Assembly: GCF_014635345.1 (NCBI RefSeq)
Contig: NZ_BMCU01000001.1
Span: 1,116,001-1,180,000 of the forward strand
Reading direction: 5' to 3'
DNA length: 64,000 nt
Source: Rhodococcoides trifolii
GTDB taxonomy: Bacteria; Actinomycetota; Actinomycetes; Mycobacteriales; Mycobacteriaceae
Shown: one piece after another, positions 1-64,000 of the stretch
Layout: each line of letters opens with the position of its first letter
How positions within the stretch are numbered: position 1 is the first letter of the stretch
Made by a program: the position numbers and the translations under genes
The notes under the pieces: model-generated
What the model was told of the DNA's origin: nothing
Databases searched by the model: none
The model's input: only the letters and a program-made list of their open reading frames with translations

Positions 1-41
1 GTGTGGTTCCCGATAGTTCAGCTTGTAGTAGGGAGCACATC

Positions 42-242
42 ATGACTCAGGGAACCGTCAAGTGGTTCAACGCCGAAAAGGGCTTCGGCTTCATCGCGCA
101 GGAAGAGGGACCGGACGTCTTCGTCCATTTCTCGGAGATCCAGGGCTCGGGCTTCAAGAGCCTCGAAGAGAACCAGCGCGTCGAGTTCGAGGTCACCTCG
201 GGCGCCAAGGGTCCTCAGGCCAGCGGAGTTCGCGCTATCTGA
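42..242 (+). CDS. cspA: Cold-shock protein, CspA family
   Basis: Single-stranded nucleic-acid-binding cold-shock domain protein of 66 residues, the normal family length. The sequence shows the RNP1-type motif KGFGFI (residues about 13-18) and RNP2-type VFVHFSEI (about 29-36), preceded by [11 protein letters not shown]. By family it binds RNA or ssDNA and unwinds mRNA secondary structure in the cytoplasm. The ATG at 42 is chosen because GGGAG (31-35) sits about six bases upstream and because the family always begins near this point. It is monocistronic: a strong hairpin follows about 30 bases after the stop. Confidence 0.95.
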
Positions 243-273
243 TCGACCGCTAGCACCACAACTTTTCTCAACC

Positions 274-306
274 AAGGGTCGTCTGCCTTCACGGCAGGCG
301 GCCCTT
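274..306 (+). terminator. Hairpin terminator after cspA
   Basis: A 14-bp stem (274-287 pairing with 293-306, two G-U pairs) with a five-base loop TTCAC lies 31 bases past the cspA stop. There is little U-tract, as is usual for intrinsic terminators of high-GC actinobacteria. It isolates cspA from the importer operon. Confidence 0.75.
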
Positions 307-363
307 GTGTCGTTTCGGGGTCGCAGTGTCGTTTCGGGGTCGCAGTGTCGTTTACGAGTCGCG
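307..363. repeat. Three tandem 19-bp repeats
   Basis: Two exact copies of a 19-bp unit starting GTGTCGTTTCGGGG (307-325 and 326-344) are followed by a third, diverged copy (345-363) that keeps GTGTCGTTT and GTCGC. They lie between the cspA terminator and the importer operon, about 60 bases before its start. They could be operator half-sites for the importer promoter or a degenerate intergenic repeat; the sequence does not decide. Confidence 0.7.
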
Positions 364-420
364 CGATCCGGAGGACAAGGTAGCGTTCGGCACAACAAAC
401 GATCGAAATCGGAGTACGCC

Positions 421-1503
421 TTGACAATTTTGTCGCGCAAAACCGTCGTGTCCAGTGTCGCCTCCCTCGGGGTCGTCGCCCTCGCAGCCGGCTGCGGATC
501 CGCCCCGGACGATTCGAGCAGTTCCGCCTCCGGAGATGCAGGTGACTTCAAGCCCTGCATGATCTCCGACACCGGCGGGTTCGACGACAAGTCGTTCAAC
601 CAGCTCGGATTCGAAGGCCTGCAGGAGGCGTCGAAGACCCTCGGCGTCGAGCCGATCACGGTGCAGTCCAACTCGCCCACCGACTACGACCCCAACCTCA
701 GCAACCTCGTCGACCAGGGCTGCAAGCTCATCGTGACCGTCGGCTTCAACCTCGCCGACGCCACCAAGGCCTCGGCCGAGGCCAACCCCGACGTCGAGTA
801 CGCCATCATCGATGATTCGTCGATCGACGCGTCCAACGTCAAGCCGCTCACCTACGACACGGCGCAGTCCGCGTTCCTCGCCGGCTACGCCGCCGCGAGC
901 TTCAGCAAGACCGGTGTCGTGGGCACCTTCGGCGGTAGCCAGTTCCCCACCGTCACCATCTTCATGGACGGTTTCGCCGACGGCGTCAACTACTTCAACC
1001 AGCAGAAGTCCAAGGCCGTACGCGTCATCGGCTGGGACGTCGCCGCGCAGAACGGTTCCTTCACCGGCGGATTCGAGGCCAACGAGGTCGCGAAGAACAC
1101 CGCACAGGGCCTCATCGACCAGAACGCCGACGTGATCTTCCCGGTCGGCGGTCCGATCTATCAGTCTGCGGCACAGGCCATTCGCGACGCCGGACGCCCC
1201 ATCGCGCTCATCGGTGCGGACGCCGACGTGTTCGAGTCCGACCCCAGCGTGGGTGACCTGCTGCTCACCTCGGTGACCAAGGGTCTGAAAGAGGGCACCA
1301 ACGAAGCCGTGACATCGGCCGGTCAGGGCAACTTCGACAACACCCCGTACATCGGCACGCTCAGCAACGACGGCGTCGGCATCGCACCGTTCCACGACTT
1401 CTCCTCGCAGGTCGATCCGGCTTTGCAGGGTGAGCTCGACACGGTCAAGGCAGGCATCGTCGACGGCTCCATCACGGTGACGTCGCCTTCTTCCCCGAAG
1501 TGA
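421..1503 (+). CDS. BMP-family ABC transporter substrate-binding lipoprotein
   Basis: Basic membrane protein (BmpA/PnrA) family lipoprotein of about 360 residues that, by family, binds nucleosides at the outer face of the membrane and hands them to an ABC importer. The N-terminus has a basic start (SRK), a hydrophobic stretch and the lipobox LAAGC, then a Ser/Ala-rich linker. The BMP signature DTGGFDDKSFNQLGFEG is present at about residues 56-72. I chose the TTG at 421: GGAG (411-414) is correctly spaced, and the lipoprotein signal would otherwise be buried. It heads an operon with an ATPase and two permeases. Substrate is inferred from family and gene order. Confidence 0.88.
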   Translation: MTILSRKTVVSSVASLGVVALAAGCGSAPDDSSSSASGDAGDFKPCMISDTGGFDDKSFNQLGFEGLQEASKTLGVEPITVQSNSPTDYDPNLSNLVDQGCKLIVTVGFNLADATKASAEANPDVEYAIIDDSSIDASNVKPLTYDTAQSAFLAGYAAASFSKTGVVGTFGGSQFPTVTIFMDGFADGVNYFNQQKSKAVRVIGWDVAAQNGSFTGGFEANEVAKNTAQGLIDQNADVIFPVGGPIYQSAAQAIRDAGRPIALIGADADVFESDPSVGDLLLTSVTKGLKEGTNEAVTSAGQGNFDNTPYIGTLSNDGVGIAPFHDFSSQVDPALQGELDTVKAGIVDGSITVTSPSSPK

Positions 1504-1522
1504 CATTGAGAACCTCGAGTCA

Positions 1523-3022
1523 ATGAACCTCGAACTCCGCGGCATCACCAAGCGTTTCGGCGCTCTGGTCGCCAACGATCACATCGATCTGTCCGTGCGC
1601 GAAGGTGAGATCCACTGCCTGCTCGGGGAGAACGGCGCCGGCAAGTCGACATTGATGAACGTCCTCAGCGGTCTGTATCGGGCCGAAGAGGGTGAGATTC
1701 TTCTCGACGGCGAGAAGGTGACGTTCGCCGGACCGGGCGAGGCGATGAACGCCGGAATCGGCATGGTGCATCAGCACTTCATGCTCATTCCGGTGTTCAC
1801 GGTCGCCGAGAACATCATCCTCGGCAACGAGAAGACCACCTTCGGTGGTCGTCTCGACCTGGGGGCCGCGCGTCAGTTGGTCCGAGACATCTCCGCGCGG
1901 TTCGGTTTCGACGTTGACCCCGATGCACTGGTCGACGACCTTCCGGTCGGTGCGCAGCAGCGTGTCGAGATCATCAAGGCACTTTCCCGCGAGGCGAAAG
2001 TGCTGGTGTTCGACGAGCCGACGGCCGTGCTCACCCCGCAGGAAACCGATGAGCTGATGGTCATCATGCGCCAGCTCGCCGAGTCGGGAACGGCCATCGT
2101 CTTCATCACGCACAAGCTGCGCGAGGTGCGGGAGGTGGCCGACCGCATCACCGTCGTCCGCCTCGGGAAGGTGGTCGGCGAAGCAGAACCGACCGCCTCG
2201 AACACCGAGCTCGCGTCCCTCATGGTCGGCCGCAGCGTCGAGCTCACGGTAGCGAAAGAGCCTGCGACACCGGGTGACTCGGCCCTCGTGGTCGACGGAT
2301 TGACCGTCTGGTCACCGTCCGGCGCCGTGGCCGTCGACAACGTCAGCTTCGAGGTGCGTCGCGGCGAGATCCTCGCCATCGCCGGGGTGCAGGGCAACGG
2401 GCAGACCGAACTCGCCGAAGCTCTGCTCGGACTCAGGCCGGGTTCGACGGGGTCCATCACGCTCGACGGTAAATCTCTGCTCGACTCCGACGTCCGGTCC
2501 GTGCTCGACGCGGGCGTCGGTTTCGTTCCCGAGGACCGGACGCAGGACGGATTGGTCGCCGAGTTCACGATCGCCGAGAACCTCATGCTCGACCGCAGCG
2601 TCGGTGACCCGTTCGTCGGACGCGGCACGCTGCGCCGGGCGATTCTGCGAAAGTTCGCGCAGGAGAAGGTGACCGAGTTCGACGTCCGCACCCAGAGCGT
2701 CGACGAGCACGTGGGCCGGTTGTCCGGCGGCAACCAACAGAAGGTGGTCCTCGCCCGCGAACTCAGCCGCGATCTGCGACTTCTCGTCGCTGCGCAACCG
2801 ACGCGCGGGATCGACGTCGGATCCATCGAATTCGTCCACAAGCGCATCGTCGCGACCCGTGACGCAGGAACGCCGGTGATCGTCGTCTCGACCGAACTCG
2901 ACGAGGTCGCCGCCCTCGCCGATCGGATCGCCGTGATGTACCGAGGGAAGATCGTCGGCATCGTCGACGGCGATGCCACGCGAGAAGAGTTGGGACTGTT
3001 GATGGCTGGAGCGTCCTCGTGA
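1523..3022 (+). CDS. ABC importer ATPase, tandem nucleotide-binding domains (BMP/nucleoside type)
   Basis: Fused double ATPase of 499 residues, the usual size for the RbsA/YufO-like subunit of BMP importers. Domain 1 has Walker A GENGAGKST, a signature-like VGAQQRVEI and Walker B VLVFDEPTAVLTP. Domain 2 has the degenerate Walker A GVQGNGQTE, signature LSGGNQQKV and LLVAAQPTRGID, in which the Walker B aspartate is replaced. That asymmetry is typical of this class, where one ATP site is catalytically weak. Its stop overlaps the first permease start (GTG at 3019), indicating translational coupling. Confidence 0.92.
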   Translation: MNLELRGITKRFGALVANDHIDLSVREGEIHCLLGENGAGKSTLMNVLSGLYRAEEGEILLDGEKVTFAGPGEAMNAGIGMVHQHFMLIPVFTVAENIILGNEKTTFGGRLDLGAARQLVRDISARFGFDVDPDALVDDLPVGAQQRVEIIKALSREAKVLVFDEPTAVLTPQETDELMVIMRQLAESGTAIVFITHKLREVREVADRITVVRLGKVVGEAEPTASNTELASLMVGRSVELTVAKEPATPGDSALVVDGLTVWSPSGAVAVDNVSFEVRRGEILAIAGVQGNGQTELAEALLGLRPGSTGSITLDGKSLLDSDVRSVLDAGVGFVPEDRTQDGLVAEFTIAENLMLDRSVGDPFVGRGTLRRAILRKFAQEKVTEFDVRTQSVDEHVGRLSGGNQQKVVLARELSRDLRLLVAAQPTRGIDVGSIEFVHKRIVATRDAGTPVIVVSTELDEVAALADRIAVMYRGKIVGIVDGDATREELGLLMAGASS

Positions 3023-4221
3023 CCGCACCCACCAAGGACAAGAAGGCGCGGCCCACCGAGAATTCGGTCGTTCGCGAGATCATGAGCGGCAGCATCGTGA
3101 TGTCGGCGCTCGCCGTCCTGCTCGCGCTGCTCATCGGCGCCGTCCTGATCGCCGCCACCAACGACGACGTCCAGACCGCGTCGGGCTACTTCTTCTCCCG
3201 CCCGTTCGACACCCTCCGCGCCATCTGGGACTCGGTGTTCGGCGCGTACTCGGCGCTCTTCCAGGGCTCAGTCTACAATTTCCGTCGCCCCGGGTTCGCC
3301 AACGGCATCCGGCCGCTCACCGAGACGTTGACCTTCGCGACGCCGCTCATCGCCGCCGGACTCGGTGTGGCACTGGCGTTTCGCGTCGGCATGTTCAACA
3401 TCGGCGGCCGTGGACAGATGCTCATCGCCGCCGCCTGTGCCGGGTACGTCGGCTTCACGTTCGAGCTTCCCGCCGGCATCCACCTCCTCTTCGCGGTCGT
3501 CGCAGGCGTGGTCGGCGGCGCGATCTGGGGAGGCATCGCCGGTCTGCTCAAGGCCCGGACCGGTGCCCACGAGGTGATCGTCACGATCATGCTCAATTAC
3601 GTTGCCTTCTACCTGGTCTCGTACCTGCTGCGCACTCCCGGGGCCCTGCAGGCGCCCGGCTCCAACAATCCGAAGACCCCGGCCATGGCGTCGACCGCCG
3701 TCTTCCCGGATCTGTTCGGCAGCCGATACAACCTGCACCTCGGGTTCATCGTGGTCATCCTCGCGACGGTGGCCGTGTGGTGGTTGCTCGAACGCTCGGC
3801 CCTCGGCTTCCGCTTTCGGGTGGTCGGGGAGAACCCGAACGCGGCTCGTGTCGCGGGAATCCGCGTCAACAGCGTGTACGTCTACGCGATGCTGATCTCC
3901 GGCGCTCTCGTCGGACTCGCCGGTGTGTCACAGGTTCTCGGCACCGTCACCACCGGCTTCGGCGCCGACATCGACGCCGGGATCGGCTTCGACGCCATCA
4001 CCGTTGCCCTGCTCGGTCGGTCGAAGCCGTGGGGTGTGTTCGCCGCGGGTGTGCTGTTCGGTGCCTTCAAGGCCGGCGGGTTCTCGATGCAGGCCGCGGA
4101 AGGCGTGCCCATCGACATCGTGCTCGTGGTGCAGTCGGTGATCGTGCTGTTCATCGCCGCGCCGCCGTTGGTGCGCGCGGTGTTCCGGTTACCGAAGCCG
4201 ACCGGGAAGGTCGCGTCGTGA
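3019..4221 (+). CDS. ABC importer permease 1 (BMP/nucleoside type)
   Basis: Integral membrane permease of 400 residues with about eight to ten predicted hydrophobic segments after a charged N-terminus (TKDKKARPTEN). It has the YufP-like pattern FRVGMFNIGGRGQM and the conserved GLLKARTGAHEVIVTIMLNY segment that faces the ATPase. It overlaps the ATPase gene upstream and the second permease downstream (GTGA at 4218-4221). It would form a heterodimeric channel with the next gene product. The extracellular loop around residues 55-85 is long, as in other actinobacterial homologues. Confidence 0.9.
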   Translation: MTAPTKDKKARPTENSVVREIMSGSIVMSALAVLLALLIGAVLIAATNDDVQTASGYFFSRPFDTLRAIWDSVFGAYSALFQGSVYNFRRPGFANGIRPLTETLTFATPLIAAGLGVALAFRVGMFNIGGRGQMLIAAACAGYVGFTFELPAGIHLLFAVVAGVVGGAIWGGIAGLLKARTGAHEVIVTIMLNYVAFYLVSYLLRTPGALQAPGSNNPKTPAMASTAVFPDLFGSRYNLHLGFIVVILATVAVWWLLERSALGFRFRVVGENPNAARVAGIRVNSVYVYAMLISGALVGLAGVSQVLGTVTTGFGADIDAGIGFDAITVALLGRSKPWGVFAAGVLFGAFKAGGFSMQAAEGVPIDIVLVVQSVIVLFIAAPPLVRAVFRLPKPTGKVAS

Positions 4222-5483
4222 GCACCCTGGCCTCGAGCCCAGTCGTCACCAGCGGGTCGGGTACCAAATGGAAGGTCCCCGGCGCACTCGTCGTCTTCGC
4301 GTTCGTCGGACTTCTCGTCTTCGCGCTGAACGCAGAGTCCGGCACCAGCACGTTCGGCCTGGCGAGCGAGACGGATTTCTTCCGCATCGGTGACCTGAGC
4401 GTTCCCACGGTCGGCACCGGCTACGTCGTCGCGGTCTTCTTGCTTGCGATTGCAGCCTTCAGTGTCGTTCGGGCCGTGAGCAATCGGAGTACACCGCTGT
4501 GGTTGGTGGCGGTCTTCGCCGTCCTCTTCGTGTTCGGGTTCCTCACCTGGGCCGCGGTCGGAGAATCCATTCCCGTTCCGGGTCTGCTCATCGGCACGGT
4601 TGCCCTGAGCACGCCGCTGATCTTCGGCGCCCTGGGCGGTGTGGTCTCCGAGCGGGTCGGCGTGGTCAACATCGCGATCGAAGGTCAGTTGCTCGGTGGC
4701 GCGTTCGTCAGCGCGGTCACGGCGTCGATCACCGGGTCGGCCATCGCCGGCCTGATCGCTGCGCTCGTCGCCGGCGCCCTCGTCGCGAGTCTGCTGGCGG
4801 TGTTCTCGATTCGGTATTTCGTCAACCAGGTCATCGTGGGCGTGGTGCTGAACGTTCTCGTGGTCGGGCTGACCAGCTTCCTGTACTCGCAGATCCTCGT
4901 GCCGAACGCCGCGACGTTCAACACCCCGCCGCGCTTCGAGCGCATCGAGATTCCGATCCTGAGCCAGATCCCCATCGTCGGCCCGGTTCTGTTCCGCCAG
5001 ACCATCATCGAGTACCTCATGTACATCGCGGTGGGGCTCGTCTTCTTCGGGCTCTTCCACACCCGCTGGGGTCTGCGGCTGCGCGCAGTCGGCGAGCACC
5101 CGCAGGCAGCGGACACCGTGGGCATCAACGTTCGTCGCGTGCGGTTCTGGAACGTCTGCCTCGCCGGCGCCATCGCCGGACTGGGCGGTGCCTACTTCAC
5201 GCTCGGGTCGGTCGGCGCGTTCGGCAAGGAGATGACCGCCGGCGCCGGTTATATCGCTCTCGCCGCCGTGATCTTCGGGCGTTGGGATCCCATCCGCGCG
5301 ACGCTCGCAGCCCTGCTCTTCGGGTTCGCGTCGAACCTGCAGAACGTTCTCGGCATCATCGGCTCGCCCGTGCCGAGCGAGTTCATGCTGATGCTGCCCT
5401 ACATCGTCACCATCTTTGCGGTCGCCGGACTGGTGGGGCGGGTGCGCGGACCGGCGGCGTCGGGTAGACCGTACGAACCGTAG
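4218..5483 (+). CDS. ABC importer permease 2 (BMP/nucleoside type)
   Basis: Second membrane permease, about 421 residues, with hydrophobic helices over most of its length. The motifs SERVGVVNIAIEGQL and NQVIVGVVLNVLVVGL correspond to the YufQ-like partner subunit. The GTG at 4218 gives a four-base overlap with the previous stop, so the gene is translationally coupled. A roughly 115-residue N-terminal region with extra helices precedes the core. It ends the importer operon; a weak GC hairpin (5495-5504) follows but is not a convincing terminator. Confidence 0.9.
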   Translation: MSTLASSPVVTSGSGTKWKVPGALVVFAFVGLLVFALNAESGTSTFGLASETDFFRIGDLSVPTVGTGYVVAVFLLAIAAFSVVRAVSNRSTPLWLVAVFAVLFVFGFLTWAAVGESIPVPGLLIGTVALSTPLIFGALGGVVSERVGVVNIAIEGQLLGGAFVSAVTASITGSAIAGLIAALVAGALVASLLAVFSIRYFVNQVIVGVVLNVLVVGLTSFLYSQILVPNAATFNTPPRFERIEIPILSQIPIVGPVLFRQTIIEYLMYIAVGLVFFGLFHTRWGLRLRAVGEHPQAADTVGINVRRVRFWNVCLAGAIAGLGGAYFTLGSVGAFGKEMTAGAGYIALAAVIFGRWDPIRATLAALLFGFASNLQNVLGIIGSPVPSEFMLMLPYIVTIFAVAGLVGRVRGPAASGRPYEP

Positions 5484-5597
5484 GCGGCGTCGCCCCCCGC
5501 GGGGTTTGTCTCTTTCTGCCGACCTCTACTCCCGCTGTTCACCTCCCGTCCATCCAATGGGACCGAACGCGTCGGCCGTTGACGGAAGCATCGAGCC

Positions 5598-7313
5598 ATG
5601 ACGCTCAATCCGCAGGGTGAAACCGTCGCCACCGGGGTTCCGGAGAACCTCGCCGCCGACATGACGATGGCCGAGCAGCACGAGTGGCACCGCGGATTTC
5701 TCAAGCGGCACCCGGTCTCTCGCCGCAACTTCCTGATCGGGTCCGCCGCAGCGGCCGCGGCGGTGGGCGTCGGAAACGCGTCGTGGTCGCGTATCGCGTA
5801 CGCGCAGGACGCGCCGCTGGCCGTCGGCGGTCGGCATCTGTCGTTCGGTGCGGATCCGTCGTCGCAGCTCCGCTTCTCGGCGCAGCTCTCCCGAAACCCC
5901 GGCACGACGGGCATCTTCCTCGACCACGGCCCGACCCCCGCGTTGGGTGCGACGACGTCGGCCGAGGTGCGCAATCTGATCAGCCAGGTGCCGCAGACCG
6001 GTGGCGGAATCCTCGGTGCGGAGCAGTACTACGTGCACGTGCCGGTCGACGGACTGACCCCGAAGACTCCGCACTTCTACCGCTGGCGCACGGTCGACGG
6101 ATACGTCAGCGACGTCCGCAGCGCGACGACGGCGCTCCCGGCCGGCCGCTTCGCACCGTTTCGGTTCACCATGATGGGCGATCAGGGCGTCGACGAAACA
6201 CCCGTCAAGCCACCGGGTTTGCAGCCGGGCGACTACGACAACCTGTACTACGAAAACGACAACGACCCGTCGGTGAAGCATGCTGCGAACATCGTGAAGC
6301 AGATCGCCGCCTCACGTCCAGACTTCCACATCCTTGCCGGTGACATCGCGTACGCCGATCCTCAGGGAGACGGTAACCCCGGCCAGTTCGCCCCGAGTGG
6401 TGTGAAGGCGACCAAAGGCTTCGACGCCTACAACCCCTACGTCTGGGACGGGTATCTCGCCGCGATCGAGTCGAGCGCATCGGTCACACCGTGGCTTTTC
6501 GCAACCGGAAACCACGACATGGAAGCGCTGTACGACGCGGATGGATACGGCGGCCACGCAGCACGTTTGGATCAGCCCGACAACGGCCCGAAGCAGTGTC
6601 CGTCGGTCTACTCCGTGGTGTACGGCAACGTTGCGGTGCTCTCGCTCGACGCCAACGACGTCTCCTACGAGATCAAAGCCAACACCGGCTACAGCGGCGG
6701 CGCCCAGACGTCCTGGGTCGACAGCACTCTCGCGCGGTTCCGCAAGGATCCGAACATCGACTTCATCGTCTGCTTCTTCCACCACTGCGCGTACTCCACC
6801 ACCGAAAAGCACGCCAGTGACGGTGGAGTGCGCGACAAGTGGACCCCGCTGTTCGATCGGTACGAGGTCGACGTGGTCCTCCAGGCTCACAATCACGTGT
6901 TCGAGCGATCCGATCCGATCCGGGCAGGGAAGCCCACCGGTGCAGCGTCGGATCAGGCCGTCGTCTACCCGAAAAAGGATGGGACCGTTTACTACACGGT
7001 GGGTGGTGGCGGTCGACCAAGGTACAAGTTCCAGTCTGCCGAGAAGGACACCTACCGCGGCAACGTCGTCGCCGACAATTCCGTCCCCAACAGCTACGTG
7101 TGGACACCCGAGGGCGAGAAGCAGGCCGAAGCCGTCGGCTGGTCTCGCGTGCGGTTCCGCAACTACTCGTTCATCCGCATCGACGTCGCCCCGGGAATCC
7201 CCGGCATCACGCCCAGCGCGATGACCGTCTCCGCCATCGACGAGTACGGCCGCGAGTTCGACAAGGTCACCTACAAGCGCGACATCGGCGTGGGGTCGCT
7301 GTTCGGCTCCTGA
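5598..7313 (+). CDS. Tat-exported purple acid phosphatase-like metallophosphoesterase
   Basis: Secreted phosphoesterase of 571 residues. A twin-arginine signal SRRNFLIGSAAAAAA lies near residues 40-55 and ends around AYAQD. A fibronectin-III-like domain (about 75-185) precedes a calcineurin-type catalytic domain. The purple acid phosphatase blocks appear in order: GDQG, GDIAYAD, GNHD, FFHHCAY and QAHNHVFER, supplying the residues for two metal ions. The family hydrolyses phosphomonoesters outside the cell. A start at the in-frame ATG 5661 would give a more usual signal position, so the N-terminus is uncertain. It stands alone between the importer and an unrelated oxidoreductase. Confidence 0.9.
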   Translation: MTLNPQGETVATGVPENLAADMTMAEQHEWHRGFLKRHPVSRRNFLIGSAAAAAAVGVGNASWSRIAYAQDAPLAVGGRHLSFGADPSSQLRFSAQLSRNPGTTGIFLDHGPTPALGATTSAEVRNLISQVPQTGGGILGAEQYYVHVPVDGLTPKTPHFYRWRTVDGYVSDVRSATTALPAGRFAPFRFTMMGDQGVDETPVKPPGLQPGDYDNLYYENDNDPSVKHAANIVKQIAASRPDFHILAGDIAYADPQGDGNPGQFAPSGVKATKGFDAYNPYVWDGYLAAIESSASVTPWLFATGNHDMEALYDADGYGGHAARLDQPDNGPKQCPSVYSVVYGNVAVLSLDANDVSYEIKANTGYSGGAQTSWVDSTLARFRKDPNIDFIVCFFHHCAYSTTEKHASDGGVRDKWTPLFDRYEVDVVLQAHNHVFERSDPIRAGKPTGAASDQAVVYPKKDGTVYYTVGGGGRPRYKFQSAEKDTYRGNVVADNSVPNSYVWTPEGEKQAEAVGWSRVRFRNYSFIRIDVAPGIPGITPSAMTVSAIDEYGREFDKVTYKRDIGVGSLFGS

Positions 7314-7366
7314 TTCAGCGGTTGCCAGACGGGGTATCCAGCTCTGTCTCGCGAAAGGAGTCACAT

Positions 7367-8014
7367 ATGTCGAAAGTTGCCATCATCGGCGGCCACGGAA
7401 AGATCGCGCTGAAGCTTGCGAAGATCCTGTCCGACGGCGGTCACGAGGTCTTCTCCCTGATCCGCAATCCCGATCAGGAGCAGGACATCACGAATGTTCG
7501 TGCGACACCGCTTATCGCGGACGTCGAGAACATGTCCACCGAGGAAATCACTGCGGCACTGAACGGGAACGACGTCGTCGTGTTCGCGGCGGGGGCCGGC
7601 GGCGGCGACGCCGACCGGACGTACGCGGTGGACCGCGACGCCGCCAAGCGCTCGATCGACGCCACCGCGGCGGCCGGTGTCGAACGCTTTCTCCTCGTCT
7701 CCTACTTTGGGGCGAGCCTCGATCACGGCGTTGATTCCGGCGACTCGTTCTACGCGTACGCCGAGGCGAAGGCCGAAGCCGACGACTACCTGAAGAAGAG
7801 CGCGTTGGCCTGGACCATCGTGGCGCCTGCATCGCTCACCGACGATCCGGGCACCGGCAAGATCCGCACCAAGAAGCAGGGTGCCGACGGCGGAAGTGTC
7901 AGCCGCGACGATGTCGCGGCCGTGCTGGCCGAGGCCATCGACACGATCGAGACCACCGGACAGATGATCGAGTTCGTCGAGGGTGACACCCCGATCGCCG
8001 AGGCGCTCGCGTAA
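7367..8014 (+). CDS. NAD(P)-binding atypical SDR protein
   Basis: Single Rossmann-domain protein of 215 residues, related to YwnB/YhfK-type NAD(P)H-binding proteins of the atypical short-chain dehydrogenase group. The dinucleotide motif is GGHGKIALKLA (residues 8-18); the segment SYFGASLDHG and the Y-x-x-x-K-like YAYAEAKAEAD follow. The ATG at 7367 has an excellent AAAGGAG site at 7354-7360. Substrate is unknown. About 100 bases separate it from the ESX locus downstream, so the two are probably not coupled. Confidence 0.85.
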   Translation: MSKVAIIGGHGKIALKLAKILSDGGHEVFSLIRNPDQEQDITNVRATPLIADVENMSTEEITAALNGNDVVVFAAGAGGGDADRTYAVDRDAAKRSIDATAAAGVERFLLVSYFGASLDHGVDSGDSFYAYAEAKAEADDYLKKSALAWTIVAPASLTDDPGTGKIRTKKQGADGGSVSRDDVAAVLAEAIDTIETTGQMIEFVEGDTPIAEALA

Positions 8015-8115
8015 GTTCCTGCCGAAGCGACGGAACCGTTCGTGGCTCCCGCGAGTCCAAGTAGATGACAGTCACCGCGTTCGCGGTGATGGATTCGACT
8101 CGGGGGAGACGTTCG

Positions 8116-8421
8116 GTGCCAGAACTCGATATCACGGTCGACGAGGTGGCCGCCACCGGCCGCCTCGTCACCGAAACCTCGCGCTACCTGTCCGACGGAC
8201 TGTCCTCGCTCGGGCGTGAGATCGACGATCTCTCGACCACCTGGCGCGGGCAGGCGTCGGACGCGTACGCGTCGGCGTGGGCCGAGGTCCGAGCCGGCGC
8301 TCAGGAAATCCTTGCCGCTCTCGCATCGACGGGCGACTCCCTGGGGGTCGTCGCCCAGACCACCGCCGGTACCGAAGCGGTGACGGCACAATCGATCTCG
8401 GCCCTCCGCGGAATCGCGTGA
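8116..8421 (+). CDS. WXG100-family ESX substrate, first of a pair
   Basis: Small helical-hairpin protein of 101 residues. The hairpin turn is TTWRGQASDAY (W-R-G in place of W-X-G) near residue 44, with long amphipathic helices on both sides. WXG100 proteins form dimers exported by ESX (type VII) systems. I prefer the GTG at 8116, which has GGGGGAG about eight bases upstream, over an ATG at 8065 that adds a non-homologous extension. It overlaps the next gene by one base. Together the two probably act as secretion partners for the toxin that follows. Confidence 0.85.
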   Translation: MPELDITVDEVAATGRLVTETSRYLSDGLSSLGREIDDLSTTWRGQASDAYASAWAEVRAGAQEILAALASTGDSLGVVAQTTAGTEAVTAQSISALRGIA

Positions 8422-8711
8422 TGAGCGCCGCGTACTCGGTCGACCTGAATCGCATCGACGCAGCCGTGTCGTCGTTGCAGGGCTTCGAAGACCGCCTCTC
8501 CGACGAACTGCGTACGCTCTCGACACACACGGATCGGCTGCGCCACGAGTGGTCGGGTTCGTCGTCCGACGCATTCGCGCAAGCACACAGCGAGTGGAAC
8601 GAGGGCGCCGCACGGATGGCCGCCGGACTCGCACGGATGCGCGAGGCCGCGAACATCGCACGGACGAGTTACCGCTCCGCCGTGGCCGCCAACGTCGCCA
8701 TGTTCCGGTAA
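8421..8711 (+). CDS. WXG100-family ESX substrate, second of a pair
   Basis: WXG100 protein of 96 residues with the turn motif HEWSGSSSDAF near residue 43 and two predicted amphipathic helices. The start ATG overlaps the stop of the previous WXG100 gene (TGATG), so the pair is probably translated stoichiometrically and heterodimerises. A toxin gene begins four bases after its stop. The arrangement WXG-WXG-toxin-immunity is the usual form of ESX-exported polymorphic toxin loci. Confidence 0.88.
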   Translation: MSAAYSVDLNRIDAAVSSLQGFEDRLSDELRTLSTHTDRLRHEWSGSSSDAFAQAHSEWNEGAARMAAGLARMREAANIARTSYRSAVAANVAMFR

Positions 8712-8715
8712 CGCC

Positions 8716-10020
8716 GTGTCTCCCACCGATGTGCTCGACGTCGACTCGGCCACCTACCACCGCGCCGCCGACGCCTGCGACGTCGCCGCCGACGCACTGC
8801 ACGCCGCCCTGACCGAACTGCGAACCTCGCTCGAGTCGACGGGGTCGATGGCGGGAAGCGATGCCGGAGGCCAGGATTGGGGCTCCGGGTACGACACCGC
8901 CGCCCGGTCGCTGTTCGCCGGCACTCACGCCACCGTCGCCGCGCTGACCAACTACGGCAACCTGCTCTTCCGCGCGGGAGCCAATCACGAAGCGGCAGAG
9001 GCAGATGCGGCTCACTTACCCAGGCCGCACGAGACGGATCCAACGGCGCCTGTGCGTCCACCGGTCACCGTGCCGCCGTCGGCGATCGGTGACGCCGGTC
9101 CCGGCCTCCAGGGCGCTATCGACCTGGCATCGGCGGTGGGAGTGCCGTGCCCGAACGGTGACGTGGACAAGCTCGGCCGCGCGGTGTCCGCCTGGACGAC
9201 GTTCGCCCGTGTGGTCGGCGATGTGCGCGCGGGGGTGCTCGACGCGTCGGGAAACATGTTCGGCTCCATCATGTCTCCCGAAATCGGCAGCATCTATCGC
9301 GAGCTGCGGCTCATCGCGGATGCGTGCGAGCGGGTGCGATCGGACGCGGGCGTGCTGGCGTCGTCGTGCCGGGATTTCGCGTCGCAGCTCGGTGAGTTGC
9401 GCGCACAGATCAAGTCGCTCATCGAGGACTTCGCCATCGAGGAGGCCGCGTCGATCGCGGTGGGAATCGGGCTGGCCGCGGTGACGGCCGGGGTGTCGGC
9501 GGCGGCGAGCGCGGCCATCGCGGCAGGTCGATTCACCGTGACGGCGAACCGAGTTCGGCGCATCATCGACGATGTTCGCGAGGTGCTGGGTCTGCATCGC
9601 CTGACGGATCGGGCGATGTCCTCGCGCCGATCGATGGACGACCTCACCGATATCGCGGACCGGCCGGCCGTCGACTTGGACGGCGTGCCGGTGCCGAAGT
9701 CGCCCATGGCCGACCCGCTCGGCCCATCACACAACTCGGGTCAGAAGTGGGGTGATCCGGGATCCCTCGACGATCACTTCGCCCGGCACGGCAACGACTT
9801 CGGGGCCACGTCGGCGGACGACTATGCCCGCATGGCCACCGAGTTCTTCGAACGGAAGGACCTGCCGACGAAGGTGACCCCGGACGGCACCGTCCGCATT
9901 TATGATCCGTCCACGAACACGTTCGGCGCCTACAACGCGGACGGCACCACCAAGACGTTCTTCACACCCGGTTCCGGAGCGGACTACTGGGAACGGCAAC
10001 CAGGAAGTGCCCCACAATGA
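8716..10020 (+). CDS. ESX-associated polymorphic toxin, C-terminal nuclease-like domain
   Basis: Protein of 434 residues in three parts. An N-terminal helical WXG/LXG-like region (1-110) is the probable export domain. A middle helical region contains an alanine-rich hydrophobic stretch (about 240-272). A distinct C-terminal module (about 335-434) has DDHFARHGNDFGA, TKVTPDGTVRIYDP and NTFGAYNADGTTKTFF. That pattern resembles toxin modules of the barnase/EndoU/colicin-type (BECR) fold, which are usually RNases; the assignment is from memory of the motif, not from a search. H343-like and R/K residues would be catalytic candidates. The GTG start is four bases after the WXG gene, and the immunity gene overlaps its stop. 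Confidence 0.75.
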   Translation: MSPTDVLDVDSATYHRAADACDVAADALHAALTELRTSLESTGSMAGSDAGGQDWGSGYDTAARSLFAGTHATVAALTNYGNLLFRAGANHEAAEADAAHLPRPHETDPTAPVRPPVTVPPSAIGDAGPGLQGAIDLASAVGVPCPNGDVDKLGRAVSAWTTFARVVGDVRAGVLDASGNMFGSIMSPEIGSIYRELRLIADACERVRSDAGVLASSCRDFASQLGELRAQIKSLIEDFAIEEAASIAVGIGLAAVTAGVSAAASAAIAAGRFTVTANRVRRIIDDVREVLGLHRLTDRAMSSRRSMDDLTDIADRPAVDLDGVPVPKSPMADPLGPSHNSGQKWGDPGSLDDHFARHGNDFGATSADDYARMATEFFERKDLPTKVTPDGTVRIYDPSTNTFGAYNADGTTKTFFTPGSGADYWERQPGSAPQ

Positions 10021-10190
10021 ACCACGTATGCCCGGTCTGTGAATACCCGTACCTGAAGGAAGAACCGCGCACTGCGAACGGCGGCTCCTACGAGATCTGC
10101 CCACGTTGCGGTTTCCAGTTCGGCGTCACCGACGACGATCTGGGGTTCACCTACGAACAATGGCGTGAGAAGGGCGGCTGGGCACTCTGA
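10017..10190 (+). CDS. 57-residue zinc-ribbon protein, probable immunity protein
   Basis: Very small protein of 57 residues with two cysteine pairs, CPVC (residues 5-8) and CPRC (about 32-35), followed by GFQFGVTDDDLGF. This is the CPCC-type zinc ribbon often found directly after polymorphic toxins. Its ATG overlaps the toxin stop (ATGA), which fits co-translation of toxin and antidote. It ends just before an unrelated acetyltransferase gene. The immunity role is inferred from position and family. It may be missed by automatic gene calling because of its length. Confidence 0.75.
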   Translation: MNHVCPVCEYPYLKEEPRTANGGSYEICPRCGFQFGVTDDDLGFTYEQWREKGGWAL

Positions 10191-10212
10191 GGCCTGCCGT
10201 AAACTTCACCGA

Positions 10213-11415
10213 ATGGTCGACATCAGAACTCTCGAATCCGAAGCGGATCTGATCGCCGCCGCAAAGGTCTTCCGGACCGCGATGGTGGGATTACAGGTAT
10301 CTCCGCCCTACCGGCCCGGTCAGATTCGGGACGTGCGCGAGCCCGGTCGTACGCTCGCTGCGTTCGCCGACGGTGCGGTGGTCGGATCGGTCGACGGGTT
10401 CACCAGCGACATGACCGTTCCCGGCGGGGCTCGCCTTCCGCACGTGGCGGTCACCCGTGTCGGTGTGCTGCCGACGCACACCCGTCGCGGAATCGTGTCG
10501 GGTCTGCTGACGCACCAGCTGCGCGATGCGCGTGAACGCGGAGAGGTGTTCGCGTCGCTGCGCGCCTCCGAGGCGGTCATCTACGGCCGATTCGGGTACG
10601 CGGTGGCGAACCTGTCTCACACGGTCGAAGTGGTCACTGCCCGTGCGCGGATGCGTGATTCGGTCATGGACGGTGGCCCGGTACGCATGGTCAGTACGGA
10701 CGAGTCGTACGACGTCCTTCCCGGCGTCTACGACAACGCGGTGTCGGCGCGGCCCGGGTCCATCGGGCGGCCGTCGACGTGGTGGGCGGGGCAGAAGTTC
10801 GGCAGCCAACTCGGGACGGACCCGTCGTACGTTGCGGTGCAGGGGGATTCGGGGTTCGTCCGCTACCACGGCATCGGCGCGGACACCTGGTTCACCGGTG
10901 ACAACCGGACTGCGATCGTCGACGACTTCTGGGCTCCCACCACCGAGGCCTACGTCGGGCTCATCCGTTTCCTGTTCTCGCTCGACCTGGTCACCCGGTT
11001 CGTGTTCGCCGCGATGCCGATCGACGATCCGTTGCCGCAGTTGCTGATCGACCAACGTGCGGTGCGGGTGACGAAGTCGCGTGACGAGACGTGGCTGCGC
11101 ATTCTCGACGTGTCGAGGGCGTTGTCGTCGCGCACCTACCGCGGCGCGGGTGCAGTGACCGTCTCGATCACCGACCCTGTGCTGCAGGAGAATTCGGGCA
11201 CTTTCCGTGTTTCCGCAGAGGGCGCGGAGGCGGTGACCTCCGAGCCGGATCTGACGATCGACGTCACCTCGCTCGCCGCGGTCTATCTCGGCGGAACGGC
11301 GTGGCATCAGCTGGCGGCCGCCGGGGCGGTGCAGTTCTCCGACTACTCCGCGATCGAACGCGCAGACGCCCTCTTCTCCTCGCACCTCGCCCCGCACTGT
11401 GGCACCGACTTCTGA
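10213..11415 (+). CDS. Eis-like GNAT-family N-acetyltransferase
   Basis: About 400 residues, matching Eis (enhanced intracellular survival) acetyltransferases. An N-terminal GNAT domain has the acetyl-CoA pyrophosphate loop VGVLPTHTRRGIVSGLL. It is followed by a second GNAT-like region with YGRFGYAVA, whose tyrosine aligns with the Eis general acid, and a C-terminal sterol-carrier-like domain. The chain ends in phenylalanine (HCGTDF), as in Eis, where the terminal carboxylate helps catalysis. Eis proteins acetylate amines such as aminoglycosides and some proteins; the native substrate here is unknown. The start ATG 10213 follows the immunity gene by 22 bases. Confidence 0.88.
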   Translation: MVDIRTLESEADLIAAAKVFRTAMVGLQVSPPYRPGQIRDVREPGRTLAAFADGAVVGSVDGFTSDMTVPGGARLPHVAVTRVGVLPTHTRRGIVSGLLTHQLRDARERGEVFASLRASEAVIYGRFGYAVANLSHTVEVVTARARMRDSVMDGGPVRMVSTDESYDVLPGVYDNAVSARPGSIGRPSTWWAGQKFGSQLGTDPSYVAVQGDSGFVRYHGIGADTWFTGDNRTAIVDDFWAPTTEAYVGLIRFLFSLDLVTRFVFAAMPIDDPLPQLLIDQRAVRVTKSRDETWLRILDVSRALSSRTYRGAGAVTVSITDPVLQENSGTFRVSAEGAEAVTSEPDLTIDVTSLAAVYLGGTAWHQLAAAGAVQFSDYSAIERADALFSSHLAPHCGTDF

Positions 11416-11441
11416 AGGGCAGTCTGCTGAGAACGATCAAG

Positions 11442-12251
11442 ATGTTCGCGACCGACCTCGACGGCACCCTGTTGCGGTCCGACCGCACCATCTCGCCGAA
11501 CACCGCTCGCGCCATGGCATCCGCGCAGGCCGCGGGCATCGAGGTGGTGTGGGCGACCGCGCGGGCTCGACATTCGGTGCACGAGTTCGCGCAGGCGAGC
11601 GGATTTCGCGGTAAGGCGATCTGCGCCAACGGTGCGGTCATCCTCGATCTGGCGGACGGTACGCCCACGATCGACGCGGTCTGGCCCATCTCCCTCCCGG
11701 ACGCGGCGGATGCCATCGACGCTGTGCGCCGGCTGGTTCCAGGCATCACGTTCGCGACAGTCGGACCCACCAGGTTCATCGCCGAATCGCAGTACGCGGC
11801 GCTCAGCGTCTTCTCCGATCACCACCGCGACCCGGCGACGATGGCGACCAGCGGACCGCTGGGGGAGGACGTGGTCAAGATCGTCGCGCGACACCCGACG
11901 GTTCCCGCCCCCGACGTCTTTTCGATCCTGGCCGCGGCCGGGGTTCCGCGCGTCGAGCTGACGCACTCCGGGGCACCGTACGTCGAGATGTCCGCCGAGG
12001 GGATCAACAAGGCCTGGGCCCTGCAGATGTTGGCGTTGCGGAGTGCGTTGAACCGACGTCAGATCGCCGCCGCCGGCGACGCCCGCAACGACCTCGACAT
12101 GTTGCGCTACGCCGGCACCGCGGTGTGCCCGTCCAACGCGATTCCGGACGTGATCGCGGTATGCACGCGGGTGCTGCCCAGCAACGACGAGGAAGGTGTC
12201 GCCGGTTACCTCGACGAGCTGACCCACCACGCACGAGGTGAGTTAGGGTAG
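11442..12251 (+). CDS. Cof-type HAD hydrolase
   Basis: Haloacid-dehalogenase-fold phosphatase of about 269 residues with a C2 cap (Cof/YidA-like). Motif I is FATDLDGTLL at the N-terminus, with both aspartates. Motif II is WATAR, and motif IV is GDARNDLDML near residue 205. Such enzymes dephosphorylate sugar phosphates or cofactors in the cytoplasm. The start is uncertain: the ATG at 11442 has no clear ribosome-binding site, and in-frame CTG codons lie just upstream. It follows the Eis-like gene closely and probably shares its transcript. Its last bases overlap a candidate iron box for the next gene. Confidence 0.85.
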   Translation: MFATDLDGTLLRSDRTISPNTARAMASAQAAGIEVVWATARARHSVHEFAQASGFRGKAICANGAVILDLADGTPTIDAVWPISLPDAADAIDAVRRLVPGITFATVGPTRFIAESQYAALSVFSDHHRDPATMATSGPLGEDVVKIVARHPTVPAPDVFSILAAAGVPRVELTHSGAPYVEMSAEGINKAWALQMLALRSALNRRQIAAAGDARNDLDMLRYAGTAVCPSNAIPDVIAVCTRVLPSNDEEGVAGYLDELTHHARGELG

Positions 12252-12262
12252 CCTTCCTCGCA
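12244..12262 (+). promoter_or_regulatory. Candidate IdeR/DtxR iron box
   Basis: The sequence TTAGGGTAGCCTTCCTCGC matches the left half of the DtxR/IdeR consensus well (TTAGG-TAG) but the right half poorly, about 11 of 19 positions. It sits directly before the start of a siderophore-interacting flavoprotein, a typical IdeR target. It is best read as a weak candidate. Confidence 0.45.
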
Positions 12263-12987
12263 TGGTGGCAACGGTGAGCAACAGTCCGCGCGGCTTTCAA
12301 GGCGCCGTCCTCAAGCTGATGCGTGCGTCTGATTTCGTCCTCACGGTGACGGGGAGAACCGAGGTCAGCGAGCACTACCTGCGGCTCGGTTTCGACGCCG
12401 GCGGGTTGTTCCAGGCCCACGACCCACACCCCACGATGTGGCTGCGGCTGTGGTTCCCGGCAGAGAAGCCGCATCAGCGGGCCTACACGCTGGTGAACCC
12501 GAACGTCGACGACGGGACCTTCGACCTCGAGTTCGCCCTGCACGACGGGTTCGCTGCGGACTGGGCACAGTCGGCGCAGGTGGGTGACACCATCAGCGCG
12601 ACGCTGCTGGGGTCGAAGTACGACCTCCCGGAGACGCGGCCCGACGGCTATGTCGTCGTCGGCGATCTCGCGTCCCTACCCGCCGTCAATTCGCTGCTCA
12701 GCAGCATCGGAGACGCCCCGGCCACGGTGTTTCTGGAGTGGACGCACGAGTCCGACCGCGAGCTCCCCGTCTCCACCACGTCCACGACGACGGTCACCTG
12801 GGTGGAGCGGAAGGGTGAGGGGGCCGCGCTGGTGGAGGCCGTGACCTCTGCGGCCTTCGACGCTCCCGGCCACCACGCCTGGGTCGCCTGCGACACGAAG
12901 ACCACCCGCGCGGTCTCGGCTGTGCTGAAGTCGAACTACGGGATTGTGAAGAAGGCGATCAAGGCGCAGGGGTATTGGATTCCGTAG
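12262..12987 (+). CDS. Siderophore-interacting flavoprotein (ferric-siderophore reductase family)
   Basis: SIP-family flavoprotein of 241 residues, with an FAD-binding beta-barrel followed by a ferredoxin-reductase-like NAD(P) domain. The FAD motif is RAYTLVNPN (residues about 72-80). The segments FALHDGFAADWAQSAQVGD and WVACDTKTTRAV are characteristic, and the chain ends KKAIKAQGYW as in the family. By family it reduces Fe(III)-siderophores in the cytoplasm to release iron. An iron-box-like sequence overlaps its start. The stop codon TAG is also the first triplet of a hairpin repeat. Confidence 0.9.
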   Translation: MVATVSNSPRGFQGAVLKLMRASDFVLTVTGRTEVSEHYLRLGFDAGGLFQAHDPHPTMWLRLWFPAEKPHQRAYTLVNPNVDDGTFDLEFALHDGFAADWAQSAQVGDTISATLLGSKYDLPETRPDGYVVVGDLASLPAVNSLLSSIGDAPATVFLEWTHESDRELPVSTTSTTTVTWVERKGEGAALVEAVTSAAFDAPGHHAWVACDTKTTRAVSAVLKSNYGIVKKAIKAQGYWIP

Positions 12988-13693
12988 GCGCCTTCGGCAC
13001 ACGGGCGCGAAAAGGAGTGCGTGAGGACTCTTTTTCACGCCCGACCGGCGCAGCCACCACCGCCCACACTCCGATCGCGATGACGGCCAACACCTCGACC
13101 ACCACCAGCACGCGCTCGACCCACCCGAGGGTGATCAGGCGATACCACGGCGTGCCGGTCACGATCGATCCGACGATCGAGTAGATCAGCGGCAGAAACG
13201 CCACCGCGGACGCGATCCCGAGGCCGAACGTCCACTGCGCATACCGGCCCCACATCTCGTCTCGTCGCCACCGCCGGCTCAGCAGAATCGCGGCGAACGG
13301 AAGGGCCACGAAGGCAACGACACTCGCCAGTCGATGGATGTCACCACCGATGCTCTGCGGCTGCGACCAATCCTGCTTCGGCACCGCCACGACGACCACG
13401 AGTCCGATTGCCCACAGCCACATGGCAATCGACGCGCCGGACCGCCAGGTCGTGATGCCGCGGCGGACCAGCGGCGCGAGCACGAGAACGGATCCGACGG
13501 CCAGAGCGAGGACGCCGAGATTGAAGATCCACCGATCGGGACCGAGACCGTACTGACTGATGGTGCGGCGCAGTTCGTCCGCCGAGGCGAGGGCGTTGCG
13601 CACGTCGAGGCCGCCGACCATCACCACCGCCACCGCGAGAGAGGCCATGCCCGTGATGGCAGCGGGCGACGAGCGTCGGACTACGGAAGTCAT
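12959..13693 (-). CDS. DUF998-family membrane protein
   Basis: Integral membrane protein of 244 residues with about six hydrophobic segments. The pattern RRTISQYGLGPDRWIFNLGVL near residues 40-62, split by short loops, fits DUF998; the function of this family is not established. The last 30 or so residues (from about VGREKESSR) are hydrophilic and encoded mostly by the hairpin repeat at 12985-13057. The ancestral stop may therefore have been lost when the repeat arrived. It overlaps the convergent flavoprotein gene by 29 bases. Confidence 0.8.
   Translation of the reverse strand: MTSVVRRSSPAAITGMASLAVAVVMVGGLDVRNALASADELRRTISQYGLGPDRWIFNLGVLALAVGSVLVLAPLVRRGITTWRSGASIAMWLWAIGLVVVVAVPKQDWSQPQSIGGDIHRLASVVAFVALPFAAILLSRRWRRDEMWGRYAQWTFGLGIASAVAFLPLIYSIVGSIVTGTPWYRLITLGWVERVLVVVEVLAVIAIGVWAVVAAPVGREKESSRTPFRARVPKAPTESNTPAP
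12985..13057. repeat. Hairpin repeat, copy A (bidirectional terminator-like)
   Basis: A roughly 72-bp element also present at 48679-48750. Its core is a 17-bp stem, CGGGCG...GAGT pairing with ACTC...CGCCCG, around an eight-base loop, flanked by a shorter GGCGC/GCGCC-type outer pairing. It begins at the TAG stop of the upstream gene. A T-run lies in the right arm and an A-run in the left arm, so it could terminate transcripts from either side. Most of it is translated as the C-terminal tail of the convergent DUF998 gene. Confidence 0.8.
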
Positions 13694-13711
13694 GTCACCC
13701 GACGATAGCGA

Positions 13712-14227
13712 TCAACCGCGGTAGGTGCGGGCCGCCGTCGTCGACAGGAGCGCGAGAATCGCAAAACCCATGAGGCCGTTCACCACTGCAGCACCGATGG
13801 CTTCGACCACGGCGCCGGCCGCGAGGAACGGCAGCACGATGATGGCCACCGTGATGAGGCCGACGATCCAGCTGAAGAAGGTGTTCGGGGAGGGGACCGC
13901 CTGAAACAGCAAGAGGAGAAGCGCTCCGGCGAGCAGGGCAGCGAGCGCGCCGTAGACGCCTGCGAGCCACGGATCGTCCGCGCCGTAGATCCATGCGACG
14001 TTGGTGCCGGTGCGCTGATAGATCGCCTGCACGATCAGCGTCGCCACCCAACCCGCAACGAACGCCACGATGGCCGTTGCCACGACACCGCCGACGAACG
14101 GGCCGACGTCGAACTTCGGTGTCCCCGCTTGCGGCTTGCCCGGCTGGCCCGGCTGTGTTGCGTAGGCGCGGGTCCTGTCGTCCCCGTAGCCGTAACCGTC
14201 CGGTTCGCGTGGGTAGCGATCGCTCAT
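13712..14227 (-). CDS. DUF6069-like membrane protein
   Basis: Small membrane protein of 171 residues. A 40-residue hydrophilic N-terminus rich in Tyr, Gly and Pro (YGYGDDRTRAYATQPGQPG) precedes four hydrophobic helices (about 43-68, 88-112, 118-138, 142-165). It resembles actinobacterial DUF6069 proteins; the function is unknown. It is read in the same direction as the DUF998 gene, 18 bases upstream of it, so the two may form a short operon. Confidence 0.7.
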   Translation of the reverse strand: MSDRYPREPDGYGYGDDRTRAYATQPGQPGKPQAGTPKFDVGPFVGGVVATAIVAFVAGWVATLIVQAIYQRTGTNVAWIYGADDPWLAGVYGALAALLAGALLLLLFQAVPSPNTFFSWIVGLITVAIIVLPFLAAGAVVEAIGAAVVNGLMGFAILALLSTTAARTYRG

Positions 14228-14254
14228 GGGTGAATCCTAGGCGGCTGCGCCCCC

Positions 14255-14285
14255 TGTGCGCGTTTCCGTACCCCTGACGCGCACA
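14255..14285. repeat. Inverted repeat between divergent genes
   Basis: Perfect 9-bp arms, TGTGCGCGT and ACGCGCACA, separated by 13 bases. They lie between the divergent DUF6069 and MarR genes, about 50 bases before the MarR start, and could be an operator or a small hairpin. Confidence 0.5.
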
Positions 14286-14333
14286 ATCAAAAGTAGCTAA
14301 ATCAATTGGTCACTAACCTGCTAAGCTAACTGT

Positions 14334-14786
14334 GTGGACCTCGCCGACGACCCAATCGCCACCCGGCTTCAGGCCGTCGCATCCTTGAGTCAGCGCATGT
14401 CCGCGAACATGGCCTCTCACCTCGGTGTCAACGCGACCGATCTGGCGGCCATGGAACACCTGATCACCGACGGCCCGCTCACCGCGAGCGAGCTGGCGAG
14501 CCGCCTCGCGGTCACCACGGCCGCGAGTACCCACATCGTCGACCGTCTCGAAAAAGTGGGTCACGTCTCGCGCGAACGACATCCGACGGACCGCCGCAAG
14601 CTCATGGTCACCCCGGCCGAAGAATCCGTCGACGCAGCGTTCGCGCACATGGCCCCGATTTTGACCGGGCTCGAATCGGTCATTTCCGACCTGAGCGACG
14701 ACGACCGTGCCGTGGTCGAGGACTTCCTGAGCCGAGTCGTCGACGTCTTCACCTCCGCCACCACAACCGAAATGGAGGACTCATGA
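14334..14786 (+). CDS. MarR-family transcriptional regulator
   Basis: Winged-helix regulator of 150 residues. The recognition region is TASELASRLAVTTAASTHIVDRLEKVGHV (split as helix-turn-helix about residues 45-75), and the wing includes the MarR hallmark RERHPTDRRKLMV. MarR proteins usually repress a neighbouring gene and release DNA on binding a small aromatic ligand. The GTG at 14334 has an AT-rich upstream stretch with repeated GCTAA elements (14295-14330) but no clear ribosome-binding site, so the transcript may be leaderless. Its stop overlaps the FAD-monooxygenase start, so the pair is co-regulated. Confidence 0.9.
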   Translation: MDLADDPIATRLQAVASLSQRMSANMASHLGVNATDLAAMEHLITDGPLTASELASRLAVTTAASTHIVDRLEKVGHVSRERHPTDRRKLMVTPAEESVDAAFAHMAPILTGLESVISDLSDDDRAVVEDFLSRVVDVFTSATTTEMEDS

Positions 14787-15979
14787 GTCCCCGAACCGTG
14801 CTCGTATCCGGTGCCAGCGTTGCCGGACCCACCCTCGCCTACTGGCTCGAGCGAAGCGGCGTCAGCACGACCGTGATCGAACGATTCCCCGAACTCCGTT
14901 CCGGTGGCCAGAGTGTCGACCTGCGCGGGGCGGGTCGCACCGTCGTGCAACGGATGGGCATCGAAGACGCCGTTCGTGCCGCCGGGACCGGCGAGACCGG
15001 ACTGCAGTTCGTCGACAGCAGAGGAAAGATCAAGGCGCAGTTCGGTTCCGACACCATGGATGGAGAAGGTCCGACCGCCGAACTCGAGATCCTCCGCGGC
15101 GACCTCGGGAAGATCCTGTACGACCACACCCGCGACCGCACCGAGTACGTCTTCGGCGACTCGATCACCGGCATCGACGACGACGGCGATCGCGTGCGAG
15201 TGTCGTTCGAGCACAGTGCCGATCGCGATTTCGACATCGTCGTCCTTGCGGAAGGGCTCCGTTCGCGGACACGATCGATGGTGTTCGGCGACGACGTGAG
15301 CATCCGCGACCTCGGCATGTACACGTCGTACTTCACGATCCCGCGCGTGGAATCCGATACCCAGTGGGCGCAGTGGAGCAACGCACCGGGCAGTAGATCG
15401 GTTTTGCTTCGGCCCGACAACGTCGGAACCACCAGAGCCACGCTGTCCTTCATGACCGACCCGAAGGGCTACGAGACACTGACTGTCGACGATCAGAAAG
15501 ATGTTCTGCGACGGACGTTCTCGGACGCGCCGTTCGCTGCCCGCGCTCTCGCCGGGCTGACGGACACACCCGACTTCTACTTCGAATCGCTCGGTCAAGT
15601 GACGATGTCGACATGGTCCAAGGGTCGCGTCGTGCTGCTCGGCGACGCGGGCTACTGCGCCTCACCGATCAGCGGCATGGGCACCTCGCTCGCCACGGTC
15701 GGCGCTTACGTTCTGGCCGGAGAGATTGCCTCGCACGACGATCACCGTGACGCGTTCACCGCGTACGAATCCATCATGCGCCCCTACGTCGATCAAGCGC
15801 AGAAACTGGCTTCCGGTGCGCCGCGAGTCGCCAACCCCAAGACGAAGCTCGGTGTCGCGACCATGAACGCAGTCCTCGGACTCGCGTCGCGCATCAAGAT
15901 CACGTCGCTGTTCGGAAAGTTTGCCTCGCCGCCGTCCGACAAGATCGATCTGCCGAACTATGCGGTTCCGATCACGTAG
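14783..15979 (+). CDS. FAD-dependent monooxygenase (PHBH/TetX-like)
   Basis: Flavin hydroxylase of 398 residues. The N-terminal dinucleotide motif appears as SGASVAGPTLAYWLERSG, the middle DG-like segment is IVVLAEGLRSRTRS, and the GD motif VVLLGDAGYCASPISGMG binds the ribityl chain. The family hydroxylates aromatic compounds or drugs such as rifamycins and tetracyclines. It is coupled to the MarR gene by an ATGA overlap, suggesting inducible detoxification. Its 3' end overlaps the convergent EspG-like gene by 22 bases. Confidence 0.88.
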   Translation: MSPRTVLVSGASVAGPTLAYWLERSGVSTTVIERFPELRSGGQSVDLRGAGRTVVQRMGIEDAVRAAGTGETGLQFVDSRGKIKAQFGSDTMDGEGPTAELEILRGDLGKILYDHTRDRTEYVFGDSITGIDDDGDRVRVSFEHSADRDFDIVVLAEGLRSRTRSMVFGDDVSIRDLGMYTSYFTIPRVESDTQWAQWSNAPGSRSVLLRPDNVGTTRATLSFMTDPKGYETLTVDDQKDVLRRTFSDAPFAARALAGLTDTPDFYFESLGQVTMSTWSKGRVVLLGDAGYCASPISGMGTSLATVGAYVLAGEIASHDDHRDAFTAYESIMRPYVDQAQKLASGAPRVANPKTKLGVATMNAVLGLASRIKITSLFGKFASPPSDKIDLPNYAVPIT

Positions 15980-16632
15980 CGGGTCACCGAGGTGGTGACC
16001 GCGGCGTCCGTTGCCGGAGTCACCGACGCCGGATCCGTTCCCGTCAGCAGGTAGCGGCCGTCGCCCTCGACGTCGATCCAGGTGAATCCGCCGGCGATCG
16101 TGTCGATGCAACAGTCGGCGCGTGTCGACGTGCCGACCAGTAATTCGCCTCCGCCGCTTCGCTTTCGGTTGAGCAGGCGAGTGAGACGGTGTCGGTCGTC
16201 GTTGGAGTCCGTCATCACGTTCGTCGACGTCGCGACCGTTCCGCCTCGTTCTCGTCCGGGGGCCATGGGAGGCAGGGTGATTCGTGGGATGACGTCGGAC
16301 GACGACATCAACTCCACGACGATCTCATCGGATTCTTGCTTCGCCACGACGGCCTGCGAACCCACTGTGGCCGCGTGCAGCATCGCCCCTGGTTCACCGT
16401 CCACGAAGCCGAATGTCTGCACGCGCAGTTCGGCATTCGACAGGACGTTCAGCGCTGTCGCGAGGCCGTCGTCCGTTGTTCGGACGGCTGCGGCGCGCTG
16501 TCCGGCGAGCTCGTCGGCAGTCGCTACGTGTGCCCGCCAGGTGAAGGGAAACGGCAGCCGGTCCTGTCGTGTAGTTCCCCAGAGCACGACGAATTCGAGT
16601 GCGGTGAAGCGCCATTGCGACGTCGTGATCAT
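15958..16632 (-). CDS. ESX secretion-associated EspG-family chaperone
   Basis: About 224 residues with the EspG pattern: an N-terminal TALEFVVLWG strand, an internal RLPFPF segment, and a C-terminal GGFTWIDVEGDGRYLLTG strand pair. EspG proteins are cytoplasmic chaperones that bind the hydrophobic tip of PE/PPE-type substrates and deliver them to an ESX secretion machine. The gene overlaps the PPE-like gene by four bases, as expected for a chaperone and client. No ESX core gene (EccB/C/D) is near, so the machine must be encoded elsewhere. Confidence 0.82.
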   Translation of the reverse strand: MITTSQWRFTALEFVVLWGTTRQDRLPFPFTWRAHVATADELAGQRAAAVRTTDDGLATALNVLSNAELRVQTFGFVDGEPGAMLHAATVGSQAVVAKQESDEIVVELMSSSDVIPRITLPPMAPGRERGGTVATSTNVMTDSNDDRHRLTRLLNRKRSGGGELLVGTSTRADCCIDTIAGGFTWIDVEGDGRYLLTGTDPASVTPATDAAVTTSVTRYVIGTA

Positions 16633-17981
16633 CCGATGACCGGTGGTGCGACGAGCGGAAGGTCGCCGACGAGTTCGTCCCCGTTGTCGACGTTGACCAG
16701 GTAGCCCGGAATCGTGTGCTCGCCGTCCTGATCACCACCCGCCCGGCCGCCACCCGGCATCATCCCTCCCGCGCCGTACATGCCACGGCCGGAACCACTT
16801 CCGTCGACGCGTCCACTCGGGTTCTGCATGACGCTCGGGTTCGATCCAGCGGTCTGCGCGCCGGAGCCGTAGGGCGCGCGGGGAGATCCGCCTCCTGCGC
16901 CCGCACTGCTTCCTCCGCCTGCTCCCACGCCCGAACCGGACCGACGACTCCCACCGGGTGCCCAACTGGCGGCGTGCGTGTCGGCCGGCGCCGTGGACAT
17001 CGTCGACGGGACGGCCGAACCTGTGGTTCCGCTCGGGGTCCCCGGCGCCGAGGTGGTCGCCGGCTGCTGGGTTACGGCCTGCTGGGTTACTGCCTGCGCG
17101 GGCGCGTTCGTCGACGCCGCCGTGGTGTCGGCCGGGTGGGCAGGCGCGACGTCGGCCGAACCTCCCGAGAATTGCGTGCCGCCCGAGTTCGTCGGAGCGA
17201 ATCCGGTTGAGGCGTAACCACTCCCGGAAGGAAGGGTCGACGCTGGGATCGATCCGGCACCGCTGCCCGTCGGATCGAAGGGCGGGGGAAGCTGTGGTAC
17301 GCCGGTATCGGACTGTACGACGACGGGGGAGTAGACGGTGTTCATGACCTGAACCGCTTCATGACGTCTTTCCTCCGCCTCGGCTCGTGCGGCGACGACG
17401 TTCCCGGGGAGTGCGTACGGGAATCCTGTCATCATTCGGGCGAAGTCGGTGAACGTAAACGACTGTGGCGGAGGCACTTGCAGCTTGGTCTGTTCGAATC
17501 CGGTGTACGACTCCTCGAGCTTGTTCGCCACGACGTCCAGTATCTCGACGAGTCGGTGGGATTGGTCGGCGTATTGCCGGACCGCAGCCTTGGCCCCCGC
17601 CGCGGCCGCCCCGGTCCACTCCGTGTTCAGGATGGGATCGATCTGCGCCCACAGTCCGTCCACCACCGCGCTGAACTGCTCGTGTGCGCCCCTCCACATC
17701 TTGGCACTGCTCAGCACTTCGCCGGGCTGCAAATTCTGGACGTGGAAGAAGATCTCCTCGTGGCTGTACGCGTCGAAGGCTTCCGGCTGCACCACTTGCG
17801 GCAGCATGTCGACGGACCCGATCTGCCCCATGGCGTCGCGCGTGTTGGCGTAGATCGCGTCGCGCTGGTCGTTGCCGGCGTTCTGCGCGGCCTCGGACGC
17901 CCGCTCGGCGTCGGAATCGTGGCCGGTGATGGTGTCGCCGATTTCTTCGACGACCTCTCCGACTTGCGAGAAAAATGACAC
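16629..17981 (-). CDS. PPE-like ESX substrate with low-complexity C-terminus
   Basis: About 450 residues. The N-terminal two-thirds is helical, with an EFDAYSHEE/FHVQN segment and the WTG turn TEWTGAAAAGAK, resembling the PPE domain. The C-terminal 200 residues are rich in Pro, Ser, Thr, Gly and Ala. The GTG at 17981 is chosen because GGGGGG lies six bases upstream; a longer reading would run backward through the WXG gene. It is the expected client of the overlapping EspG-like chaperone and presumably pairs with the small helical protein upstream. Secreted or surface location is inferred. Confidence 0.8.
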   Translation of the reverse strand: MSFFSQVGEVVEEIGDTITGHDSDAERASEAAQNAGNDQRDAIYANTRDAMGQIGSVDMLPQVVQPEAFDAYSHEEIFFHVQNLQPGEVLSSAKMWRGAHEQFSAVVDGLWAQIDPILNTEWTGAAAAGAKAAVRQYADQSHRLVEILDVVANKLEESYTGFEQTKLQVPPPQSFTFTDFARMMTGFPYALPGNVVAARAEAEERRHEAVQVMNTVYSPVVVQSDTGVPQLPPPFDPTGSGAGSIPASTLPSGSGYASTGFAPTNSGGTQFSGGSADVAPAHPADTTAASTNAPAQAVTQQAVTQQPATTSAPGTPSGTTGSAVPSTMSTAPADTHAASWAPGGSRRSGSGVGAGGGSSAGAGGGSPRAPYGSGAQTAGSNPSVMQNPSGRVDGSGSGRGMYGAGGMMPGGGRAGGDQDGEHTIPGYLVNVDNGDELVGDLPLVAPPVIG

Positions 17982-18006
17982 GCGAATCCCCCCGGATCTT
18001 TCAGGT

Positions 18007-18339
18007 CTATTTGATCGAGTTTTCGAGCAGGGCGGTGTTGCTGTCCTCGGCCGCCTGGTAGCCCGCGCCTGCCTGCACGAACACCTCACGGAGGCGCTGG
18101 ATGACGTCGATGTGCTGCTGGATGACCTGTTCGAACGACTGGTTGCTGCCGGATGCGAGGTCGAAGAATTTCTTGCCGAGGGCCTGGCCGGAGGGGAGGG
18201 TGCCGAAGGATTCGGCTTTGACCATGTAGCGAGTCGCGTCGGCGATACTTTGCAGTCCGGTGACGTACTGATCACATGCAGCGACGCACTGCGCAGTTGC
18301 TTCCTCCGACAGTGACACTTGATCCCTATCACCACTCAT
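18007..18339 (-). CDS. PE/WXG100-like small helical ESX partner
   Basis: Helical protein of 110 residues without a clear W-X-G turn; the inter-helix turn appears near ASGSNQSFEQ. Its position immediately upstream of a PPE-like gene and an EspG gene is that of a PE-type partner, which would form a heterodimer with the PPE protein for export. The start ATG 18339 gives the conserved N-terminus MSGDRDQVS. It lies 25 bases before the PPE-like start, in the same operon. Confidence 0.7.
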   Translation of the reverse strand: MSGDRDQVSLSEEATAQCVAACDQYVTGLQSIADATRYMVKAESFGTLPSGQALGKKFFDLASGSNQSFEQVIQQHIDVIQRLREVFVQAGAGYQAAEDSNTALLENSIK

Positions 18340-18370
18340 GATGTCGCCTTTCTCGCGTTAGTTGCTTCTG

Positions 18371-18901
18371 TCAGCGCGGCAAGTACGAGTCGAGTGCATT
18401 TGCCGCTCGAGTAGCTACGTCGCAGGGGGGACTGGCGCTCACTTCGTTGACTTTCGTCGTGACGCGGACGATGAGTACGCCCCGACTCGAAGAAAAGGCG
18501 ACGTCGCAGTCGGACAGGTCGGGATCGTTCACGTCCAGATACGACACTGCGTCTCTTGTTCCGACGACAACTTCTTGGAATGCGCGGCTCTGTGGATTGT
18601 CTCGTACCTGATCGAACGAATAGGTCGTCGACAAGACGCCCAGGTAATACCAACTGTTGCTGTCCCATTTGCAGACGTTCCATTCCGATAGGTCGACGCC
18701 GAAGATGTCTGGCTGCTCCGTCCCCGGATCCGCCCCCGCCGCCGCAATCGCCTCGTCCGGGATAGAGCACGGATCGAACTGCGCATCCCCGAGCGGCGCT
18801 GCCGTCGGCGATCCGGCCACCGCATCCGAACCGCAGCCGGCCGCCACGACGACCGCAGCACACGCCGCCATCACCCGCACCGATTTCCCCAACGTCGACA
18901 C
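18371..18901 (-). CDS. DUF3558 lipoprotein
   Basis: Lipoprotein of 176 residues with a signal peptide (basic GKSVRVM, then an alanine/valine stretch) and lipobox VAAGC. The mature part has the DUF3558 hallmark FDPCSIPDEAI and a second conserved cysteine region WNVCKW; C-terminal cysteines at SDCDVAF and PPCDVA may pair. DUF3558 proteins are common surface lipoproteins of mycolic-acid actinobacteria with no assigned role. It is first in the minus-strand ESX group and probably co-transcribed with it. Confidence 0.85.
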   Translation of the reverse strand: MSTLGKSVRVMAACAAVVVAAGCGSDAVAGSPTAAPLGDAQFDPCSIPDEAIAAAGADPGTEQPDIFGVDLSEWNVCKWDSNSWYYLGVLSTTYSFDQVRDNPQSRAFQEVVVGTRDAVSYLDVNDPDLSDCDVAFSSSRGVLIVRVTTKVNEVSASPPCDVATRAANALDSYLPR

Positions 18902-19221
18902 CTCCCACCTGACTACTCAGACGCAGCCGACGGCCATCTGGTTCCCTTCGATCCGAGTGGATCCGTGGGACAGGCGGTCGGCGTCCCGATTGTGCAGGAT
19001 CTGTCTCGGATACCGAGACAATTCCTGCACTCCCGCCGATCCTCAAGCTTTTACCGCGCTCAGCACGGACTTTCCTTCACAACCGCCTGCTCGGCCAAGC
19101 CAACGGTCCGAATCCGTGCCCAACTTGCCTTCCCACGCGGAAATCCGCGCCAGTCTGCAACTCGAGCGGGAACGGTCGAAGCCCCAGCAACTCCGAAACC
19201 ACCCCCGGTACCCTCGACACA
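18902..19221. other. Divergent intergenic region with a large palindrome
   Basis: 320 bases between the DUF3558 lipoprotein (minus) and a phosphoesterase (plus). No gene is supported here. The one clear element is a 39-base near-perfect palindrome (18992-19030). Promoters for both flanking genes should lie here, but no convincing -35/-10 pair was seen. Confidence 0.7.
18992..19030. repeat. 39-base near-perfect palindrome
   Basis: Outer arms GTGCAGGA and TCCTGCAC and inner arms TGTCTCGG and CCGAGACA, around a three-base ATA centre, leave only two bases on each side unpaired. It could be a protein-binding operator or a strong cruciform/hairpin. Neither side has a T-run, so a terminator is less likely. 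Confidence 0.8.
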
Positions 19222-20313
19222 GTGAGACGCCTGATCGTCCTGCTCGTCCTTCTGATCCTGTTCGGCGTCCCCTGGTGGACCCTGTTCTTCTGGGGTTCCG
19301 ACTGGCCGACGGCCGTCCAGGTGCTCGGTACCCTAGGCACCCTCGCTGCCGCCGGCGTCCTGCTCGTCGGCATGCGTCTCGGCCATATGCAGCACAAGGA
19401 TTGGGCGGCGCGCGTCGGCGACAGCCTGCTGGGCCTCGTTTGGATCGTGTTCGTCTGGTCGGTGCTCAGTCTTGTTCTGCGCCTTGCACTACTGGGCCTC
19501 GACGAACCGAACAGATCGCGCATCGTCGCCTCGGCGGTGGCGATCACCACCATCGCCCTCGCCGCGTGGGGGCACTACGAGGCCATGCGTGTTCCCCGCG
19601 TGAAGAAGCAGACGATCGACATCGACGGACTCAGCCGGGACCTCCGAATCGTCCTGATCACCGACACCCACTACGGTCCGATCAATCGCGAGAAGTGGTC
19701 TCGCAGAACGATCGAGAAGGTCAACACCCTCGATGCCGACGTCGTGTGTCACGTCGGAGACATCGCAGACGGGTCCGTACTGCAGAGACGCAACCAGGCC
19801 GCGCCACTCGAAAAGGTCCGAGCCAAGAGTGCCCGCGTATACGTCACCGGCAACCACGAATACTTCGGCGAAGCGCAGGAGTGGCTCGACCACATGGAGT
19901 CCCTGGGCTGGGATTCCCTACACAATCGGCACATCACCATCGACGGCACTCTCGTGATCGCCGGTGTCGACGATCGCACAGCGAAGGGACCGGGACACGG
20001 GCCGGACCTGGAGAAGGCCCTGAAAAACGCCGACCCCGACCTGCCCGTCTTCCTCCTCGCCCACCAGCCCAAGCAAATCGCTCAGGCCGTCGGCAAAGTC
20101 GACCTCCAGGTATCCGGCCACACCCACGGCGGTCAGATCTGGCCGTTCAACTTCTTGGTTCGTATCGACCAGCCGGTGGTGCACGGTCTCAGCCGACACG
20201 GTGAGAGAACGCAGCTCTACACGAGTCGCGGTTCGGGATTCTGGGGCCCGCCGTTCCGCGTGTTCGCACCGAGCGAGATCACCCTTCTGACGCTGCGGTC
20301 CCCGCAATATTGA
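19222..20313 (+). CDS. Membrane-anchored metallophosphoesterase (YkuE/YaeI-like)
   Basis: Protein of 363 residues with four N-terminal transmembrane helices (about 1-25, 30-52, 63-92, 98-120) followed by a calcineurin-like phosphoesterase domain. Catalytic blocks: ITDTHYG, HVGDIADG, TGNHEYF, LLAHQP and SGHTHGGQIWPF, the full set for a dinuclear metal site. Related enzymes hydrolyse UDP-diacylglucosamine or other phosphodiesters at the membrane. The GTG start at 19222 begins the first hydrophobic helix. The gene overlaps the convergent VOC-type gene by 35 bases. Confidence 0.88.
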   Translation: MRRLIVLLVLLILFGVPWWTLFFWGSDWPTAVQVLGTLGTLAAAGVLLVGMRLGHMQHKDWAARVGDSLLGLVWIVFVWSVLSLVLRLALLGLDEPNRSRIVASAVAITTIALAAWGHYEAMRVPRVKKQTIDIDGLSRDLRIVLITDTHYGPINREKWSRRTIEKVNTLDADVVCHVGDIADGSVLQRRNQAAPLEKVRAKSARVYVTGNHEYFGEAQEWLDHMESLGWDSLHNRHITIDGTLVIAGVDDRTAKGPGHGPDLEKALKNADPDLPVFLLAHQPKQIAQAVGKVDLQVSGHTHGGQIWPFNFLVRIDQPVVHGLSRHGERTQLYTSRGSGFWGPPFRVFAPSEITLLTLRSPQY

Positions 20314-20704
20314 CCAACCACGATGTGCCGAACTTGTCGGTCAGCATCCCGAACGTGTCACCCCACGGCGCCTTGTTCAGGCCCATCGTGAACTGAGCTC
20401 CGTCGGCGAGTTTGTCCCAGTAGCCGGTCAATTCGGTTTCGTCGTCGCCGCTGAGGGACACCGAGTACGTGTTGCCGGGTGTGAATTCCATGCTGGACGG
20501 GACGTCGGAACCCATCAGCGTGAAGCCGTTCGGAGTGTCCAACTGGCCGTGCATGATGTAGTCCTTCTCGGCCGGATCGTCACTCATCTGGTTTTCACCG
20601 AAGGTCCGTAGGTCCAGCTCTCCACCGAAGACGCTCGCGTAGAACTCCATCGCCTCGCGGGCGGTGCCTCGGAAGTTCAGGTACGGATTCAGGCGAGTGG
20701 TCAT
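20279..20704 (-). CDS. PhnB-like VOC-family protein
   Basis: Vicinal-oxygen-chelate fold protein of 141 residues, of the PhnB/3-demethylubiquinone-9-methyltransferase-like group. It starts TTRLNPYLNFRGTAREAMEFY and has the typical WGDTFGMLTDKFGTSWLVN near the C-terminus. Despite the old family name these are not methyltransferases, and the substrate is unknown. The ATG at 20704 follows GAGGA by seven bases. It lies next to, and in the same direction as, a conserved hypothetical gene. Confidence 0.85.
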   Translation of the reverse strand: MTTRLNPYLNFRGTAREAMEFYASVFGGELDLRTFGENQMSDDPAEKDYIMHGQLDTPNGFTLMGSDVPSSMEFTPGNTYSVSLSGDDETELTGYWDKLADGAQFTMGLNKAPWGDTFGMLTDKFGTSWLVNIAGTAASEG

Positions 20705-20714
20705 GGTCACATCC

Positions 20715-21815
20715 TCACACGTCCTCCGGTTCGTCGACGGGGAACGCGTCCTCGATTCCGGTGAGAACTGCGCGCCGTAGCGCGGGCGGAACGTCCAGCG
20801 TCTCACCGGCCACGAGCCACTTCTGATCGGCGAACGCGCGCAACCGCTCCGATGCGAGCAACGCGACCTGCCGGTCGTCGGGCTCGAGACCCTCGTAGGA
20901 GTCGTCGATGGGATTGAGTGGCGGATCGGGAAGCATCGCAGCCAGAAGCGACTGCGCTGCAAGGGTATCGACGACGCTGAGCATGGCCTCCTCGTCGACG
21001 TCGGACATCAACTGTGCCGAGACGTAGTGTGCTGCAGCCAGCCTCAGCACCTGCAGATCGGAGCGCGCGCGAAATGCTTCTGCCGCCGGTCCTGCCGTGG
21101 CTTCACCGTCGTCGATGGTGATGATGTGCGCCGAGGCTGCGGACGCCAACTCGGCCAATTTCGGTACGTCGTAGGCGGATTCACCGTCGGAGCGGGGGAC
21201 TCCCAAGGCGTCGGCCAGCTCGCGCAGCGATGTGGGGGTGAGGTCGCGGCCGTTGCCCACCCAGTCCAGCATGGTGTCGAGCGAGGTCATGAGCGGGAGA
21301 TCGCGGAGGGCGGCGAGCTCGTCGTCGGGCGCGATGTCGGGTAGTTCGACGTCCTCGGGTTCGAGCATCGCGGCGCCGTCGCCCACGAAGTCGGAGAAGT
21401 CGTCCATGCAGTGTGCGTAGTCCTCGTCGGACCCGGTCCACGAGTCGGTCTCGTCCAGGAACGCCAGGTAGGTCAGCGAGCTCATGACGATGCGCAGCGC
21501 GGCTTCCTCGTTGTCGGCCACGAGGCCGTCGGCAATGTCGAGGAGAACGTGCGCGTCGTCGGGCGTCCACGCAGTGGGGTCGAAGTCAGGGTTGGCGCGG
21601 CCCATCTGAGTCAGCGTGACGTCCAGCAACTTCGCTATCTGCTCGGCGTCGGACGCCAATTCGGTCTCCCGCAGGTAACCGGTGAAATCGTCGACCAGGT
21701 TGCGCAGGCTGCGTTGCGCGGCGGACGCGGTCGGCCCCGACTTCAACCGGCTCTGCCGAGCTTTGGTCTTTGCGGCGCGCTTCTGCCCTGCGTTGCCGGG
21801 TCGTTTCGATGCCAT
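20715..21815 (-). CDS. Conserved actinobacterial protein of unknown function
   Basis: Acidic, mostly helical protein of 366 residues. The first 30 residues are strongly basic (KRPGNAGQKRAAKTKARQSRLK), suggesting nucleic-acid contact; the remainder is rich in Asp, Glu, Ala and Leu with no recognised motif. No signal peptide or membrane segment is seen. I do not recognise a function. It ends ten bases upstream of the VOC-type gene and probably shares a transcript with it. Confidence 0.7.
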   Translation of the reverse strand: MASKRPGNAGQKRAAKTKARQSRLKSGPTASAAQRSLRNLVDDFTGYLRETELASDAEQIAKLLDVTLTQMGRANPDFDPTAWTPDDAHVLLDIADGLVADNEEAALRIVMSSLTYLAFLDETDSWTGSDEDYAHCMDDFSDFVGDGAAMLEPEDVELPDIAPDDELAALRDLPLMTSLDTMLDWVGNGRDLTPTSLRELADALGVPRSDGESAYDVPKLAELASAASAHIITIDDGEATAGPAAEAFRARSDLQVLRLAAAHYVSAQLMSDVDEEAMLSVVDTLAAQSLLAAMLPDPPLNPIDDSYEGLEPDDRQVALLASERLRAFADQKWLVAGETLDVPPALRRAVLTGIEDAFPVDEPEDV

Positions 21816-21825
21816 GGAGTCGAGC

Positions 21826-22383
21826 CTATCGGGGCGTCGACACCCATTGCACGTACTGCGCCCGTGCCACGGACAGCAGAGCCGCGGCTTCGTCCGGGTC
21901 GACGCGCGAAATGAGGTGCGAGCTGATCAGGAGGGACGTCAGCAACTGGGCGCGGTGGTCGTTGTCGGTCGCCTCGGGGAAACGCCGAGCCAGCGCGACG
22001 GTCAACGCGGAGGTCAGTTCGCGTCGGTAGTCGCTGACGATCGTCACGGTGGCCGCATCGTGCGCGGCGCTCTCGGCTGCGGCGTTGACCAGCAGACATC
22101 CACGATCGACGACGGTCTCGGCCAGGTACTTGTCGACGGCATCCTCCTCGTGCGACTCGGTCAGAGCGCGCAACCGCGGATGAACGACGGTGGCCAGGTA
22201 GTTCTGGACGGCCGCATCGAACAGCCCCCGCTTGCTGACGAACGAGTGATAGAGGCTGGATCGGTTCAATCCGGTCGCACGCTCGAGATCGGGGAGCGAC
22301 GTCGCTTCGTAACCGCGGGCCCAGAACAGATCGCGAGCCGACGCGACGACGTCGGCGGCGTCGAAGGTCTTGGTCCTTCCCAT
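21826..22383 (-). CDS. TetR-family regulator
   Basis: Regulator of 185 residues. The N-terminal helix-turn-helix includes DVVASARDLFWARGYEATSLPDLE and SSLYHSFVSKRGLF, the standard TetR_N pattern, followed by a helical ligand-binding domain. It is divergent from an NADP-dependent oxidoreductase, and a 15-base palindrome lies in the 47-base gap. It most likely represses both itself and the oxidoreductase in response to an electrophile or small organic inducer. Confidence 0.9.
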   Translation of the reverse strand: MGRTKTFDAADVVASARDLFWARGYEATSLPDLERATGLNRSSLYHSFVSKRGLFDAAVQNYLATVVHPRLRALTESHEEDAVDKYLAETVVDRGCLLVNAAAESAAHDAATVTIVSDYRRELTSALTVALARRFPEATDNDHRAQLLTSLLISSHLISRVDPDEAAALLSVARAQYVQWVSTPR

Positions 22384-22402
22384 GGCGACCCTCCTTTTTT
22401 GA

Positions 22403-22417
22403 ACTGATCGTTTCAGT
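22403..22417. promoter_or_regulatory. Candidate TetR operator
   Basis: The palindrome ACTGA-TCGTT-TCAGT lies 20 bases upstream of the TetR start and 14 bases before the divergent oxidoreductase start, where it could cover both promoters. The assignment to this TetR is by position. Confidence 0.6.
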
Positions 22418-22430
22418 ATACGGTGGATGA

Positions 22431-23432
22431 ATGATGAGCACCCAAATTCAACTCGTATCGCGTCCCACCGGCTGGCCCACCGCCGACAACTTCAGGACAA
22501 TCGTTGTCGAGTTGCCCGAACTGGTGCCCGGGCAGGTGCGAGTGCAGAACGAGTTCATCTCCGTGGATCCGTACATGCGCGGACGTATGAACGATGTACG
22601 TTCGTACATCCCGCCTTTCGGCATCCGCGAGACGATGACGGGCGGGGCCATCGGGCGAGTCCTCGAATCGACGGTGGACGACATTGCCGTCGGCGACGTC
22701 GTGTCCCATCAGTTCGGCTGGCGTGACATCGTGCAGGAGGACGCCAAGGGATTCCGTGTGGTGCAAGAGATTCCGGGAGTACCGCTGTCGGCGTACCTCG
22801 GAATCCTCGGAATGACCGCTCTGACTGCCTATGTCGGACTTCTCGACATCGCGGAGATGAAGGAGGGCGACGTCGTGTTCGTCTCCGGCGCTGCTGGAGC
22901 CGTCGGAAGTGCGGTCGGTCAGATCGCTCGGCTCAAGGGCGCGTCTCGGGTGATCGGGTCCGCCGGGTCTGCTGAGAAGGTCGAATTGCTTACCGGCAAG
23001 TACGGTTTCGATGCCGCGTTCAATTACAAGGACGGTGCGGTCCGCAAGCAGTTGGCGACCGCCGCGCCCGACGGCATCGACGTGTACTTCGACAACGTGG
23101 GCGGAGACCACCTCGAAGCGGCCTTGGCGTCGTTCAACAACGGCGGCCGTGCAGCGCTCTGCGGGGCCATCTCGGTCTACAACAACACCGAGGCGCCGGT
23201 CGGCCCGAAGAACATGGCCAACATCATCTCCCGCGCCTTGACGCTGAAGGGTTTCACCGTCGGTGGCTACTTCGGCCGCATGCCAGCCTTCGCGGCGGAA
23301 ATGACCGAGTGGCTGAAGAACGGCGACGTGGTGTTCGACGAGACCGTCGTCGACGGAATCGACCACGCTGTCGACGCATTCTTCGCCATGATGAACGGCC
23401 AAAACACCGGAAAGATGGTCGTTCGCATCTAG
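22431..23432 (+). CDS. NADP-dependent oxidoreductase (MDR, leukotriene B4 12-hydroxydehydrogenase/curcumin reductase type)
   Basis: Zinc-independent medium-chain reductase of about 333 residues. It has an N-terminal DPYMRGRM segment, the cofactor motif GAAGAVGSAVGQIARLKG (about 160-177) and VYFDNVGGDHLEAAL. The family reduces alpha,beta-unsaturated ketones and aldehydes with NADPH. ATG codons at 22431 and 22434 are both possible starts. Divergence from a TetR gene suggests induction by an enone or related electrophile. Confidence 0.92.
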   Translation: MMSTQIQLVSRPTGWPTADNFRTIVVELPELVPGQVRVQNEFISVDPYMRGRMNDVRSYIPPFGIRETMTGGAIGRVLESTVDDIAVGDVVSHQFGWRDIVQEDAKGFRVVQEIPGVPLSAYLGILGMTALTAYVGLLDIAEMKEGDVVFVSGAAGAVGSAVGQIARLKGASRVIGSAGSAEKVELLTGKYGFDAAFNYKDGAVRKQLATAAPDGIDVYFDNVGGDHLEAALASFNNGGRAALCGAISVYNNTEAPVGPKNMANIISRALTLKGFTVGGYFGRMPAFAAEMTEWLKNGDVVFDETVVDGIDHAVDAFFAMMNGQNTGKMVVRI

Positions 23433-23450
23433 CTGGACTAACCTCCCACC

Positions 23451-24089
23451 GTGGACCGGACAAACCTGATGCCGTGGATCGAAGCCGAGCGACTCCGCTT
23501 GGCCGATTTCCTCGACACTCTCGGCGACGACGACTGGTCCGTCCAATCACTCTGCGGCTCTTGGACAGTGCACGATGTTGCCGCTCACCTGACGATGGTG
23601 ACGCGCATCGAGATCCCGTCACTGATCGTCGGAGCGATCAAGTCTCGCTTCAACTTCAACCGCATGGTGGACGCCGGTGCACGGGATCTTGCCCGCAAGT
23701 ACACGCCGGCCGAGCTGATTGCGCGCTTCAGGGAGACGGCGGCGTCGCCCAAGCGTGCCCCGGGATCGTCACCGCTCGATCCTTTGGTCGACGTTCTGGT
23801 GCACGGTCAGGACATCGCCGTTCCGCTGGGACGGCCGTTGCCGATGCCCACCGAACAGGCACTCGCCGCGCTCGGGCACGCATCCACCGCCAAGTTCTAC
23901 GGTGCGCAGAAGCGGTTCGCCGGCCTGCGCCTGGTCGCCTCCGACGCCGACTGGACGCTGGGCGACGGAGACGAAGTGCGTGGTCCGGTGTCGAGTTTGT
24001 TGTTGCTGTCGACGGGTCGACCGGTGGGCCTCGAGAACGTCGACGGACCCGGCGTACCCACGCTCACCGCGCGCGTGACCCGCTCATGA
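23451..24089 (+). CDS. Maleylpyruvate-isomerase-family (mycothiol-dependent, DinB-like) protein
   Basis: Protein of 212 residues with an N-terminal four-helix DinB-like domain (W-x-V-x-x-L-C pattern at DDDWSVQSLCGSWTVHDVAAHL), including histidines suited to bind a metal (H41-like and H121-like in VLVHGQDI). A smaller C-terminal domain follows. The family includes mycothiol-dependent maleylpyruvate isomerase and mycothiol transferases; the substrate here is unknown. It lies 18 bases after the oxidoreductase and probably shares its transcript, suggesting thiol-linked detoxification. It overlaps the convergent SIMPL gene by six bases. Confidence 0.82.
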   Translation: MDRTNLMPWIEAERLRLADFLDTLGDDDWSVQSLCGSWTVHDVAAHLTMVTRIEIPSLIVGAIKSRFNFNRMVDAGARDLARKYTPAELIARFRETAASPKRAPGSSPLDPLVDVLVHGQDIAVPLGRPLPMPTEQALAALGHASTAKFYGAQKRFAGLRLVASDADWTLGDGDEVRGPVSSLLLLSTGRPVGLENVDGPGVPTLTARVTRS

Positions 24090-24710
24090 CGCCTCGAAGC
24101 GGGCGTGCACCTCGGCGCTGACGATGATGTCCTCCGGTTTCACGGTCACCGAGTCGGCGCTCTTCGCCATTGCCGCGAATGTACGAGCAGCGTCCATCGA
24201 TGCCTGCATCAACCCTGGATCCGCGAGGGCGACCGGCCGGACCTGCGACAGTGACAGGCTGCGCGCGTAGGCGGTCGCCTTCGCCACCGCGTCCTGCACG
24301 GCGAGGTCGCGGATCCGCTCGACGGTGGCATGGCGGGTCCGGTCGGTCAGCGTCCATTCGAATCGGCCCACCTCCACGCCGTCCAGGTCGACGATGGCCT
24401 CGACGAACGGCCCGATCAGGTCGAACTCCGAAAACTTCACGCGCACATCGGAAGTCGCGGTGTACACGTACGGCAGCTGCTCGCCCGATTCGCTGTACGG
24501 CCGGTGGCGTGACCGTCGCACCTGATCCACGAAATGGTCCGTCACCCCGAGTTCGGTGACACGTCTGGTGAGCTCCGCGGTCTGCGCCGTGGCCGCCGAG
24601 GAGACGTCCGCTGCGATCAGACCGTCGAACCGAACTGTCATATGCACGGTGCAGCGCTCCGGCGGGCACGACTCCTCGTGCCGGCCCGACACGGTGATCG
24701 TCACCGTCAC
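24084..24710 (-). CDS. SIMPL (DUF541) domain protein
   Basis: About 208 residues with the SIMPL/DUF541 fold: TVTVSGRHEE-like first strand, then RHRPYSESGEQLPYVYTATSDVRV and the helix-strand DAVAKATAYARSLSLSQVRPVALADPG. Unlike many relatives it has no signal peptide, so it appears cytoplasmic. The GTG at 24710 follows GGAGGG well. It overlaps the upstream DoxX-family gene by four bases (GTGA). The role of SIMPL proteins is poorly defined. Confidence 0.8.
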   Translation of the reverse strand: MTVTITVSGRHEESCPPERCTVHMTVRFDGLIAADVSSAATAQTAELTRRVTELGVTDHFVDQVRRSRHRPYSESGEQLPYVYTATSDVRVKFSEFDLIGPFVEAIVDLDGVEVGRFEWTLTDRTRHATVERIRDLAVQDAVAKATAYARSLSLSQVRPVALADPGLMQASMDAARTFAAMAKSADSVTVKPEDIIVSAEVHARFEAS

Positions 24711-25129
24711 GTGCGAGCCCTCCACGCCGACCATGCTCCGGTGCACCACAACGCCCAGGCAATCAGGAGCGGCTGGAACAGCAGCCGGATTCCTCGCGCC
24801 CGATCGGTGTCGAGACCGAAAGCGTCTGTATGGGTGACGAATTGCGAAATGTTGCCGGGGAAGACCGCCAGGAAGAACAGGGCGACGATCCACCCCACTG
24901 CGATCCGCCACCTCGTCAGCAGTATCAACGAGGCGCCGAGCACAATTTCGACGACGCCGGACGCGAGAACCACGAAGTCGGCATCGAGCGGAACCCACGT
25001 CGGCACCTGTGCCTGGAACGTCTCCCGCGCGAACGTCAGGTGAGCCGTCCCGGCGAACAGCAGGAAGGCGCCGAGCACGACGCGGCCGACGGTCTGCGCC
25101 CGCGTCGACGGTCTGATGGTGGTGGTCAT
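24707..25129 (-). CDS. DoxX-family membrane protein
   Basis: Four-helix membrane protein of 140 residues (segments about 14-32, 48-70, 74-92 and 112-132) with the DoxX-like VLGAFLLFAGTAHLTFARETFQAQVP. It is the first gene of a two-gene unit with the SIMPL-domain gene. DoxX proteins occur in quinone- or thiosulfate-linked membrane complexes, but most homologues have no known role. Confidence 0.8.
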   Translation of the reverse strand: MTTTIRPSTRAQTVGRVVLGAFLLFAGTAHLTFARETFQAQVPTWVPLDADFVVLASGVVEIVLGASLILLTRWRIAVGWIVALFFLAVFPGNISQFVTHTDAFGLDTDRARGIRLLFQPLLIAWALWCTGAWSAWRART

Positions 25130-25155
25130 GGGTGCACGCTAGCCGTACCGGTTGC

Positions 25156-25204
25156 GAATCCGGTGCTGGGTGGTTCGAAAAGTGAACCGCTCAGCACCGA
25201 ATTC
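25156..25204. repeat. 49-bp palindromic repeat, left copy
   Basis: Imperfect palindrome from GAATCCGGTGC to GCACCGAATTC, with about 18 of 24 arm positions pairing. It is 42/49 identical to the copy at 26094-26142, and the two bracket one gene. A ribosome-binding site (25209-25214) and GTG (25220) follow almost immediately, so this copy is part of the gene's leader. Confidence 0.85.
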
Positions 25205-25219
25205 TGTCGAGGGAACCGT

Positions 25220-26119
25220 GTGGGTGGACTCAACGTCCAAACTGACATGTTCGAAGATCTGCTGGCGGCCCAGGACGGCGTTCTGACGCGTGATCAGGCC
25301 GAGGCGCACGGCGTTGGGAAGCAAGCAATCAATCGCCTGATTCGCAGCGGCCGCTGGGAGCGCCGCGGTCCGAACGTCTACTTCGCATGCGACCGCCCCT
25401 TCACCGACCGAGCTCGAATACGCTGCGCTGTATGAGCTTCCGGTGACCGGGCCACCGTAAGTGGACCGGCCGCGGCATTCTGGCTCGGTCTGGACACCGA
25501 TGCGCCCGACCTGGTCGACATCACGACCCCAAGGTCAGGACGCAGCCGACCGATTCCCGGCACCCGCATCCGGCGGCGTGAACTGTCGTACTCCGATGTC
25601 ATCGTTCGCAACGGGGTCCGGGTCACAGCGCTGCCCCTTACCGTTCTCGAATGCGCGGTCCGCCCGGGCGGCACCCGACTCATGGATGCCGCTCTTCAAC
25701 GGCACACCAGCCTGGGGGCGCTGAAAGCAGCGCACGCGCGGAATGCGGGGCGAACCGGCGCCGCCGCAGCCGGAGCGCTGCTCAGGTCGGCCGAGGGAGG
25801 TGCCCGATCCGAGGCGGAGCGTCTCTTCGCGCGGATCCTGACTGCGGGACAGTGCACCGGCTGGATCGCGAACTATCGGTGGGGGCCTTGTGTTCTCGAC
25901 TTTGCGTTCGTCGAGGAACGGCTCGCGATCGAGATCGACGGGTGGGCGTTCCACAGCGATCCGGGCGCGTTTCAGCGTGACCGGACCCGGCAGAACGCCA
26001 TCTCCAGCGACTGGACCGTGCTCCGGTACACCTGGGCGGATCTAACGGAGCGACCGCAGGAGGTATTGCGTGAAGTTCAGGCCGTCCTGAACCGAATCCG
26101 GTGCCGGGCGGTTCGATAA
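25220..26119 (+). pseudogene. AbiEi-type N-domain plus DUF559 (VSR-like) nuclease, nonsense-interrupted
   Basis: A continuous frame of about 299 codons broken by one in-frame TGA (25433-25435). Before the stop is an AbiEi antitoxin-like winged helix (FEDLLAAQDGVLTRDQAEAHG). After it the frame resumes with ASGDRATVSGPAAAFWLGL, as expected for the uninterrupted protein. The C-terminal DUF559 domain keeps the PD-(D/E)XK residues: SEAERLF, CVLDFAF, AIEIDGW and a following basic QRDRTRQN. GTG 25220 has GAGGGA five bases upstream; ATG 25247 is the alternative. The last nine codons and the TAA stop lie inside the right-hand palindrome. A sequencing error is possible, but no frameshift is involved. 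Confidence 0.82.
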
Positions 26120-26142
26120 TCGAACCGCTGAGCACCGGATTC
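26094..26142. repeat. 49-bp palindromic repeat, right copy
   Basis: Palindrome from GAATCCGGTGCC to GCACCGGATTC with 21 of 24 arm positions pairing around TTCGATAATCGAA. It provides the stop codon (TAA at its centre) of the AbiEi/DUF559 reading frame and would also make a strong hairpin downstream of it. Confidence 0.85.
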
Positions 26143-26180
26143 CCGGCGTTCGCTTTTCCGGAGCCTGGCACACTGGTCTC

Positions 26181-27188
26181 ATGAGTCGTATTTGTCTGGT
26201 TTCTGCCGTCACCCTGTCCGCCGTCGTCCTGACTGCCTGCGGGTCGTCGTCCGAGCCTGAGCCGGCCGCGCCGTCCAGCACGCCTTCCACCACCGCGCAG
26301 CCGACCACGACCGCCGCGCAAAGCCAAGCCACCGTCTACACCCTCCCCGGCTCCGGCGTCTTCCCCGAAGGAATCACCGCGGACGACAACACCTTCTACG
26401 TCACCTCGACCGCCGACGGTGCCGTGTTCCGCGGAACCGTGGGTACGCCCGACGTGGCGCCTTTTCTCGCCGGTGGGCAGGACGGGCGAACGGGCGCAGC
26501 GGGTCTCGACGTCGAGGACAATCGTTTGGTGATCGCGGGCGGCGCCACCGGCACGGTCTGGATCTACGACACCCAGTCGGGTCAGCTGACAGGACGTTTC
26601 AGTAACGGCCTCGGCGCCGATGCGACGTTCCTGAACGACGTTGTGATCTCCGACGACGGCGACGCCTACATCACCGATTCGCGAAGCCCGAATCTCTATC
26701 GCATCCCGGAGTCCCGAGTGGACGGAAACAACCCCGCACAGGCACCTCTGGAGTCGTTCGTGGACTTCACGGGATCGCCCTTCGTCTACGGCGAGGGTTT
26801 CAACGCCAACGGCATCGTGGAGGCCGACGACGACGCTCTCGTTGTGGTGCAGTCGAGTACGGGCAATCTCTACCGCGTGGACGAGGAGTCGAGGGCCGTC
26901 ACCGCGGTCGACCTCGGCGGCGCCAACGTCCAGAACGGCGACGGTATGGAGACCGACGACGACACCCTCTACGTCGTCCGCAATCGCGACGGGCTGATCA
27001 CGACGATCGACCTTTCCGACGACGGTACGTCGGGTCGGGTGACCGGTGAGATCACCGACCCGAGCTTCGCGTACCCGACCACGGTGGCATCGGTCGACGA
27101 TCGACTTCTCGTGGTCAACAGTCAGTTCGACAAGCGCGGAGGCACTCCCGTCGAACCGTTCACCGTCAGCGGCGTCAGGAAGAACTGA
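26181..27188 (+). CDS. SMP-30/NHL-type beta-propeller lipoprotein
   Basis: Lipoprotein of 335 residues: signal peptide, lipobox LTACG, then a Ser/Thr/Pro/Ala linker (about 25-50). The mature domain has repeated propeller blades with G-I-T-A-D-D, GDAYITDS, and GMETDDDTLYVVRN-like strands, resembling SMP-30/gluconolactonase or superoxide-dismutase-associated propellers. Function is unknown; a lactonase or ligand-binding role at the cell surface is possible. The gene is convergent with the MAA operon and overlaps its last gene by 14 bases. Confidence 0.8.
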   Translation: MSRICLVSAVTLSAVVLTACGSSSEPEPAAPSSTPSTTAQPTTTAAQSQATVYTLPGSGVFPEGITADDNTFYVTSTADGAVFRGTVGTPDVAPFLAGGQDGRTGAAGLDVEDNRLVIAGGATGTVWIYDTQSGQLTGRFSNGLGADATFLNDVVISDDGDAYITDSRSPNLYRIPESRVDGNNPAQAPLESFVDFTGSPFVYGEGFNANGIVEADDDALVVVQSSTGNLYRVDEESRAVTAVDLGGANVQNGDGMETDDDTLYVVRNRDGLITTIDLSDDGTSGRVTGEITDPSFAYPTTVASVDDRLLVVNSQFDKRGGTPVEPFTVSGVRKN

Positions 27189-27942
27189 CCATTCCGCGGT
27201 GCATCACCCGGTCACCCACCACACCCGCGTGGTCCGCACGGTGCATCACGCATCGGTTGTCCCACATCACGACGTCGCCCGGCGACCACGAGTGGCGCAG
27301 CAGGTTGTCGTCTCGCGTCGAATGGCCGACGAGGTAATCGACTGTCGCCCTTGTCTCCTCGGGCTGCACACCGGTGACGGCAGCGCATCGTGCGGGCGCG
27401 GACAGGTACAGCGCGGTGCGCCCGGAGATGGGGTGGTCCAGGAACAGTCGGTGGTCGGCGGACGTTTCCTCGTCCTCGCCGAGTTCTAGGCCGGTCACCA
27501 CATGGGTGACGACGGCGTCGGCCAGCTTCTCGCGCACGTCCGCGGGAAGCGTGTCGTAGGCGGCGTACTGGTTGCTGAACTGGGTCTGCCCACCCTGCGC
27601 CGGCACCTCGACCGCCCGTAACGCGGTGTAGGCGGGCGGGTGTCGCACGTAGCTGGTGTCGACGTGGAAGTTGGATTTCGGGGGTGTCGTGCGACCGACG
27701 TTGGAGATGACGTTCAGGTCGGGAAACCCGTCCACGGGAGTCTCACCGGTGGTGAACATCAGCTCCCCGAATGCCTGCAGGAACGCGAGGAACGCAATGT
27801 CGTCCACGAACTGCTCCGGCATGACCACCACGCCGTGCTCGGAGAGAATCCGCTTCAGTTCGGTGACGTCGTCCGAGGTGATGTCGTCGACGCGAATGTC
27901 GGTGACACGAGCGCCGACGGGAGTGAGTACCTCGTACTTCAT
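27175..27942 (-). CDS. TauD/TfdA-type Fe(II)/2-oxoglutarate dioxygenase in the MAA cluster
   Basis: Dioxygenase of 255 residues. The iron triad is H93-x-D95 (NFHVDTSY) and H234 (RCVMHRADH), and R249 (VMHRG) should bind 2-oxoglutarate, so the site looks intact. It is the last gene of the MAA operon and its ATG overlaps the mysD stop (27939-27942). In cyanobacteria an Fe/2OG enzyme (MysH) converts disubstituted MAAs to palythines; this protein sits in the same functional position but reads as TauD family. Oxidative tailoring of the MAA side chain is the likely role, by inference. The alternative is a general taurine-like dioxygenase, which the tight coupling disfavours. Confidence 0.85.
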   Translation of the reverse strand: MKYEVLTPVGARVTDIRVDDITSDDVTELKRILSEHGVVVMPEQFVDDIAFLAFLQAFGELMFTTGETPVDGFPDLNVISNVGRTTPPKSNFHVDTSYVRHPPAYTALRAVEVPAQGGQTQFSNQYAAYDTLPADVREKLADAVVTHVVTGLELGEDEETSADHRLFLDHPISGRTALYLSAPARCAAVTGVQPEETRATVDYLVGHSTRDDNLLRHSWSPGDVVMWDNRCVMHRADHAGVVGDRVMHRGMVSSS

Positions 27943-28934
27943 AGCAGTTCCTTCAGAGAGATGGCGAACAGTCGGTCGACAGGAATGCCTGCGGCGGAGG
28001 CCATCACGGCCACCACACTGGTAGGGGCGTACGAGCAATACAGACCGGCTTCGATGAACCAGGGATTGCCGTCGGGGTCGATGCGGAAGTCGAACAGGCT
28101 GTAGTGGCGGGCACCGAGCGCTGTATGGGCCAGACGTGCCGCTTCCCATACCTTCTCGGTGACGGGGTCGTCGACGGCGACGATCCAGGCCTTCGTCGCC
28201 TCCTTGGCCACGAGGTAGAGATCGCCGTCGTCGGTGCGGTTCAGCTTGTCCCCGCGCCGGCGAATCTCGTCGACGGCATATTCCTCCAGCGGGAGACACA
28301 CCAGTTCACCGTCGCGAACGATGACGCCGCACCGCACTTCGCGTCCGAGCGGGATGTACGACTCCACCAGCGCCGCATCTGAATACGTCAGTGCATCGGC
28401 GACAGCCGCATCGAGTTCGGCCGGATCCCGAACCAGCGTCACACCCATGGAGTTGTCGGAATCGACCGGCTTCACCACGACGGGCAACGGCACGTCGACG
28501 TGCCCGACGGCAGGCACGACGACGCCGGACGGGACCGGAACGCCGGCGGCCGCAACGATGGCCCGCGCAGTGTTCTTGTCCGCCGTTGCGGCCATCAGGT
28601 CGGGGCGGTTGCCGACATAGGGGATACCGAGCAGGTCGAAGAGCGAGCGGTAGGTGGTCATGCCCGGCAGGCAGAACATCTGGGGCACCATGACGTCGAT
28701 GTCCGCCGACGTCAGGTGCGCGATGGCGTCCGACAGCGACAACGGTTGCGCCGCAGCAACAGCGGCAAAGCTGTCGGCGAAGCGCCACGAACCGTCGGGA
28801 GAGACGAACGCGATCTCGATCCGGTAGGCGCCCGCGACAGCGTCGACGAATCCCGACGCGTACACGCGCGACAGGTCGGCGTGGAAGTCGTCGACCGCCG
28901 ACCCCGCCAGAACGAGAACGGACAGCGGTGCCAT
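27939..28934 (-). CDS. mysD: MysD-like D-Ala-D-Ala-ligase-type ATP-grasp enzyme
   Basis: ATP-grasp ligase of 331 residues related to D-alanine-D-alanine ligase. Key blocks: DKNTARAIVAAAGVPVP, VVVKPVDSDNSMGVTLV (ATP-binding lysine and glycine-rich loop), VESYIPLGREVRCGV, and the metal-binding DFRIDPDGNPWFIEAG. In MAA pathways MysD joins a second amino acid (serine, threonine or another) to mycosporine-glycine, giving shinorine- or porphyra-type imines. Neighbours support this role rather than peptidoglycan synthesis. It overlaps mysC by one base (TGATG) and the dioxygenase by four. Confidence 0.88.
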   Translation of the reverse strand: MAPLSVLVLAGSAVDDFHADLSRVYASGFVDAVAGAYRIEIAFVSPDGSWRFADSFAAVAAAQPLSLSDAIAHLTSADIDVMVPQMFCLPGMTTYRSLFDLLGIPYVGNRPDLMAATADKNTARAIVAAAGVPVPSGVVVPAVGHVDVPLPVVVKPVDSDNSMGVTLVRDPAELDAAVADALTYSDAALVESYIPLGREVRCGVIVRDGELVCLPLEEYAVDEIRRRGDKLNRTDDGDLYLVAKEATKAWIVAVDDPVTEKVWEAARLAHTALGARHYSLFDFRIDPDGNPWFIEAGLYCSYAPTSVVAVMASAAGIPVDRLFAISLKELL

Positions 28935-30211
28935 CAGTCACCTCCTACTTCGACCAGCTTGCCGATGTTGAAATCGATTCGCGTCCAGCCCTTCTTGCTG
29001 CGCATGTTCTTGATCAGCAGCGACGGGATCTGAAGGTGGTGCACCAGAAAGTACGGCCACGGGTCCCACGACGCATAGATGGCATCGGTCCCGGACAAGA
29101 TGGTTTTGAGCCGAGAGAGTCGATTGCCTTCGGTGACGAGCCGCCACAACTCGTGGTAGATCCAGTACGTCGGCTTGGAGGCCGAGGTAGGAACGATCAC
29201 GGGGTGTCCGTCCTCGAGGTACGCCGCAGCCACCTCGGGATGGTCGTAGAACATCGTGATGGCCGAGTGGGTGCGCGGGTTGCACTCGATCGCGTACGCG
29301 TGACCGTCTGCTGCTTCGATGAAGTCGAACGCCATCTGACCGGTGGCGCCGAGCGACTCGACAAAAGTCTCGACCCACGAGAGGATTTCGGGCTTGTCCA
29401 CCATCGCGTAGTTGACCTGGAAGGCCGACGACTCGCAGCACGCGTACACCTGCAGCTTGCCGTCCCGCACGGTTCCGTGTGTGCAGTACTCCTGCCCGGT
29501 GACGAACTGCTGGAGAATCCACGGGTCGTCGTCCGAGATGTGCAGGCTCCGCGCGAAGTCCAGATTCGGATTCTCGCGCGAGAGGCGAGTCAGGTCCATC
29601 CGGCCGACCGGGTTGTACGCAATGCGTTTGAGGATGTACTCCCGGCCGGGTGGGAAGTCGAACTCCTCGATCTGCTTCACATCGGTGATGCGTCGCGAAT
29701 CAGGCACTCGCACACCGAATTTACGGGACAGTTCGGAGAACTGGTCCTTGTCGTCGAGCATGCGCACCGTGTGCGCGTCACCGTGGATCACTTCGCAGTG
29801 CGGATCGAGCAGCGCTCGGGCGTCGGCATCGTGGATGCTCGCCGCCGGACTGGCGACGGGCACGAATACGTCCACGCTCTCTGTGACGACGATGTCGAGC
29901 AGCGCCTCGGCGTACCCCGGTGCCGTGGGCTCGGGAACGGTGTAGAAGCGGTCCACCGCCTTCGAGAACCGATGACCGGTGAAGCGGTACTTCGCGGACT
30001 CCACCAGAATCACCCGGTGACCGGCGAGGTGGAACGATCGCGCCAGAGCCAGCGACTTCGTCATCTTGCCGCCGCTCACGAGAACCGTTTTGGGGGAACG
30101 AGTTCGGGTGGTCATCGGGGGAGTGGGACGACGAGACGCCAACACCGTGATGGCCAGGTCGACCGGTAACGTGACGGTCAACCCGGCCAGCGCGGCAATG
30201 CTTTTCAGCAC
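28934..30211 (-). CDS. mysC: MysC-like ATP-grasp ligase
   Basis: ATP-grasp protein of 425 residues. A hydrophobic N-terminal segment (about 1-25, SIAALAGLTVTLPVDLAITVL) precedes the catalytic part, which starts KTVLVSGGKMTKSLALARSF. Further blocks are LDDKDQFSELSRKFGVRVPD, REYILKRIAYNPVGRMD and MAFDFIEAADGHAYAIECNPRTHS, supplying ATP- and metal-binding residues. MysC attaches glycine to 4-deoxygadusol to form mycosporine-glycine. GTG 30211 directly abuts the mysB stop codon. The N-terminal membrane-like segment is a known feature of several MysC proteins and may anchor the enzyme. Confidence 0.88.
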   Translation of the reverse strand: MLKSIAALAGLTVTLPVDLAITVLASRRPTPPMTTRTRSPKTVLVSGGKMTKSLALARSFHLAGHRVILVESAKYRFTGHRFSKAVDRFYTVPEPTAPGYAEALLDIVVTESVDVFVPVASPAASIHDADARALLDPHCEVIHGDAHTVRMLDDKDQFSELSRKFGVRVPDSRRITDVKQIEEFDFPPGREYILKRIAYNPVGRMDLTRLSRENPNLDFARSLHISDDDPWILQQFVTGQEYCTHGTVRDGKLQVYACCESSAFQVNYAMVDKPEILSWVETFVESLGATGQMAFDFIEAADGHAYAIECNPRTHSAITMFYDHPEVAAAYLEDGHPVIVPTSASKPTYWIYHELWRLVTEGNRLSRLKTILSGTDAIYASWDPWPYFLVHHLQIPSLLIKNMRSKKGWTRIDFNIGKLVEVGGD

Positions 30212-31012
30212 CTACGCCTCCACCCGTCGGATGAGGGTCACCCCATCGCGCAACGGCAGGATCACCTGTTCGACCCGCGGGTCGTCGGCCACCGCGCGAT
30301 TGAACTCGGCGATGGCGTCCCCGTTCACGGACCGCTTTCCGGTGGCCCACGGTTGCCCCTGCATCAGCGTGTTGTCGACGGCGACAACAGCATTGGGGGC
30401 CAGGAGATCACTGTCCATCAGATACCGGAAGTACTCGAGGTAGCCGGGCTTGTCCGCGTCGACGAACACCAGATCGAACGGCCCACGGAGCCGTTTCACG
30501 GTCTCCAACGCCGGACCGACCTCGACGGTGATGGAGCGGCCGGCCTCGGACTCGGCGAAGCACCGCCGCGCGAAGTCCGCCACGCCCTCGTCGAGCTCGC
30601 ATGCGGTGACCGACCCGCCCGCAGGCAGCGCCTCCGCCATGGCCAGCGCGGAATACCCGGTGAACATGCCGATCTCGAGAATCCGGGAGGCGCGGGTCAT
30701 GTGCACCAGGAACTTCAGCGTCTGACCTTCGACATGGCCGGACAGCATTTCCTGTTCGAGCGGGCCGGTGCCCCAGTCGGCTTCCCGTGTGCGCCGGGCC
30801 AAGTCGGCCAACGCAGGTGACTCGGACGTGGTGCACGCGTCGAGATACGGGTCGAGCCCGGCCGCCAGATCGCGTGCACGACGCACGCGAGCCAGCAGTT
30901 CGGGCTCGATCCCGACGATCTCGCTCAGTTGCCCTGCGATGTCACCCAGTTCGGCCGCCAGGATGGTGGTCGGCGTGACGGGGCGTGCAGAGGTGGTGAT
31001 GGAGTCAGGCAT
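30212..31012 (-). CDS. mysB: MysB-like O-methyltransferase
   Basis: Class I SAM-dependent O-methyltransferase of 266 residues. The SAM motif is ILEIGMFTGYSALAMAEAL (about residues 111-129), the acidic ribose contact is ACELD, and the metal/substrate region is VFVDADKPGYLEYF (D185, D187). In the MAA pathway this enzyme methylates 2-demethyl-4-deoxygadusol to 4-deoxygadusol. It starts three bases after the mysA stop and directly abuts mysC. Caffeoyl-CoA-type methyltransferases share the fold, so the specific call rests on operon context. Confidence 0.88.
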   Translation of the reverse strand: MPDSITTSARPVTPTTILAAELGDIAGQLSEIVGIEPELLARVRRARDLAAGLDPYLDACTTSESPALADLARRTREADWGTGPLEQEMLSGHVEGQTLKFLVHMTRASRILEIGMFTGYSALAMAEALPAGGSVTACELDEGVADFARRCFAESEAGRSITVEVGPALETVKRLRGPFDLVFVDADKPGYLEYFRYLMDSDLLAPNAVVAVDNTLMQGQPWATGKRSVNGDAIAEFNRAVADDPRVEQVILPLRDGVTLIRRVEA

Positions 31013-31015
31013 CGA

Positions 31016-32248
31016 CTAGCGGGCAGACCGGAGGTCGGTCGGGTCAGCAGCGGTGAACATGTCGATGCCGTCGCCGCCGCGCTCGAAGTCGAGAACGATC
31101 TTCTTGTGCAGCGACAGCGTGTCGGCGAGTTCGTCGGTGGTCACGTCGTTGAGGAACGTGCACGCGCCGATCGGATCGGGAACGGCGGCGCGCAGCAACC
31201 CGTCACGCGTCTTGAGGATGGACGACGTTGCCTCGGTCAGCAATTCGGGTGTCAGGTAGTCACTGTCGAGAGCGAGTCCCAGACGGTTCATGACGCCCAG
31301 AATCCGGTCGCGATCGGCGGTGGACAGCAGTCCACGCTGTTCGGCCAGGGTTGCAGACAGGGCCATGTCGATGTTGATGGCGTGGCCGTGGAAGAACGGA
31401 GCCGGCGGAGTGAGCTCGAGGGTCGGGCTCCAGGTGTGGCCGTAGGCAATCACGCGGTCGAGCATGATCTCGTGCAGGTTCGGCGCCTCGAGTACGAGCA
31501 TCGTGTCGATCGCCTGGTACGTCAGACGGTCGGCGACATCCCGCAGTTCCGGGGTTCCGTCGAGGTGACCGAAGCGTGTCTTCAGCAGCTCGGGTCCGTA
31601 CTGATCGAGCATGTCGAAGATCTCGGAATTGCCGACCACCGAGATCTTGATCAGCTCGGCCATGCCGTTGCGGACCTGGTCTTCGGGCAACGTCTTGAGG
31701 AACGAGAAATCGAGCAAGACCTTCTCGGATGCGTGGTAAGCACCGAGACGGTTCTTGTGCTTGCCGTAGTTGACCGCCACCTTGATGGAGACGCTGGCGT
31801 CGATCAGACCGATCAGCGTGGTGGGGATGCGGATGTACGGAGTGTTGCGTCGATAGCTGGCGCAGGCGAACCCGGCGACATCGGTGGTCAGGCCTCCGCC
31901 GACAACCAGAACCGGCTCCGTGCGAACGAGTCCGAACCGGTCGAACTCACCGACGATGCGCTCGAAGGTCTCGATGGATTTCGCGGTCTCGGCGATCTTC
32001 ACCGGGACGACGCTCAGGTCGATCGAGTAGTGGTCGAAGTACGCCGTCATCTGCTCGCCGTAGATGGCGTGGACCGACTCGTCCACGACCATCAGACACC
32101 GGCCGTAGGGCCGGTAGCTGTCGGCGAGTTCGGTGTTCTCTATCGAGAAGACACCATCGACGTACAGAAGGTCGTACTCGATCTTCTCGTAACCTTCGAC
32201 GTGAAAGGCCCGCTCCGTTGCGGTCACCTGCGCCTGCATCGAACTCAT
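31016..32248 (-). CDS. mysA: Demethyl-4-deoxygadusol synthase (sedoheptulose-7-phosphate cyclase)
   Basis: Sugar-phosphate cyclase of 410 residues, dehydroquinate-synthase fold. NAD-binding [18 protein letters not shown] (about 117-134), [16 protein letters not shown], and zinc ligands E198 (GMAELIK), H271 (YGHTWSP) and H287 (FFHGHA) are visible. It is clearly not AroB: the sedoheptulose-7-phosphate cyclases carry the SVSIKVAVN-type segment and lengthened N-terminus seen here. The three following genes identify it as demethyl-deoxygadusol synthase, the entry step from the pentose-phosphate pool, rather than EEVS or EVS. ATG 32248 follows AAGGAT by nine bases. It heads the tightly packed five-gene unit. 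Confidence 0.9.
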
Positions 32249-32265
32249 AGATTGGATCCTTGTCT

Positions 32266-32293
32266 GTCACAGCGTGACGGTGTCCATCACGCT
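32266..32293. promoter_or_regulatory. Overlapping inverted repeats before mysA
   Basis: Two overlapping dyads, GTCAC-AGC-GTGAC (32266-32278) and AGCGTGA-N9-TCACGCT (32271-32293), lie about 20 bases upstream of the mysA start, in the 100-base gap after the HAD gene. They could form alternative hairpins in the leader or be an operator. Confidence 0.5.
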
Positions 32294-32348
32294 CGGGAGC
32301 GACTGTCTGCCACAGGGTTCGAAGCAGTCAGCCGCATCGGATGACCCG

Positions 32349-33002
32349 TCAGCTGTTGGTCAGCTGGCGGAGATGGCTGGGATCCAAGCTGTCGACTGTT
32401 TCAACTGCGGCCGAAAAATCGCCGCCCTTGGTGTTGGAATTGGGGAACGCGACCACCTTCACGGACGCTGCGGAAGCAGCTTGGACGCCGCCTTCGTTGT
32501 CCTCGATCGCGACGGCTGCGGAGGCATCCTCACCGAGCTGCTCGAGTGCGTAGAGGTAGGACGCGGGGTTCGGCTTGCTCTCCTGGACCTTCGACAGGTC
32601 GACGACGACGTCGAACGAGACGTTGTCCAGAGCACCGAGGAGTGCGGTGATGTTCTCCGGGAGCGTGGTGGTGACGAGTGCGGTCTTGAAACCGTTGGCC
32701 TTTGCCTCGGTCAAGGATTCCACGACGCCGGGGCGCGCTTCGACGCCCTCGCTGCCTACCAGCTTCTGGAAGATCTCGGACTTCGTGGCGTGCACCGCCT
32801 TGGCGTCGACGTCCTGATCGACCGACTTCGCGTAAGCGGCGACACGCTTGGCGCCACCGTTGGTGTTCAACGTTGCGCGGTAGTCCTCGCGCGACCACTC
32901 CCAGTCGAGGTTGTGAGCCTTGAAGGCTTCATTGAAGGACCTGCGCTGCAATTCGGACGTATCTGCGACGGTGCTGATCGATCCGAACAGGATGGCGGCC
33001 AT
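32349..33002 (-). CDS. HAD-fold (CbbY/beta-phosphoglucomutase-like) protein lacking motif I aspartates
   Basis: HAD-superfamily protein of 217 residues with a helical C1 cap. Motif I should read F-D-x-D-G-T but here is FGSISTVADT, so both the nucleophile and the acid/base aspartate are replaced. The other motifs remain: a threonine-rich motif II (ALVTTTLPEN), lysine of motif III (ESKPNPASY) and the acidic motif IV (AVAIEDNEGG). Normal phosphatase chemistry is therefore unlikely; phosphate-sugar binding or a regulatory role is possible. ATG 33002 has GAGAGGAA upstream. It precedes mysA by 100 bases in the same direction and is probably part of the MAA transcript. Confidence 0.82.
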   Translation of the reverse strand: MAAILFGSISTVADTSELQRRSFNEAFKAHNLDWEWSREDYRATLNTNGGAKRVAAYAKSVDQDVDAKAVHATKSEIFQKLVGSEGVEARPGVVESLTEAKANGFKTALVTTTLPENITALLGALDNVSFDVVVDLSKVQESKPNPASYLYALEQLGEDASAAVAIEDNEGGVQAASAASVKVVAFPNSNTKGGDFSAAVETVDSLDPSHLRQLTNS

Positions 33003-33030
33003 CGGGTTCCTCTCAGTGCGGTGCTGGTGA

Positions 33031-33062
33031 ACGTCCAGCGCCGAGTATTCGATGCTGGACGT
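33031..33062. promoter_or_regulatory. Inverted repeat in the MAA leader
   Basis: Perfect 9-bp arms ACGTCCAGC and GCTGGACGT separated by 14 bases, 29 bases upstream of the HAD start. Suitable for a dimeric regulator or a leader hairpin controlling the cluster; no regulator gene adjoins. Confidence 0.55.
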
Positions 33063-33143
33063 GAGCTCGGACCGAACCGGTCCCAGCGTCACGAGTGTGT
33101 GCCCCCTCACCAAGCGCCCCAAACGGCGTTCGAGATGAAACTT

Positions 33144-33182
33144 GGGTGCACTGCTGTGCGCTGACCGCACGTCGCAGCACCC
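33144..33182 (-). promoter_or_regulatory. Two-tier hairpin in the MAA upstream region
   Basis: Outer stem GGGTGC/GCACCC and inner stem GTGCG/CGCAC around a five-base loop, joined by six-base internal loops. On the minus strand it would form within the 5' leader of the HAD/MAA transcript if the promoter lies in the AT-richer stretch beyond. It is not a recognised riboswitch. Confidence 0.4.
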
Positions 33183-33329
33183 GAGTTTTCGAATTACACG
33201 CATGAAATTCGTTCCCTCACTTCATCTCTCGATTTCCACATTTCTTGCGGTCCGCCAACATCTGAGTCATGATCTTTCACAATCGTCACTTCTGCCACGG
33301 CAGTCACACGCGACACATGGGGAGATCGA

Positions 33330-34595
33330 ATGCGCTTGCACCAACGGGTGGCCGTCATCGGTACAGCTCTGACGGTCGCCGTCGGTGGGTTCACGGTGCT
33401 CTCCGCCGGAGTCGCGTCTGCTGAGCCCTGCGGCGTCACCGGCGTCGGCTCGACCCCGTTCGGCAACATCTTCGGCAGCAGCAGCTTCGGAAGCAGTGGT
33501 GCAGGGGGATCCGACCCGCAGGGCCCGCAAGGGGCGCTACCGGACCTGGGCGCCGGCAACACCAGAGCGGTCTCGTGGGTGACCGGTCCGCGGAGCCCGA
33601 ACAGTACGTACGACCGGTTCGGCATCTCGGGCACCGATCTCGGCATCAGCTGGGACAACGGCAAGGGTCAAACCCTCATGGCTTTCGGTGACACGTTCGG
33701 CAACTGCTCCGTTTCGGCGGGCCAGTGGCGCTCCAACGTTCTCCTGCGATCCAACGACTCCAACCTTGCCGACGGAATCGACGTTCCTAATGCGGTGCCG
33801 GGCGATGTCGACTCGGGATCGCCGGCCGACGTTCCGAACTTCTCCCGCGAGATCGTGAACTCGCTGAAGATCCCCGAGGTCGAGTCGACGACGATCCCGA
33901 CGTCCGCCATCTCGATCGGCAACGACCAGTACCTCAACTACATGTCCGTTAGATCCTGGGGTGCACCCGGCCGCTGGGTCACCAACTTCTCGGCGATCGC
34001 CAAGTCCAGCGACAACGGACAGACCTGGACCACCGACCAGAGCACGATCCGCGTCAACACCGGAATCACCCTCCCCGGAGGCGGCCAGGTCGATCGCAAT
34101 CAGGGCAAGTTTCAGCAGGTGGCCTACATGAAGGACAGGGACGGTTACGTCTACCAGTACGGAACGCCCAACGGGCGGTTCGGCGCGGCCTACCTGTCCC
34201 GCTTCCTGCCGCAGGACATCACCACGCTCGGCAAGTATCAGTACTACACGGGCGCCGGGACGTGGTCGAACAACATTGCGGACGTGAAGGACACCGACGT
34301 GGTGGTCGGTGACCCCGTGAGCGAGATGTCCGTCGCGTGGAACGACTACCTGAAGAAGTACGTCATGCTCTACGGCAACGAGGTCTCCGGTTCCATCGTC
34401 GCCCGCACCGCCGACAAGCCGGAAGGCCCCTGGAGCGGTGAGAAGACGCTGATCTCACGCCTGCAGAACAACGGCGGCATCTATGCGCCCTTCATCCACC
34501 CGAAGTCCAGTGGGCGCGACCTCTACTTCACCGCGTCGCAGTGGTCCGGCTACAACGTGATGATCATGCGGACGGATCTGGACGCGCTGCGCTGA
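33330..34595 (+). CDS. Secreted DUF4185 protein
   Basis: Exported protein of 421 residues. A signal peptide (RLHQRV basic part, hydrophobic core, cleavage near ASA-EP) is followed by a Gly/Ser-rich linker and a DUF4185 domain of propeller type. Its marks are GISGTDLGISWDNGKGQTL, MAFGDTFGNC, and repeated YLNYMSVRSW and YGNEVSGSIVART strands. DUF4185 proteins resemble five-bladed-propeller glycosidases, and some act on mycobacterial-type arabinan or other wall glycans; the exact substrate here is not shown. ATG 33330 has GGGGAG upstream. It is convergent with and overlaps the deacetylase gene by 32 bases. Confidence 0.85.
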   Translation: MRLHQRVAVIGTALTVAVGGFTVLSAGVASAEPCGVTGVGSTPFGNIFGSSSFGSSGAGGSDPQGPQGALPDLGAGNTRAVSWVTGPRSPNSTYDRFGISGTDLGISWDNGKGQTLMAFGDTFGNCSVSAGQWRSNVLLRSNDSNLADGIDVPNAVPGDVDSGSPADVPNFSREIVNSLKIPEVESTTIPTSAISIGNDQYLNYMSVRSWGAPGRWVTNFSAIAKSSDNGQTWTTDQSTIRVNTGITLPGGGQVDRNQGKFQQVAYMKDRDGYVYQYGTPNGRFGAAYLSRFLPQDITTLGKYQYYTGAGTWSNNIADVKDTDVVVGDPVSEMSVAWNDYLKKYVMLYGNEVSGSIVARTADKPEGPWSGEKTLISRLQNNGGIYAPFIHPKSSGRDLYFTASQWSGYNVMIMRTDLDALR

Positions 34596-35463
34596 CCATC
34601 CTGAAGTGCTCGGCGATGTCCCCGGCCGTCGTGAACCACACCCCGTCGGAATTCGACGTCATGTGCTCCAGCGCAGCCCGAAAGTGCTTGAGCCGGTAAG
34701 GCTGTCCCGTCAGAAACGTATGCACGGAGATCGCCAGCACCACGGCCTGTTCGTCCGAGTTCTCCTTCAGTTCGTCGAACGAGTCGACGATCATGTTCTC
34801 GAACGTTTCCGCCGTTCCGTGATGGTGCACGAACACCGGTAGGTCGTTCACCTCGTGCGGATAGGGGACACTCAGCAGCGGTCCCCCGCGCGTCGAGAGC
34901 CACACCGGTTGGTCGTCGATGGGCCAGTCCAGGGTGTACTCGAATCCCACCTCCGTCAACAGATCTTCGGTCACTCGTGACGGATTCGCGCCCGGGCTCA
35001 TCCACCCTCGCGGCGGTGCACCCTCGTGCTGCTCGATGGCGCGATAGACCTCCTCGATGGTGCGCCGCTCGTCGTCCTCGCCCTGCTGGTTCGGTTGGAT
35101 CGCGTTGGTCGAACCGTGCGCGACGACGTCGGCATCGAGTTCGCGGAACGCGTCGACCAGATCGGGTGCGTGGTCGTAGATCTCGGTGTTCACCAACAAG
35201 GTGGGCCGAATGCCGCTGCGCTGCAGCGTCTCCGCGATTCGGAAACCTCCGACCCGGTTGCCGTACTCGCGCCACCCCCAGTTGTAGGTGTTCGGCTGAT
35301 CCATGTCCGGGGTGTACCCGAGACCGGGGGAGCCCTCGTCGTAGGGGTAATGCTCGCAGTTCACCGCCACGTACACGGCCAACCGGGCGCCGCCGGGCCA
35401 CTCGAACTGCGGTCGGTCGGTGATCGCGGAGTAGTCGAAGCGTCCGTGCGAGGGGAGTGCCAT
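34564..35463 (-). CDS. Polysaccharide-deacetylase-family (PuuE-like) hydrolase
   Basis: NodB-homology hydrolase of 299 residues. It starts RFDYSAITDRPQFEWPGGARLAVYVAVNCE, which resembles the allantoinase/PuuE and HpPgdA branch. The segments TLLVNTEIYDHAPDL, DADVVAHGSTN, and GWMSPGANPSRVTEDLL follow the family order, with histidines AHGS and HHHG as metal candidates. The typical first motif is modified, so deacetylation is likely but the substrate (allantoin-like amide or glycan) is open. It may be expressed with the downstream-overlapping wall-related genes. Confidence 0.82.
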   Translation of the reverse strand: MALPSHGRFDYSAITDRPQFEWPGGARLAVYVAVNCEHYPYDEGSPGLGYTPDMDQPNTYNWGWREYGNRVGGFRIAETLQRSGIRPTLLVNTEIYDHAPDLVDAFRELDADVVAHGSTNAIQPNQQGEDDERRTIEEVYRAIEQHEGAPPRGWMSPGANPSRVTEDLLTEVGFEYTLDWPIDDQPVWLSTRGGPLLSVPYPHEVNDLPVFVHHHGTAETFENMIVDSFDELKENSDEQAVVLAISVHTFLTGQPYRLKHFRAALEHMTSNSDGVWFTTAGDIAEHFRMVSAARPDPSA

Positions 35464-35480
35464 CACCCCATGATGCCCCG

Positions 35481-37178
35481 CTATGCGTTCAGAGCGTCGA
35501 CGACCTTCTCGACGAGCGTGTCGTCGCTCAGACCCAGGATGTCGTTCCAGTAGTACGTCGCCTCGGCGCCGTACGAATGGCCGTGCCCGTCCGGAACGTC
35601 GGCGGCGAACACCATGTCGAGAGTCACCTGCCAGAACGTCACGAACGGAATCCACGTCATTCCTTTGTCGACGTCGGCTCCGCGCGGTTCTGTGAGCCAA
35701 TCGGGTTGGCGCAGAACGAGATCGGGTGACCACCACACGATCGGATCGCTCGGGTGCTGCCAGTAGACGATTCTCGGCGACCCCCAGTCGCCCAACGCAG
35801 GACCCTCGAGGTCCTCGGGTGTGGCGGCGAATCGGACGTTCTCACCGCCGTAGATCACCGGCAGGATCTCTCGGCTGCCCGGATCGCGCGACTGCGTCAC
35901 CCGCGCCCATTGCTCGCTGAAATTCGGTGTGCCCACCCAGAGTGCGCCACTGGTGCGGGTGATCATGTCCTGCACGCCGGAAAAAGCGTCCTGCCCACCG
36001 TAGGAACCGAGCGATTCACCGAACGTCAGCAGCGCGGGACGCTGATCCTCGGGAAGGGTGCGCCACCGTTCGTACACTGCCTCGAACAGGGCTCTACCGG
36101 CCAGCAACGGTGTGGCTCGGTCCGCGAGGAACGCCAACGGGCTGGGAAGGAACGAGTATTGGATCGCCGCGATGGCGGTATCACCGCCGGCGAGGTACTC
36201 CAGCGACGACGCAACGCTCTCGTTCACCCAACCGCGGCCTGTCGTCGTGGCGATGGCCAGATACTTCCGGTCGAACGCCCCGGTGCGGTCGAGCTCGTCG
36301 ACTACGTTGTCCGCCAACGATTCCACAGTCTGCAGCCCGAGTCCGAGACCGTCCGCATCCACCGACGCTCGACCGGAGTACACCCGAATCGGTTCGAGGG
36401 CAGGCGCTCCGATCACGGACTCGATGTCGTCGGAGCGAGGTCCACCGGCGACGAACGTACGCCCCTCCTTGCCCAACGAGTCCCACGGTTGCCTCGAATC
36501 GGGTGATCCCGACCGCTGCGACTCGGTCGGCTGCTCGACACCGGGAGCGGAGCCGGCGTCCGACGCGGACGCGGAACCGTTGGAGATGCGGGAGATTCCG
36601 GTCGAGAGCAGGCCTTGGGTCGCCAGCACGACGACGAGGGCGACGACGGCAACGGCTGCTCCGCGAGCGACAGGCTCGGGAACGATGCGACCTGCCACCC
36701 GCGTCAGGGTGTTCGCCAGCTTCCGAAGGCCGCGGCCGGCGAACACCAACACGACGAACACGACCGCTCCGAGTACGAAGACACCGGGATAGTCCCAGCT
36801 GCTTCCCTTTTCGAAGCCGACGAGCTCACGGGTGATGTCCTGCCACCACGAACCGAGGAACAGGAACAACGGGACCACGACGACGGCCGTCAGGCCGAGT
36901 CCGTACCACCCGAATCGGCGCCACCGCTCCGACCACTGTCTGGTCAGGCCGCACTTGCGCAGTCCCCACACCGCAAGGACACCGACGCCGTAACCGCTGG
37001 CGACGCTGATGCCGGTGGCGGCCGCCTGCAGGTACCACGGGCGCGGAAGTAGCGACGGCGACATCGACCAGCAGTAGAACAGCAGACCGACCGCCAGACC
37101 GACGGGTTCGAAGCGGCCCAGCCAAGACCAAAAGCGGTCCACCACCCTGCCGCTCAGTGTGCGTGCGCTCTTGACCAT
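35481..37178 (-). CDS. Abhydrolase_9 membrane protein with alpha/beta-hydrolase domain
   Basis: Protein of 565 residues. Four or five N-terminal membrane helices (about 20-200) precede a periplasmic alpha/beta-hydrolase domain. The nucleophile elbow is LTFGESLGSYGG (Ser of G-E-S-L-G, about residue 395), and a histidine near the C-terminal DVPDGHGHSYG may complete the triad. The N-domain carries the SMSPSLLPRPWYLQA signature of this family, common in mycobacteria and relatives. The natural substrate is unknown; lipid or wall ester cleavage is plausible. Confidence 0.88.
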   Translation of the reverse strand: MVKSARTLSGRVVDRFWSWLGRFEPVGLAVGLLFYCWSMSPSLLPRPWYLQAAATGISVASGYGVGVLAVWGLRKCGLTRQWSERWRRFGWYGLGLTAVVVVPLFLFLGSWWQDITRELVGFEKGSSWDYPGVFVLGAVVFVVLVFAGRGLRKLANTLTRVAGRIVPEPVARGAAVAVVALVVVLATQGLLSTGISRISNGSASASDAGSAPGVEQPTESQRSGSPDSRQPWDSLGKEGRTFVAGGPRSDDIESVIGAPALEPIRVYSGRASVDADGLGLGLQTVESLADNVVDELDRTGAFDRKYLAIATTTGRGWVNESVASSLEYLAGGDTAIAAIQYSFLPSPLAFLADRATPLLAGRALFEAVYERWRTLPEDQRPALLTFGESLGSYGGQDAFSGVQDMITRTSGALWVGTPNFSEQWARVTQSRDPGSREILPVIYGGENVRFAATPEDLEGPALGDWGSPRIVYWQHPSDPIVWWSPDLVLRQPDWLTEPRGADVDKGMTWIPFVTFWQVTLDMVFAADVPDGHGHSYGAEATYYWNDILGLSDDTLVEKVVDALNA

Positions 37179-37194
37179 GTCGCACAGTGTCGCA

Positions 37195-39450
37195 CTATCC
37201 GCCCAATGTCTTCTTCAGGTAAGTCCCGGTGTGGGTGGGACTCTCGACCAGCGCGGCGACTGTTCCCGTGAAGACCACCTGTCCGCCGTCGTGACCCCCG
37301 TCCGGCCCGAGGTCGATGACCCAGTCCGCTGCCGCCACCACGTCGAGATTGTGTTCGATCACGATCACCGTCCGCCCCTCGTCGACCATGCCCGACAACA
37401 GGGCAATGAGATTCGCGACGTCCGACGGGTGCAGGCCGGTGGTCGGCTCGTCGAGTACCAGAATCGGCGACGATCCCACCAGTTCCGTCGCCAGTTTCAG
37501 TCGCTGCCGCTCACCGCCCGAGAGCGACGACAAGTTCTGCCCCAGAGACAGATACCCGAGTCCGACGTCCACGCACCGGCTCAGAATGTCGCGAATCTTC
37601 TTGACCTCGAAGAACCCGACGGCATCGTCGACGGACATCTCGAAGACGTCCGCGATGCTGATCCCGTCGACGGTGTACTTGATCGCACCCGAGCGAAAGC
37701 GTCTGCCCTGACACGTCTCGCACATGCTGGTCACTGGATCGGTGAACCCGAGATCGGTGAAGATGACGCCGCTGCCCTGGCAGTCGGGGCAAGCGCCGTC
37801 GGAGTTCGGGGAGAACAGTGATGCGGGCTTTCCGGTCCTCTTCGCGAAATGTGCCCGAATGTGTTCGAGCAGTCCGGTGTACGTGGCGGGGGAGGAGCGA
37901 CGGGATCCGCGGATCGGCGCCTGATCGATGATGACGGCGTCGGGTGCCGCGTCCTGCAGGTGTCCGTGGATCAAGCTCGACTTGCCGGAGCCCGCAACGC
38001 CTGTCACCGCGGTCATGATGCCCAGGGGGATGTCGACGCTGACATTGCGCAGATTGTGAGTGTTCGCGTCGACGATCGACACCCATCCCGTCGCAGTCCG
38101 TGGCTCACGGATCGACGACCCGTCACGCCGGAGCGCGGAACCCGTGCGGGTGTCTGCGCGGGTCAAGTCGGCGTACGTCCCTTCGAAGACGACGGTGCCG
38201 CCGGACTTTCCTGCCCCGGGTCCGATTTCGACGATGTGGTCCGCAATGGCCATCACTTCCGGATCGTGCTCGACGACGAGCACGGTGTTTCCTTTGTCTC
38301 GCAACGCAAGCAGCATGTCGTCGAGCCGATGGACGTCGCGCGGATGCAGCCCGGTGGTGGGCTCGTCGAACACGTAGAGCATGTCGTTCAGCGTGGCGCC
38401 GAGGTGGCGGACCATTTTGATGCGTTGCGACTCACCGCCGGACAACGACGACGTCGCCCGATCCAGGCTGAGGTAGCCCAGGCCCAGATCGACCAAACGC
38501 CGTAGCTGGGTCACGATCTCGGACTTCGGTCCGTCGAGATCCTTCAGCTTCCATCCCTCGATCCGGTCGGCGAGATCGGAGACCTGCATCGCGAATGCGT
38601 CGGGAATGGAGAGCCCTTCCAACGTGGCGCCGCGGACGGTCTCGTTGTAACGGGTGCCGCCGCAGTCGATGCACGTGCCGCGGGTGACGATGCGGTCGAA
38701 CGCCTCCTTGGACTTGCCCTTGAGGGCGTCGGCGTCTTTGGAGAGGTAGCTTCGACGGAACCGCGAGACGATGCCCTCGAACGTCTTCATCAGGGCGTCG
38801 GGATTCGCCATTTCGACTTCGCCGGGCTTGGCGTCGAAGAAGAGGTGGCGCTCGCGTGCGGAGTACTGCTCGACGGGTACGTCGAGATCGAACAGTCCGG
38901 AGTCGGCGAAGATGCGGTAGGGCCACTTGCCGGGTAGGAAGTCGGGGTGCTTGAAGGGGCCCTCGCGCAACGACTTCGACTCGTCGACGAGCTCGGCCAT
39001 GTCGATGATCTTGGCCTCGCCCAGGCCGCCGCATTCGGGGCACATGCCCGCGGGGTCGTTGAACGAGAAGGCGTTCGCGTATCCGATGGACGGGGACACT
39101 CCCCGCGACCAGAGCATGCGCAACCAGTCGCCGATGTCGGTGATGGTGCCGACCGTGGAGCGCGGGCCGCCGAACAATCGCTTCTGGTCGACGATGACGA
39201 CCGCGGAGAGGTTGGCGATGAGGTCTGCGTCGGGACGGCCGTACGACGGGAGGAAGGTCTGTGCGAAGGCGGTGAAGGTCGAATTGATCTGTCGCTGAGC
39301 CTCGGCGGCGATGGTGTCGAAGACCAGGGACGACTTTCCGGAGCCGGACACGCCGGCGAACACGACCAGCTTGCGTTTGGGTAGGTCGAGATCGACACCG
39401 CGCAGGTTGTTCTCGCGCGCGCCTCGAATCATGATGGTGGATAACGACAT
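37195..39450 (-). CDS. UvrA-like ABC ATPase, drug-resistance type
   Basis: Double-ATPase of 751 residues, shorter than UvrA (about 950). Site 1 Walker A is GVSGSGKSS, with zinc pairs CPECGG and CIDCGGTRYN, and signature SLSGGESQRIKM with DEPTTGLHP. Site 2 has GVAGSGKSSLIHG, CPDCQGSG, CETCQGRRF and LSSLSGGERQRLKL. The missing UvrB-interaction and insertion regions place it with UvrA-like proteins linked to DNA-targeting drug resistance rather than core repair. ATG 39450 overlaps the stop of its TetR regulator (TGATG), so it should be induced with it. Confidence 0.88.
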   Translation of the reverse strand: MSLSTIMIRGARENNLRGVDLDLPKRKLVVFAGVSGSGKSSLVFDTIAAEAQRQINSTFTAFAQTFLPSYGRPDADLIANLSAVVIVDQKRLFGGPRSTVGTITDIGDWLRMLWSRGVSPSIGYANAFSFNDPAGMCPECGGLGEAKIIDMAELVDESKSLREGPFKHPDFLPGKWPYRIFADSGLFDLDVPVEQYSARERHLFFDAKPGEVEMANPDALMKTFEGIVSRFRRSYLSKDADALKGKSKEAFDRIVTRGTCIDCGGTRYNETVRGATLEGLSIPDAFAMQVSDLADRIEGWKLKDLDGPKSEIVTQLRRLVDLGLGYLSLDRATSSLSGGESQRIKMVRHLGATLNDMLYVFDEPTTGLHPRDVHRLDDMLLALRDKGNTVLVVEHDPEVMAIADHIVEIGPGAGKSGGTVVFEGTYADLTRADTRTGSALRRDGSSIREPRTATGWVSIVDANTHNLRNVSVDIPLGIMTAVTGVAGSGKSSLIHGHLQDAAPDAVIIDQAPIRGSRRSSPATYTGLLEHIRAHFAKRTGKPASLFSPNSDGACPDCQGSGVIFTDLGFTDPVTSMCETCQGRRFRSGAIKYTVDGISIADVFEMSVDDAVGFFEVKKIRDILSRCVDVGLGYLSLGQNLSSLSGGERQRLKLATELVGSSPILVLDEPTTGLHPSDVANLIALLSGMVDEGRTVIVIEHNLDVVAAADWVIDLGPDGGHDGGQVVFTGTVAALVESPTHTGTYLKKTLGG

Positions 39451-40211
39451 CAGTGTCCTCCTTCGATCAGTGCGGTGAGTCCGTCGATGATGCGGTCGAG
39501 CCCGAATCGGAACAGTGCCTCGGCGTCGGCACCCTCGTACGCCTGCGCCGACGCGGCACCCACGCGGGATGCAAGTGGATAGTCGTTGCGGTTCATCGCC
39601 AGGGCCAGAACGGGTTCGACGCGTTGCCATTCGTTCTGCATCGACTCCCACCATTCGTCCTCGGTCATGGCGCCGCCGGTTGCGCCGTGCACACCCAGGT
39701 ACCACCGGGCCGAGGAGGAGGCGTGGCTCTGCACGAGTGCGACGGCCATGTCCATCTGGACGTCGTCGAGTCCGATCCCGTCGACTCCGCCGAGTTCGGT
39801 CTCGTACTTGCCGACGACGCCGGGCCCGAGGGTCGAGGACACGGTCGGCGAGATGTCGAGCTGCCACGGGTGTCGCAGACACGACTCCCAGTTGCGACGA
39901 GCCATGTGCCGCAACCGTTCCTGCCAGCCGTCGAACGACGCCGGCAGGACCCCGTCGGCGTAGCACTCGTGGTCCACGGAGTCGCGCATCAGTGCGATCA
40001 ATTCGGGCTTGCCCGGCACGTGGGTGTAGAGCGACATGGTGCCGACGGACAGTTCGTCGGCGACAGCGCGCATCGTGACCGCACCCAAGCCGGCGCGGTC
40101 GGCGATCGCGACACCGGCAGCCGTGATGGCGCCGATGCTCAGCCCGGTGCGCGAGGTGCGGTCGCGGGGAGCCCAGAGGAGGGGGATGAGGCGAGCTTGA
40201 TCCGGCTGCAT
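39450..40211 (-). CDS. TetR-family regulator of the UvrA-like gene
   Basis: About 253 residues: TetR helix-turn-helix (LGAVTMRAVADELSVGTMSLYTHVPGKPEL) followed by a TetR_C domain of the tetracycline-repressor type. Its N-terminus is preceded by an extra 25-residue segment. ATG 40211 is preferred; a TTG at 40220 would lie inside the operator palindrome. The palindrome ends three bases upstream of the start, implying tight autorepression of this regulator plus the UvrA-like gene. Confidence 0.9.
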   Translation of the reverse strand: MQPDQARLIPLLWAPRDRTSRTGLSIGAITAAGVAIADRAGLGAVTMRAVADELSVGTMSLYTHVPGKPELIALMRDSVDHECYADGVLPASFDGWQERLRHMARRNWESCLRHPWQLDISPTVSSTLGPGVVGKYETELGGVDGIGLDDVQMDMAVALVQSHASSSARWYLGVHGATGGAMTEDEWWESMQNEWQRVEPVLALAMNRNDYPLASRVGAASAQAYEGADAEALFRFGLDRIIDGLTALIEGGH

Positions 40212-40214
40212 TGG

Positions 40215-40237
40215 GTACAACGTACCGTACGTTGTAC
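40215..40237 (-). promoter_or_regulatory. Perfect 23-bp operator palindrome
   Basis: Arms GTACAACGTAC and GTACGTTGTAC around a central C, with no mismatch. It fills the 33-base gap between the two TetR genes and touches the start of the TetR/UvrA-like operon. It is the expected binding site of that TetR. Confidence 0.8.
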
Positions 40238-40244
40238 GGATTGA

Positions 40245-40784
40245 CTACGGTCGAGAGCGAAGCCCATCGAGCACCACGCCGAGCAGGCGGCGGGAGCGGG
40301 ACTCCCACTCGTCGGGCCGAACCCGTGTCAGGTATCCGATCAGCAGGATCACATCGCGCGGGTCCACGTCGGACCGGAGGGACCCGTCAGCTTTCCCGGC
40401 CTCGAGGAACCGGCTGATCGCGTCGCCGATGGGTCCGAGACTGTGGGCCGAAAGGTCTTGCCACACCGCGTCTTCCACCGCAGCGAACACGTCACGCTTG
40501 ACTTCGGCGTACTCCGCGACACCGTCGAACCACAGTCGGAGCGCCTCCACCGGCTCGTGGGCGGCCAGTAGCGTCGGCGCCGCCGATATCAAATCGTCCA
40601 CGTCCTTGCGGTACACCTCGGACAGGAGCGCTTCGCGGGTAGGGAAGTGCCGATAGAGCGTCCCCTGGCCCACGCCGGCCGCCTTCGCCACGGCGTTCAG
40701 CTTGAACTCCTCGGAGCTCCCGAGCAGATCCCGCGCGGCCCGGACGATGCGCGTTCGGTTCTCGGTGGCGTCGGCACGGGCCAT
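40245..40784 (-). CDS. TetR-family regulator, divergent to an SDR gene
   Basis: Regulator of 179 residues. The helix-turn-helix region runs NRTRIVRAARDLLG to FKLNAVAKAAGVGQGTLYRHF, with the following TREALLSEVY helix; the rest is a helical ligand domain (TetR_C type with LRLWFDGVAEYAEVKRD). ATG 40784 is used. Two 12-bp palindromes lie in the gap to the divergent dehydrogenase, which is therefore the likely target. Confidence 0.9.
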   Translation of the reverse strand: MARADATENRTRIVRAARDLLGSSEEFKLNAVAKAAGVGQGTLYRHFPTREALLSEVYRKDVDDLISAAPTLLAAHEPVEALRLWFDGVAEYAEVKRDVFAAVEDAVWQDLSAHSLGPIGDAISRFLEAGKADGSLRSDVDPRDVILLIGYLTRVRPDEWESRSRRLLGVVLDGLRSRP

Positions 40785-40810
40785 CAGGGCTCCTGGGTGG
40801 GTAGCTAAGC

Positions 40811-40851
40811 GGACACATGTCCGGTACGGTCGGATAGACGGACACGTGTCC
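40811..40851. promoter_or_regulatory. Two 12-bp operator palindromes
   Basis: GGACACATGTCC (40811-40822, one mismatched pair) and GGACACGTGTCC (40840-40851, perfect), spaced 29 bp centre to centre, between the TetR start and the SDR start. This phasing suits two regulator dimers. Confidence 0.75.
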
Positions 40852-40869
40852 ACTTTAGAGGAGGAAGTC

Positions 40870-41610
40870 ATGACGAACATCGACGGCAAGGTCGTGGCCA
40901 TCACAGGCGCGAGCAGCGGCATCGGCGAGGCGACCGCACGGCATCTGGCGGAGCGGGGAGCTGCGGTCGTGCTGGGTGCGCGGCGTGTGGACCGGTTGCA
41001 GACAATCGTCGACGACATCAGAGCCTCGGGAGGGCGAGCCGACCTGCGCGCAGTGGACGTCACCCAGCGCGCCGACCTCGTGGCGTTCGTCGATCACGGT
41101 GTCGAGACGTTCGGTCGGGTCGATGTTCTGGTGAGCAACGCCGGCATCGCCAAGATCGGCCCGATGGAGGATCTGGATGTCGACGCGTGGTCGGCGATGA
41201 TCGACGTCAACGTCAGCGGGGTCCTCAACGGTATCGCTGCGGCCATGCCGGTATTTCGTCGCCAGGGACACGGTCATCTGGTGACTACGGTCTCGACATC
41301 CGGGCTCAAAATCGTTCCGACACAAGCGGTGTACGCAGGAACGAAGAATGCGGTGAGGACGCTGCTGGAGGGCCTGCGTCAGGAATCCACGGACGGAATG
41401 CTCCGCACCACGTCGATCAACCCGGGGTACGTGCGCACCGAGTTGGCCGATTCGGTCGACGACCCCGAGACGCGCGAGGCGGTGCGGCGCAGCATGGAGC
41501 ACTTCGCCATCGCACCGGAGGCTGTCGCACGTGCCATCGCCTTCGCCATCGAGCAGCCCGCCGACGTCGAGATCGGGGACATCACGGTGCGGCCGACGGT
41601 GCAGGGGTAA
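40870..41610 (+). CDS. Short-chain dehydrogenase/reductase
   Basis: Classical SDR of 246 residues. Cofactor motif TGASSGIGEATA (residues 13-24), NAG motif VSNAGIAKIG, catalytic serine VSTSGLKIV and YxxxK YAGTKNA. The C-terminal substrate loop includes NPGYVRTELADSVDD. NADP preference is suggested by the arginine pair GARRVDRL after the second strand. ATG 40870 follows GAGGAGGAAG. It is controlled by the divergent TetR through two palindromes, so it probably acts on a xenobiotic carbonyl or alcohol. Confidence 0.93.
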   Translation: MTNIDGKVVAITGASSGIGEATARHLAERGAAVVLGARRVDRLQTIVDDIRASGGRADLRAVDVTQRADLVAFVDHGVETFGRVDVLVSNAGIAKIGPMEDLDVDAWSAMIDVNVSGVLNGIAAAMPVFRRQGHGHLVTTVSTSGLKIVPTQAVYAGTKNAVRTLLEGLRQESTDGMLRTTSINPGYVRTELADSVDDPETREAVRRSMEHFAIAPEAVARAIAFAIEQPADVEIGDITVRPTVQG

Positions 41611-41614
41611 CCGC

Positions 41615-42748
41615 CTACCTCATCGCCTCGTACGTCGCCGTCAGATATTGCCCGGCCCGCTCCGACCCGATGATGCCCGGCCCCATGCGATTCATCATGT
41701 AGGAGAAGGTCATCTTGGTGTCCGGGTGCATCACGATCAGCGAGCCGCCCCAGCCGCCCCAGAAGCAGATCTTCTCGTCCGGAATGTACGGGACCGTATT
41801 GCGTTGCGGCAGAGCGAAACCGATGCCGAAGCGCAGCGGGACACCGAGCACGAGGTCGACGCCGTTGCTCTGCTCGTTGAAGATCAGGTCGATGGTGTCG
41901 GGTCCGAGCAGGCGCACACCGTCGACGGTTCCGCCGCGGGAGACTGCCGACAGAATGCGGGCGACCGAGCGAGCATTACCGTGGCCGTTCAGCGCCCCCA
42001 TGTCTGCGTTTCTCCACGCCGGGGTGTTGGCCGATGTTGCGTTGATCAACGGACCGAGGAACGTCTTACGCCGCACCAGCAGCGGATCGGGTACCTCGTC
42101 ACCGGTCGGTGGAGGCGGCGGAACCACGTCGGCAATGCGGGGCCAGTCCTGCTCTGCCGCACCGATACCGAAGTCCGCACCCAGCGGTCCGGCGATCTCC
42201 TCGGCGACGAAGTGCCGCAACGACTGTCCTGTCACGCGCCGGACCAGTTCGCCGATCAGGTGTCCCTGGCTCGCGGCGTGGTATCCCGACTCCGTGCGCG
42301 ACGGCCACCACGGTGCCTGGGCGGCCAGTTTCGACGTCGAGGTCTCCCAGTCGTACATCTCCTCGGTCGTGAACGGCCCGTCCCACCCCGATACTCCCGA
42401 GGTGTGCGACATCAGGTGCCGAACTTCGATGTCGCCTTTGCCCTCTGCAGCGAACTCGGGCCAATACCTGGCGACCGGAGAGAAGGCGTCCACCAGGCCT
42501 CGGTCGATCAGCATCAGAGCGGCGAGGTTCGTGACGGTCTTCGTCGTCGACCACACGTTGGTGATGGTGTCCGTTGTCCACGGCACCTGGCGGTCGACGT
42601 CGCGATGCCCGCCCCACATGTCCACCACCCGTTCGCCGTCGATGTCCACGACGACGGAGGCTCCGAGCTCGATGTCATCGGAGATGTTCGATGCCAACGC
42701 TTCTCGGACACCGCCGAACTCGGGTGCGCAGTACCCTTCGACGTTCAT
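41615..42748 (-). CDS. Class C beta-lactamase-like serine hydrolase (EstB type)
   Basis: Serine hydrolase of 377 residues. The S-x-x-K motif is VWSTTKT (about residue 68), the Y-x-x motif is SGYHAAS near 156, and the C-terminal block WGGWGGSLIV replaces the KTG box. There is no signal peptide, which fits an intracellular esterase rather than a lactamase. It is the last gene of a TetR-headed group and overlaps that TetR gene's stop by four bases; the neighbours suggest ester cleavage in a catabolic pathway. Confidence 0.88.
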   Translation of the reverse strand: MNVEGYCAPEFGGVREALASNISDDIELGASVVVDIDGERVVDMWGGHRDVDRQVPWTTDTITNVWSTTKTVTNLAALMLIDRGLVDAFSPVARYWPEFAAEGKGDIEVRHLMSHTSGVSGWDGPFTTEEMYDWETSTSKLAAQAPWWPSRTESGYHAASQGHLIGELVRRVTGQSLRHFVAEEIAGPLGADFGIGAAEQDWPRIADVVPPPPPTGDEVPDPLLVRRKTFLGPLINATSANTPAWRNADMGALNGHGNARSVARILSAVSRGGTVDGVRLLGPDTIDLIFNEQSNGVDLVLGVPLRFGIGFALPQRNTVPYIPDEKICFWGGWGGSLIVMHPDTKMTFSYMMNRMGPGIIGSERAGQYLTATYEAMR

Positions 42749-43356
42749 GTGTTACCTCCCAGGAGTCGATTGATCGCCAGTTCGACGTAGTGGTCGGCGA
42801 CGTCGTCGATGGTCAGCTCGCCGCCGTCGTGGAACCAGCTGGCGATGCCGTTGAGCATGTCCGTGATCGCGAAGGACGCAATCCTCGCGTCGGGGACCGT
42901 GAACTCACCGCTACGGATGCCGGCGTTGATCACGTCACGGACGCGCCGCTGGTACTGCCGACGGTAGTCTTCGATCACGTCGCGATGCTCCGCTGTCAGC
43001 GACGCCAACTCGTGCAGTCCGACAACGTATTCCACCCGTCGACGGTTCAGGTGAACGAGATGCGCTCGCACCAGGGATGACAGTCGCTCGGTGGGCGTTC
43101 CCGGGGCGTCGAGCAGGGGGAGGGTCTCGTCGGCCGGTTCCCGAGTGACGGTCAGGCAGATGGCGAAGAGGATGTCTTCCTTCGACGGGAAGTGATGGTA
43201 GAGACTGGCTCCCTTGATGCCGACGGCGTCGGCGATGTCGCGCATCCCCACGTTGGGGTAACCGTCGCGGGCGAAGATCGCAGCCGCACTCGCCGCAATA
43301 TCGTTGCGACGCTGCAGAGTACGCGCCTGCCGCGGCAACTGAGCCGGTTGACTCAC
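42745..43356 (-). CDS. TetR-family regulator of the catabolic block
   Basis: Regulator of 203 residues. The helix-turn-helix covers IAASAAAIFARDGYPNVGMRDIADAV, then IKGASLYHHFPSKEDILF. The ligand domain is of the KstR2/FadR-like TetR_C type that often senses acyl-CoA or steroid-derived esters. Its start overlaps the acyl-CoA synthetase stop (ATGA at 43353-43356), and its stop overlaps the serine hydrolase start, so it is within the operon it may control. Confidence 0.85.
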   Translation of the reverse strand: MSQPAQLPRQARTLQRRNDIAASAAAIFARDGYPNVGMRDIADAVGIKGASLYHHFPSKEDILFAICLTVTREPADETLPLLDAPGTPTERLSSLVRAHLVHLNRRRVEYVVGLHELASLTAEHRDVIEDYRRQYQRRVRDVINAGIRSGEFTVPDARIASFAITDMLNGIASWFHDGGELTIDDVADHYVELAINRLLGGNT

Positions 43357-44903
43357 ACCGCCGCCGATGTGCGCAACTCCCGCTTGAGGATCTTCCCCTG
43401 CGCGTCGACGGGCAACTCACTGACGATGTGCACCGTCTTCGGCGCCTTGTACGACGCCAGTGCGGAGCGGCAGTGCTCGATGATCGACTCCGGATCGGCG
43501 GTCACGCCGTCACGCGGAATGACGAAGGCGGTCACCGCCTCGGACCAGTACGGATCGGGCATTCCGACCACCGCTGCGCGCAACACGTCCGGGTGCGCGT
43601 GGATGGCACGCTCGACCTCCTGCGACGACACGTTCATCCCTCCCGACTTGATCATGTCCTTCATACGATCGTAGAAGAACATGTTGCCATCGGAGTCCAG
43701 ACGCACCATGTCGCCCGTGTGCACCCAGCCGTCGCGGAACACCTCGGCGGTGCGTGCCTCGTCGCGGAAGTAACCGAGCATCACCGACGGCGTACGGCAG
43801 AGCAATTCGCCGATCTCGGCCTCGTTGCCGTCCGGATCGACCACCTTGATCTCGAGGTGAGTGACCGGCTTTCCGATCCACGACGCGTCGCCGCCGGGAA
43901 TGTCGTCGAGCGTGGTGAACCACCCGACCGAACCCAGCTGCGACAATTCGGACTGGCCCCAGTACGTCCCCCAGATGGCGTCCGGTGCCGCTTCGGCCCA
44001 TGCGCTGATGGTCAGCGGCGCAACCTGACCGCCGTAGGTGAGGCAGCGCGTCACCTGTCCGACGGCGTCGGGGCCAAAGCTCGGATCGCGCGCCAGTGCG
44101 AGGTAGAACGTCGGCGTCTGCGCGATCACCGAGATCTTCTCGTCGGCAATGATGGTCAGGGACTGCGCCGGGTCCACGGTCGCCGGCAGCACGAGCGTGG
44201 CGCCCATCAACGTCAGCGTGGTCATCGACCCCAGGCCGGCGATCGTGTGGAAGGGCATGACGAACAGCCACGTGTCCTCGGGTCCGGTGCGCAGACCCCA
44301 ACTCCACGCGGGCGCCGTCGAGATCAGGAAGTTCCGGTGCGGGATCATCACGCCCTTCGGCGCCGCCTCGGTGCCGGAGGTATAGATGACCATGGCGACG
44401 TCGTTCTCGTCGATGTGGACGTCGGGCTCCGACGTCGGTGTCTGCGCGGTCAGCTCGTCGTAGTGTGCCCCGAACGTCACCACCGTCGTCGAGTCGGGCT
44501 TGACGGAGTTCACGAGATCACCGAACGCCGGATCGGTCACGACCACAACAGGTTCGGCGTGCTCGAGCTGGTGACGGATCTCGGCAGCGCGGTACATCAC
44601 GTTGATGCCCGTGAACGCGGCACCCGCCTTGAGTGTGCCGTAGTACGCCACCACGACGTCGACGCTGTTGCGTGCCATCGACGCCACTCGATCACCCGGC
44701 TTGACGCCGAGATCGACGAGGAGGTTGGCGAATCGGTTTGCCCACGAATCGAGTTCGCCGTACGTGGTCACCGAACGGGTGCCGTCAGCGGCGTAGCTGA
44801 TGAAGGCGACCTTGTCCGGCTGAGTGCGAGCGTGCCGACGAAGCTGATCGCCTATCGTCGCGCGACCGATGGATGAACGATGATGGGGGGCGATAGCGGG
44901 CAC
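43353..44903 (-). CDS. Acyl-CoA synthetase / AMP-dependent ligase
   Basis: ANL-family ligase of about 516 residues. The AMP-binding P-loop is VIYTSGTEAAPKGVMIPH (about 176-193), followed by WGTYWGQSEL and the DMIKSGGMNVSSQEVE hinge region; the catalytic lysine lies in GKILKREL near the end. The enzyme activates a carboxylic acid to acyl-AMP and then acyl-CoA. GTG 44903 has GGAGA ten bases upstream. It is upstream of, and overlaps, the TetR gene. The likely substrate is an acid formed after Baeyer-Villiger and ester cleavage steps by neighbours. Confidence 0.9.
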   Translation of the reverse strand: MPAIAPHHRSSIGRATIGDQLRRHARTQPDKVAFISYAADGTRSVTTYGELDSWANRFANLLVDLGVKPGDRVASMARNSVDVVVAYYGTLKAGAAFTGINVMYRAAEIRHQLEHAEPVVVVTDPAFGDLVNSVKPDSTTVVTFGAHYDELTAQTPTSEPDVHIDENDVAMVIYTSGTEAAPKGVMIPHRNFLISTAPAWSWGLRTGPEDTWLFVMPFHTIAGLGSMTTLTLMGATLVLPATVDPAQSLTIIADEKISVIAQTPTFYLALARDPSFGPDAVGQVTRCLTYGGQVAPLTISAWAEAAPDAIWGTYWGQSELSQLGSVGWFTTLDDIPGGDASWIGKPVTHLEIKVVDPDGNEAEIGELLCRTPSVMLGYFRDEARTAEVFRDGWVHTGDMVRLDSDGNMFFYDRMKDMIKSGGMNVSSQEVERAIHAHPDVLRAAVVGMPDPYWSEAVTAFVIPRDGVTADPESIIEHCRSALASYKAPKTVHIVSELPVDAQGKILKRELRTSAAV

Positions 44904-44928
44904 GAATGTCTCCTGTAGAGAAGTCGGA

Positions 44929-45579
44929 TCAGACCGAGGCGGTCTGGAACATCGGCTGCGAGAACGTCTCCAGGGAGACGATCTGCTCGACCGGATCACG
45001 GGTCAGCTTGGTGGGGAACGACTTCTCCGGGTAGCCGACGGCGATGTGCGCGGCAGTGATGTAGTCGTCGGGGATCTCGAGCAACTCGCGCACGGCCGGT
45101 TCTTCGTGGCAGAGAAGCGTGGTGACCGCGGTCGCGACGCCCTGTTCGCGCAGGCTCAGGCAGAAGTTCTGCATGGTCGGGTAGATGGACGCACCGCCGA
45201 CGACGGAGAGGCGGCCGAGTTCGTTGTCGGTGGGATGCAGACCGTCCAGAGCGGCGCAGACCACGACGATGGCAGGAACCTCCGCCAGATGGCGGGCGAA
45301 GTAGTCGGCGTCCTGCACGGTCTTCGGCAATGCGCCGACGGACACGGTGCCGCCGGTGATGCCGGCGAAGTACGCGTCCCACATGGGGAGGTAGAGGTCG
45401 CTGAGCGCCTGCTTGCGCGCTGCGTCGCGGACGACGATCCACTTCACCGGCTGGCGGTTACCACCCTGTGGCCCGAAGCGGGCCACGTCGAACGCGGCAT
45501 GGAACACCTCGTCGGGGACTGGATCACTGAGGTACCGCCGACACGTGCCGGTGGTTCGCATTGCCTCGCTGAGCTCCAT
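44929..45579 (-). CDS. Nitroreductase-family flavoprotein
   Basis: FMN-dependent nitroreductase fold, 216 residues. It starts MELSEAMRTTGTCRRYLSDP; the FMN phosphate contact is in RFGPQGGNRQPVKW, and the C-terminal AVGYPEKSFP follows the family. Such proteins reduce nitro groups, quinones or enones, or act as flavin destructases. ATG 45579 with GAGAGGAA upstream is preferred over an extended start. It is first in the minus-strand group and divergent from the Baeyer-Villiger monooxygenase. Confidence 0.88.
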   Translation of the reverse strand: MELSEAMRTTGTCRRYLSDPVPDEVFHAAFDVARFGPQGGNRQPVKWIVVRDAARKQALSDLYLPMWDAYFAGITGGTVSVGALPKTVQDADYFARHLAEVPAIVVVCAALDGLHPTDNELGRLSVVGGASIYPTMQNFCLSLREQGVATAVTTLLCHEEPAVRELLEIPDDYITAAHIAVGYPEKSFPTKLTRDPVEQIVSLETFSQPMFQTASV

Positions 45580-45690
45580 GGTGATTCCTCTCGCCTGTCC
45601 GCTGTTAGGTTCTGATGTGCAGCATTGTGTGGTGCAGCCCACATTGTCAAGGAGAATGTGCAGATCAGACGAACCCTTGCGGAGTTACGG

Positions 45691-45704
45691 CTAACCGTGG
45701 TTAG
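45691..45704. promoter_or_regulatory. Candidate operator between nitroreductase and BVMO genes
   Basis: The dyad CTAACC-GT-GGTTAG lies nine bases before the BVMO start in the divergent control region. It is a plausible binding site for the TetR regulator of the block; the position is suggestive only. Confidence 0.5.
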
Positions 45705-45712
45705 TTGAGTGA

Positions 45713-47602
45713 ATGACTGCGAGAGTGGACCGTGAACGGCTGGCCGACGCCCTGACGTCGGCGAACATGCCGACGCTCGTGGCCGTCCTCTATCAACTCA
45801 CCGCAGACCGGACGTGGCTGTCCGATCCGTACCTCCCCACCCGCAGCCGGGGAATGGACAACAACGACGACGGTGGATTCGACGAGGCGACGGCCGAGCG
45901 CATTCGTGCGGCTGCGCTCGATGCCGTGCTGGCGGGAGCAATCGCAGTCCCGAATCCGTCCGACGACCAACTCGTCGAGATGATCAGCGCCGCCGTCGGT
46001 GAATCCGTGCCGCCCGAGTTCGCCGCGATGATCGCCGAGGACATGGGGTTCCGCGTTCCCGAGGTGCGTCACGCCGAACCGAATGCGTTGTCTGCCATCG
46101 TGATCGGTGCCGGAGTGTCGGGCATGCTGGCGTCGATCAAGCTGCACGAGGCCGGCATCGACCACGTCGTTCTGGAAAAGAATTCCGACGTCGGTGGCGG
46201 ATGGTTCGAGAACACCTATCCGGGTGCAGGAGTCGATACTCCCAGCCATCTGTACTCGTACTCCTTCGCGCCGCGTGCGTGGAACACGCATTTCGGCAAG
46301 CGTGACGAAGTGTGGCAGTACCTCAGCGACGTCGCGTCCGAACACGGTCTGCGCGATCGGATCCGATTCGACACCGAAGTGTCGACTGCGGTGTACGACG
46401 ATGCCCGGCAAGGATGGACCGTCACGACCGTCGACGGTGAGGTCCTGACGGCCGACGTCGTCATCACCGCGACAGGTCAGCTGAACAAGCCGAAGCTGCC
46501 GATCATCAAGGGCCTGAACACGTTCGACGGTCCGATCTTCCACACTGCCGAGTGGCCCGCCGATCTCGACCTCACCGGCAAGCGGGTCGCAATCGTCGGC
46601 ACGGGCGCCAGTGCGATGCAGGTGCTTCCGGCGATTGCGCCGAAGGTGGCGCACGCGACCGTGTTTCAGCGTTCGCCGCAGTGGGTGTCCTCGACGGACG
46701 TGTACTTCAGCGAGATCGGCGACGACGTCAATTTTCTGATGGAGACCGTCCCGCTGTACCGGCTCTGGTACCGGGCGCGGCTCGCGTGGAACTTCAACGA
46801 TCGGGTGCACCCGTCGCTGCAGGTGGACCCCGAGTGGGATCACCCTGAGCGTTCGGTCAACGCCATCAACGACGCCCACCGCCGAGTCTTCACTCGTTAC
46901 ATCGAGAAGGAGCTCGAGGGCCGCCCCGATCTCATCGAGAAGTCGGTCCCCGATTACCCGCCGTTCGGCAAGCGCATGCTGCTCGACAACGGGTGGTACG
47001 CAGCGCTTCGGCGCGACAACGTCACCCTGGTTGCCGACGCCGTCGCGGAAATCACACCCACTTCGGTGATCGCACGGGGCGGTGTCGAGACCGAGGTCGA
47101 CATCGTCATCCTCGCAACAGGTTTCGAGACACACAAGCTGCTGACACCCATCGATGTGCGTGGCCGATCGGGTAAGTCCATCCGCGAGGTGTGGGGGCCG
47201 GAGGACGCACACGCGTATCTCGGGATCACCGTGCCGAGCTTCCCCAACCTGTTCCTGACGTGCGGTCCCGGCACCGTGCTGGGTCACGGCGGGAGCTACA
47301 TCACCATCGCCGAGTGCCAGGTTCGCTACATCGTCGATCTACTGATCAGCATGTCGGACAATCGGATCGGCGCCGTCGAGTGCAAGCCCGATGTCGAGAC
47401 CGAGTACGTGCGTAAGCACGACGACGCGCATTCGACCATGATCTGGACTCACGGCGGCATGGACAACTGGTACCGCAACGACGCCGGCCGCGTGGTGTCG
47501 ACGCTGCCGTGGCGCATCGTCGATTACTGGTCCATGACGCGTCAGGCGGACCTGGACGATTTCACGGTGGAGCCGAAGATGTCCGTAGCCTCGACACAGT
47601 GA
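45713..47602 (+). CDS. Baeyer-Villiger monooxygenase with N-terminal extension
   Basis: Class B flavin monooxygenase of 629 residues. After an N-terminal extension of about 125 residues come the FAD motif VIGAGVSGM, NTYPGAGVDTPSHLYSYSF, the BVMO fingerprint FDGPIFHTAEWP (F-x-G-x-x-x-H-x-x-x-W-P) and the NADPH motif IVGTGASAMQV. The enzyme inserts oxygen next to a ketone to give an ester or lactone. Long-extension BVMOs favour bulky cyclic or steroid-like ketones, but the substrate is not readable from sequence. The stop overlaps the next gene (GTGA), coupling the two. Confidence 0.92.
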   Translation: MTARVDRERLADALTSANMPTLVAVLYQLTADRTWLSDPYLPTRSRGMDNNDDGGFDEATAERIRAAALDAVLAGAIAVPNPSDDQLVEMISAAVGESVPPEFAAMIAEDMGFRVPEVRHAEPNALSAIVIGAGVSGMLASIKLHEAGIDHVVLEKNSDVGGGWFENTYPGAGVDTPSHLYSYSFAPRAWNTHFGKRDEVWQYLSDVASEHGLRDRIRFDTEVSTAVYDDARQGWTVTTVDGEVLTADVVITATGQLNKPKLPIIKGLNTFDGPIFHTAEWPADLDLTGKRVAIVGTGASAMQVLPAIAPKVAHATVFQRSPQWVSSTDVYFSEIGDDVNFLMETVPLYRLWYRARLAWNFNDRVHPSLQVDPEWDHPERSVNAINDAHRRVFTRYIEKELEGRPDLIEKSVPDYPPFGKRMLLDNGWYAALRRDNVTLVADAVAEITPTSVIARGGVETEVDIVILATGFETHKLLTPIDVRGRSGKSIREVWGPEDAHAYLGITVPSFPNLFLTCGPGTVLGHGGSYITIAECQVRYIVDLLISMSDNRIGAVECKPDVETEYVRKHDDAHSTMIWTHGGMDNWYRNDAGRVVSTLPWRIVDYWSMTRQADLDDFTVEPKMSVASTQ

Positions 47603-48681
47603 ACACAATTCCCGATGAACCACGGCGTGCACTCGTCGTCGGCGCGACCGGCATCTCCGGCCAAACCATCTGTCGCCAACTGGTCGAGGCCGGGTGGACC
47701 ACCTACGGCCTGTCCCGTCAGACATCCCTGCCCGTCGACGGGGTCGAGGTGGTCACCGCAGATCTACTCGACGCCGAGGGCATGCGCGACGCGCTCCGCG
47801 GCACCAGGCCGGAGGCCGTGTTCTTCACCGCGTGGATGATGCAGGACAGCGAAGCGAAGAACATCGAGGTGAACACGGCGACGCTGCGCAACACGTTCGA
47901 CGCGCTCGCCGAGGAGAAGTCGGTCAAGCACGTCGCCCTGATGACCGGGCTCAAGCACTACCTGGGGCCGTTCGACGACTACGGCACTTCCGTCTCCGCC
48001 GAAACGCCGTTCCACGAGGACGAGCCGCGTCTCGACGCGCCCAACTTCTACTACGCGCAGGAAGACGAATTGTTCGCCGGCGCCGAGCGTCTGGGTTTCA
48101 CCTGGAGCGTGCACCGCGCGCACACGATCTTCGGGTACGCAGTGGGCAATGCGATGAACATGGCGCTCACGCTGTCGGTCTACGCCACCATCTGCCGAGA
48201 GACCGATCAGCCGTTCATCTTTCCCGGTTCCGAGACGCAATGGGACGGGCTGACCGACGTCACCGACGCCGGTCTCCTCGCGGAGCAGATGATCTGGGCT
48301 GCGACCGACGAGAAGGGTGCGAACGAAGCGTTCAACATCGCCAACGGCGACGTCTTCCGCTGGCGTTGGCTGTGGCCGCAGATCGCCGAAATGTTCGGCG
48401 TCGAGCCGGTCGGGTTCGAGGACGAACCGCGGCCGCTCGACGCACGGATGGGCGACGCCGCCGAGACGTGGAAGACAATTGCCGACAAGCACGGTCTGAT
48501 CGAATCCGACGTCACCCGGTTGGCGTCGTGGTGGCATACCGACGGTGACCTCGGGCGTGACCTCGAATGCCTCACCGATATGACGAAGAGCAAGAAGGCC
48601 GGTTTTCTCGGATTCCGTTCCACCCCGGACAGTTTCGCGGAGCAGGTCGAGCGGTACCGTGCGGAGAAGATCATCCCTTAG
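47599..48681 (+). CDS. PRISE-like extended SDR reductase
   Basis: NAD(P)H-dependent extended SDR of 360 residues, related to progesterone 5-beta-reductase/iridoid-synthase-type enzymes. Cofactor loop GATGISGQTICRQL at residues 15-28; LMTGLKHYLGPF carries the PRISE-typical lysine, and NFYYAQED the catalytic-tyrosine region. Such enzymes reduce conjugated enones, which fits a pathway that first saturates and then oxygenates a cyclic ketone. GTG 47599 overlaps the BVMO stop. Its own stop is the first triplet of a hairpin repeat. Confidence 0.85.
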   Translation: MNTIPDEPRRALVVGATGISGQTICRQLVEAGWTTYGLSRQTSLPVDGVEVVTADLLDAEGMRDALRGTRPEAVFFTAWMMQDSEAKNIEVNTATLRNTFDALAEEKSVKHVALMTGLKHYLGPFDDYGTSVSAETPFHEDEPRLDAPNFYYAQEDELFAGAERLGFTWSVHRAHTIFGYAVGNAMNMALTLSVYATICRETDQPFIFPGSETQWDGLTDVTDAGLLAEQMIWAATDEKGANEAFNIANGDVFRWRWLWPQIAEMFGVEPVGFEDEPRPLDARMGDAAETWKTIADKHGLIESDVTRLASWWHTDGDLGRDLECLTDMTKSKKAGFLGFRSTPDSFAEQVERYRAEKIIP

Positions 48682-48750
48682 GCGCTTCGCACACGGGTGT
48701 GAAAAAGAGTGCTGGAGGACTCCTTTTCACACCCGGGTGGCGCAGCCGCC
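48679..48750. repeat. Hairpin repeat, copy B (bidirectional terminator-like)
   Basis: Second copy of the element at 12985-13057. Core stem CGGGTGTG...GAGT pairs with ACTC...CACACCCG. Relative to copy A, the changes CG to TG on the left and CG to CA on the right preserve pairing. It lies between the convergent PRISE-like and aldo-keto reductase genes and begins at the TAG stop of the former, ending at the stop of the latter. Confidence 0.82.
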
Positions 48751-49769
48751 TACCGCCGACGCAGCGATGCGTCGAGCAGGGACGGCGGGGTGTCGAAGTT
48801 GCCACCGGGCGTCAGATCGAGTCCGGGAGCCACGATCTCGTCGATCTTGTCCAGTACGTCACTGGACAGGGCCGTGTCTGCCGCGGCCAGCTGTGAATGG
48901 AGATGGTCGACGGTGCGAGGTCCGATGATGGCGCTCGTGACACCGGGGTGCGCAGTCGCAAATCCGAGCGCAAGCTGAATCAGCGTGAGCCCGGCGTCTT
49001 CGGCCACGGTGACCAGCTTCTCCACCGCGTCCAGTTTGGCTTTACCGGAAGGGGTATCGGCGCCGAAACGCTCGGGCATGAGCTTCGCGCGATTCGTGGT
49101 GCTCTCCTGCCCCGCACGAATCGCTCCGGACAGGAAGCCTCCCGCCAGCGGACTCCACACCAGCACACCCATCCCGTATTCCTCCGTGACCGGAAGAACG
49201 TGGGATTCGATGCCGCGCTGCAGGATCGAGTACTGCGGCTGCTCGGTGGTGAACCGGCTGAGATGGTTTTCGCGCGCTGCCCACTGCGCCTGGACGATGC
49301 GGTATGCCGGGTACGTGGACGAGCCGAAGTAGCGAATCTTGCCGGCACGCTGCAGATCTGTCAGCACGGACAGTGTTTCGTCGTCGCTTGTCGTGGGGTC
49401 CCAGCGGTGGATCTGATAGAGGTCGACGTGATCGACGTCGAGCCGACGCAGGCTGTTCTCGAGCTCAGTGACGATCCAGCGGCGTGAGCTGCCTTGGTGG
49501 TTACGTTCGTCGCCCATGGGGTTGAAGACCTTGGTGGCCAACACGATGTCGTCTCGTCGCCCCGAAATGGCTTTGCCGACCATCTCTTCCGACTCGCCCT
49601 GGCTGTACATGTCGGCAGTGTCGATGAAGTTGATCCCCCCGTCGAGGGCGGCGTCGACGATGGCGGTGGCGTCGTCCTGCGTGGTGTTGCCGATGGCTCC
49701 GAAGTTCATAGCGCCGAGGCACAGCGTGCTGACCTTGACTCCGGTGCGTCCGAGCGTGCGGTACTGCAT
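48750..49769 (-). CDS. Aldo-keto reductase
   Basis: AKR-family TIM-barrel oxidoreductase of 339 residues. It shows GRTGVKVSTLCLGAMNFG, FIDTADMYSQGESEE (catalytic Asp and Tyr), LATKVFNPMG (Lys), VDLYQIHRWDP (His) and GVTSAIIGPRTVDHL for NADPH. ATG 49769 gives the conserved MQYRTLGRTG start. It is divergent from a TetR gene across a region with a strong inverted repeat, so induction by a carbonyl compound is likely. Confidence 0.93.
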   Translation of the reverse strand: MQYRTLGRTGVKVSTLCLGAMNFGAIGNTTQDDATAIVDAALDGGINFIDTADMYSQGESEEMVGKAISGRRDDIVLATKVFNPMGDERNHQGSSRRWIVTELENSLRRLDVDHVDLYQIHRWDPTTSDDETLSVLTDLQRAGKIRYFGSSTYPAYRIVQAQWAARENHLSRFTTEQPQYSILQRGIESHVLPVTEEYGMGVLVWSPLAGGFLSGAIRAGQESTTNRAKLMPERFGADTPSGKAKLDAVEKLVTVAEDAGLTLIQLALGFATAHPGVTSAIIGPRTVDHLHSQLAAADTALSSDVLDKIDEIVAPGLDLTPGGNFDTPPSLLDASLRRR

Positions 49770-49803
49770 GGCGTTCTCCTGCCGGTGGTCTATCGTGAAT
49801 AAG

Positions 49804-49845
49804 CGGAACATGGTTCCGATAACCAACGTACGGAACCATGTTCCG
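49804..49845. promoter_or_regulatory. Inverted pair of 15-bp operator sites
   Basis: CGGAACATGGTTCCG (49804-49818) and its exact reverse complement CGGAACCATGTTCCG (49831-49845), each itself nearly palindromic, lie 27 bp apart between the aldo-keto reductase and TetR genes. They fit two TetR dimers covering both promoters. Confidence 0.8.
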
Positions 49846-49862
49846 TTTGACAAGGAGGCGAC

Positions 49863-50405
49863 GTGCAGAAGCGAGCGGACGCCCGTCGCAACGAAGCGGC
49901 CCTGTTGGACGCGGCGGCGGCGGTGTTCGTCGGCTCGGGTGTCGACGCGCCCGTACGTGAGATCGCGGCGAAGGCCGGGGTCGGCGTCGCAACGATCTAC
50001 CGACACTTCCCGACGCGGGGCGACCTCATCCTGGCCGTTTTTCGTCACCAGGTCGTGGCGTGCGCCGAGGCCGGTCCGATCCTGTTGGCGGACAAAACGA
50101 GCCCGTTCGACGCGCTGACGGCGTGGGTCGACATGTACGTCGATTTCTTGGCCACGAAACACGGTCTGCCCGAGGCGATGCATGCCGACACCGAAGGCCT
50201 GCACCGGTACTTCGTCGACACGCTCGTACCGGTGTGCGGCGATCTGCTGACCGCAGCAGCCGACGCGGGGGAGATCGTCGACGATCAGCAGCCCATCGAG
50301 TTGATGCGGGCAGTCGGAAACCTGTGCTTCGGGGCCACCGACGATTCGCAGTACGACGCGCGCCGGATGGTGGGGGTCTTGTTGCAGGGGCTGCGAATCC
50401 GCTAG
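49863..50405 (+). CDS. TetR-family regulator, divergent to the aldo-keto reductase
   Basis: Regulator of 180 residues with the TetR helix-turn-helix RNEAALLDAAAAVFVGSGVDAPVREIAAKAGVGVATIYRHFPTRGDLI (split into helices about 10-55) and a short helical ligand domain of the SCO1402-like type. GTG 49863 follows AAGGAGG by five bases. The upstream inverted sites are its probable operators. It overlaps the convergent toxin gene by four bases. Confidence 0.9.
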   Translation: MQKRADARRNEAALLDAAAAVFVGSGVDAPVREIAAKAGVGVATIYRHFPTRGDLILAVFRHQVVACAEAGPILLADKTSPFDALTAWVDMYVDFLATKHGLPEAMHADTEGLHRYFVDTLVPVCGDLLTAAADAGEIVDDQQPIELMRAVGNLCFGATDDSQYDARRMVGVLLQGLRIR

Positions 50406-50806
50406 CGCTGGATCACTTCGACCATGTCGGCAATGTCGCTGAAGTCCCTGATGTTGCGTGTGATCAGCGCGCAGTTGTGTAGCAAGGCCGTAGCGGCGAT
50501 CATTCGGTCCATGCGCCTTGCCTTCGGCAATCCACCCCTGTCCGCGACCGCGGTAGTGATTGCGCCATAACAGGTCGCGGCTGCATCGTCGTAAGGGATG
50601 CCGTCCCCATACACCGACACGATCTCGGACAGCCGTGCCTCGCGCTGCCGGTAGAGACGCAGCTCGGTCGTGGAGGCGATGCCCATGCGTAGCTCGGAGT
50701 AACTAAGGGAACTCACTACCAGGTCATCGAAGCCTGTCAGGTCAGGTAGTTGCTCTCCCTCGGTGGTCGAGGCAATAAGAATATTCGTGTCGAGTAGGGC
50801 AATCAC
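50402..50806 (-). CDS. vapC: VapC-type PIN-domain toxin
   Basis: PIN-domain ribonuclease toxin of 134 residues. Acidic residues of the Mg site: LLDTN (D6), SYSELRMG (E near 38), and RMDRMIAA (D near 98), with a C-terminal LITRNIRDFSDI. VapC toxins cleave tRNA or rRNA and are neutralised by a linked antitoxin. GTG 50806 overlaps the antitoxin stop (GTGA), giving the standard antitoxin-first operon. Confidence 0.9.
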   Translation of the reverse strand: MIALLDTNILIASTTEGEQLPDLTGFDDLVVSSLSYSELRMGIASTTELRLYRQREARLSEIVSVYGDGIPYDDAAATCYGAITTAVADRGGLPKARRMDRMIAATALLHNCALITRNIRDFSDIADMVEVIQR

Positions 50807-51060
50807 ATCCGTTCCCAGGGGTTTTCGACAACGTCGTCACTACGGTCCCGTTCGACCTCGATCGACCAGGAACCGTCCAGTGGTGACGCAGCGTAGACGG
50901 ACGCAGCCCGCTCCGCCGTGACAGGAACGCGCCTTTTCGGCGGAACGAGCCTCCCCACCTCTTTCCGGTGTCGGGTGATGATGTATTCCTCACCGTTCTC
51001 CAGGTCGTCGAGTGCCGCGGTGGGGTTCTGGCGGAGTTGCGCGACAGTGATGGATTTCAT
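50803..51060 (-). CDS. vapB: Phd/YefM-type antitoxin
   Basis: Antitoxin of 85 residues. The N-terminal Phd/YefM fold KSITVAQLRQNPTAALDDLENGEEYIITRHRKEVGRLVPP binds DNA (split: strand, helix, strand pair), and the C-terminal tail (WSIEVERDRSDDVVENPW) would wrap the PIN toxin. A palindrome lies just upstream. The symbol indicates partner role; the fold is Phd-like rather than AbrB-like VapB. Confidence 0.87.
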   Translation of the reverse strand: MKSITVAQLRQNPTAALDDLENGEEYIITRHRKEVGRLVPPKRRVPVTAERAASVYAASPLDGSWSIEVERDRSDDVVENPWERM

Positions 51061-51079
51061 CAGCCCATCGTAGCGAGTT

Positions 51080-51095
51080 GTAGATAAATATCTAC
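51080..51095 (-). promoter_or_regulatory. Toxin-antitoxin operator palindrome
   Basis: Perfect dyad GTAGATA-AA-TATCTAC, 20 bases upstream of the antitoxin start, likely overlapping the promoter and bound by the antitoxin or the toxin-antitoxin complex. Confidence 0.7.
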
Positions 51096-51289
51096 CTTTC
51101 GGTCAGGCTCCTCCATGCGGACTGATTGGAGCCGGAATCTGTCCACATCGTTGGTAAGAAAAGCGTCCCCGCGGGGACGTCCTCCGCATCCGAGATCTGC
51201 GTGGACGCCGGAGTGCCCGACACAGCGCTCGCGAGACCAGGAGATGCTCGCGGATGGGCGCACCGGTGCATCCGCCCTACCCTGAATCC

Positions 51290-53572
51290 ATGTCCGAGCT
51301 CATCCACCACCGCTTGACGACGCTCGACGTCGCGCAGCTGGCCGACGTCCTGACCCGACGCGGAATATTGATGGCGCCGTGGCCGTCGGACCTCGTGGAC
51401 CTGTCGGCTCGGCTGAGCGAGCCGGAATCGATCGCCGACGCGTTCCTCCGCCAGCCGGCTCCGCACGTCAGCGTCATCAGCGCCGTCGTTCTCGACAGGC
51501 GGCTGGGGCGAGCGAGCAGCGTCGAATCCGTTGCCGCATGGCTCGGCGCGGGTACCGACACGGTGAGATCCATCGTCGACGAGCTCACAGCGGCATTGAT
51601 TCTGTGGATCGACGAAGACGACCGCGTTGTTCTCCCGGCGACCTACCCGATGAGACCGAATCTGGGCGAGCCAGTAGGCGTCATGCTGGGCCGACAGTCG
51701 CTGGCACGACTCCGCACCATCGCTGCGACGTTGTCGGTCCGTGGGGACGGGTTTAAGCAAGACGTCGTGGATCGTCTGATCGCCTTCTACGAGGACGGTG
51801 CTGCTGTCCGCGACCTTGTCGCGACCGCCACGTCCGCCGAACAGCAACTGCTCGGCGAGTGCGCGCGATCCGGCGCAGGCACCGCATACCAGGGCTACAT
51901 GACGAATGCGGCGGGTCGGTGGTCCGTCGACCGCGGATTGCTCTGGTGGGTGGGCGACGACCGCGCGTGGATGCCGCTCGAAGTCACCCTCGCACTGCTC
52001 GGCGACGGTTACACACTTCCCTTTGCGCCGGAACCCCCTCGCCTCGAGACGCGGCCGATACCCACCGATCAACTCGAGGCCGAATCCGCGACCAAACTGC
52101 TGCGGTTCGCCGAATGCGTTGCACGCATTGTGAAGTCCGTAGCCGGCGCGCCCATTACGCTGCTGAAGTCCGGTGAGATCGGTGTGCGAACGGTGAAGCA
52201 ATTCGCCAAGGACCTCGGCTTCCACACCGACGAAGTGGTGATGGCGTTCCATCTGGCCGAAGCGCTGTATCTATTAGTCGCGGTCGAGCCACCACCACCG
52301 GCGGGTCGCCGGAAGAAGGTGCAGGGCCCGGCGACGCTCGAGGCCGGCGACGTCGCATCGATGTGGCTCGCGGCGGATACCGCGGTGCGGGCAAGCAGCC
52401 TACTGACGGAGTGGTGGACATCGCCCTCCATGGCGCTCGGTGGAAGCGACGCACGCGAGCGCGTCGAATATGCCCCGCCGCAACGTGTTCGACACACCGT
52501 GGTGCAGACCTATGGGGGCGTCCCGGAGGGGGCGGGTGCCGTGAACCACGGACAGGTGAGCGACGCAGTCACGTGGTACGCACCGTTCATGCACCCTGGC
52601 GACATCGAGTTGCTGTCACCGTTCATCCGGACGGAGGCGGAGATGCTCGGGGCATTGGCGTTCGGCGCCGTCACGTCCGTCGGACGCGCTCTACTGCTGG
52701 GCAGCGACGTCAACCCTGTTGTTGCAGAGCTCGTGTCGGGTGCTCACGCCAAGGCCGTGATCGGCGCGGACCTGACGGCCGTGGTCTTCGGCCCGCCCGA
52801 ATCGGGATTGTCTCAGTTTCTCGACGACGTTGCATCGCGTGAGTCCACTGGTTCGGCCACCACCTGGAGGTTCGGAAAAGGCAGCGTGCGTGCAGCATTC
52901 GATCGCGGTGCCAACGCCGACGACTTATTGGCCGATCTGAGGCGATATTCGGAGTCGGGGGTGCCGCAGGCGTTGGAGTATTTGATTCGCGATGTCGCTC
53001 GTACTCACGGAGGCGTCAGCGTGCGGGAGGTCGGTTCCGTGATCGTGTCCGACGACGAACCCCTTCTGCGCGAAGTGGCGGCCAATCGACGGTTGAGCAA
53101 GCTCGGGCTGGTCGTTCTGGCGCCGACGGTGGTGGGGTCTGCCGTCTCGGCCGCCCGAACACTCGAGGCTTTACGCGAGGCTGGATACGCACCCGTCGAG
53201 CGTGACGGATCCGGCGAGATCAAGCTCGACAGAAGCGCTCTCGCCTCCGACGCTCCGGGAGAGATCGACTACCGAGACGCCCGATTCGACGACGCGACCT
53301 TCACTGCCGACCCCATGGTGTTGGCGGCGCATCTCGTCGACGTGCACGAGCTTTCTGCCGATTCGAGTCACGATGACGCGCGGTTGCTCGGCGGCTTCCC
53401 GATGATGCGCGACAGGTATCAATTCCTCGCCGGCACCCCGACAGTGGTCGAATACGACGGGGATGTGCACCTGGTTCACAGTGCATGCGTGCGTGACGGC
53501 GCGATACAGCTGTGGAACGTCGACAGAGGGCGGTACGAGGTGGTCGAACCGGGCGTGATCACACCGGTCTGA
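51290..53572 (+). CDS. Helicase XPB/Ssl2 N-terminal-domain protein
   Basis: Large protein of about 760 residues conserved in actinobacteria and annotated by its XPB/Ssl2-like N-terminal-type domain; no helicase Walker A or DEAD box is present, so it is not itself a helicase. It has helical winged-helix-like regions in the first 350 residues, a beta-rich middle (FMHPGDIELLSPFIRTEAE), and a C-terminal domain with GSVIVSDDEPLLREVA and LSKLGLVVLAPTVVGS. A helicase-like gene (XPB type) is often encoded nearby in relatives but is not seen here. ATG 51290 gives the conserved MSELIHHRL start. Confidence 0.8.
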   Translation: MSELIHHRLTTLDVAQLADVLTRRGILMAPWPSDLVDLSARLSEPESIADAFLRQPAPHVSVISAVVLDRRLGRASSVESVAAWLGAGTDTVRSIVDELTAALILWIDEDDRVVLPATYPMRPNLGEPVGVMLGRQSLARLRTIAATLSVRGDGFKQDVVDRLIAFYEDGAAVRDLVATATSAEQQLLGECARSGAGTAYQGYMTNAAGRWSVDRGLLWWVGDDRAWMPLEVTLALLGDGYTLPFAPEPPRLETRPIPTDQLEAESATKLLRFAECVARIVKSVAGAPITLLKSGEIGVRTVKQFAKDLGFHTDEVVMAFHLAEALYLLVAVEPPPPAGRRKKVQGPATLEAGDVASMWLAADTAVRASSLLTEWWTSPSMALGGSDARERVEYAPPQRVRHTVVQTYGGVPEGAGAVNHGQVSDAVTWYAPFMHPGDIELLSPFIRTEAEMLGALAFGAVTSVGRALLLGSDVNPVVAELVSGAHAKAVIGADLTAVVFGPPESGLSQFLDDVASRESTGSATTWRFGKGSVRAAFDRGANADDLLADLRRYSESGVPQALEYLIRDVARTHGGVSVREVGSVIVSDDEPLLREVAANRRLSKLGLVVLAPTVVGSAVSAARTLEALREAGYAPVERDGSGEIKLDRSALASDAPGEIDYRDARFDDATFTADPMVLAAHLVDVHELSADSSHDDARLLGGFPMMRDRYQFLAGTPTVVEYDGDVHLVHSACVRDGAIQLWNVDRGRYEVVEPGVITPV

Positions 53573-53579
53573 CAGGGCG

Positions 53580-53834
53580 TCAGGTCAGTTCGTCCAGAAC
53601 GTCGGCCGCCGTCTGGTTCCCCCCGTCCGCGAGCCGCTGTAGTTCGGCGAGGTCGGTACGTTCCGTCGCAAGCTCGATCAGAACATCCGCGGCGTCGTTG
53701 TAGCCGAGATCGGTGAGACGACGCAGTTCGTCAGCGTCACCTTCCTCGCCGGCGATCTCGATCAATTCGTCGATGGCTTCCGCATCACCGCCATTGAAGC
53801 GAGCCTTCAGCGTGTCGAGGTCGTGTTCGCTCAT
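53580..53834 (-). CDS. Small acidic helical protein of unknown function
   Basis: 84 residues, strongly acidic, with three repeated helical units, each carrying an A-x-D/E-x-L-x-x-L/I-x-x-L pattern (AEAIDELIEIAGEEG, DAADVLIELATERT, TAADVLDELT). It resembles a short Sel1/TPR-like helical repeat. Its start overlaps the amidotransferase stop (ATGA at 53831-53834), suggesting a partner role. Function unknown. Confidence 0.7.
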   Translation of the reverse strand: MSEHDLDTLKARFNGGDAEAIDELIEIAGEEGDADELRRLTDLGYNDAADVLIELATERTDLAELQRLADGGNQTAADVLDELT

Positions 53835-54448
53835 GTGGACTCCTGAATCAACCGGGTCAGCAGCGCGCGACCGGCGTCGATGGTGGTGTTCACGATGCTA
53901 TCGGGAAACGAAGCTCCGGCGTCCAGCTCGACCTGCCCTGCCAGCGTCGCATCGACCTCGGCGTGGAACTGGAAGCCGTATGCGTTGCGGCCGAACCAGA
54001 ATGCGCGCGGGTCGCCGTGACCGTCGCGAGCGAGCACCGTCGATCCCGGTGGCGGGACGAACTCGTCGCGGTGCCAGTTCATGACCGGCATGGTGGTCCC
54101 GTCGGCCATGTAGACCTCCCCGGGACCCGTCGACGGATGCGCCGCACGCTGGACCGAACCACCCAGGGCGACGGTGAGAAGCTGTGCACCGAAGCAAATA
54201 CCCAGCACGGGAGTCTCACGCAAGACGGCATGCAACAACAGGTCTCGCTCGCGTACGAGATGCGGGGTGTCGTCGTCGGCCGCTCCGCCGGGTGCGCCGA
54301 GTGCAACGAGGCCGGTCAGTGAATCGGCGGGCGGCAGATCGTCGCCGAGGAAGGGCCGACAGACGGTGGGTTCGATCCCCGCGGACTGAAATACCTCGGC
54401 CAAAGTCGTGCTCAGGTCGGATTCGACGTGCTGGACGACCAACCACAT
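53831..54448 (-). CDS. Class I glutamine amidotransferase domain protein
   Basis: Stand-alone GATase-1 of about 205 residues, like GuaA-amidotransferase-related proteins. The nucleophile elbow is LGICFGAQLL (Cys near 92), the histidine is in GFQFHAEVD near 166, and the following glutamate completes the triad. Its acceptor domain is not fused and no synthetase is adjacent, so the recipient of the ammonia or hydrolysed glutamyl bond is unknown. It lies one base after the nrtR stop, so it is co-expressed with the NAD regulator. Confidence 0.85.
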   Translation of the reverse strand: MWLVVQHVESDLSTTLAEVFQSAGIEPTVCRPFLGDDLPPADSLTGLVALGAPGGAADDDTPHLVRERDLLLHAVLRETPVLGICFGAQLLTVALGGSVQRAAHPSTGPGEVYMADGTTMPVMNWHRDEFVPPPGSTVLARDGHGDPRAFWFGRNAYGFQFHAEVDATLAGQVELDAGASFPDSIVNTTIDAGRALLTRLIQEST

Positions 54449-54449
54449 G

Positions 54450-55109
54450 TCACGGCCCCCTGAACAACGCCGCCGCCGTCCGCGGCAACTGCGCATCCGG
54501 CTTCCGCTCGTACAGCTCCGCCGGCCTCCCGCCGCCCGCCGACGTGGTCTCGCCGGTCCCGACGAGACCGTCGATCACCTGCCGACGAAAGGTGTCCTTG
54601 GGCAACTCGCGGTCGTAGATCGCTTCGTAGAGCCGACGCAACTGGAGCAGAGTGAACGCATCCCCCAACAAGAATCCCGGGTCTGCATGGTCGGCGTACG
54701 TTGCCTGCAGGTCATGCAGAGCCCGCACCACCATCTCCGAGTGATCGAACGCCAATCCTTCTGTCGGCGAGCCGGACTCGACCGCTACCAGACCGACGTC
54801 CGGCAACGAGTCGAACGCGACTGCGGCCACGTGCGCCATCGACAGCACCCAGCCCCGGTCGTCGCGACGGGGGTCGTCGAACATCCCCACCTGGTGGAAG
54901 TCGAGCCCCTCGATTCCCGCTTTGGCCGACAGCGCCCGGGCGGCGGCGTCGTGCAATCTCTCGCCTTCGTGGAGGAACGTCCCGGGCAGTGCGGTTCCGA
55001 ACGGCGAGTCGACCGTCACCACGTACAGACCGTCGTCGACGACGGTCAGCACCACGACGTCGACGGCCACCGACGGTCGAGGGAAGTCGGTGAGATCCAT
55101 GTGTTGCAT
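54450..55109 (-). CDS. nrtR: NrtR-type regulator of NAD metabolism (Nudix plus winged helix)
   Basis: 219 residues with an N-terminal Nudix-like domain and a C-terminal winged helix (about 150-219, ending GRPAELYERKPDA). The Nudix box starts G-x5-E (GTFLHEGE) but has RALSAKAG where catalytic REUxEExGU is expected, so hydrolysis is lost, as in NrtR repressors that sense ADP-ribose-type ligands. It is divergent from an ADP-ribosylglycohydrolase/macrodomain/PnuC/NadR operon, which is the expected regulon. Start ATG 55109 (or 55100). Confidence 0.87.
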   Translation of the reverse strand: MQHMDLTDFPRPSVAVDVVVLTVVDDGLYVVTVDSPFGTALPGTFLHEGERLHDAAARALSAKAGIEGLDFHQVGMFDDPRRDDRGWVLSMAHVAAVAFDSLPDVGLVAVESGSPTEGLAFDHSEMVVRALHDLQATYADHADPGFLLGDAFTLLQLRRLYEAIYDRELPKDTFRRQVIDGLVGTGETTSAGGGRPAELYERKPDAQLPRTAAALFRGP

Positions 55110-55132
55110 GTTATCTCATTTCTGATCTATAG

Positions 55133-55152
55133 TTAGCGCACAATCACGCTAA
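55133..55152. promoter_or_regulatory. Candidate NrtR operator
   Basis: Inverted repeat TTAGCG-N8-CGCTAA lies between the divergent nrtR and ADP-ribosylglycohydrolase genes, 12 bases before the latter's start. Position fits NrtR binding; it does not obviously match published NrtR boxes, which vary by genus. Confidence 0.55.
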
Positions 55153-55163
55153 GGGGTAACGAC

Positions 55164-56054
55164 ATGAACCAGAACGACCGCGCACAGGGAGTCCTCCTCG
55201 GGACGGCGGTAGGCGATGCGCTGGGCGCCGGGTACGAATTCACCCATCCGGCAGCCGACGTCGTGATCGACATGATCGGCGGCGGCCCGTTCGACTGGGC
55301 ACCGGGAGAATGGACCGACGACACGTCGATGGCAGTCTGCGTCGCGAGGGCCCTGGCCGACGGGACCGGCCTCGACGGCGTCGCCCAGCAGTTCGGCGCC
55401 TGGTACGACACGAACCCCGCAGACATCGGCAACCAGACGCGTTCGGTCCTGAGCCGCCGCAGCAGATCGGCCTCGGACATGACGGCCGTCGCGTCGTCTC
55501 TGACCGGCCGCACCGGAGGAAACGGATCGCTGATGCGCACCGCTCCCGTTGCGCTCGCCTACCTCGACGACGAAAACGGCTGCATCCAGGCCGCGAACAG
55601 CATCAGTGCTCTCACCCACTCGGATCCGAGAGCGGGTGAGGCGTGCGAGATGTGGTCGTTCGCCATCCGACATGCGGTGCTCCACGGTTCGTACGACGGC
55701 ATCGGCCTCTACCTCGACAGATCAGACACCGACGACTTCTGGCGCCCGCTCCTCGACGCCGCCGAAACCGGTGTGCCGACGGACTTCGCCAACAACGGCT
55801 GGGTGGTCCACGCGCTGCAGACCGCGTGGTGGGCCATCACCAACGGCAGCTCCCTGCCCGAGTCGCTCGAACTCTGCGTTCGGGCGGGCGGCGACACCGA
55901 CACCACCGCAGCCATCGCCGGCGGACTGCTCGGCGCGCGGTGGGGCGCGTCCGCGATCCCTGACGAGTGGACTCGAAAGGTCCACGGCTACCCCGGTTAC
56001 GACGCGGCCGACCTGGCCGCGCTGACCGACACACTGACAGGAGCAACATCATGA
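55164..56054 (+). CDS. ADP-ribosylglycohydrolase (DraG/ARH type)
   Basis: ADP-ribosylglycohydrolase fold protein of 296 residues. Metal-binding motifs are WTDDTSM (about 52-58) and GGDTDTTAAIAG (about 240-251), with GTAVGDALGAGYE at the start; all key aspartates are present. The family removes ADP-ribose from arginine or other acceptors. It is first in a four-gene operon with a macrodomain, PnuC and a NadR-like enzyme, all linked by four-base overlaps, implying that released ADP-ribose and NAD precursors are recycled together. Confidence 0.9.
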   Translation: MNQNDRAQGVLLGTAVGDALGAGYEFTHPAADVVIDMIGGGPFDWAPGEWTDDTSMAVCVARALADGTGLDGVAQQFGAWYDTNPADIGNQTRSVLSRRSRSASDMTAVASSLTGRTGGNGSLMRTAPVALAYLDDENGCIQAANSISALTHSDPRAGEACEMWSFAIRHAVLHGSYDGIGLYLDRSDTDDFWRPLLDAAETGVPTDFANNGWVVHALQTAWWAITNGSSLPESLELCVRAGGDTDTTAAIAGGLLGARWGASAIPDEWTRKVHGYPGYDAADLAALTDTLTGATS

Positions 56055-56554
56055 TCGACGTAGTACGGGCCGACATCACCCAATTCCGAGCCGACGCCAT
56101 CGTCAACGCGGCGAAATCATCCCTGATGGGCGGCGGGGGCGTCGACGGTTCCATCCACCGCGCCGGTGGGTCGTCCATTCTCGATGCCTGCAAATTGCTG
56201 CGCGCGACGACCTTGCCCCGCGGCCTCGATGTCGGTGCCGCCGTGGCCACGACGGCCGGGAGGTTGCCGGCTCAGTGGGTCATTCACACTGTCGGTCCGA
56301 AGTTTTCGCCGCACGAGGATCGCACTGCGGACTTGGTCGCTGCCTACCAGCGGTCGTTGGTGCTGGCTCGATCCCTGGGTCTGAGCAGTGTTGCCTTCCC
56401 GCTCATCTCGGGTGGGTCGTACGGTTGGCCGATGTACGACGCCGTTGCCGCGCAAGTGCGGGCCGTCAAGACCGCGGACGTGTCCGTCGACCTGGTCACC
56501 CTTGTTGCGTTCTCCCGTGACATCGCTGACCTGACCGAAAAGATGGTCCGATGA
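56051..56554 (+). CDS. Macrodomain protein (O-acetyl-ADP-ribose deacetylase-like)
   Basis: Macrodomain of 167 residues: VVRADITQFRADAIVNAAKSSLMGGGGVDGSIHRAGG includes the NAANxx-like INAA pattern with the catalytic-loop glycine run, and AFPLISGGSYGWP the second phosphate loop. YmdB-like relatives cleave O-acetyl-ADP-ribose or mono-ADP-ribose from proteins. The catalytic asparagine is replaced in part (NAAKSS), so binding versus hydrolysis is open. It overlaps both neighbours by ATGA. Confidence 0.9.
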   Translation: MIDVVRADITQFRADAIVNAAKSSLMGGGGVDGSIHRAGGSSILDACKLLRATTLPRGLDVGAAVATTAGRLPAQWVIHTVGPKFSPHEDRTADLVAAYQRSLVLARSLGLSSVAFPLISGGSYGWPMYDAVAAQVRAVKTADVSVDLVTLVAFSRDIADLTEKMVR

Positions 56555-57174
56555 TCGAGTGGTTGGGTTCGACGGCCTTCACCTCGTTCGGGGCGCCGAC
56601 GTCCTGGGTCGAGATCATCGGCTTCGCCACCGGAGCGCTGTGTGTGTATCTCGTTGCGCGGCAGTCGGTGTGGAATTGGCCGATCGGCATCGCCAACAAC
56701 GTCGCGTTCGTCCTGCTGTTCTTCAGCGCCGGCCTCTTCGCAGACACCGCACTGCAATTCGTCTACATCGCACTCGCACTCTGGGGGTGGGTCACGTGGA
56801 TCCGCGGCGGCGACCGGGGTCCGCTGGTGGTCACGTCCACCACTCGTCGAGAGTGGTTGTGGTTGGTGCTGATCGGGATGATCTCCACCGCTGTCATGAC
56901 CTGGTTCCTGGACAACGCAACGTCGTCCATCGTGCCGTTCTGGGACGCCGTCACCACGACGCTGTCACTCCTGGCGACGTGGGGACAGATCAAGAAGCGG
57001 CGCGAGTCGTGGTTCCTCTGGATCGCGGCCGACGTCATCTACGTGCCGCTGTATCTGTACAAGGACCTGATCCTGACCGGCGTCCTGTACCTCGGGTTCA
57101 TCGCACTCTGTGTCGGCGGACTGCGGGCCTGGACACGGTCGATGAACACGGAACGTGAGGCGGTGACGGTGTGA
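56551..57174 (+). CDS. pnuC: PnuC nicotinamide riboside transporter
   Basis: Membrane protein of 207 residues with about seven hydrophobic helices. PnuC hallmarks: EIIGFATGALCVYLVARQSVWNWPIGIANN, FADTALQFVYIALALWGWVTW, and SWFLWIAADVIYVPLYLYKDL (each in pieces along the chain), which form the NR channel. It imports nicotinamide riboside by facilitated diffusion, trapped by the kinase of the next gene. ATGA overlap upstream and GTGA downstream. Confidence 0.93.
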   Translation: MIEWLGSTAFTSFGAPTSWVEIIGFATGALCVYLVARQSVWNWPIGIANNVAFVLLFFSAGLFADTALQFVYIALALWGWVTWIRGGDRGPLVVTSTTRREWLWLVLIGMISTAVMTWFLDNATSSIVPFWDAVTTTLSLLATWGQIKKRRESWFLWIAADVIYVPLYLYKDLILTGVLYLGFIALCVGGLRAWTRSMNTEREAVTV

Positions 57175-58244
57175 CGCACGCACTGATCATCGGCAAGTTC
57201 TACCCCCCGCACGTCGGGCATCACGCGATGGTGCGCTTCGCGGCGACGGTGGCCGATCGGGTCACCGTCGTGGTGATGTCGTCTGCGGTGGAGTCGATCT
57301 CGCTTCACGATCGAGTGGCGTGGATGACGGAATCGCACGCGGACGACGCCACCGTCACCATCACCGGCATCGTGTGCGACGCGCCGATCGACCACAACTC
57401 CCGCGCTGTGTGGGCGGCGCAGGTGGCGTGCATGCGTGCGGCGGTGAGGCCGGTGACGGACGTGCTGGTCGATGCGGTGGTGTCGAGCGAGCCGTACGGG
57501 GAGGAGTTGGCGCGGTGGTTCGACGCCCGTCATGTGCCGTTCGATCTGCAGCGCAGTGCCTTTCCGGTGTCGGGGACACGGTGCCGCACCGACCTGGCCG
57601 GGTCCTGGGATCTGATCGACGCTCCCGCACGAGCCGGATTGACGACGCGCATCGTGGTTCTCGGAGCCGAGTCGACGGGTACGACAACGGTCAGTCGCGC
57701 TCTGGCCGAACACTTTCGCACCCGCTGGCCTCGGACCGAGTGGGTGCCGGAGTTCGGTCGCCAGGACACGCTCGACAAGGCCGAAAGGACAGGGTCTGTC
57801 GACGACATCGTCTGGACCGGTGACGACTTCGCGCGGATCGCCAAGACCCAAACCGCTATGGAGGACGCTGCCGCGCGACGCGGATCGCCCGTGCTGATCT
57901 GCGACACCGACGCATTCGCGACGACGGTTTGGGAGCGCCGCTACCTCGGCGGCGAATCACACTGTGCCGTAGCCGAAGACCAGTCGGCAATCTATCTGGT
58001 GACCGATCACGAAGGAGTTCCGTTCGTGCAGGACGGGATTCGTGACGGCGAGCATGTGAGGGCCGAGATGACGGGATGGTTCATCGACGCCCTGACTCGC
58101 AGCGGACGGTCGTGGGTCCTGCTCACCGGCAGTCACGAGGAGCGGATGAACCTTGCCATCAGGGTGGCGGAGCAAGAGGTGGGGCGGCGGATGACGTTCG
58201 CGGATCCGCTGACTCAGATCACCGCCGACCCAACGGCGACGTGA
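57171..58244 (+). CDS. nadR: NadR-like NMN adenylyltransferase / ribosylnicotinamide kinase
   Basis: Bifunctional enzyme of 357 residues. The N-terminal nucleotidyltransferase has ALIIGKFYPPHVGHHAM (H-x-G-H) and SRAVWAAQ... regions for NMN adenylyltransfer. The C-terminal P-loop kinase starts VVLGAESTGTTTVSRAL (GxESTGT) and phosphorylates nicotinamide riboside. The regulatory helix-turn-helix of enterobacterial NadR is absent, consistent with NrtR providing control. The GTG start overlaps pnuC. It completes an import, phosphorylation, adenylation route to NAD. Confidence 0.92.
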   Translation: MTHALIIGKFYPPHVGHHAMVRFAATVADRVTVVVMSSAVESISLHDRVAWMTESHADDATVTITGIVCDAPIDHNSRAVWAAQVACMRAAVRPVTDVLVDAVVSSEPYGEELARWFDARHVPFDLQRSAFPVSGTRCRTDLAGSWDLIDAPARAGLTTRIVVLGAESTGTTTVSRALAEHFRTRWPRTEWVPEFGRQDTLDKAERTGSVDDIVWTGDDFARIAKTQTAMEDAAARRGSPVLICDTDAFATTVWERRYLGGESHCAVAEDQSAIYLVTDHEGVPFVQDGIRDGEHVRAEMTGWFIDALTRSGRSWVLLTGSHEERMNLAIRVAEQEVGRRMTFADPLTQITADPTAT

Positions 58245-58284
58245 AGTTGTAACTGCCTGACCTGCGTTCGAGTTGGAGGCTGTG

Positions 58285-58758
58285 TCAACGCGCCGGCACC
58301 TCGAAGGTGGGACTCGGAGCGTGCGCGGTATCAGTCCTGAACGTCACTGTGACCGGTCCTACGCCCGTATCGATGTCCATGTAGGGGTTCGCCACGTTCG
58401 GGCCTTGGAATCGCCAACTCGCCACGCGGTGTTCGGCGGTCCCGCGTGCGCCGGTCTCGCGGTTGACCCAGTCGGCGTAGATCGTCAGGAAGCACTCGTA
58501 GTTGGCAAGACCCACCCATGCCGGGCTGTACAGGTGGGTGGTGAAGTTCGCATGAACTTCGTTGGGTGCGAAACCACTCGAGACATTCACGTCGACGGTT
58601 CCAGCGCCGCATTGGGGCACCTCGGCCAGTGTGTAGATCCGCTGCTGCGGCGAGTAGTAGAAGTCCTGTGCGCTGGCCTGCGCGGCTCCCAAGCCCATCG
58701 CTGCGGCGAGTAGGCCGGAGACGACGAGTGAGCGGCTGACAATCGGATGCTTGTTCAT
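58285..58758 (-). CDS. Secreted protein of unknown function
   Basis: 157 residues with a signal peptide (NKHPIVSRSLVVSG, then alanine/leucine stretch, cleavage near ASA-QD). The mature part is beta-rich, has one cysteine pair (VPQCGAG and NYECFLT) and a Y-Y-x-P-Q-Q start. No family is recognised. It stands alone, convergent with nadR, 40 bases away. Confidence 0.75.
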   Translation of the reverse strand: MNKHPIVSRSLVVSGLLAAAMGLGAAQASAQDFYYSPQQRIYTLAEVPQCGAGTVDVNVSSGFAPNEVHANFTTHLYSPAWVGLANYECFLTIYADWVNRETGARGTAEHRVASWRFQGPNVANPYMDIDTGVGPVTVTFRTDTAHAPSPTFEVPAR

Positions 58759-58913
58759 GGCCCTCCTGCCGAAATGCACATCTCTGGTGACGGGCCCGAA
58801 CCTAACAGTTCGTACATTGGTCCTGGGTCGGAGTTTCGTTATGGAAAGCATCCTGTTGTTCGATTGCGACGTGGCCGTTATTGATTTCGCTGCCCCAACG
58901 GCATACTCGGGGC

Positions 58914-59321
58914 ATGACCGCAGCCGAAGCGCTCCTTGCTGCCGGCGCCTTGCACCTGGGGTTTCAGTTGGTGGTGACCGGTGTCGTGTATCCGGCGCTG
59001 GCGGAGGTGCCAGACGCGGACTGGACGCGTGCGCACGACGCCCATTCGCGGCGGATCACGATGATCGTCGCCCCGTTCTACCTACTGCTCGCAGCTGCGT
59101 GCCTCTGGGTGCTGGTGTCCGGCCCGTACGACGCTCTGACGTTGACCAGCGTGGCGGGCGCCGCGATCGCTGCCCTCACCACAGCGCTCGTGGCAGCTCC
59201 CACCCACGGACGCCTCGAACGAGACGGGCGGAACGAGGTCCTGATGCGGCGGCTGCGATTCGCGGACGGCGTCCGCCTCGGTGGCGCAGTACTGTGCGCC
59301 GCTTGCGCTTTCGCCGCCTGA
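58914..59321 (+). CDS. Four-helix membrane protein, DUF1772-like
   Basis: 135 residues with four hydrophobic helices (about 2-22, 43-63, 67-88, 112-134). AEALLAAGALHLGFQLVVTGVVYPAL opens the chain, and PTHGRLERDGR forms a conserved charged loop. It resembles small DUF1772/DUF4149-type proteins; function is unknown. ATG 58914 gives a start right at the first helix. It ends one base before the convergent YnfA-family gene. Confidence 0.68.
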   Translation: MTAAEALLAAGALHLGFQLVVTGVVYPALAEVPDADWTRAHDAHSRRITMIVAPFYLLLAAACLWVLVSGPYDALTLTSVAGAAIAALTTALVAAPTHGRLERDGRNEVLMRRLRFADGVRLGGAVLCAACAFAA

Positions 59322-59322
59322 T

Positions 59323-59652
59323 CTACCGCGGCGCGTACATGATCACGCCGACACCAACCAGACAGATCAAGGCCCCAGCTGTGTCGTAGCGGTCCGGTCT
59401 GAACCCGTCGAGAGCCATCGCCCACAGCAGGGAGCCGGCGACGAAGACACCGCCGTACGCCGCGAGGATGCGCCCGAAGTTGGCGTCTGGCTGCAGGGTC
59501 GCCACGAAACCGTAGGCGCCAAGCGCGATAATTCCGAGCCCGATCCACAACCAGCCCTTGTGTTCTCGCACGCCTTGCCACACGAGCCATGCGCCGCCGA
59601 TCTCGAACACGGCAGCGACGAGGAAGAGGGCGATCGAACGCGCGACGGTCAT
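59323..59652 (-). CDS. YnfA/UPF0060-family membrane protein
   Basis: 109 residues with four transmembrane helices, close to the small-multidrug-resistance size. It has [21 protein letters not shown] and [23 protein letters not shown], diagnostic for YnfA. Some YnfA proteins act as small efflux pumps. ATG 59652 is used. The gene is isolated between a convergent membrane protein and the divergent ESX toxin locus. Confidence 0.92.
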
Positions 59653-59741
59653 CGTGCGGCTTCGGAACTCATGGCCCACACCGTAACCTCCGCGGCGGAA
59701 CCGATCCCGCATCTCGTGCGTCCAATAGTCGAGACGACCGG

Positions 59742-60056
59742 ATGGGGGCTATGGGCGAGATGCAAGGACTGATCGGCGCACGTACCGACGAACTGCGCAC
59801 GTCGGCGCAGCGCTTCGCCGACGCGAGCCGCGCCATCGAGGTCGCGGGCCGAATGGCCTTTCCTACGGGCGTCCTCGAAGGTTCTGCGTTGCAGACTGCC
59901 ATCGAGATCGCGCACCAGCGTATTTGCGCATCGGTCATTGCGCATGCCAGGGAGCTCGACGTGCTCGGCTCGGCGATCGCGCAGTCCGCGCGGAGTTACG
60001 ACGTCGGGGACCACTCTTTCGCAGAGTCGCTGACCGTTGTCGACACGGGTTCATGA
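59742..60056 (+). CDS. WXG100-like secretion partner of an ESX toxin
   Basis: Helical protein of about 104 residues ([22 protein letters not shown]...[12 protein letters not shown]), of ESX-substrate type but without a clear W-X-G motif. ATG codons at 59742, 59751 and 59760 are all possible. Its stop overlaps the toxin start (ATGA at 60053-60056). It probably acts as the helical partner that delivers the toxin to the ESX machine. Confidence 0.72.
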
Positions 60057-61024
60057 TCACCAGTGGTGGGTGGACGCGCACTGTCGTGGCCGGTTGGCAA
60101 CCAGAGGCGGCGATCGCTGGGTCTCGCGCAGCGATCGACACAGCCGACGAGCTCGATGTCGAAGCCGGTTCGGCTGCTACGTCCCTGGCCGATCTGGGTG
60201 CACGCGGCGCTTGGGTCGGCGAGGCGTACGACGCGGCCTCCTCCTGTGTCGAGCGCGTCCGTCGCAATGCGTCCACCAGTGCCCTCGCGATGCGGGCCGT
60301 CGGCCGTGCGATTCAGATCGGGGCCGACTCCGTCAGCCGGTCAAGGTCCGCGGTCCTGTCGGCGGTGTCGACTGCCGAAGCGGACGGCTGTGCCGTCTGT
60401 GACGATTGGTCCGTCCGTGCTGTCGGTGGTCAGCCCAAACGGGCTGCAATTCACGCTGAATCGATCGGTTCGAGACTTGCGGAACTCCATCGAGCGGATC
60501 GGCAGGCTGCGGATGCAGTTGTCCGCGCGCTCGAACCGTTGTCTCAGAGCGTTGGTGCGCGAAACTTCCTACCTCTTGTCATCGGGGTCGGACTGCTCGT
60601 CGAGATGGCCGTCGATGCCCTGATCGCAGCAGGCGTCGTCTCGCTGGGCGCGCTGCTGTTCGCGTTGGTCGATCAGTTCGGTGAGGGCGCGTGGGAGACG
60701 ATCGAGGACGCCATTCCGGACCAGTTCTTTGCGGATGCTGGGCCGGTAGACCAGGGCAGCGTGGAAGGTGTTTTGGACGCCAACAGTCAACCAGGCCGAA
60801 ATTCTCCCAACAGGCAAGTCGGGACAGACCAGGACGTGAAAGATTTATACGAGACATTGGCCAGGGAGGGACGATCGATGGACGCGAACAGATATCCGGG
60901 TGTTGGTGTCGAACTGCCAGATGGCACACAAGTACGAATGAGGGATTCGAGTACTTCGGGCGGCGCTACCTTGGACATCAAATTTCCAGACGGTAGCAAG
61001 GTCGTAAAGGTGCACGTCGGATGA
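60053..61024 (+). CDS. ESX-associated polymorphic toxin with short C-terminal domain
   Basis: 323 residues: an N-terminal helical WXG/LXG-like domain (1-120), a middle helical region with a hydrophobic segment (about 183-216), and a C-terminal module (about 258-323) that starts after a Asn/Pro/Gln-rich linker. The module has LYETLAREGRSMDANRYPGV, ELPDGTQVRMRDSSTSGG and FPDGSKVVKVHVG, a pattern typical of short polymorphic-toxin tails, possibly an RNase of barnase-like fold. It lies before three tandem immunity candidates, the first overlapping its stop by four bases. Confidence 0.75.
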   Translation: MITSGGWTRTVVAGWQPEAAIAGSRAAIDTADELDVEAGSAATSLADLGARGAWVGEAYDAASSCVERVRRNASTSALAMRAVGRAIQIGADSVSRSRSAVLSAVSTAEADGCAVCDDWSVRAVGGQPKRAAIHAESIGSRLAELHRADRQAADAVVRALEPLSQSVGARNFLPLVIGVGLLVEMAVDALIAAGVVSLGALLFALVDQFGEGAWETIEDAIPDQFFADAGPVDQGSVEGVLDANSQPGRNSPNRQVGTDQDVKDLYETLAREGRSMDANRYPGVGVELPDGTQVRMRDSSTSGGATLDIKFPDGSKVVKVHVG

Positions 61025-61464
61025 TCGAAAAAAGGCTCGAACACTTCCTGCTGTACGAACTCGACGACGACTGGACATCCCTCGGCCAGTTCGTCGGTGT
61101 CACTCGTAGAGTCTCGCCGGCACAAAGCTCCCTCGACCGAGTTGGCGAGATCATCGAGGAGTTCGCTCGGTGCGGTTTGATGACAATTGGTGGTTGGTCG
61201 ACCGAGACGGGCACTTGGGAGCCTTGGAACGTGCCGCTGTCCGAAGCAATGGACCGAATCGCAAACGGTTACGACGGTGAGGTCGGGTACCGCAATGCAA
61301 CCGAACGCCAGTTGGGATCGACCGAGGTCTTCCGAGGCGAGATCACGGCTGAAGGGAGAACCCTTCTGGCCGAGCTCGGTTCACCGTACGAGAAGTACGG
61401 AGACCCCTGGGCAGGGGAGGGCATGCTCGCTGCCGAAGGCGATTTCCCACCTTGGCAGCAATGA
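61021..61464 (+). CDS. Immunity-protein candidate, tandem copy 1
   Basis: 147 residues: LEHFLLYELDDDWTSLGQFVG at the start, EIIEEFARCGLMTIGGWSTETGTWEPW in the middle, and PYEKYGDPWAGEGMLAAEGDF at the end (each about 20 residues). ATG 61021 overlaps the toxin stop (ATGA), so it is the cognate-position immunity gene. It lacks the 11-13-residue N-terminal extension of copies 2 and 3. No family name is claimed. Its gene begins a triplicated 473-bp unit. Confidence 0.8.
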   Translation: MIEKRLEHFLLYELDDDWTSLGQFVGVTRRVSPAQSSLDRVGEIIEEFARCGLMTIGGWSTETGTWEPWNVPLSEAMDRIANGYDGEVGYRNATERQLGSTEVFRGEITAEGRTLLAELGSPYEKYGDPWAGEGMLAAEGDFPPWQQ

Positions 61465-61937
61465 ATGAGAAAGCGGCGGACGGAGCACTTTTGACGATCG
61501 ATGCTCGGCTCGAACATTTCCTGCTGTACGAACTTGACGACGACTGGATGCCACTGGGTTCCTTCGTCGGCATCGCTAGACGAGTCTCGCCGGATGATTG
61601 CTCTCTCGATCGGGTCGCCGAGGTCATAGAGGAGTTCGCTCGGCGGGGTTTGATGACGATTGGCGGTTGGTCGACCGACACCCGCACTTGGGAGCGCTGG
61701 ACGATCTCTCTTCCTGAGGCAATGCAACGCATCGCAGATGGTGATGGTCTGAACGTCGGTTACCGCTCGGCCACCGAGCAGCAACTCGGATTGACAGAGG
61801 TGTTCAGAGGCGAAATAACCACCGCTGGAAAGTTATTGCTGGCCGAGTTGGGCTCCCCCTACGAGAAGTACGGAGACCCCTGGGCAGGGGAGGGCATCCT
61901 CGCTGCCGAAGGCGATTTTCCACCTTGGCAGCAATGA
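61461..61937 (+). CDS. Immunity-protein candidate, tandem copy 2
   Basis: 158 residues, closely similar to copy 1 along its length, with differences mainly in residues about 85-120 (RWTISLPEAMQRIADGDGLNV). ATG 61461 overlaps the stop of copy 1 by four bases; a TTG at 61491 would match the start of the conserved part. The 3' end is almost identical to that of copy 1, marking the duplication junction. Confidence 0.8.
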   Translation: MNEKAADGALLTIDARLEHFLLYELDDDWMPLGSFVGIARRVSPDDCSLDRVAEVIEEFARRGLMTIGGWSTDTRTWERWTISLPEAMQRIADGDGLNVGYRSATEQQLGLTEVFRGEITTAGKLLLAELGSPYEKYGDPWAGEGILAAEGDFPPWQQ

Positions 61938-62410
61938 AGAAGCAAGCGGCGGACGGAGCACTCTTGACGATCGATGCTCGGCTCGAACATTTCCTCCTTT
62001 ACGAACTCGACGACGACTGGATGCCCTTTAAACCTTTCGTCGGCACGGCTCGTCGTGTCACGCCGCACGACAGCTCACTCGATCGAGTCGCCGAGATCAT
62101 CGAGGAGTTCGCTCGGCGTGGTCTGATGACGATTGGCGGGTGGTCGACCGTGACCCGCACATGGGAGCCCTGGACGGTGCCTCTTTCCGAGGCGATGCAT
62201 CGCATCGCGAACGGCCACGACGGTGAAGTTGGTTACCGCAACGCCACAGAAGATCAGTTGGGTTCCATGGAGGTATTTCGCGGCGAAATCACTCAGGATG
62301 GCAAGGATCTTCTGTCCACACTGGGGTCGCCGTACGAGAAGTACGGCGACCCATGGGAGGGGGACAGGTATCTCTCGGCCGAGGGCGACTTCCCGAAATG
62401 GGAACAGTGA
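61934..62410 (+). CDS. Immunity-protein candidate, tandem copy 3
   Basis: 158 residues, nearest to copy 2 at its N-terminal end (QAADGALLTIDARLEHFLL) and more diverged at its C-terminus (DRYLSAEGDFPKWEQ). ATG 61934 overlaps the stop of copy 2. Together the three copies may protect against different variants of the same toxin family made by competitors; that is inference. The operon appears to end here. Confidence 0.8.
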   Translation: MKKQAADGALLTIDARLEHFLLYELDDDWMPFKPFVGTARRVTPHDSSLDRVAEIIEEFARRGLMTIGGWSTVTRTWEPWTVPLSEAMHRIANGHDGEVGYRNATEDQLGSMEVFRGEITQDGKDLLSTLGSPYEKYGDPWEGDRYLSAEGDFPKWEQ

Positions 62411-62450
62411 CGCCGGCTCTGCCGCTGACGCTCATGCCACAATCGCCACC

Positions 62451-62912
62451 ATGACCTCCTACGAACACTCGGACTCCATCACCATCGCCGCCTCCCCGGC
62501 CGACGTCTACGCCCTGGTCTCCGACGTCACCCGCACCGGCGAGTGGAGTCCCATCTGCGAGGCGTGTTGGTGGACCGAAGGCGACGGTGGCGTCGGCTCG
62601 ACCTTCACCGGCCGCAACGTCACCCCGGACCGCACCTGGGAGACTGTGTCGACGGTCGAAGCGGCCGAGCCCGGCAAGCGCTTCGGGTGGGCGGTGGCAG
62701 GTGGCGTCGTACATTGGGCCTACATCCTCGAACCGGCCGACGGCGGTTCGACGACGCTGACCGAATCGTGGTCGTTCCCGGACGAGGGCGTCGAATACTT
62801 CCATTCCAAGTACGGCGAGGACGCGCAGAAGGAGATCGACAACCGCGTCGCCGCAGCGCACGACGGCATCCCGCGGACCTTGGCGGCCATCAAGAGGGTC
62901 GCCGAGTCCTGA
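62451..62912 (+). CDS. SRPBCC-family (polyketide cyclase/START-like) protein
   Basis: 153 residues with the helix-grip fold of SRPBCC proteins: DSITIAASPADVYALVSDVTRTGEWSPIC at the start (the SDVTRxGEWSP motif is typical of the polyketide-cyclase_2 group) and HDGIPRTLAAIKRVA in the long C-terminal helix. It likely binds a lipid-like or aromatic ligand; no catalytic residue can be named. ATG 62451 lies 41 bases after the immunity array and probably has its own promoter. Confidence 0.88.
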   Translation: MTSYEHSDSITIAASPADVYALVSDVTRTGEWSPICEACWWTEGDGGVGSTFTGRNVTPDRTWETVSTVEAAEPGKRFGWAVAGGVVHWAYILEPADGGSTTLTESWSFPDEGVEYFHSKYGEDAQKEIDNRVAAAHDGIPRTLAAIKRVAES

Positions 62913-62924
62913 TGCACTCCGTCT

Positions 62925-63293
62925 TCAGGCTCGGTCGTGCAGGGTGACGTGGTACCCGTCCGGGTCGGCGAAGGTGAATGTGCGGCCGAAGGGTCCGTCG
63001 ATGGGCGCGGAGGCGATGGTGTGTCCGTCCGCGACCAGTGAATCGTGGATTTCCTGAACGTCGTTGGCGTGGAACCAGATCGCTGCGCCGATTCCAGGCT
63101 GGGGAGTCGAGTTCAGGTCGGTGCCGGGGACAACTTCGCGTAGTGCAAACGCAATCGGCTTCGTCTCGAAGACCACTGCGTGAGGAGGTCCTGCCGGCGA
63201 GCGAACAAGGCCGAGGTACTTCTCGTAGAACGCCTGCGAAGCGTCGAGGTCGCGTGCTTGGAACGAGATGAAGTCGGGGCCAGTGGCGGGCAT
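62925..63293 (-). CDS. VOC (glyoxalase/bleomycin resistance) protein
   Basis: 122 residues of the vicinal-oxygen-chelate fold: PDFISFQARDLDASQAFYEKYLGL (first beta-alpha-beta) and AAIWFHANDVQEIHDSL plus FTFADPDGYHVTLHD (second). The metal positions are only partly conserved. It is divergent from a MarR gene across a four-half-site operator, which suggests inducible sequestration or conversion of a small toxic compound. Confidence 0.9.
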   Translation of the reverse strand: MPATGPDFISFQARDLDASQAFYEKYLGLVRSPAGPPHAVVFETKPIAFALREVVPGTDLNSTPQPGIGAAIWFHANDVQEIHDSLVADGHTIASAPIDGPFGRTFTFADPDGYHVTLHDRA

Positions 63294-63313
63294 GTATTCC
63301 TCCTAGGAAGTCG

Positions 63314-63357
63314 TGTCAGTTTTCTGACATACATCAATGTATGTCAGGATACTGACA
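63314..63357. promoter_or_regulatory. Four-half-site MarR operator
   Basis: TGTCAG-TTTT-CTGACA (63314-63329) and TGTCAG-GATA-CTGACA (63342-63357) repeat with a 28-bp period, and the inner half-sites form a larger palindrome CTGACATACAT-CA-ATGTATGTCAG. The last half-site overlaps the MarR start codon. This is the expected operator for the MarR/VOC pair, autoregulated. Confidence 0.82.
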
Positions 63358-63800
63358 TGAGTCAAGACGGGATCGAACTCGAATCGTCACTGGGCTACCT
63401 GCTGAAGGAAGCGTCCAGTGCTCTCCGCGCGGCCATGGAGGAGGTGCTGCGCCCGCTGGGGATGAGTGTGACGCACTATTCGTGTCTCGAGCTGCTGGCT
63501 CAGCGCCCGGGTTTGTCGAACTCCGAACTCGCACGAGGAGCGTTCGTCACCAGGCAGTCGATGAATGTTCTGCTGCAGGCCTTGGAACGGGACGGTTACG
63601 TGAGCAGGCCCGCGGCGGCACCCGTCGGAAAAGCGCTCCCCGCACAGCTCACTCCTCGTGGCCGTAGGAGCCTCGCGAAAGCGAGCGCTGCCGTTCGTTT
63701 CGTCGAGATCCGGATGCTGTCCGGGATGAGCGAGACCGAGCGGGCCGGCGCATTCCACCTGTTGCACAGCATGATCGAATCGCTGAACGACCGTGAGTAG
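63357..63800 (+). CDS. MarR-family regulator, divergent to the VOC gene
   Basis: 147 residues. The winged helix is visible in GLSNSELARGAFVTRQSMNVLLQALERDGYV (helices about 52-80) with the wing APVGKALPAQLT. The DNA-contacting D-x-R is replaced here by VGKA. It probably represses itself and the VOC gene through the palindromes that overlap its start. ATG 63357 is used because the operator fits it and no better ribosome site exists. Confidence 0.9.
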   Translation: MSQDGIELESSLGYLLKEASSALRAAMEEVLRPLGMSVTHYSCLELLAQRPGLSNSELARGAFVTRQSMNVLLQALERDGYVSRPAAAPVGKALPAQLTPRGRRSLAKASAAVRFVEIRMLSGMSETERAGAFHLLHSMIESLNDRE

Positions 63801-63810
63801 ATCCCGGAAC

Positions 63811-64000
63811 TTACAGCTCCCCCTCGGCCATCCGCGCCAGCGTCTCCGTCAGAACATCGGTTCCGGTGATCAGGTCCTGATCGTGCGTGTACTCGTTCTC
63901 GGCGTGTGAGACACCGTCGACGCTGGGGACGAAGAGCATGACCGTCGGGACGACGTCTTTCATGTTGGTGCTGTCGTGTCCGGCGCGCGTCCGCACGTTC
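63811..64000 (-). CDS. M20-type Zn-dependent amidohydrolase (partial, 3' end)
   Basis: The last 62 or so residues of a gene entering from beyond the window edge. The segment [41 protein letters not shown] and the ending [10 protein letters not shown] match the C-terminus of N-carbamoyl-amino-acid hydrolase/allantoate amidohydrolase-type M20 enzymes (AGHD and SH-x-E-x-E-x-T are diagnostic). These hydrolyse carbamoyl or ureido amides in the cytoplasm. The N-terminal part and start lie outside the window. Confidence 0.85.

Follow-up and report, generated by a model that had tools for sequence, protein, structure and literature searches.

Nuclease genes related to one in the genome of Rhodococcoides trifolii lie, as a general arrangement, between two matching palindromes. 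The window, as we use the term, is the whole stretch of that genome that was analyzed (64,000 nucleotides of contig NZ_BMCU01000001.1), and it holds one such gene. We argue, with moderate confidence, that this gene, together with the palindromes on its two sides, represents a decayed unit of a kind that spreads itself much as REP/RAYT units do, with a different enzyme. Paired palindromes are present across many genera, and the two palindromes of one locus change together. Families of palindromes are dispersed through a genome, homology between loci is bounded by the unit, and one site is found in three states.

A broken nuclease gene and its enzyme

The left palindrome of the window locus is at 25156..25204 and the right one at 26094..26142. 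Neither is assigned to a strand. Both are 49 bp long and they are identical at 42 of the 49 bases, which leaves 7 differences. The first-pass annotation had described an AbiEi/DUF559 gene bracketed by such a pair, and that is what we find. RNA folding gives long stems, with about -33 kcal/mol for the left palindrome and about -39 kcal/mol for the right. Among all 50-base windows on the + strand of the 64 kb these rank 3rd and 2nd in fold energy.

The gene between them is on the + strand in the frame 25220-26119, and an in-frame TGA at 25433-25435 breaks it. The part before this codon (25247..25432) has an AbiEi_4 DNA-binding domain and the part after it (25436..26119, same frame) has a Vsr-like DUF559/MTES_1575 domain. 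DUF559 and AbiEi_4 score above the Pfam cut-offs and MTES_1575 slightly below. The gene is thus not intact, which corrects the earlier description. Its final codons and stop (26117-26119) are contained in the right palindrome, as had been claimed. The left palindrome does precede the gene, but more than a ribosome-binding site separates the two: a promoter-like motif, GGAACC-N16-CGTC, is there (25212..25237, + strand). The likely start of the gene is the ATG at 25247, and the motif ends 10 bases before it. GGAACC and CGTC with 16 or 17 bases between them are found at 40 of the 56 related loci described below and at 1 of 315 control positions. We take the motif to resemble an ECF-sigma promoter of a leaderless gene, and the window gene is probably leaderless.

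The neighbors are a MauE/DoxX-like gene on the - strand and an SMP-30-like gene. The MauE match is below its cut-off and the DoxX-like label is taken from the annotation of blast matches. No AbiEii-type partner was seen among the four window neighbors scanned (MauE/DoxX-like, SMP-30-like, SIMPL and mycothiol-type). The right-hand neighbor gene is present in 27 of 37 genomes of the genus, the window genome included. In none of the 26 others was a DoxX-like or nuclease gene found in the 1.5 kb beside it, and these stretches gave no empty site of the window's own unit. When the window region was compared with plasmids by blastn, 2 records matched, and in both the match covers the DoxX-like gene.

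It is worth considering the structure of the enzyme, for which we used the protein of a related locus, L057. Its model has a mean pLDDT of 88.6 and a pTM of 0.66. The only two Foldseek matches below 0.001 are to the AbiEi antitoxin 6y8q (E 9e-8 and 1.8e-5). Further down are the homing endonuclease I-Bth0305I (3r3p, E 3.8e-3, target TM 0.77), 3hrl (E 5.5e-3) and Vsr (1cw0, E 0.16). A profile of 39 sequences matches three of these structures in PDB: 3hrl at 5.9e-12, 3r3p at 2.4e-4 and 6y8q at 3.6e-3. The protein is an AbiEi-type (wHTH) part joined to a Vsr/homing-endonuclease-type nuclease domain like that of I-Bth0305I, where the assignment of the nuclease domain rests on the Foldseek E of 3.8e-3 plus the profile search. 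The nearly invariant residues are S185, E188, R189, D215, F218, E226, D228, G229, F232 and H233 in L057 numbering. The AbiEi models of PADLOC hit the L057 protein with E values as low as 7e-25, and the nuclease end of this protein is similar to Hhe (E 1e-4).

Paired palindromes at related loci

Searched as a protein against the genome collection, the nuclease part has matches at 58 loci. Nearly all are in actinobacteria, among them Rhodococcus, Mycobacterium/Mycolicibacterium, Gordonia, Tsukamurella and Actinomycetospora. Two loci (L090 and L101) have too little flank and were dropped, which leaves 56. The 150 bases to the left of each gene were compared with the 150 bases to its right, and a local direct-repeat score of at least 30 was counted as a pair. 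There are pairs at 32 of the 56 loci, against 2 of 313 shifted window pairs of equal spacing from the same loci. Palindromes that score at least 13 are on both sides at 21 of the 56, against 6 of 626 single control windows. The other 24 loci are under the pairing threshold, and some of these are one-sided (L059, L067 and L096 are examples). Among 332 genes called in 464 kb of the window genome by a simple length and GC3 rule, none reaches a repeat score of 25 and none has two-sided palindromes of 13.

The palindromes are about 40-60 bp long and their sequence varies between loci. The arms are GTGATTTGTGCACGATTTTCCGCG at L078, CGGTTACTGGCTCGTATC at L099 and ATTTCGGCGCGCT at L063. Across the 32 paired loci the spacing from center to center is 920-1040, with a median of 934. 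The stop codon is inside the right copy in 27 of them.

A second, L016-like subfamily of nucleases behaves the same way. Of its 25 loci, which include L016 itself, 11 reach a score of at least 30, whereas 17 of 600 cross-locus pairs do so. Of those 17, 12 fall among L239, L242, L243 and L244, whose palindromes are much alike. Five of the original 30 loci were set aside: L245 and L254 are at a contig end, and the reading frames of L248, L251 and L260 were misjudged (their scores are 12, 20 and 14, and with them the count is 11 of 28). An earlier cross-locus control of 688 pairs had a highest score of 52, but it is less clean, with its top scores coming from loci of a common palindrome family. 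It must be noted that a palindrome control of 35 out of 108 would count against a mobile unit at face value. It is invalid, since its 1100-base shift reaches the opposite palindrome. Chance pairing was considered and rejected on the shifted windows, the ordinary genes and the cross-locus pairs. The palindromes are not placed at random with respect to DUF559 genes; the association is strong in both subfamilies.

The two palindromes of one locus change together. The left copy of each of the 32 paired loci was compared with its own right copy and with all copies of the 31 others, and in 24 cases its own right copy is the nearest. Another way to see this is to compare loci that are syntenic on both sides. 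There are 19 such pairs, which are not independent of each other. In 14 of them the resemblance is greater between the two copies of a locus than between orthologous copies, and in 5 it is the other way round. Four of the five reverse pairs are among L054, L055 and L056, and L068 with L070, where the syntenic sequence is about 85-95% identical. L061 and L064 are a concerted example. They are syntenic, the left copy is CTGACGAGCGCTGTGCGCACGTAACC in the one and CTAACCGGGGCTGTACCCCGGAAACC in the other, and each has a near-identical right copy.

Several families are present in a single genome. The window genome has 10 AbiEi_4 matches and 5 of these genes score at least 30, each with its own repeat: the window gene, L009 (63), L012 (37), L016 (38) and L018 (37). 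The pair at L011 is weak (15), and L014, L015 and L017 have none. L013 has a palindrome on its left; its frame ends early, which puts the right end outside the comparison. At L009 (G000:C7, 41.2 kb) the repeat is doubled, and each flank has it twice in tandem.

Lone palindromes and a site in three states

Palindromes of these families are also found away from any nuclease gene. In the window genome (G000, 5.29 Mb in 15 contigs) a pattern search locates three more places that share the outer arms of the window palindromes, and none has a nuclease homologue within its 3-kb locus. L006 (C1:926033) is 7 bases after the stop of the upstream ORF, L007 (C10:20194) is inside no ORF of at least 100 aa, and L008 (C1:1287387) adjoins the 3' end of a gene that looks like rpe by eye. 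In relatives, the rpe site of L008 yields no orthologous junction that can be used, since beyond the genome's own copies the matches are short or weak. The window family is absent from 40 other genomes searched with a tighter pattern at up to 3 mismatches, a pattern that recovers 3 of the 5 places in the window genome itself, so divergent copies elsewhere could escape it.

The L016 family, named for an AbiEi gene at G000:C4, 82.4 kb, is much larger. At up to 3 mismatches it has 33 distinct places in the window genome (29 and 28 strand hits, with 0 for the reversed-pattern control) and none in the 36 other genomes of the genus. L016-like nucleases are in 22 of the 37 genus genomes, the window genome included, and their other loci have other palindromes, often paired. 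Two of the 33 places are on either side of the L016 nuclease gene, and another two enclose a hydrolase-like gene. Of 20 loci examined in this family, two belong to the nuclease gene itself and the other 18, out of 31 lone places, were scored. All 18 are within 17 nt of the 3' end of a gene called by the length and GC3 rule, against 4% for random placement, and 3 of the 18 are inside an ORF called by that rule. Insertion may in itself account for part of this proximity, since there are stop codons close to the edges of the element.

The hydrolase-like gene deserves its own description. It is an ORF at 1570-2406 of L228 (the name is by eye), within a stretch at 1500-2440 that corresponds to about 671.2-672.2 kb of G000:C1. 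The L016-family palindromes on its two sides are 898 bp apart and the right one holds the stop codon of the ORF. The left one begins about 15 bases past the stop of a gene that looks by eye like a dihydrolipoyl dehydrogenase. It is possible that the hydrolase-like gene is a passenger.

Two lone palindromes of the L016 family are in the window, at 13002..13043 and 48690..48739, neither with a strand. Another at 18992..19030, also without a strand, is like the weak repeat beside the AbiEi gene L011 (GTGCAGGAT..TGTCTCG..CGAGACA..CCTGCAC), with a similarity score of 23 that makes this assignment weaker than the other two. Several structured places were seen besides these. A strong palindrome at 63314-63357, TGTCAGTTTTCTGACATACATCAATGTATGTCAGGATACTGACA, is outside the nuclease families assigned. 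The one at 49804-49845, CGGAACATGGTTCCG..CGGAACCATGTTCCG, is made of nested inverted repeats and has the look of an operator. The arms of a third at 33138-33188, AAACTTGGGTGCAC..GCAGCACCCGAGTTT, bear some likeness to the GGTGCA/TGCACC arms of nuclease palindromes in Rhodococcus. Elsewhere in the window genome L214 (9004-9135) and L201 (3687-3743) are strongly structured with common GGGGCACCCT-type arms, perhaps another dispersed inverted repeat.

Dispersal is seen in other genomes too. In genomes that we label R. fascians-type, one type of palindrome recurs: of the 13 genomes searched, 8 have 2-12 strand hits each and 5 (the window genome and four others) have none. The conservation within lone copies is partly imposed by the search pattern and is descriptive only. 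One lone palindrome is common to L134, L108, L126 and L132. L134 (1501-2000) has about 437 extra bases that start at the palindrome edge and include what by eye is a small glyoxalase-like gene, which is another rearrangement at a palindrome.

The homology between whole units follows their borders. The identity of L057 with L051, L054, L055 and L056 is 74-77% and spans the unit from its left palindrome to its right one; the comparisons with these four reported no matching flank.

The site of L057 exists in three states. In the filled state (L057 of G060, which is apparently the same as G014) a palindrome, the gene and a second palindrome follow each other, and both ends retain a whole palindrome. 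In the lone state (L119 of G053, with the same sequence as L136 of G007) one palindrome is at the same place, with flanks 90% and 89% identical to those of L057 over 1.5 kb each. The palindrome-free state is found in L137 (G009) and L143 (G011), where the junction reads ...GGTACCGATTCAG... Relative to L137, L057 has 977 extra bases between flanks that are 91% and 92% identical over 2.3 kb each. The flanks of L143 are 82% identical on the left over 2.3 kb and 91% on the right over 0.4 kb. A single palindrome is at this site in L138, L145, L146, L148, L149, L140 and L141 as well, and decayed remnants are in L142 and L144. Inspection of the junctions in 12 more distant genomes found no palindrome. 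No target-site duplication was recognized. Several of the lone copies have different left neighbors with the same right neighbor, and therefore the palindromes also mark points of rearrangement.

A tree of the SMP-30 gene places G009 and G011 as sisters (100/99) and groups them with G014 and G016 (94/94). We infer that the palindrome at this site is old, that it was lost once in G009/G011, and that the nuclease gene was gained once. The palindrome-free site may be a deletion, since the two sisters are nested near the filled genome. One can also imagine a scenario where the gene was repeatedly lost by recombination between its repeats, and this is possible. Empty sites in close relatives had been named as something to look for; they exist for the related unit L057 in another strain (against L119 and L137), but not for the window's own unit. 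A phage or plasmid origin was tried as well: a tblastn search with the L057 protein gave no phage record and 2 plasmid records.

Routes to the arrangement and what they imply

We argue that the following route is the best reading. The nuclease would recognize its own palindrome of about 50 bp, probably as a dimer, or else as a hairpin in single-stranded DNA, and would cut it. Repair against other copies could then spread lone palindromes near gene ends, and the same repair could equalize the two palindromes beside the nuclease gene. Now and then the whole palindrome-gene-palindrome unit would be copied into a lone palindrome. Binding, cutting and repair are inferred steps, and so is the order in which units and palindromes were gained or lost. 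The suggestion of a discrete mobile unit like REP/RAYT stands as far as the architecture goes, and a related unit has its empty sites. The window copy itself is broken and an empty site of its own was not found. It counts against a self-spreading unit that the hydrolase-like ORF of L228 is bracketed too, which makes this more than a trait of nuclease genes, and that 24 of the 56 loci stay under the pairing threshold.

Of the alternatives, regulation with no movement at all has the most in its favor. The palindromes could be two-way transcription terminators, or operators for AbiEi, at both ends of the gene. They would be alike through the binding of a common protein and would not move. The copies near 3' ends fit a terminator role too, and so do the stop codons within the right copies. 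The proteins also have an AbiEi-type DNA-binding part. However, the left copy precedes the gene, and the terminator scan has no hit at 25156-25204 or 26094-26142 (it gave 7 hits in 14 kb, with 7.0 expected). One lone copy (L108) comes directly after an ordinary T-tailed terminator-like hairpin. Regulation also does not explain the presence and absence of a whole unit, or why one genome has 33 places of the L016 family and 36 relatives have none. We consider this rival unlikely. It is less likely still that the nuclease is a defense gene, or a toxin-antitoxin-like orphan AbiEi, that controls itself via the palindromes, with the dispersed copies as decoys or leftovers. The PADLOC matches to AbiEi and the likeness to Hhe are what one would expect of such a gene, but no AbiEii-type partner adjoins the window gene, and the plasmid and phage counts for L057 are unlike those of typical transferable defense cargo.

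Instead, the palindromes could be MITE-like elements mobilized by some other transposase, with the nuclease gene as a passenger. The non-nuclease gene between L016-family copies speaks for this scenario. Y1 is the transposase family that was searched, and HUH Y1 transposases (PF01797) have no match in the window genome, against 5 positives in 14 control genomes. The association with the nuclease also spans many genera, where most paired loci have a palindrome of their own, which makes a foreign transposase quite improbable. The gene could also be compared with an integron-type cassette between attC sites, since it too is between imperfect palindromes that vary by host. The attC core pair is RYYYAAC..GTTRRRY. 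Searched in one orientation, it is absent from all 32 paired loci and from both window copies, and an integron has next to no chance of being the answer.

The self-spreading unit has the architecture of a REPtron. In the parts of PMC6006769 and PMC3116915 used here, a REPtron is a gene framed by palindromes, with dispersed palindromes, one family per enzyme and several families per genome. At our loci, too, the palindromes that frame an enzyme gene belong to one family (32 of 56 loci, compared with 2 of 313 controls). They also have lone dispersed copies (33 places for the L016 family, of which two are beside the nuclease gene, 3 lone places for the window family, and the type with 2-12 hits in 8 of 13 genomes) and several nuclease-palindrome families in one genome. 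The enzyme differs, as it is an AbiEi-wHTH with a Vsr-like nuclease and not an HUH Y1 transposase. So does the foot: at the one edge examined, only 3 of 32 right copies have GT[AG]G among their first 10 aligned bases. The palindromes here are also about 40-60 bp long and usually have the stop of the gene inside.

The nuclease domain, by profile and fold, leads to the EDxHD homing endonucleases. According to the portion of PMC3943268 we draw on, the target on which I-Bth0305I forms a dimer is nearly 60 bp long, a size comparable to the palindromes. Gene-free alleles at one site (L057 against L119 and L137, not the window's own) are a further likeness. I-Bth0305I is filed in PDB as a mobile intron protein, whereas the nuclease gene here is free-standing and fused to an AbiEi-type domain. 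In classical homing the target is destroyed, but a filled site here keeps two whole palindromes. The N-terminal part is like the AbiEi antitoxin of AbiE systems (6y8q) by fold and profile. The difference is that no AbiEii toxin gene adjoins the window gene and that a nuclease takes up the C-terminus instead. That C-terminal domain is like the MTES_1575/DUF559 nucleases of the Vsr type (PF18741, PF04480). In the sections of PMC3710099 cited here this domain is part of large HEPN-containing proteins, and those sections do not mention palindromes. The lack of attC core sites separates the loci from integron gene cassettes, and the lack of a hit for a stem with a T run separates the window palindromes from intrinsic terminators. 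Palindromes around AbiEi/DUF559 genes are not described among the matches listed from the open-licence literature, a set without preprints or subscription journals. The system falls outside both the REPtrons and the EDxHD homing endonucleases while working like both. If architecture is weighed above the enzyme it would be a variant of REPtron.

There is a broader proposal that we put forward tentatively, as it falls somewhat short of probable. The actinobacteria may have their own palindrome-spreading class, with many families of AbiEi-Vsr nucleases that would each cut their own palindrome. Repair would then copy the palindromes to other places and keep flanking copies alike, and the process would drive fast turnover of palindrome families and rearrangements where palindromes lie. 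The Actinobacteridae sampled in section 10 of PMC6006769, as far as that section goes, have only IS200-type subclass 1.1. If the proposal is true, this would be a second, independent solution to the role of REP/RAYT, in a group where REP-type transposases are reported absent by that part of PMC6006769. It would also give a role to a sizeable and unexplained group of actinobacterial AbiEi/DUF559 genes. It predicts that each nuclease recognizes its own palindrome and no other, and that palindromes cease their concerted change after the nuclease is lost. If the cutting is real, these genes would encode nucleases whose long palindromic targets differ from one enzyme to another.
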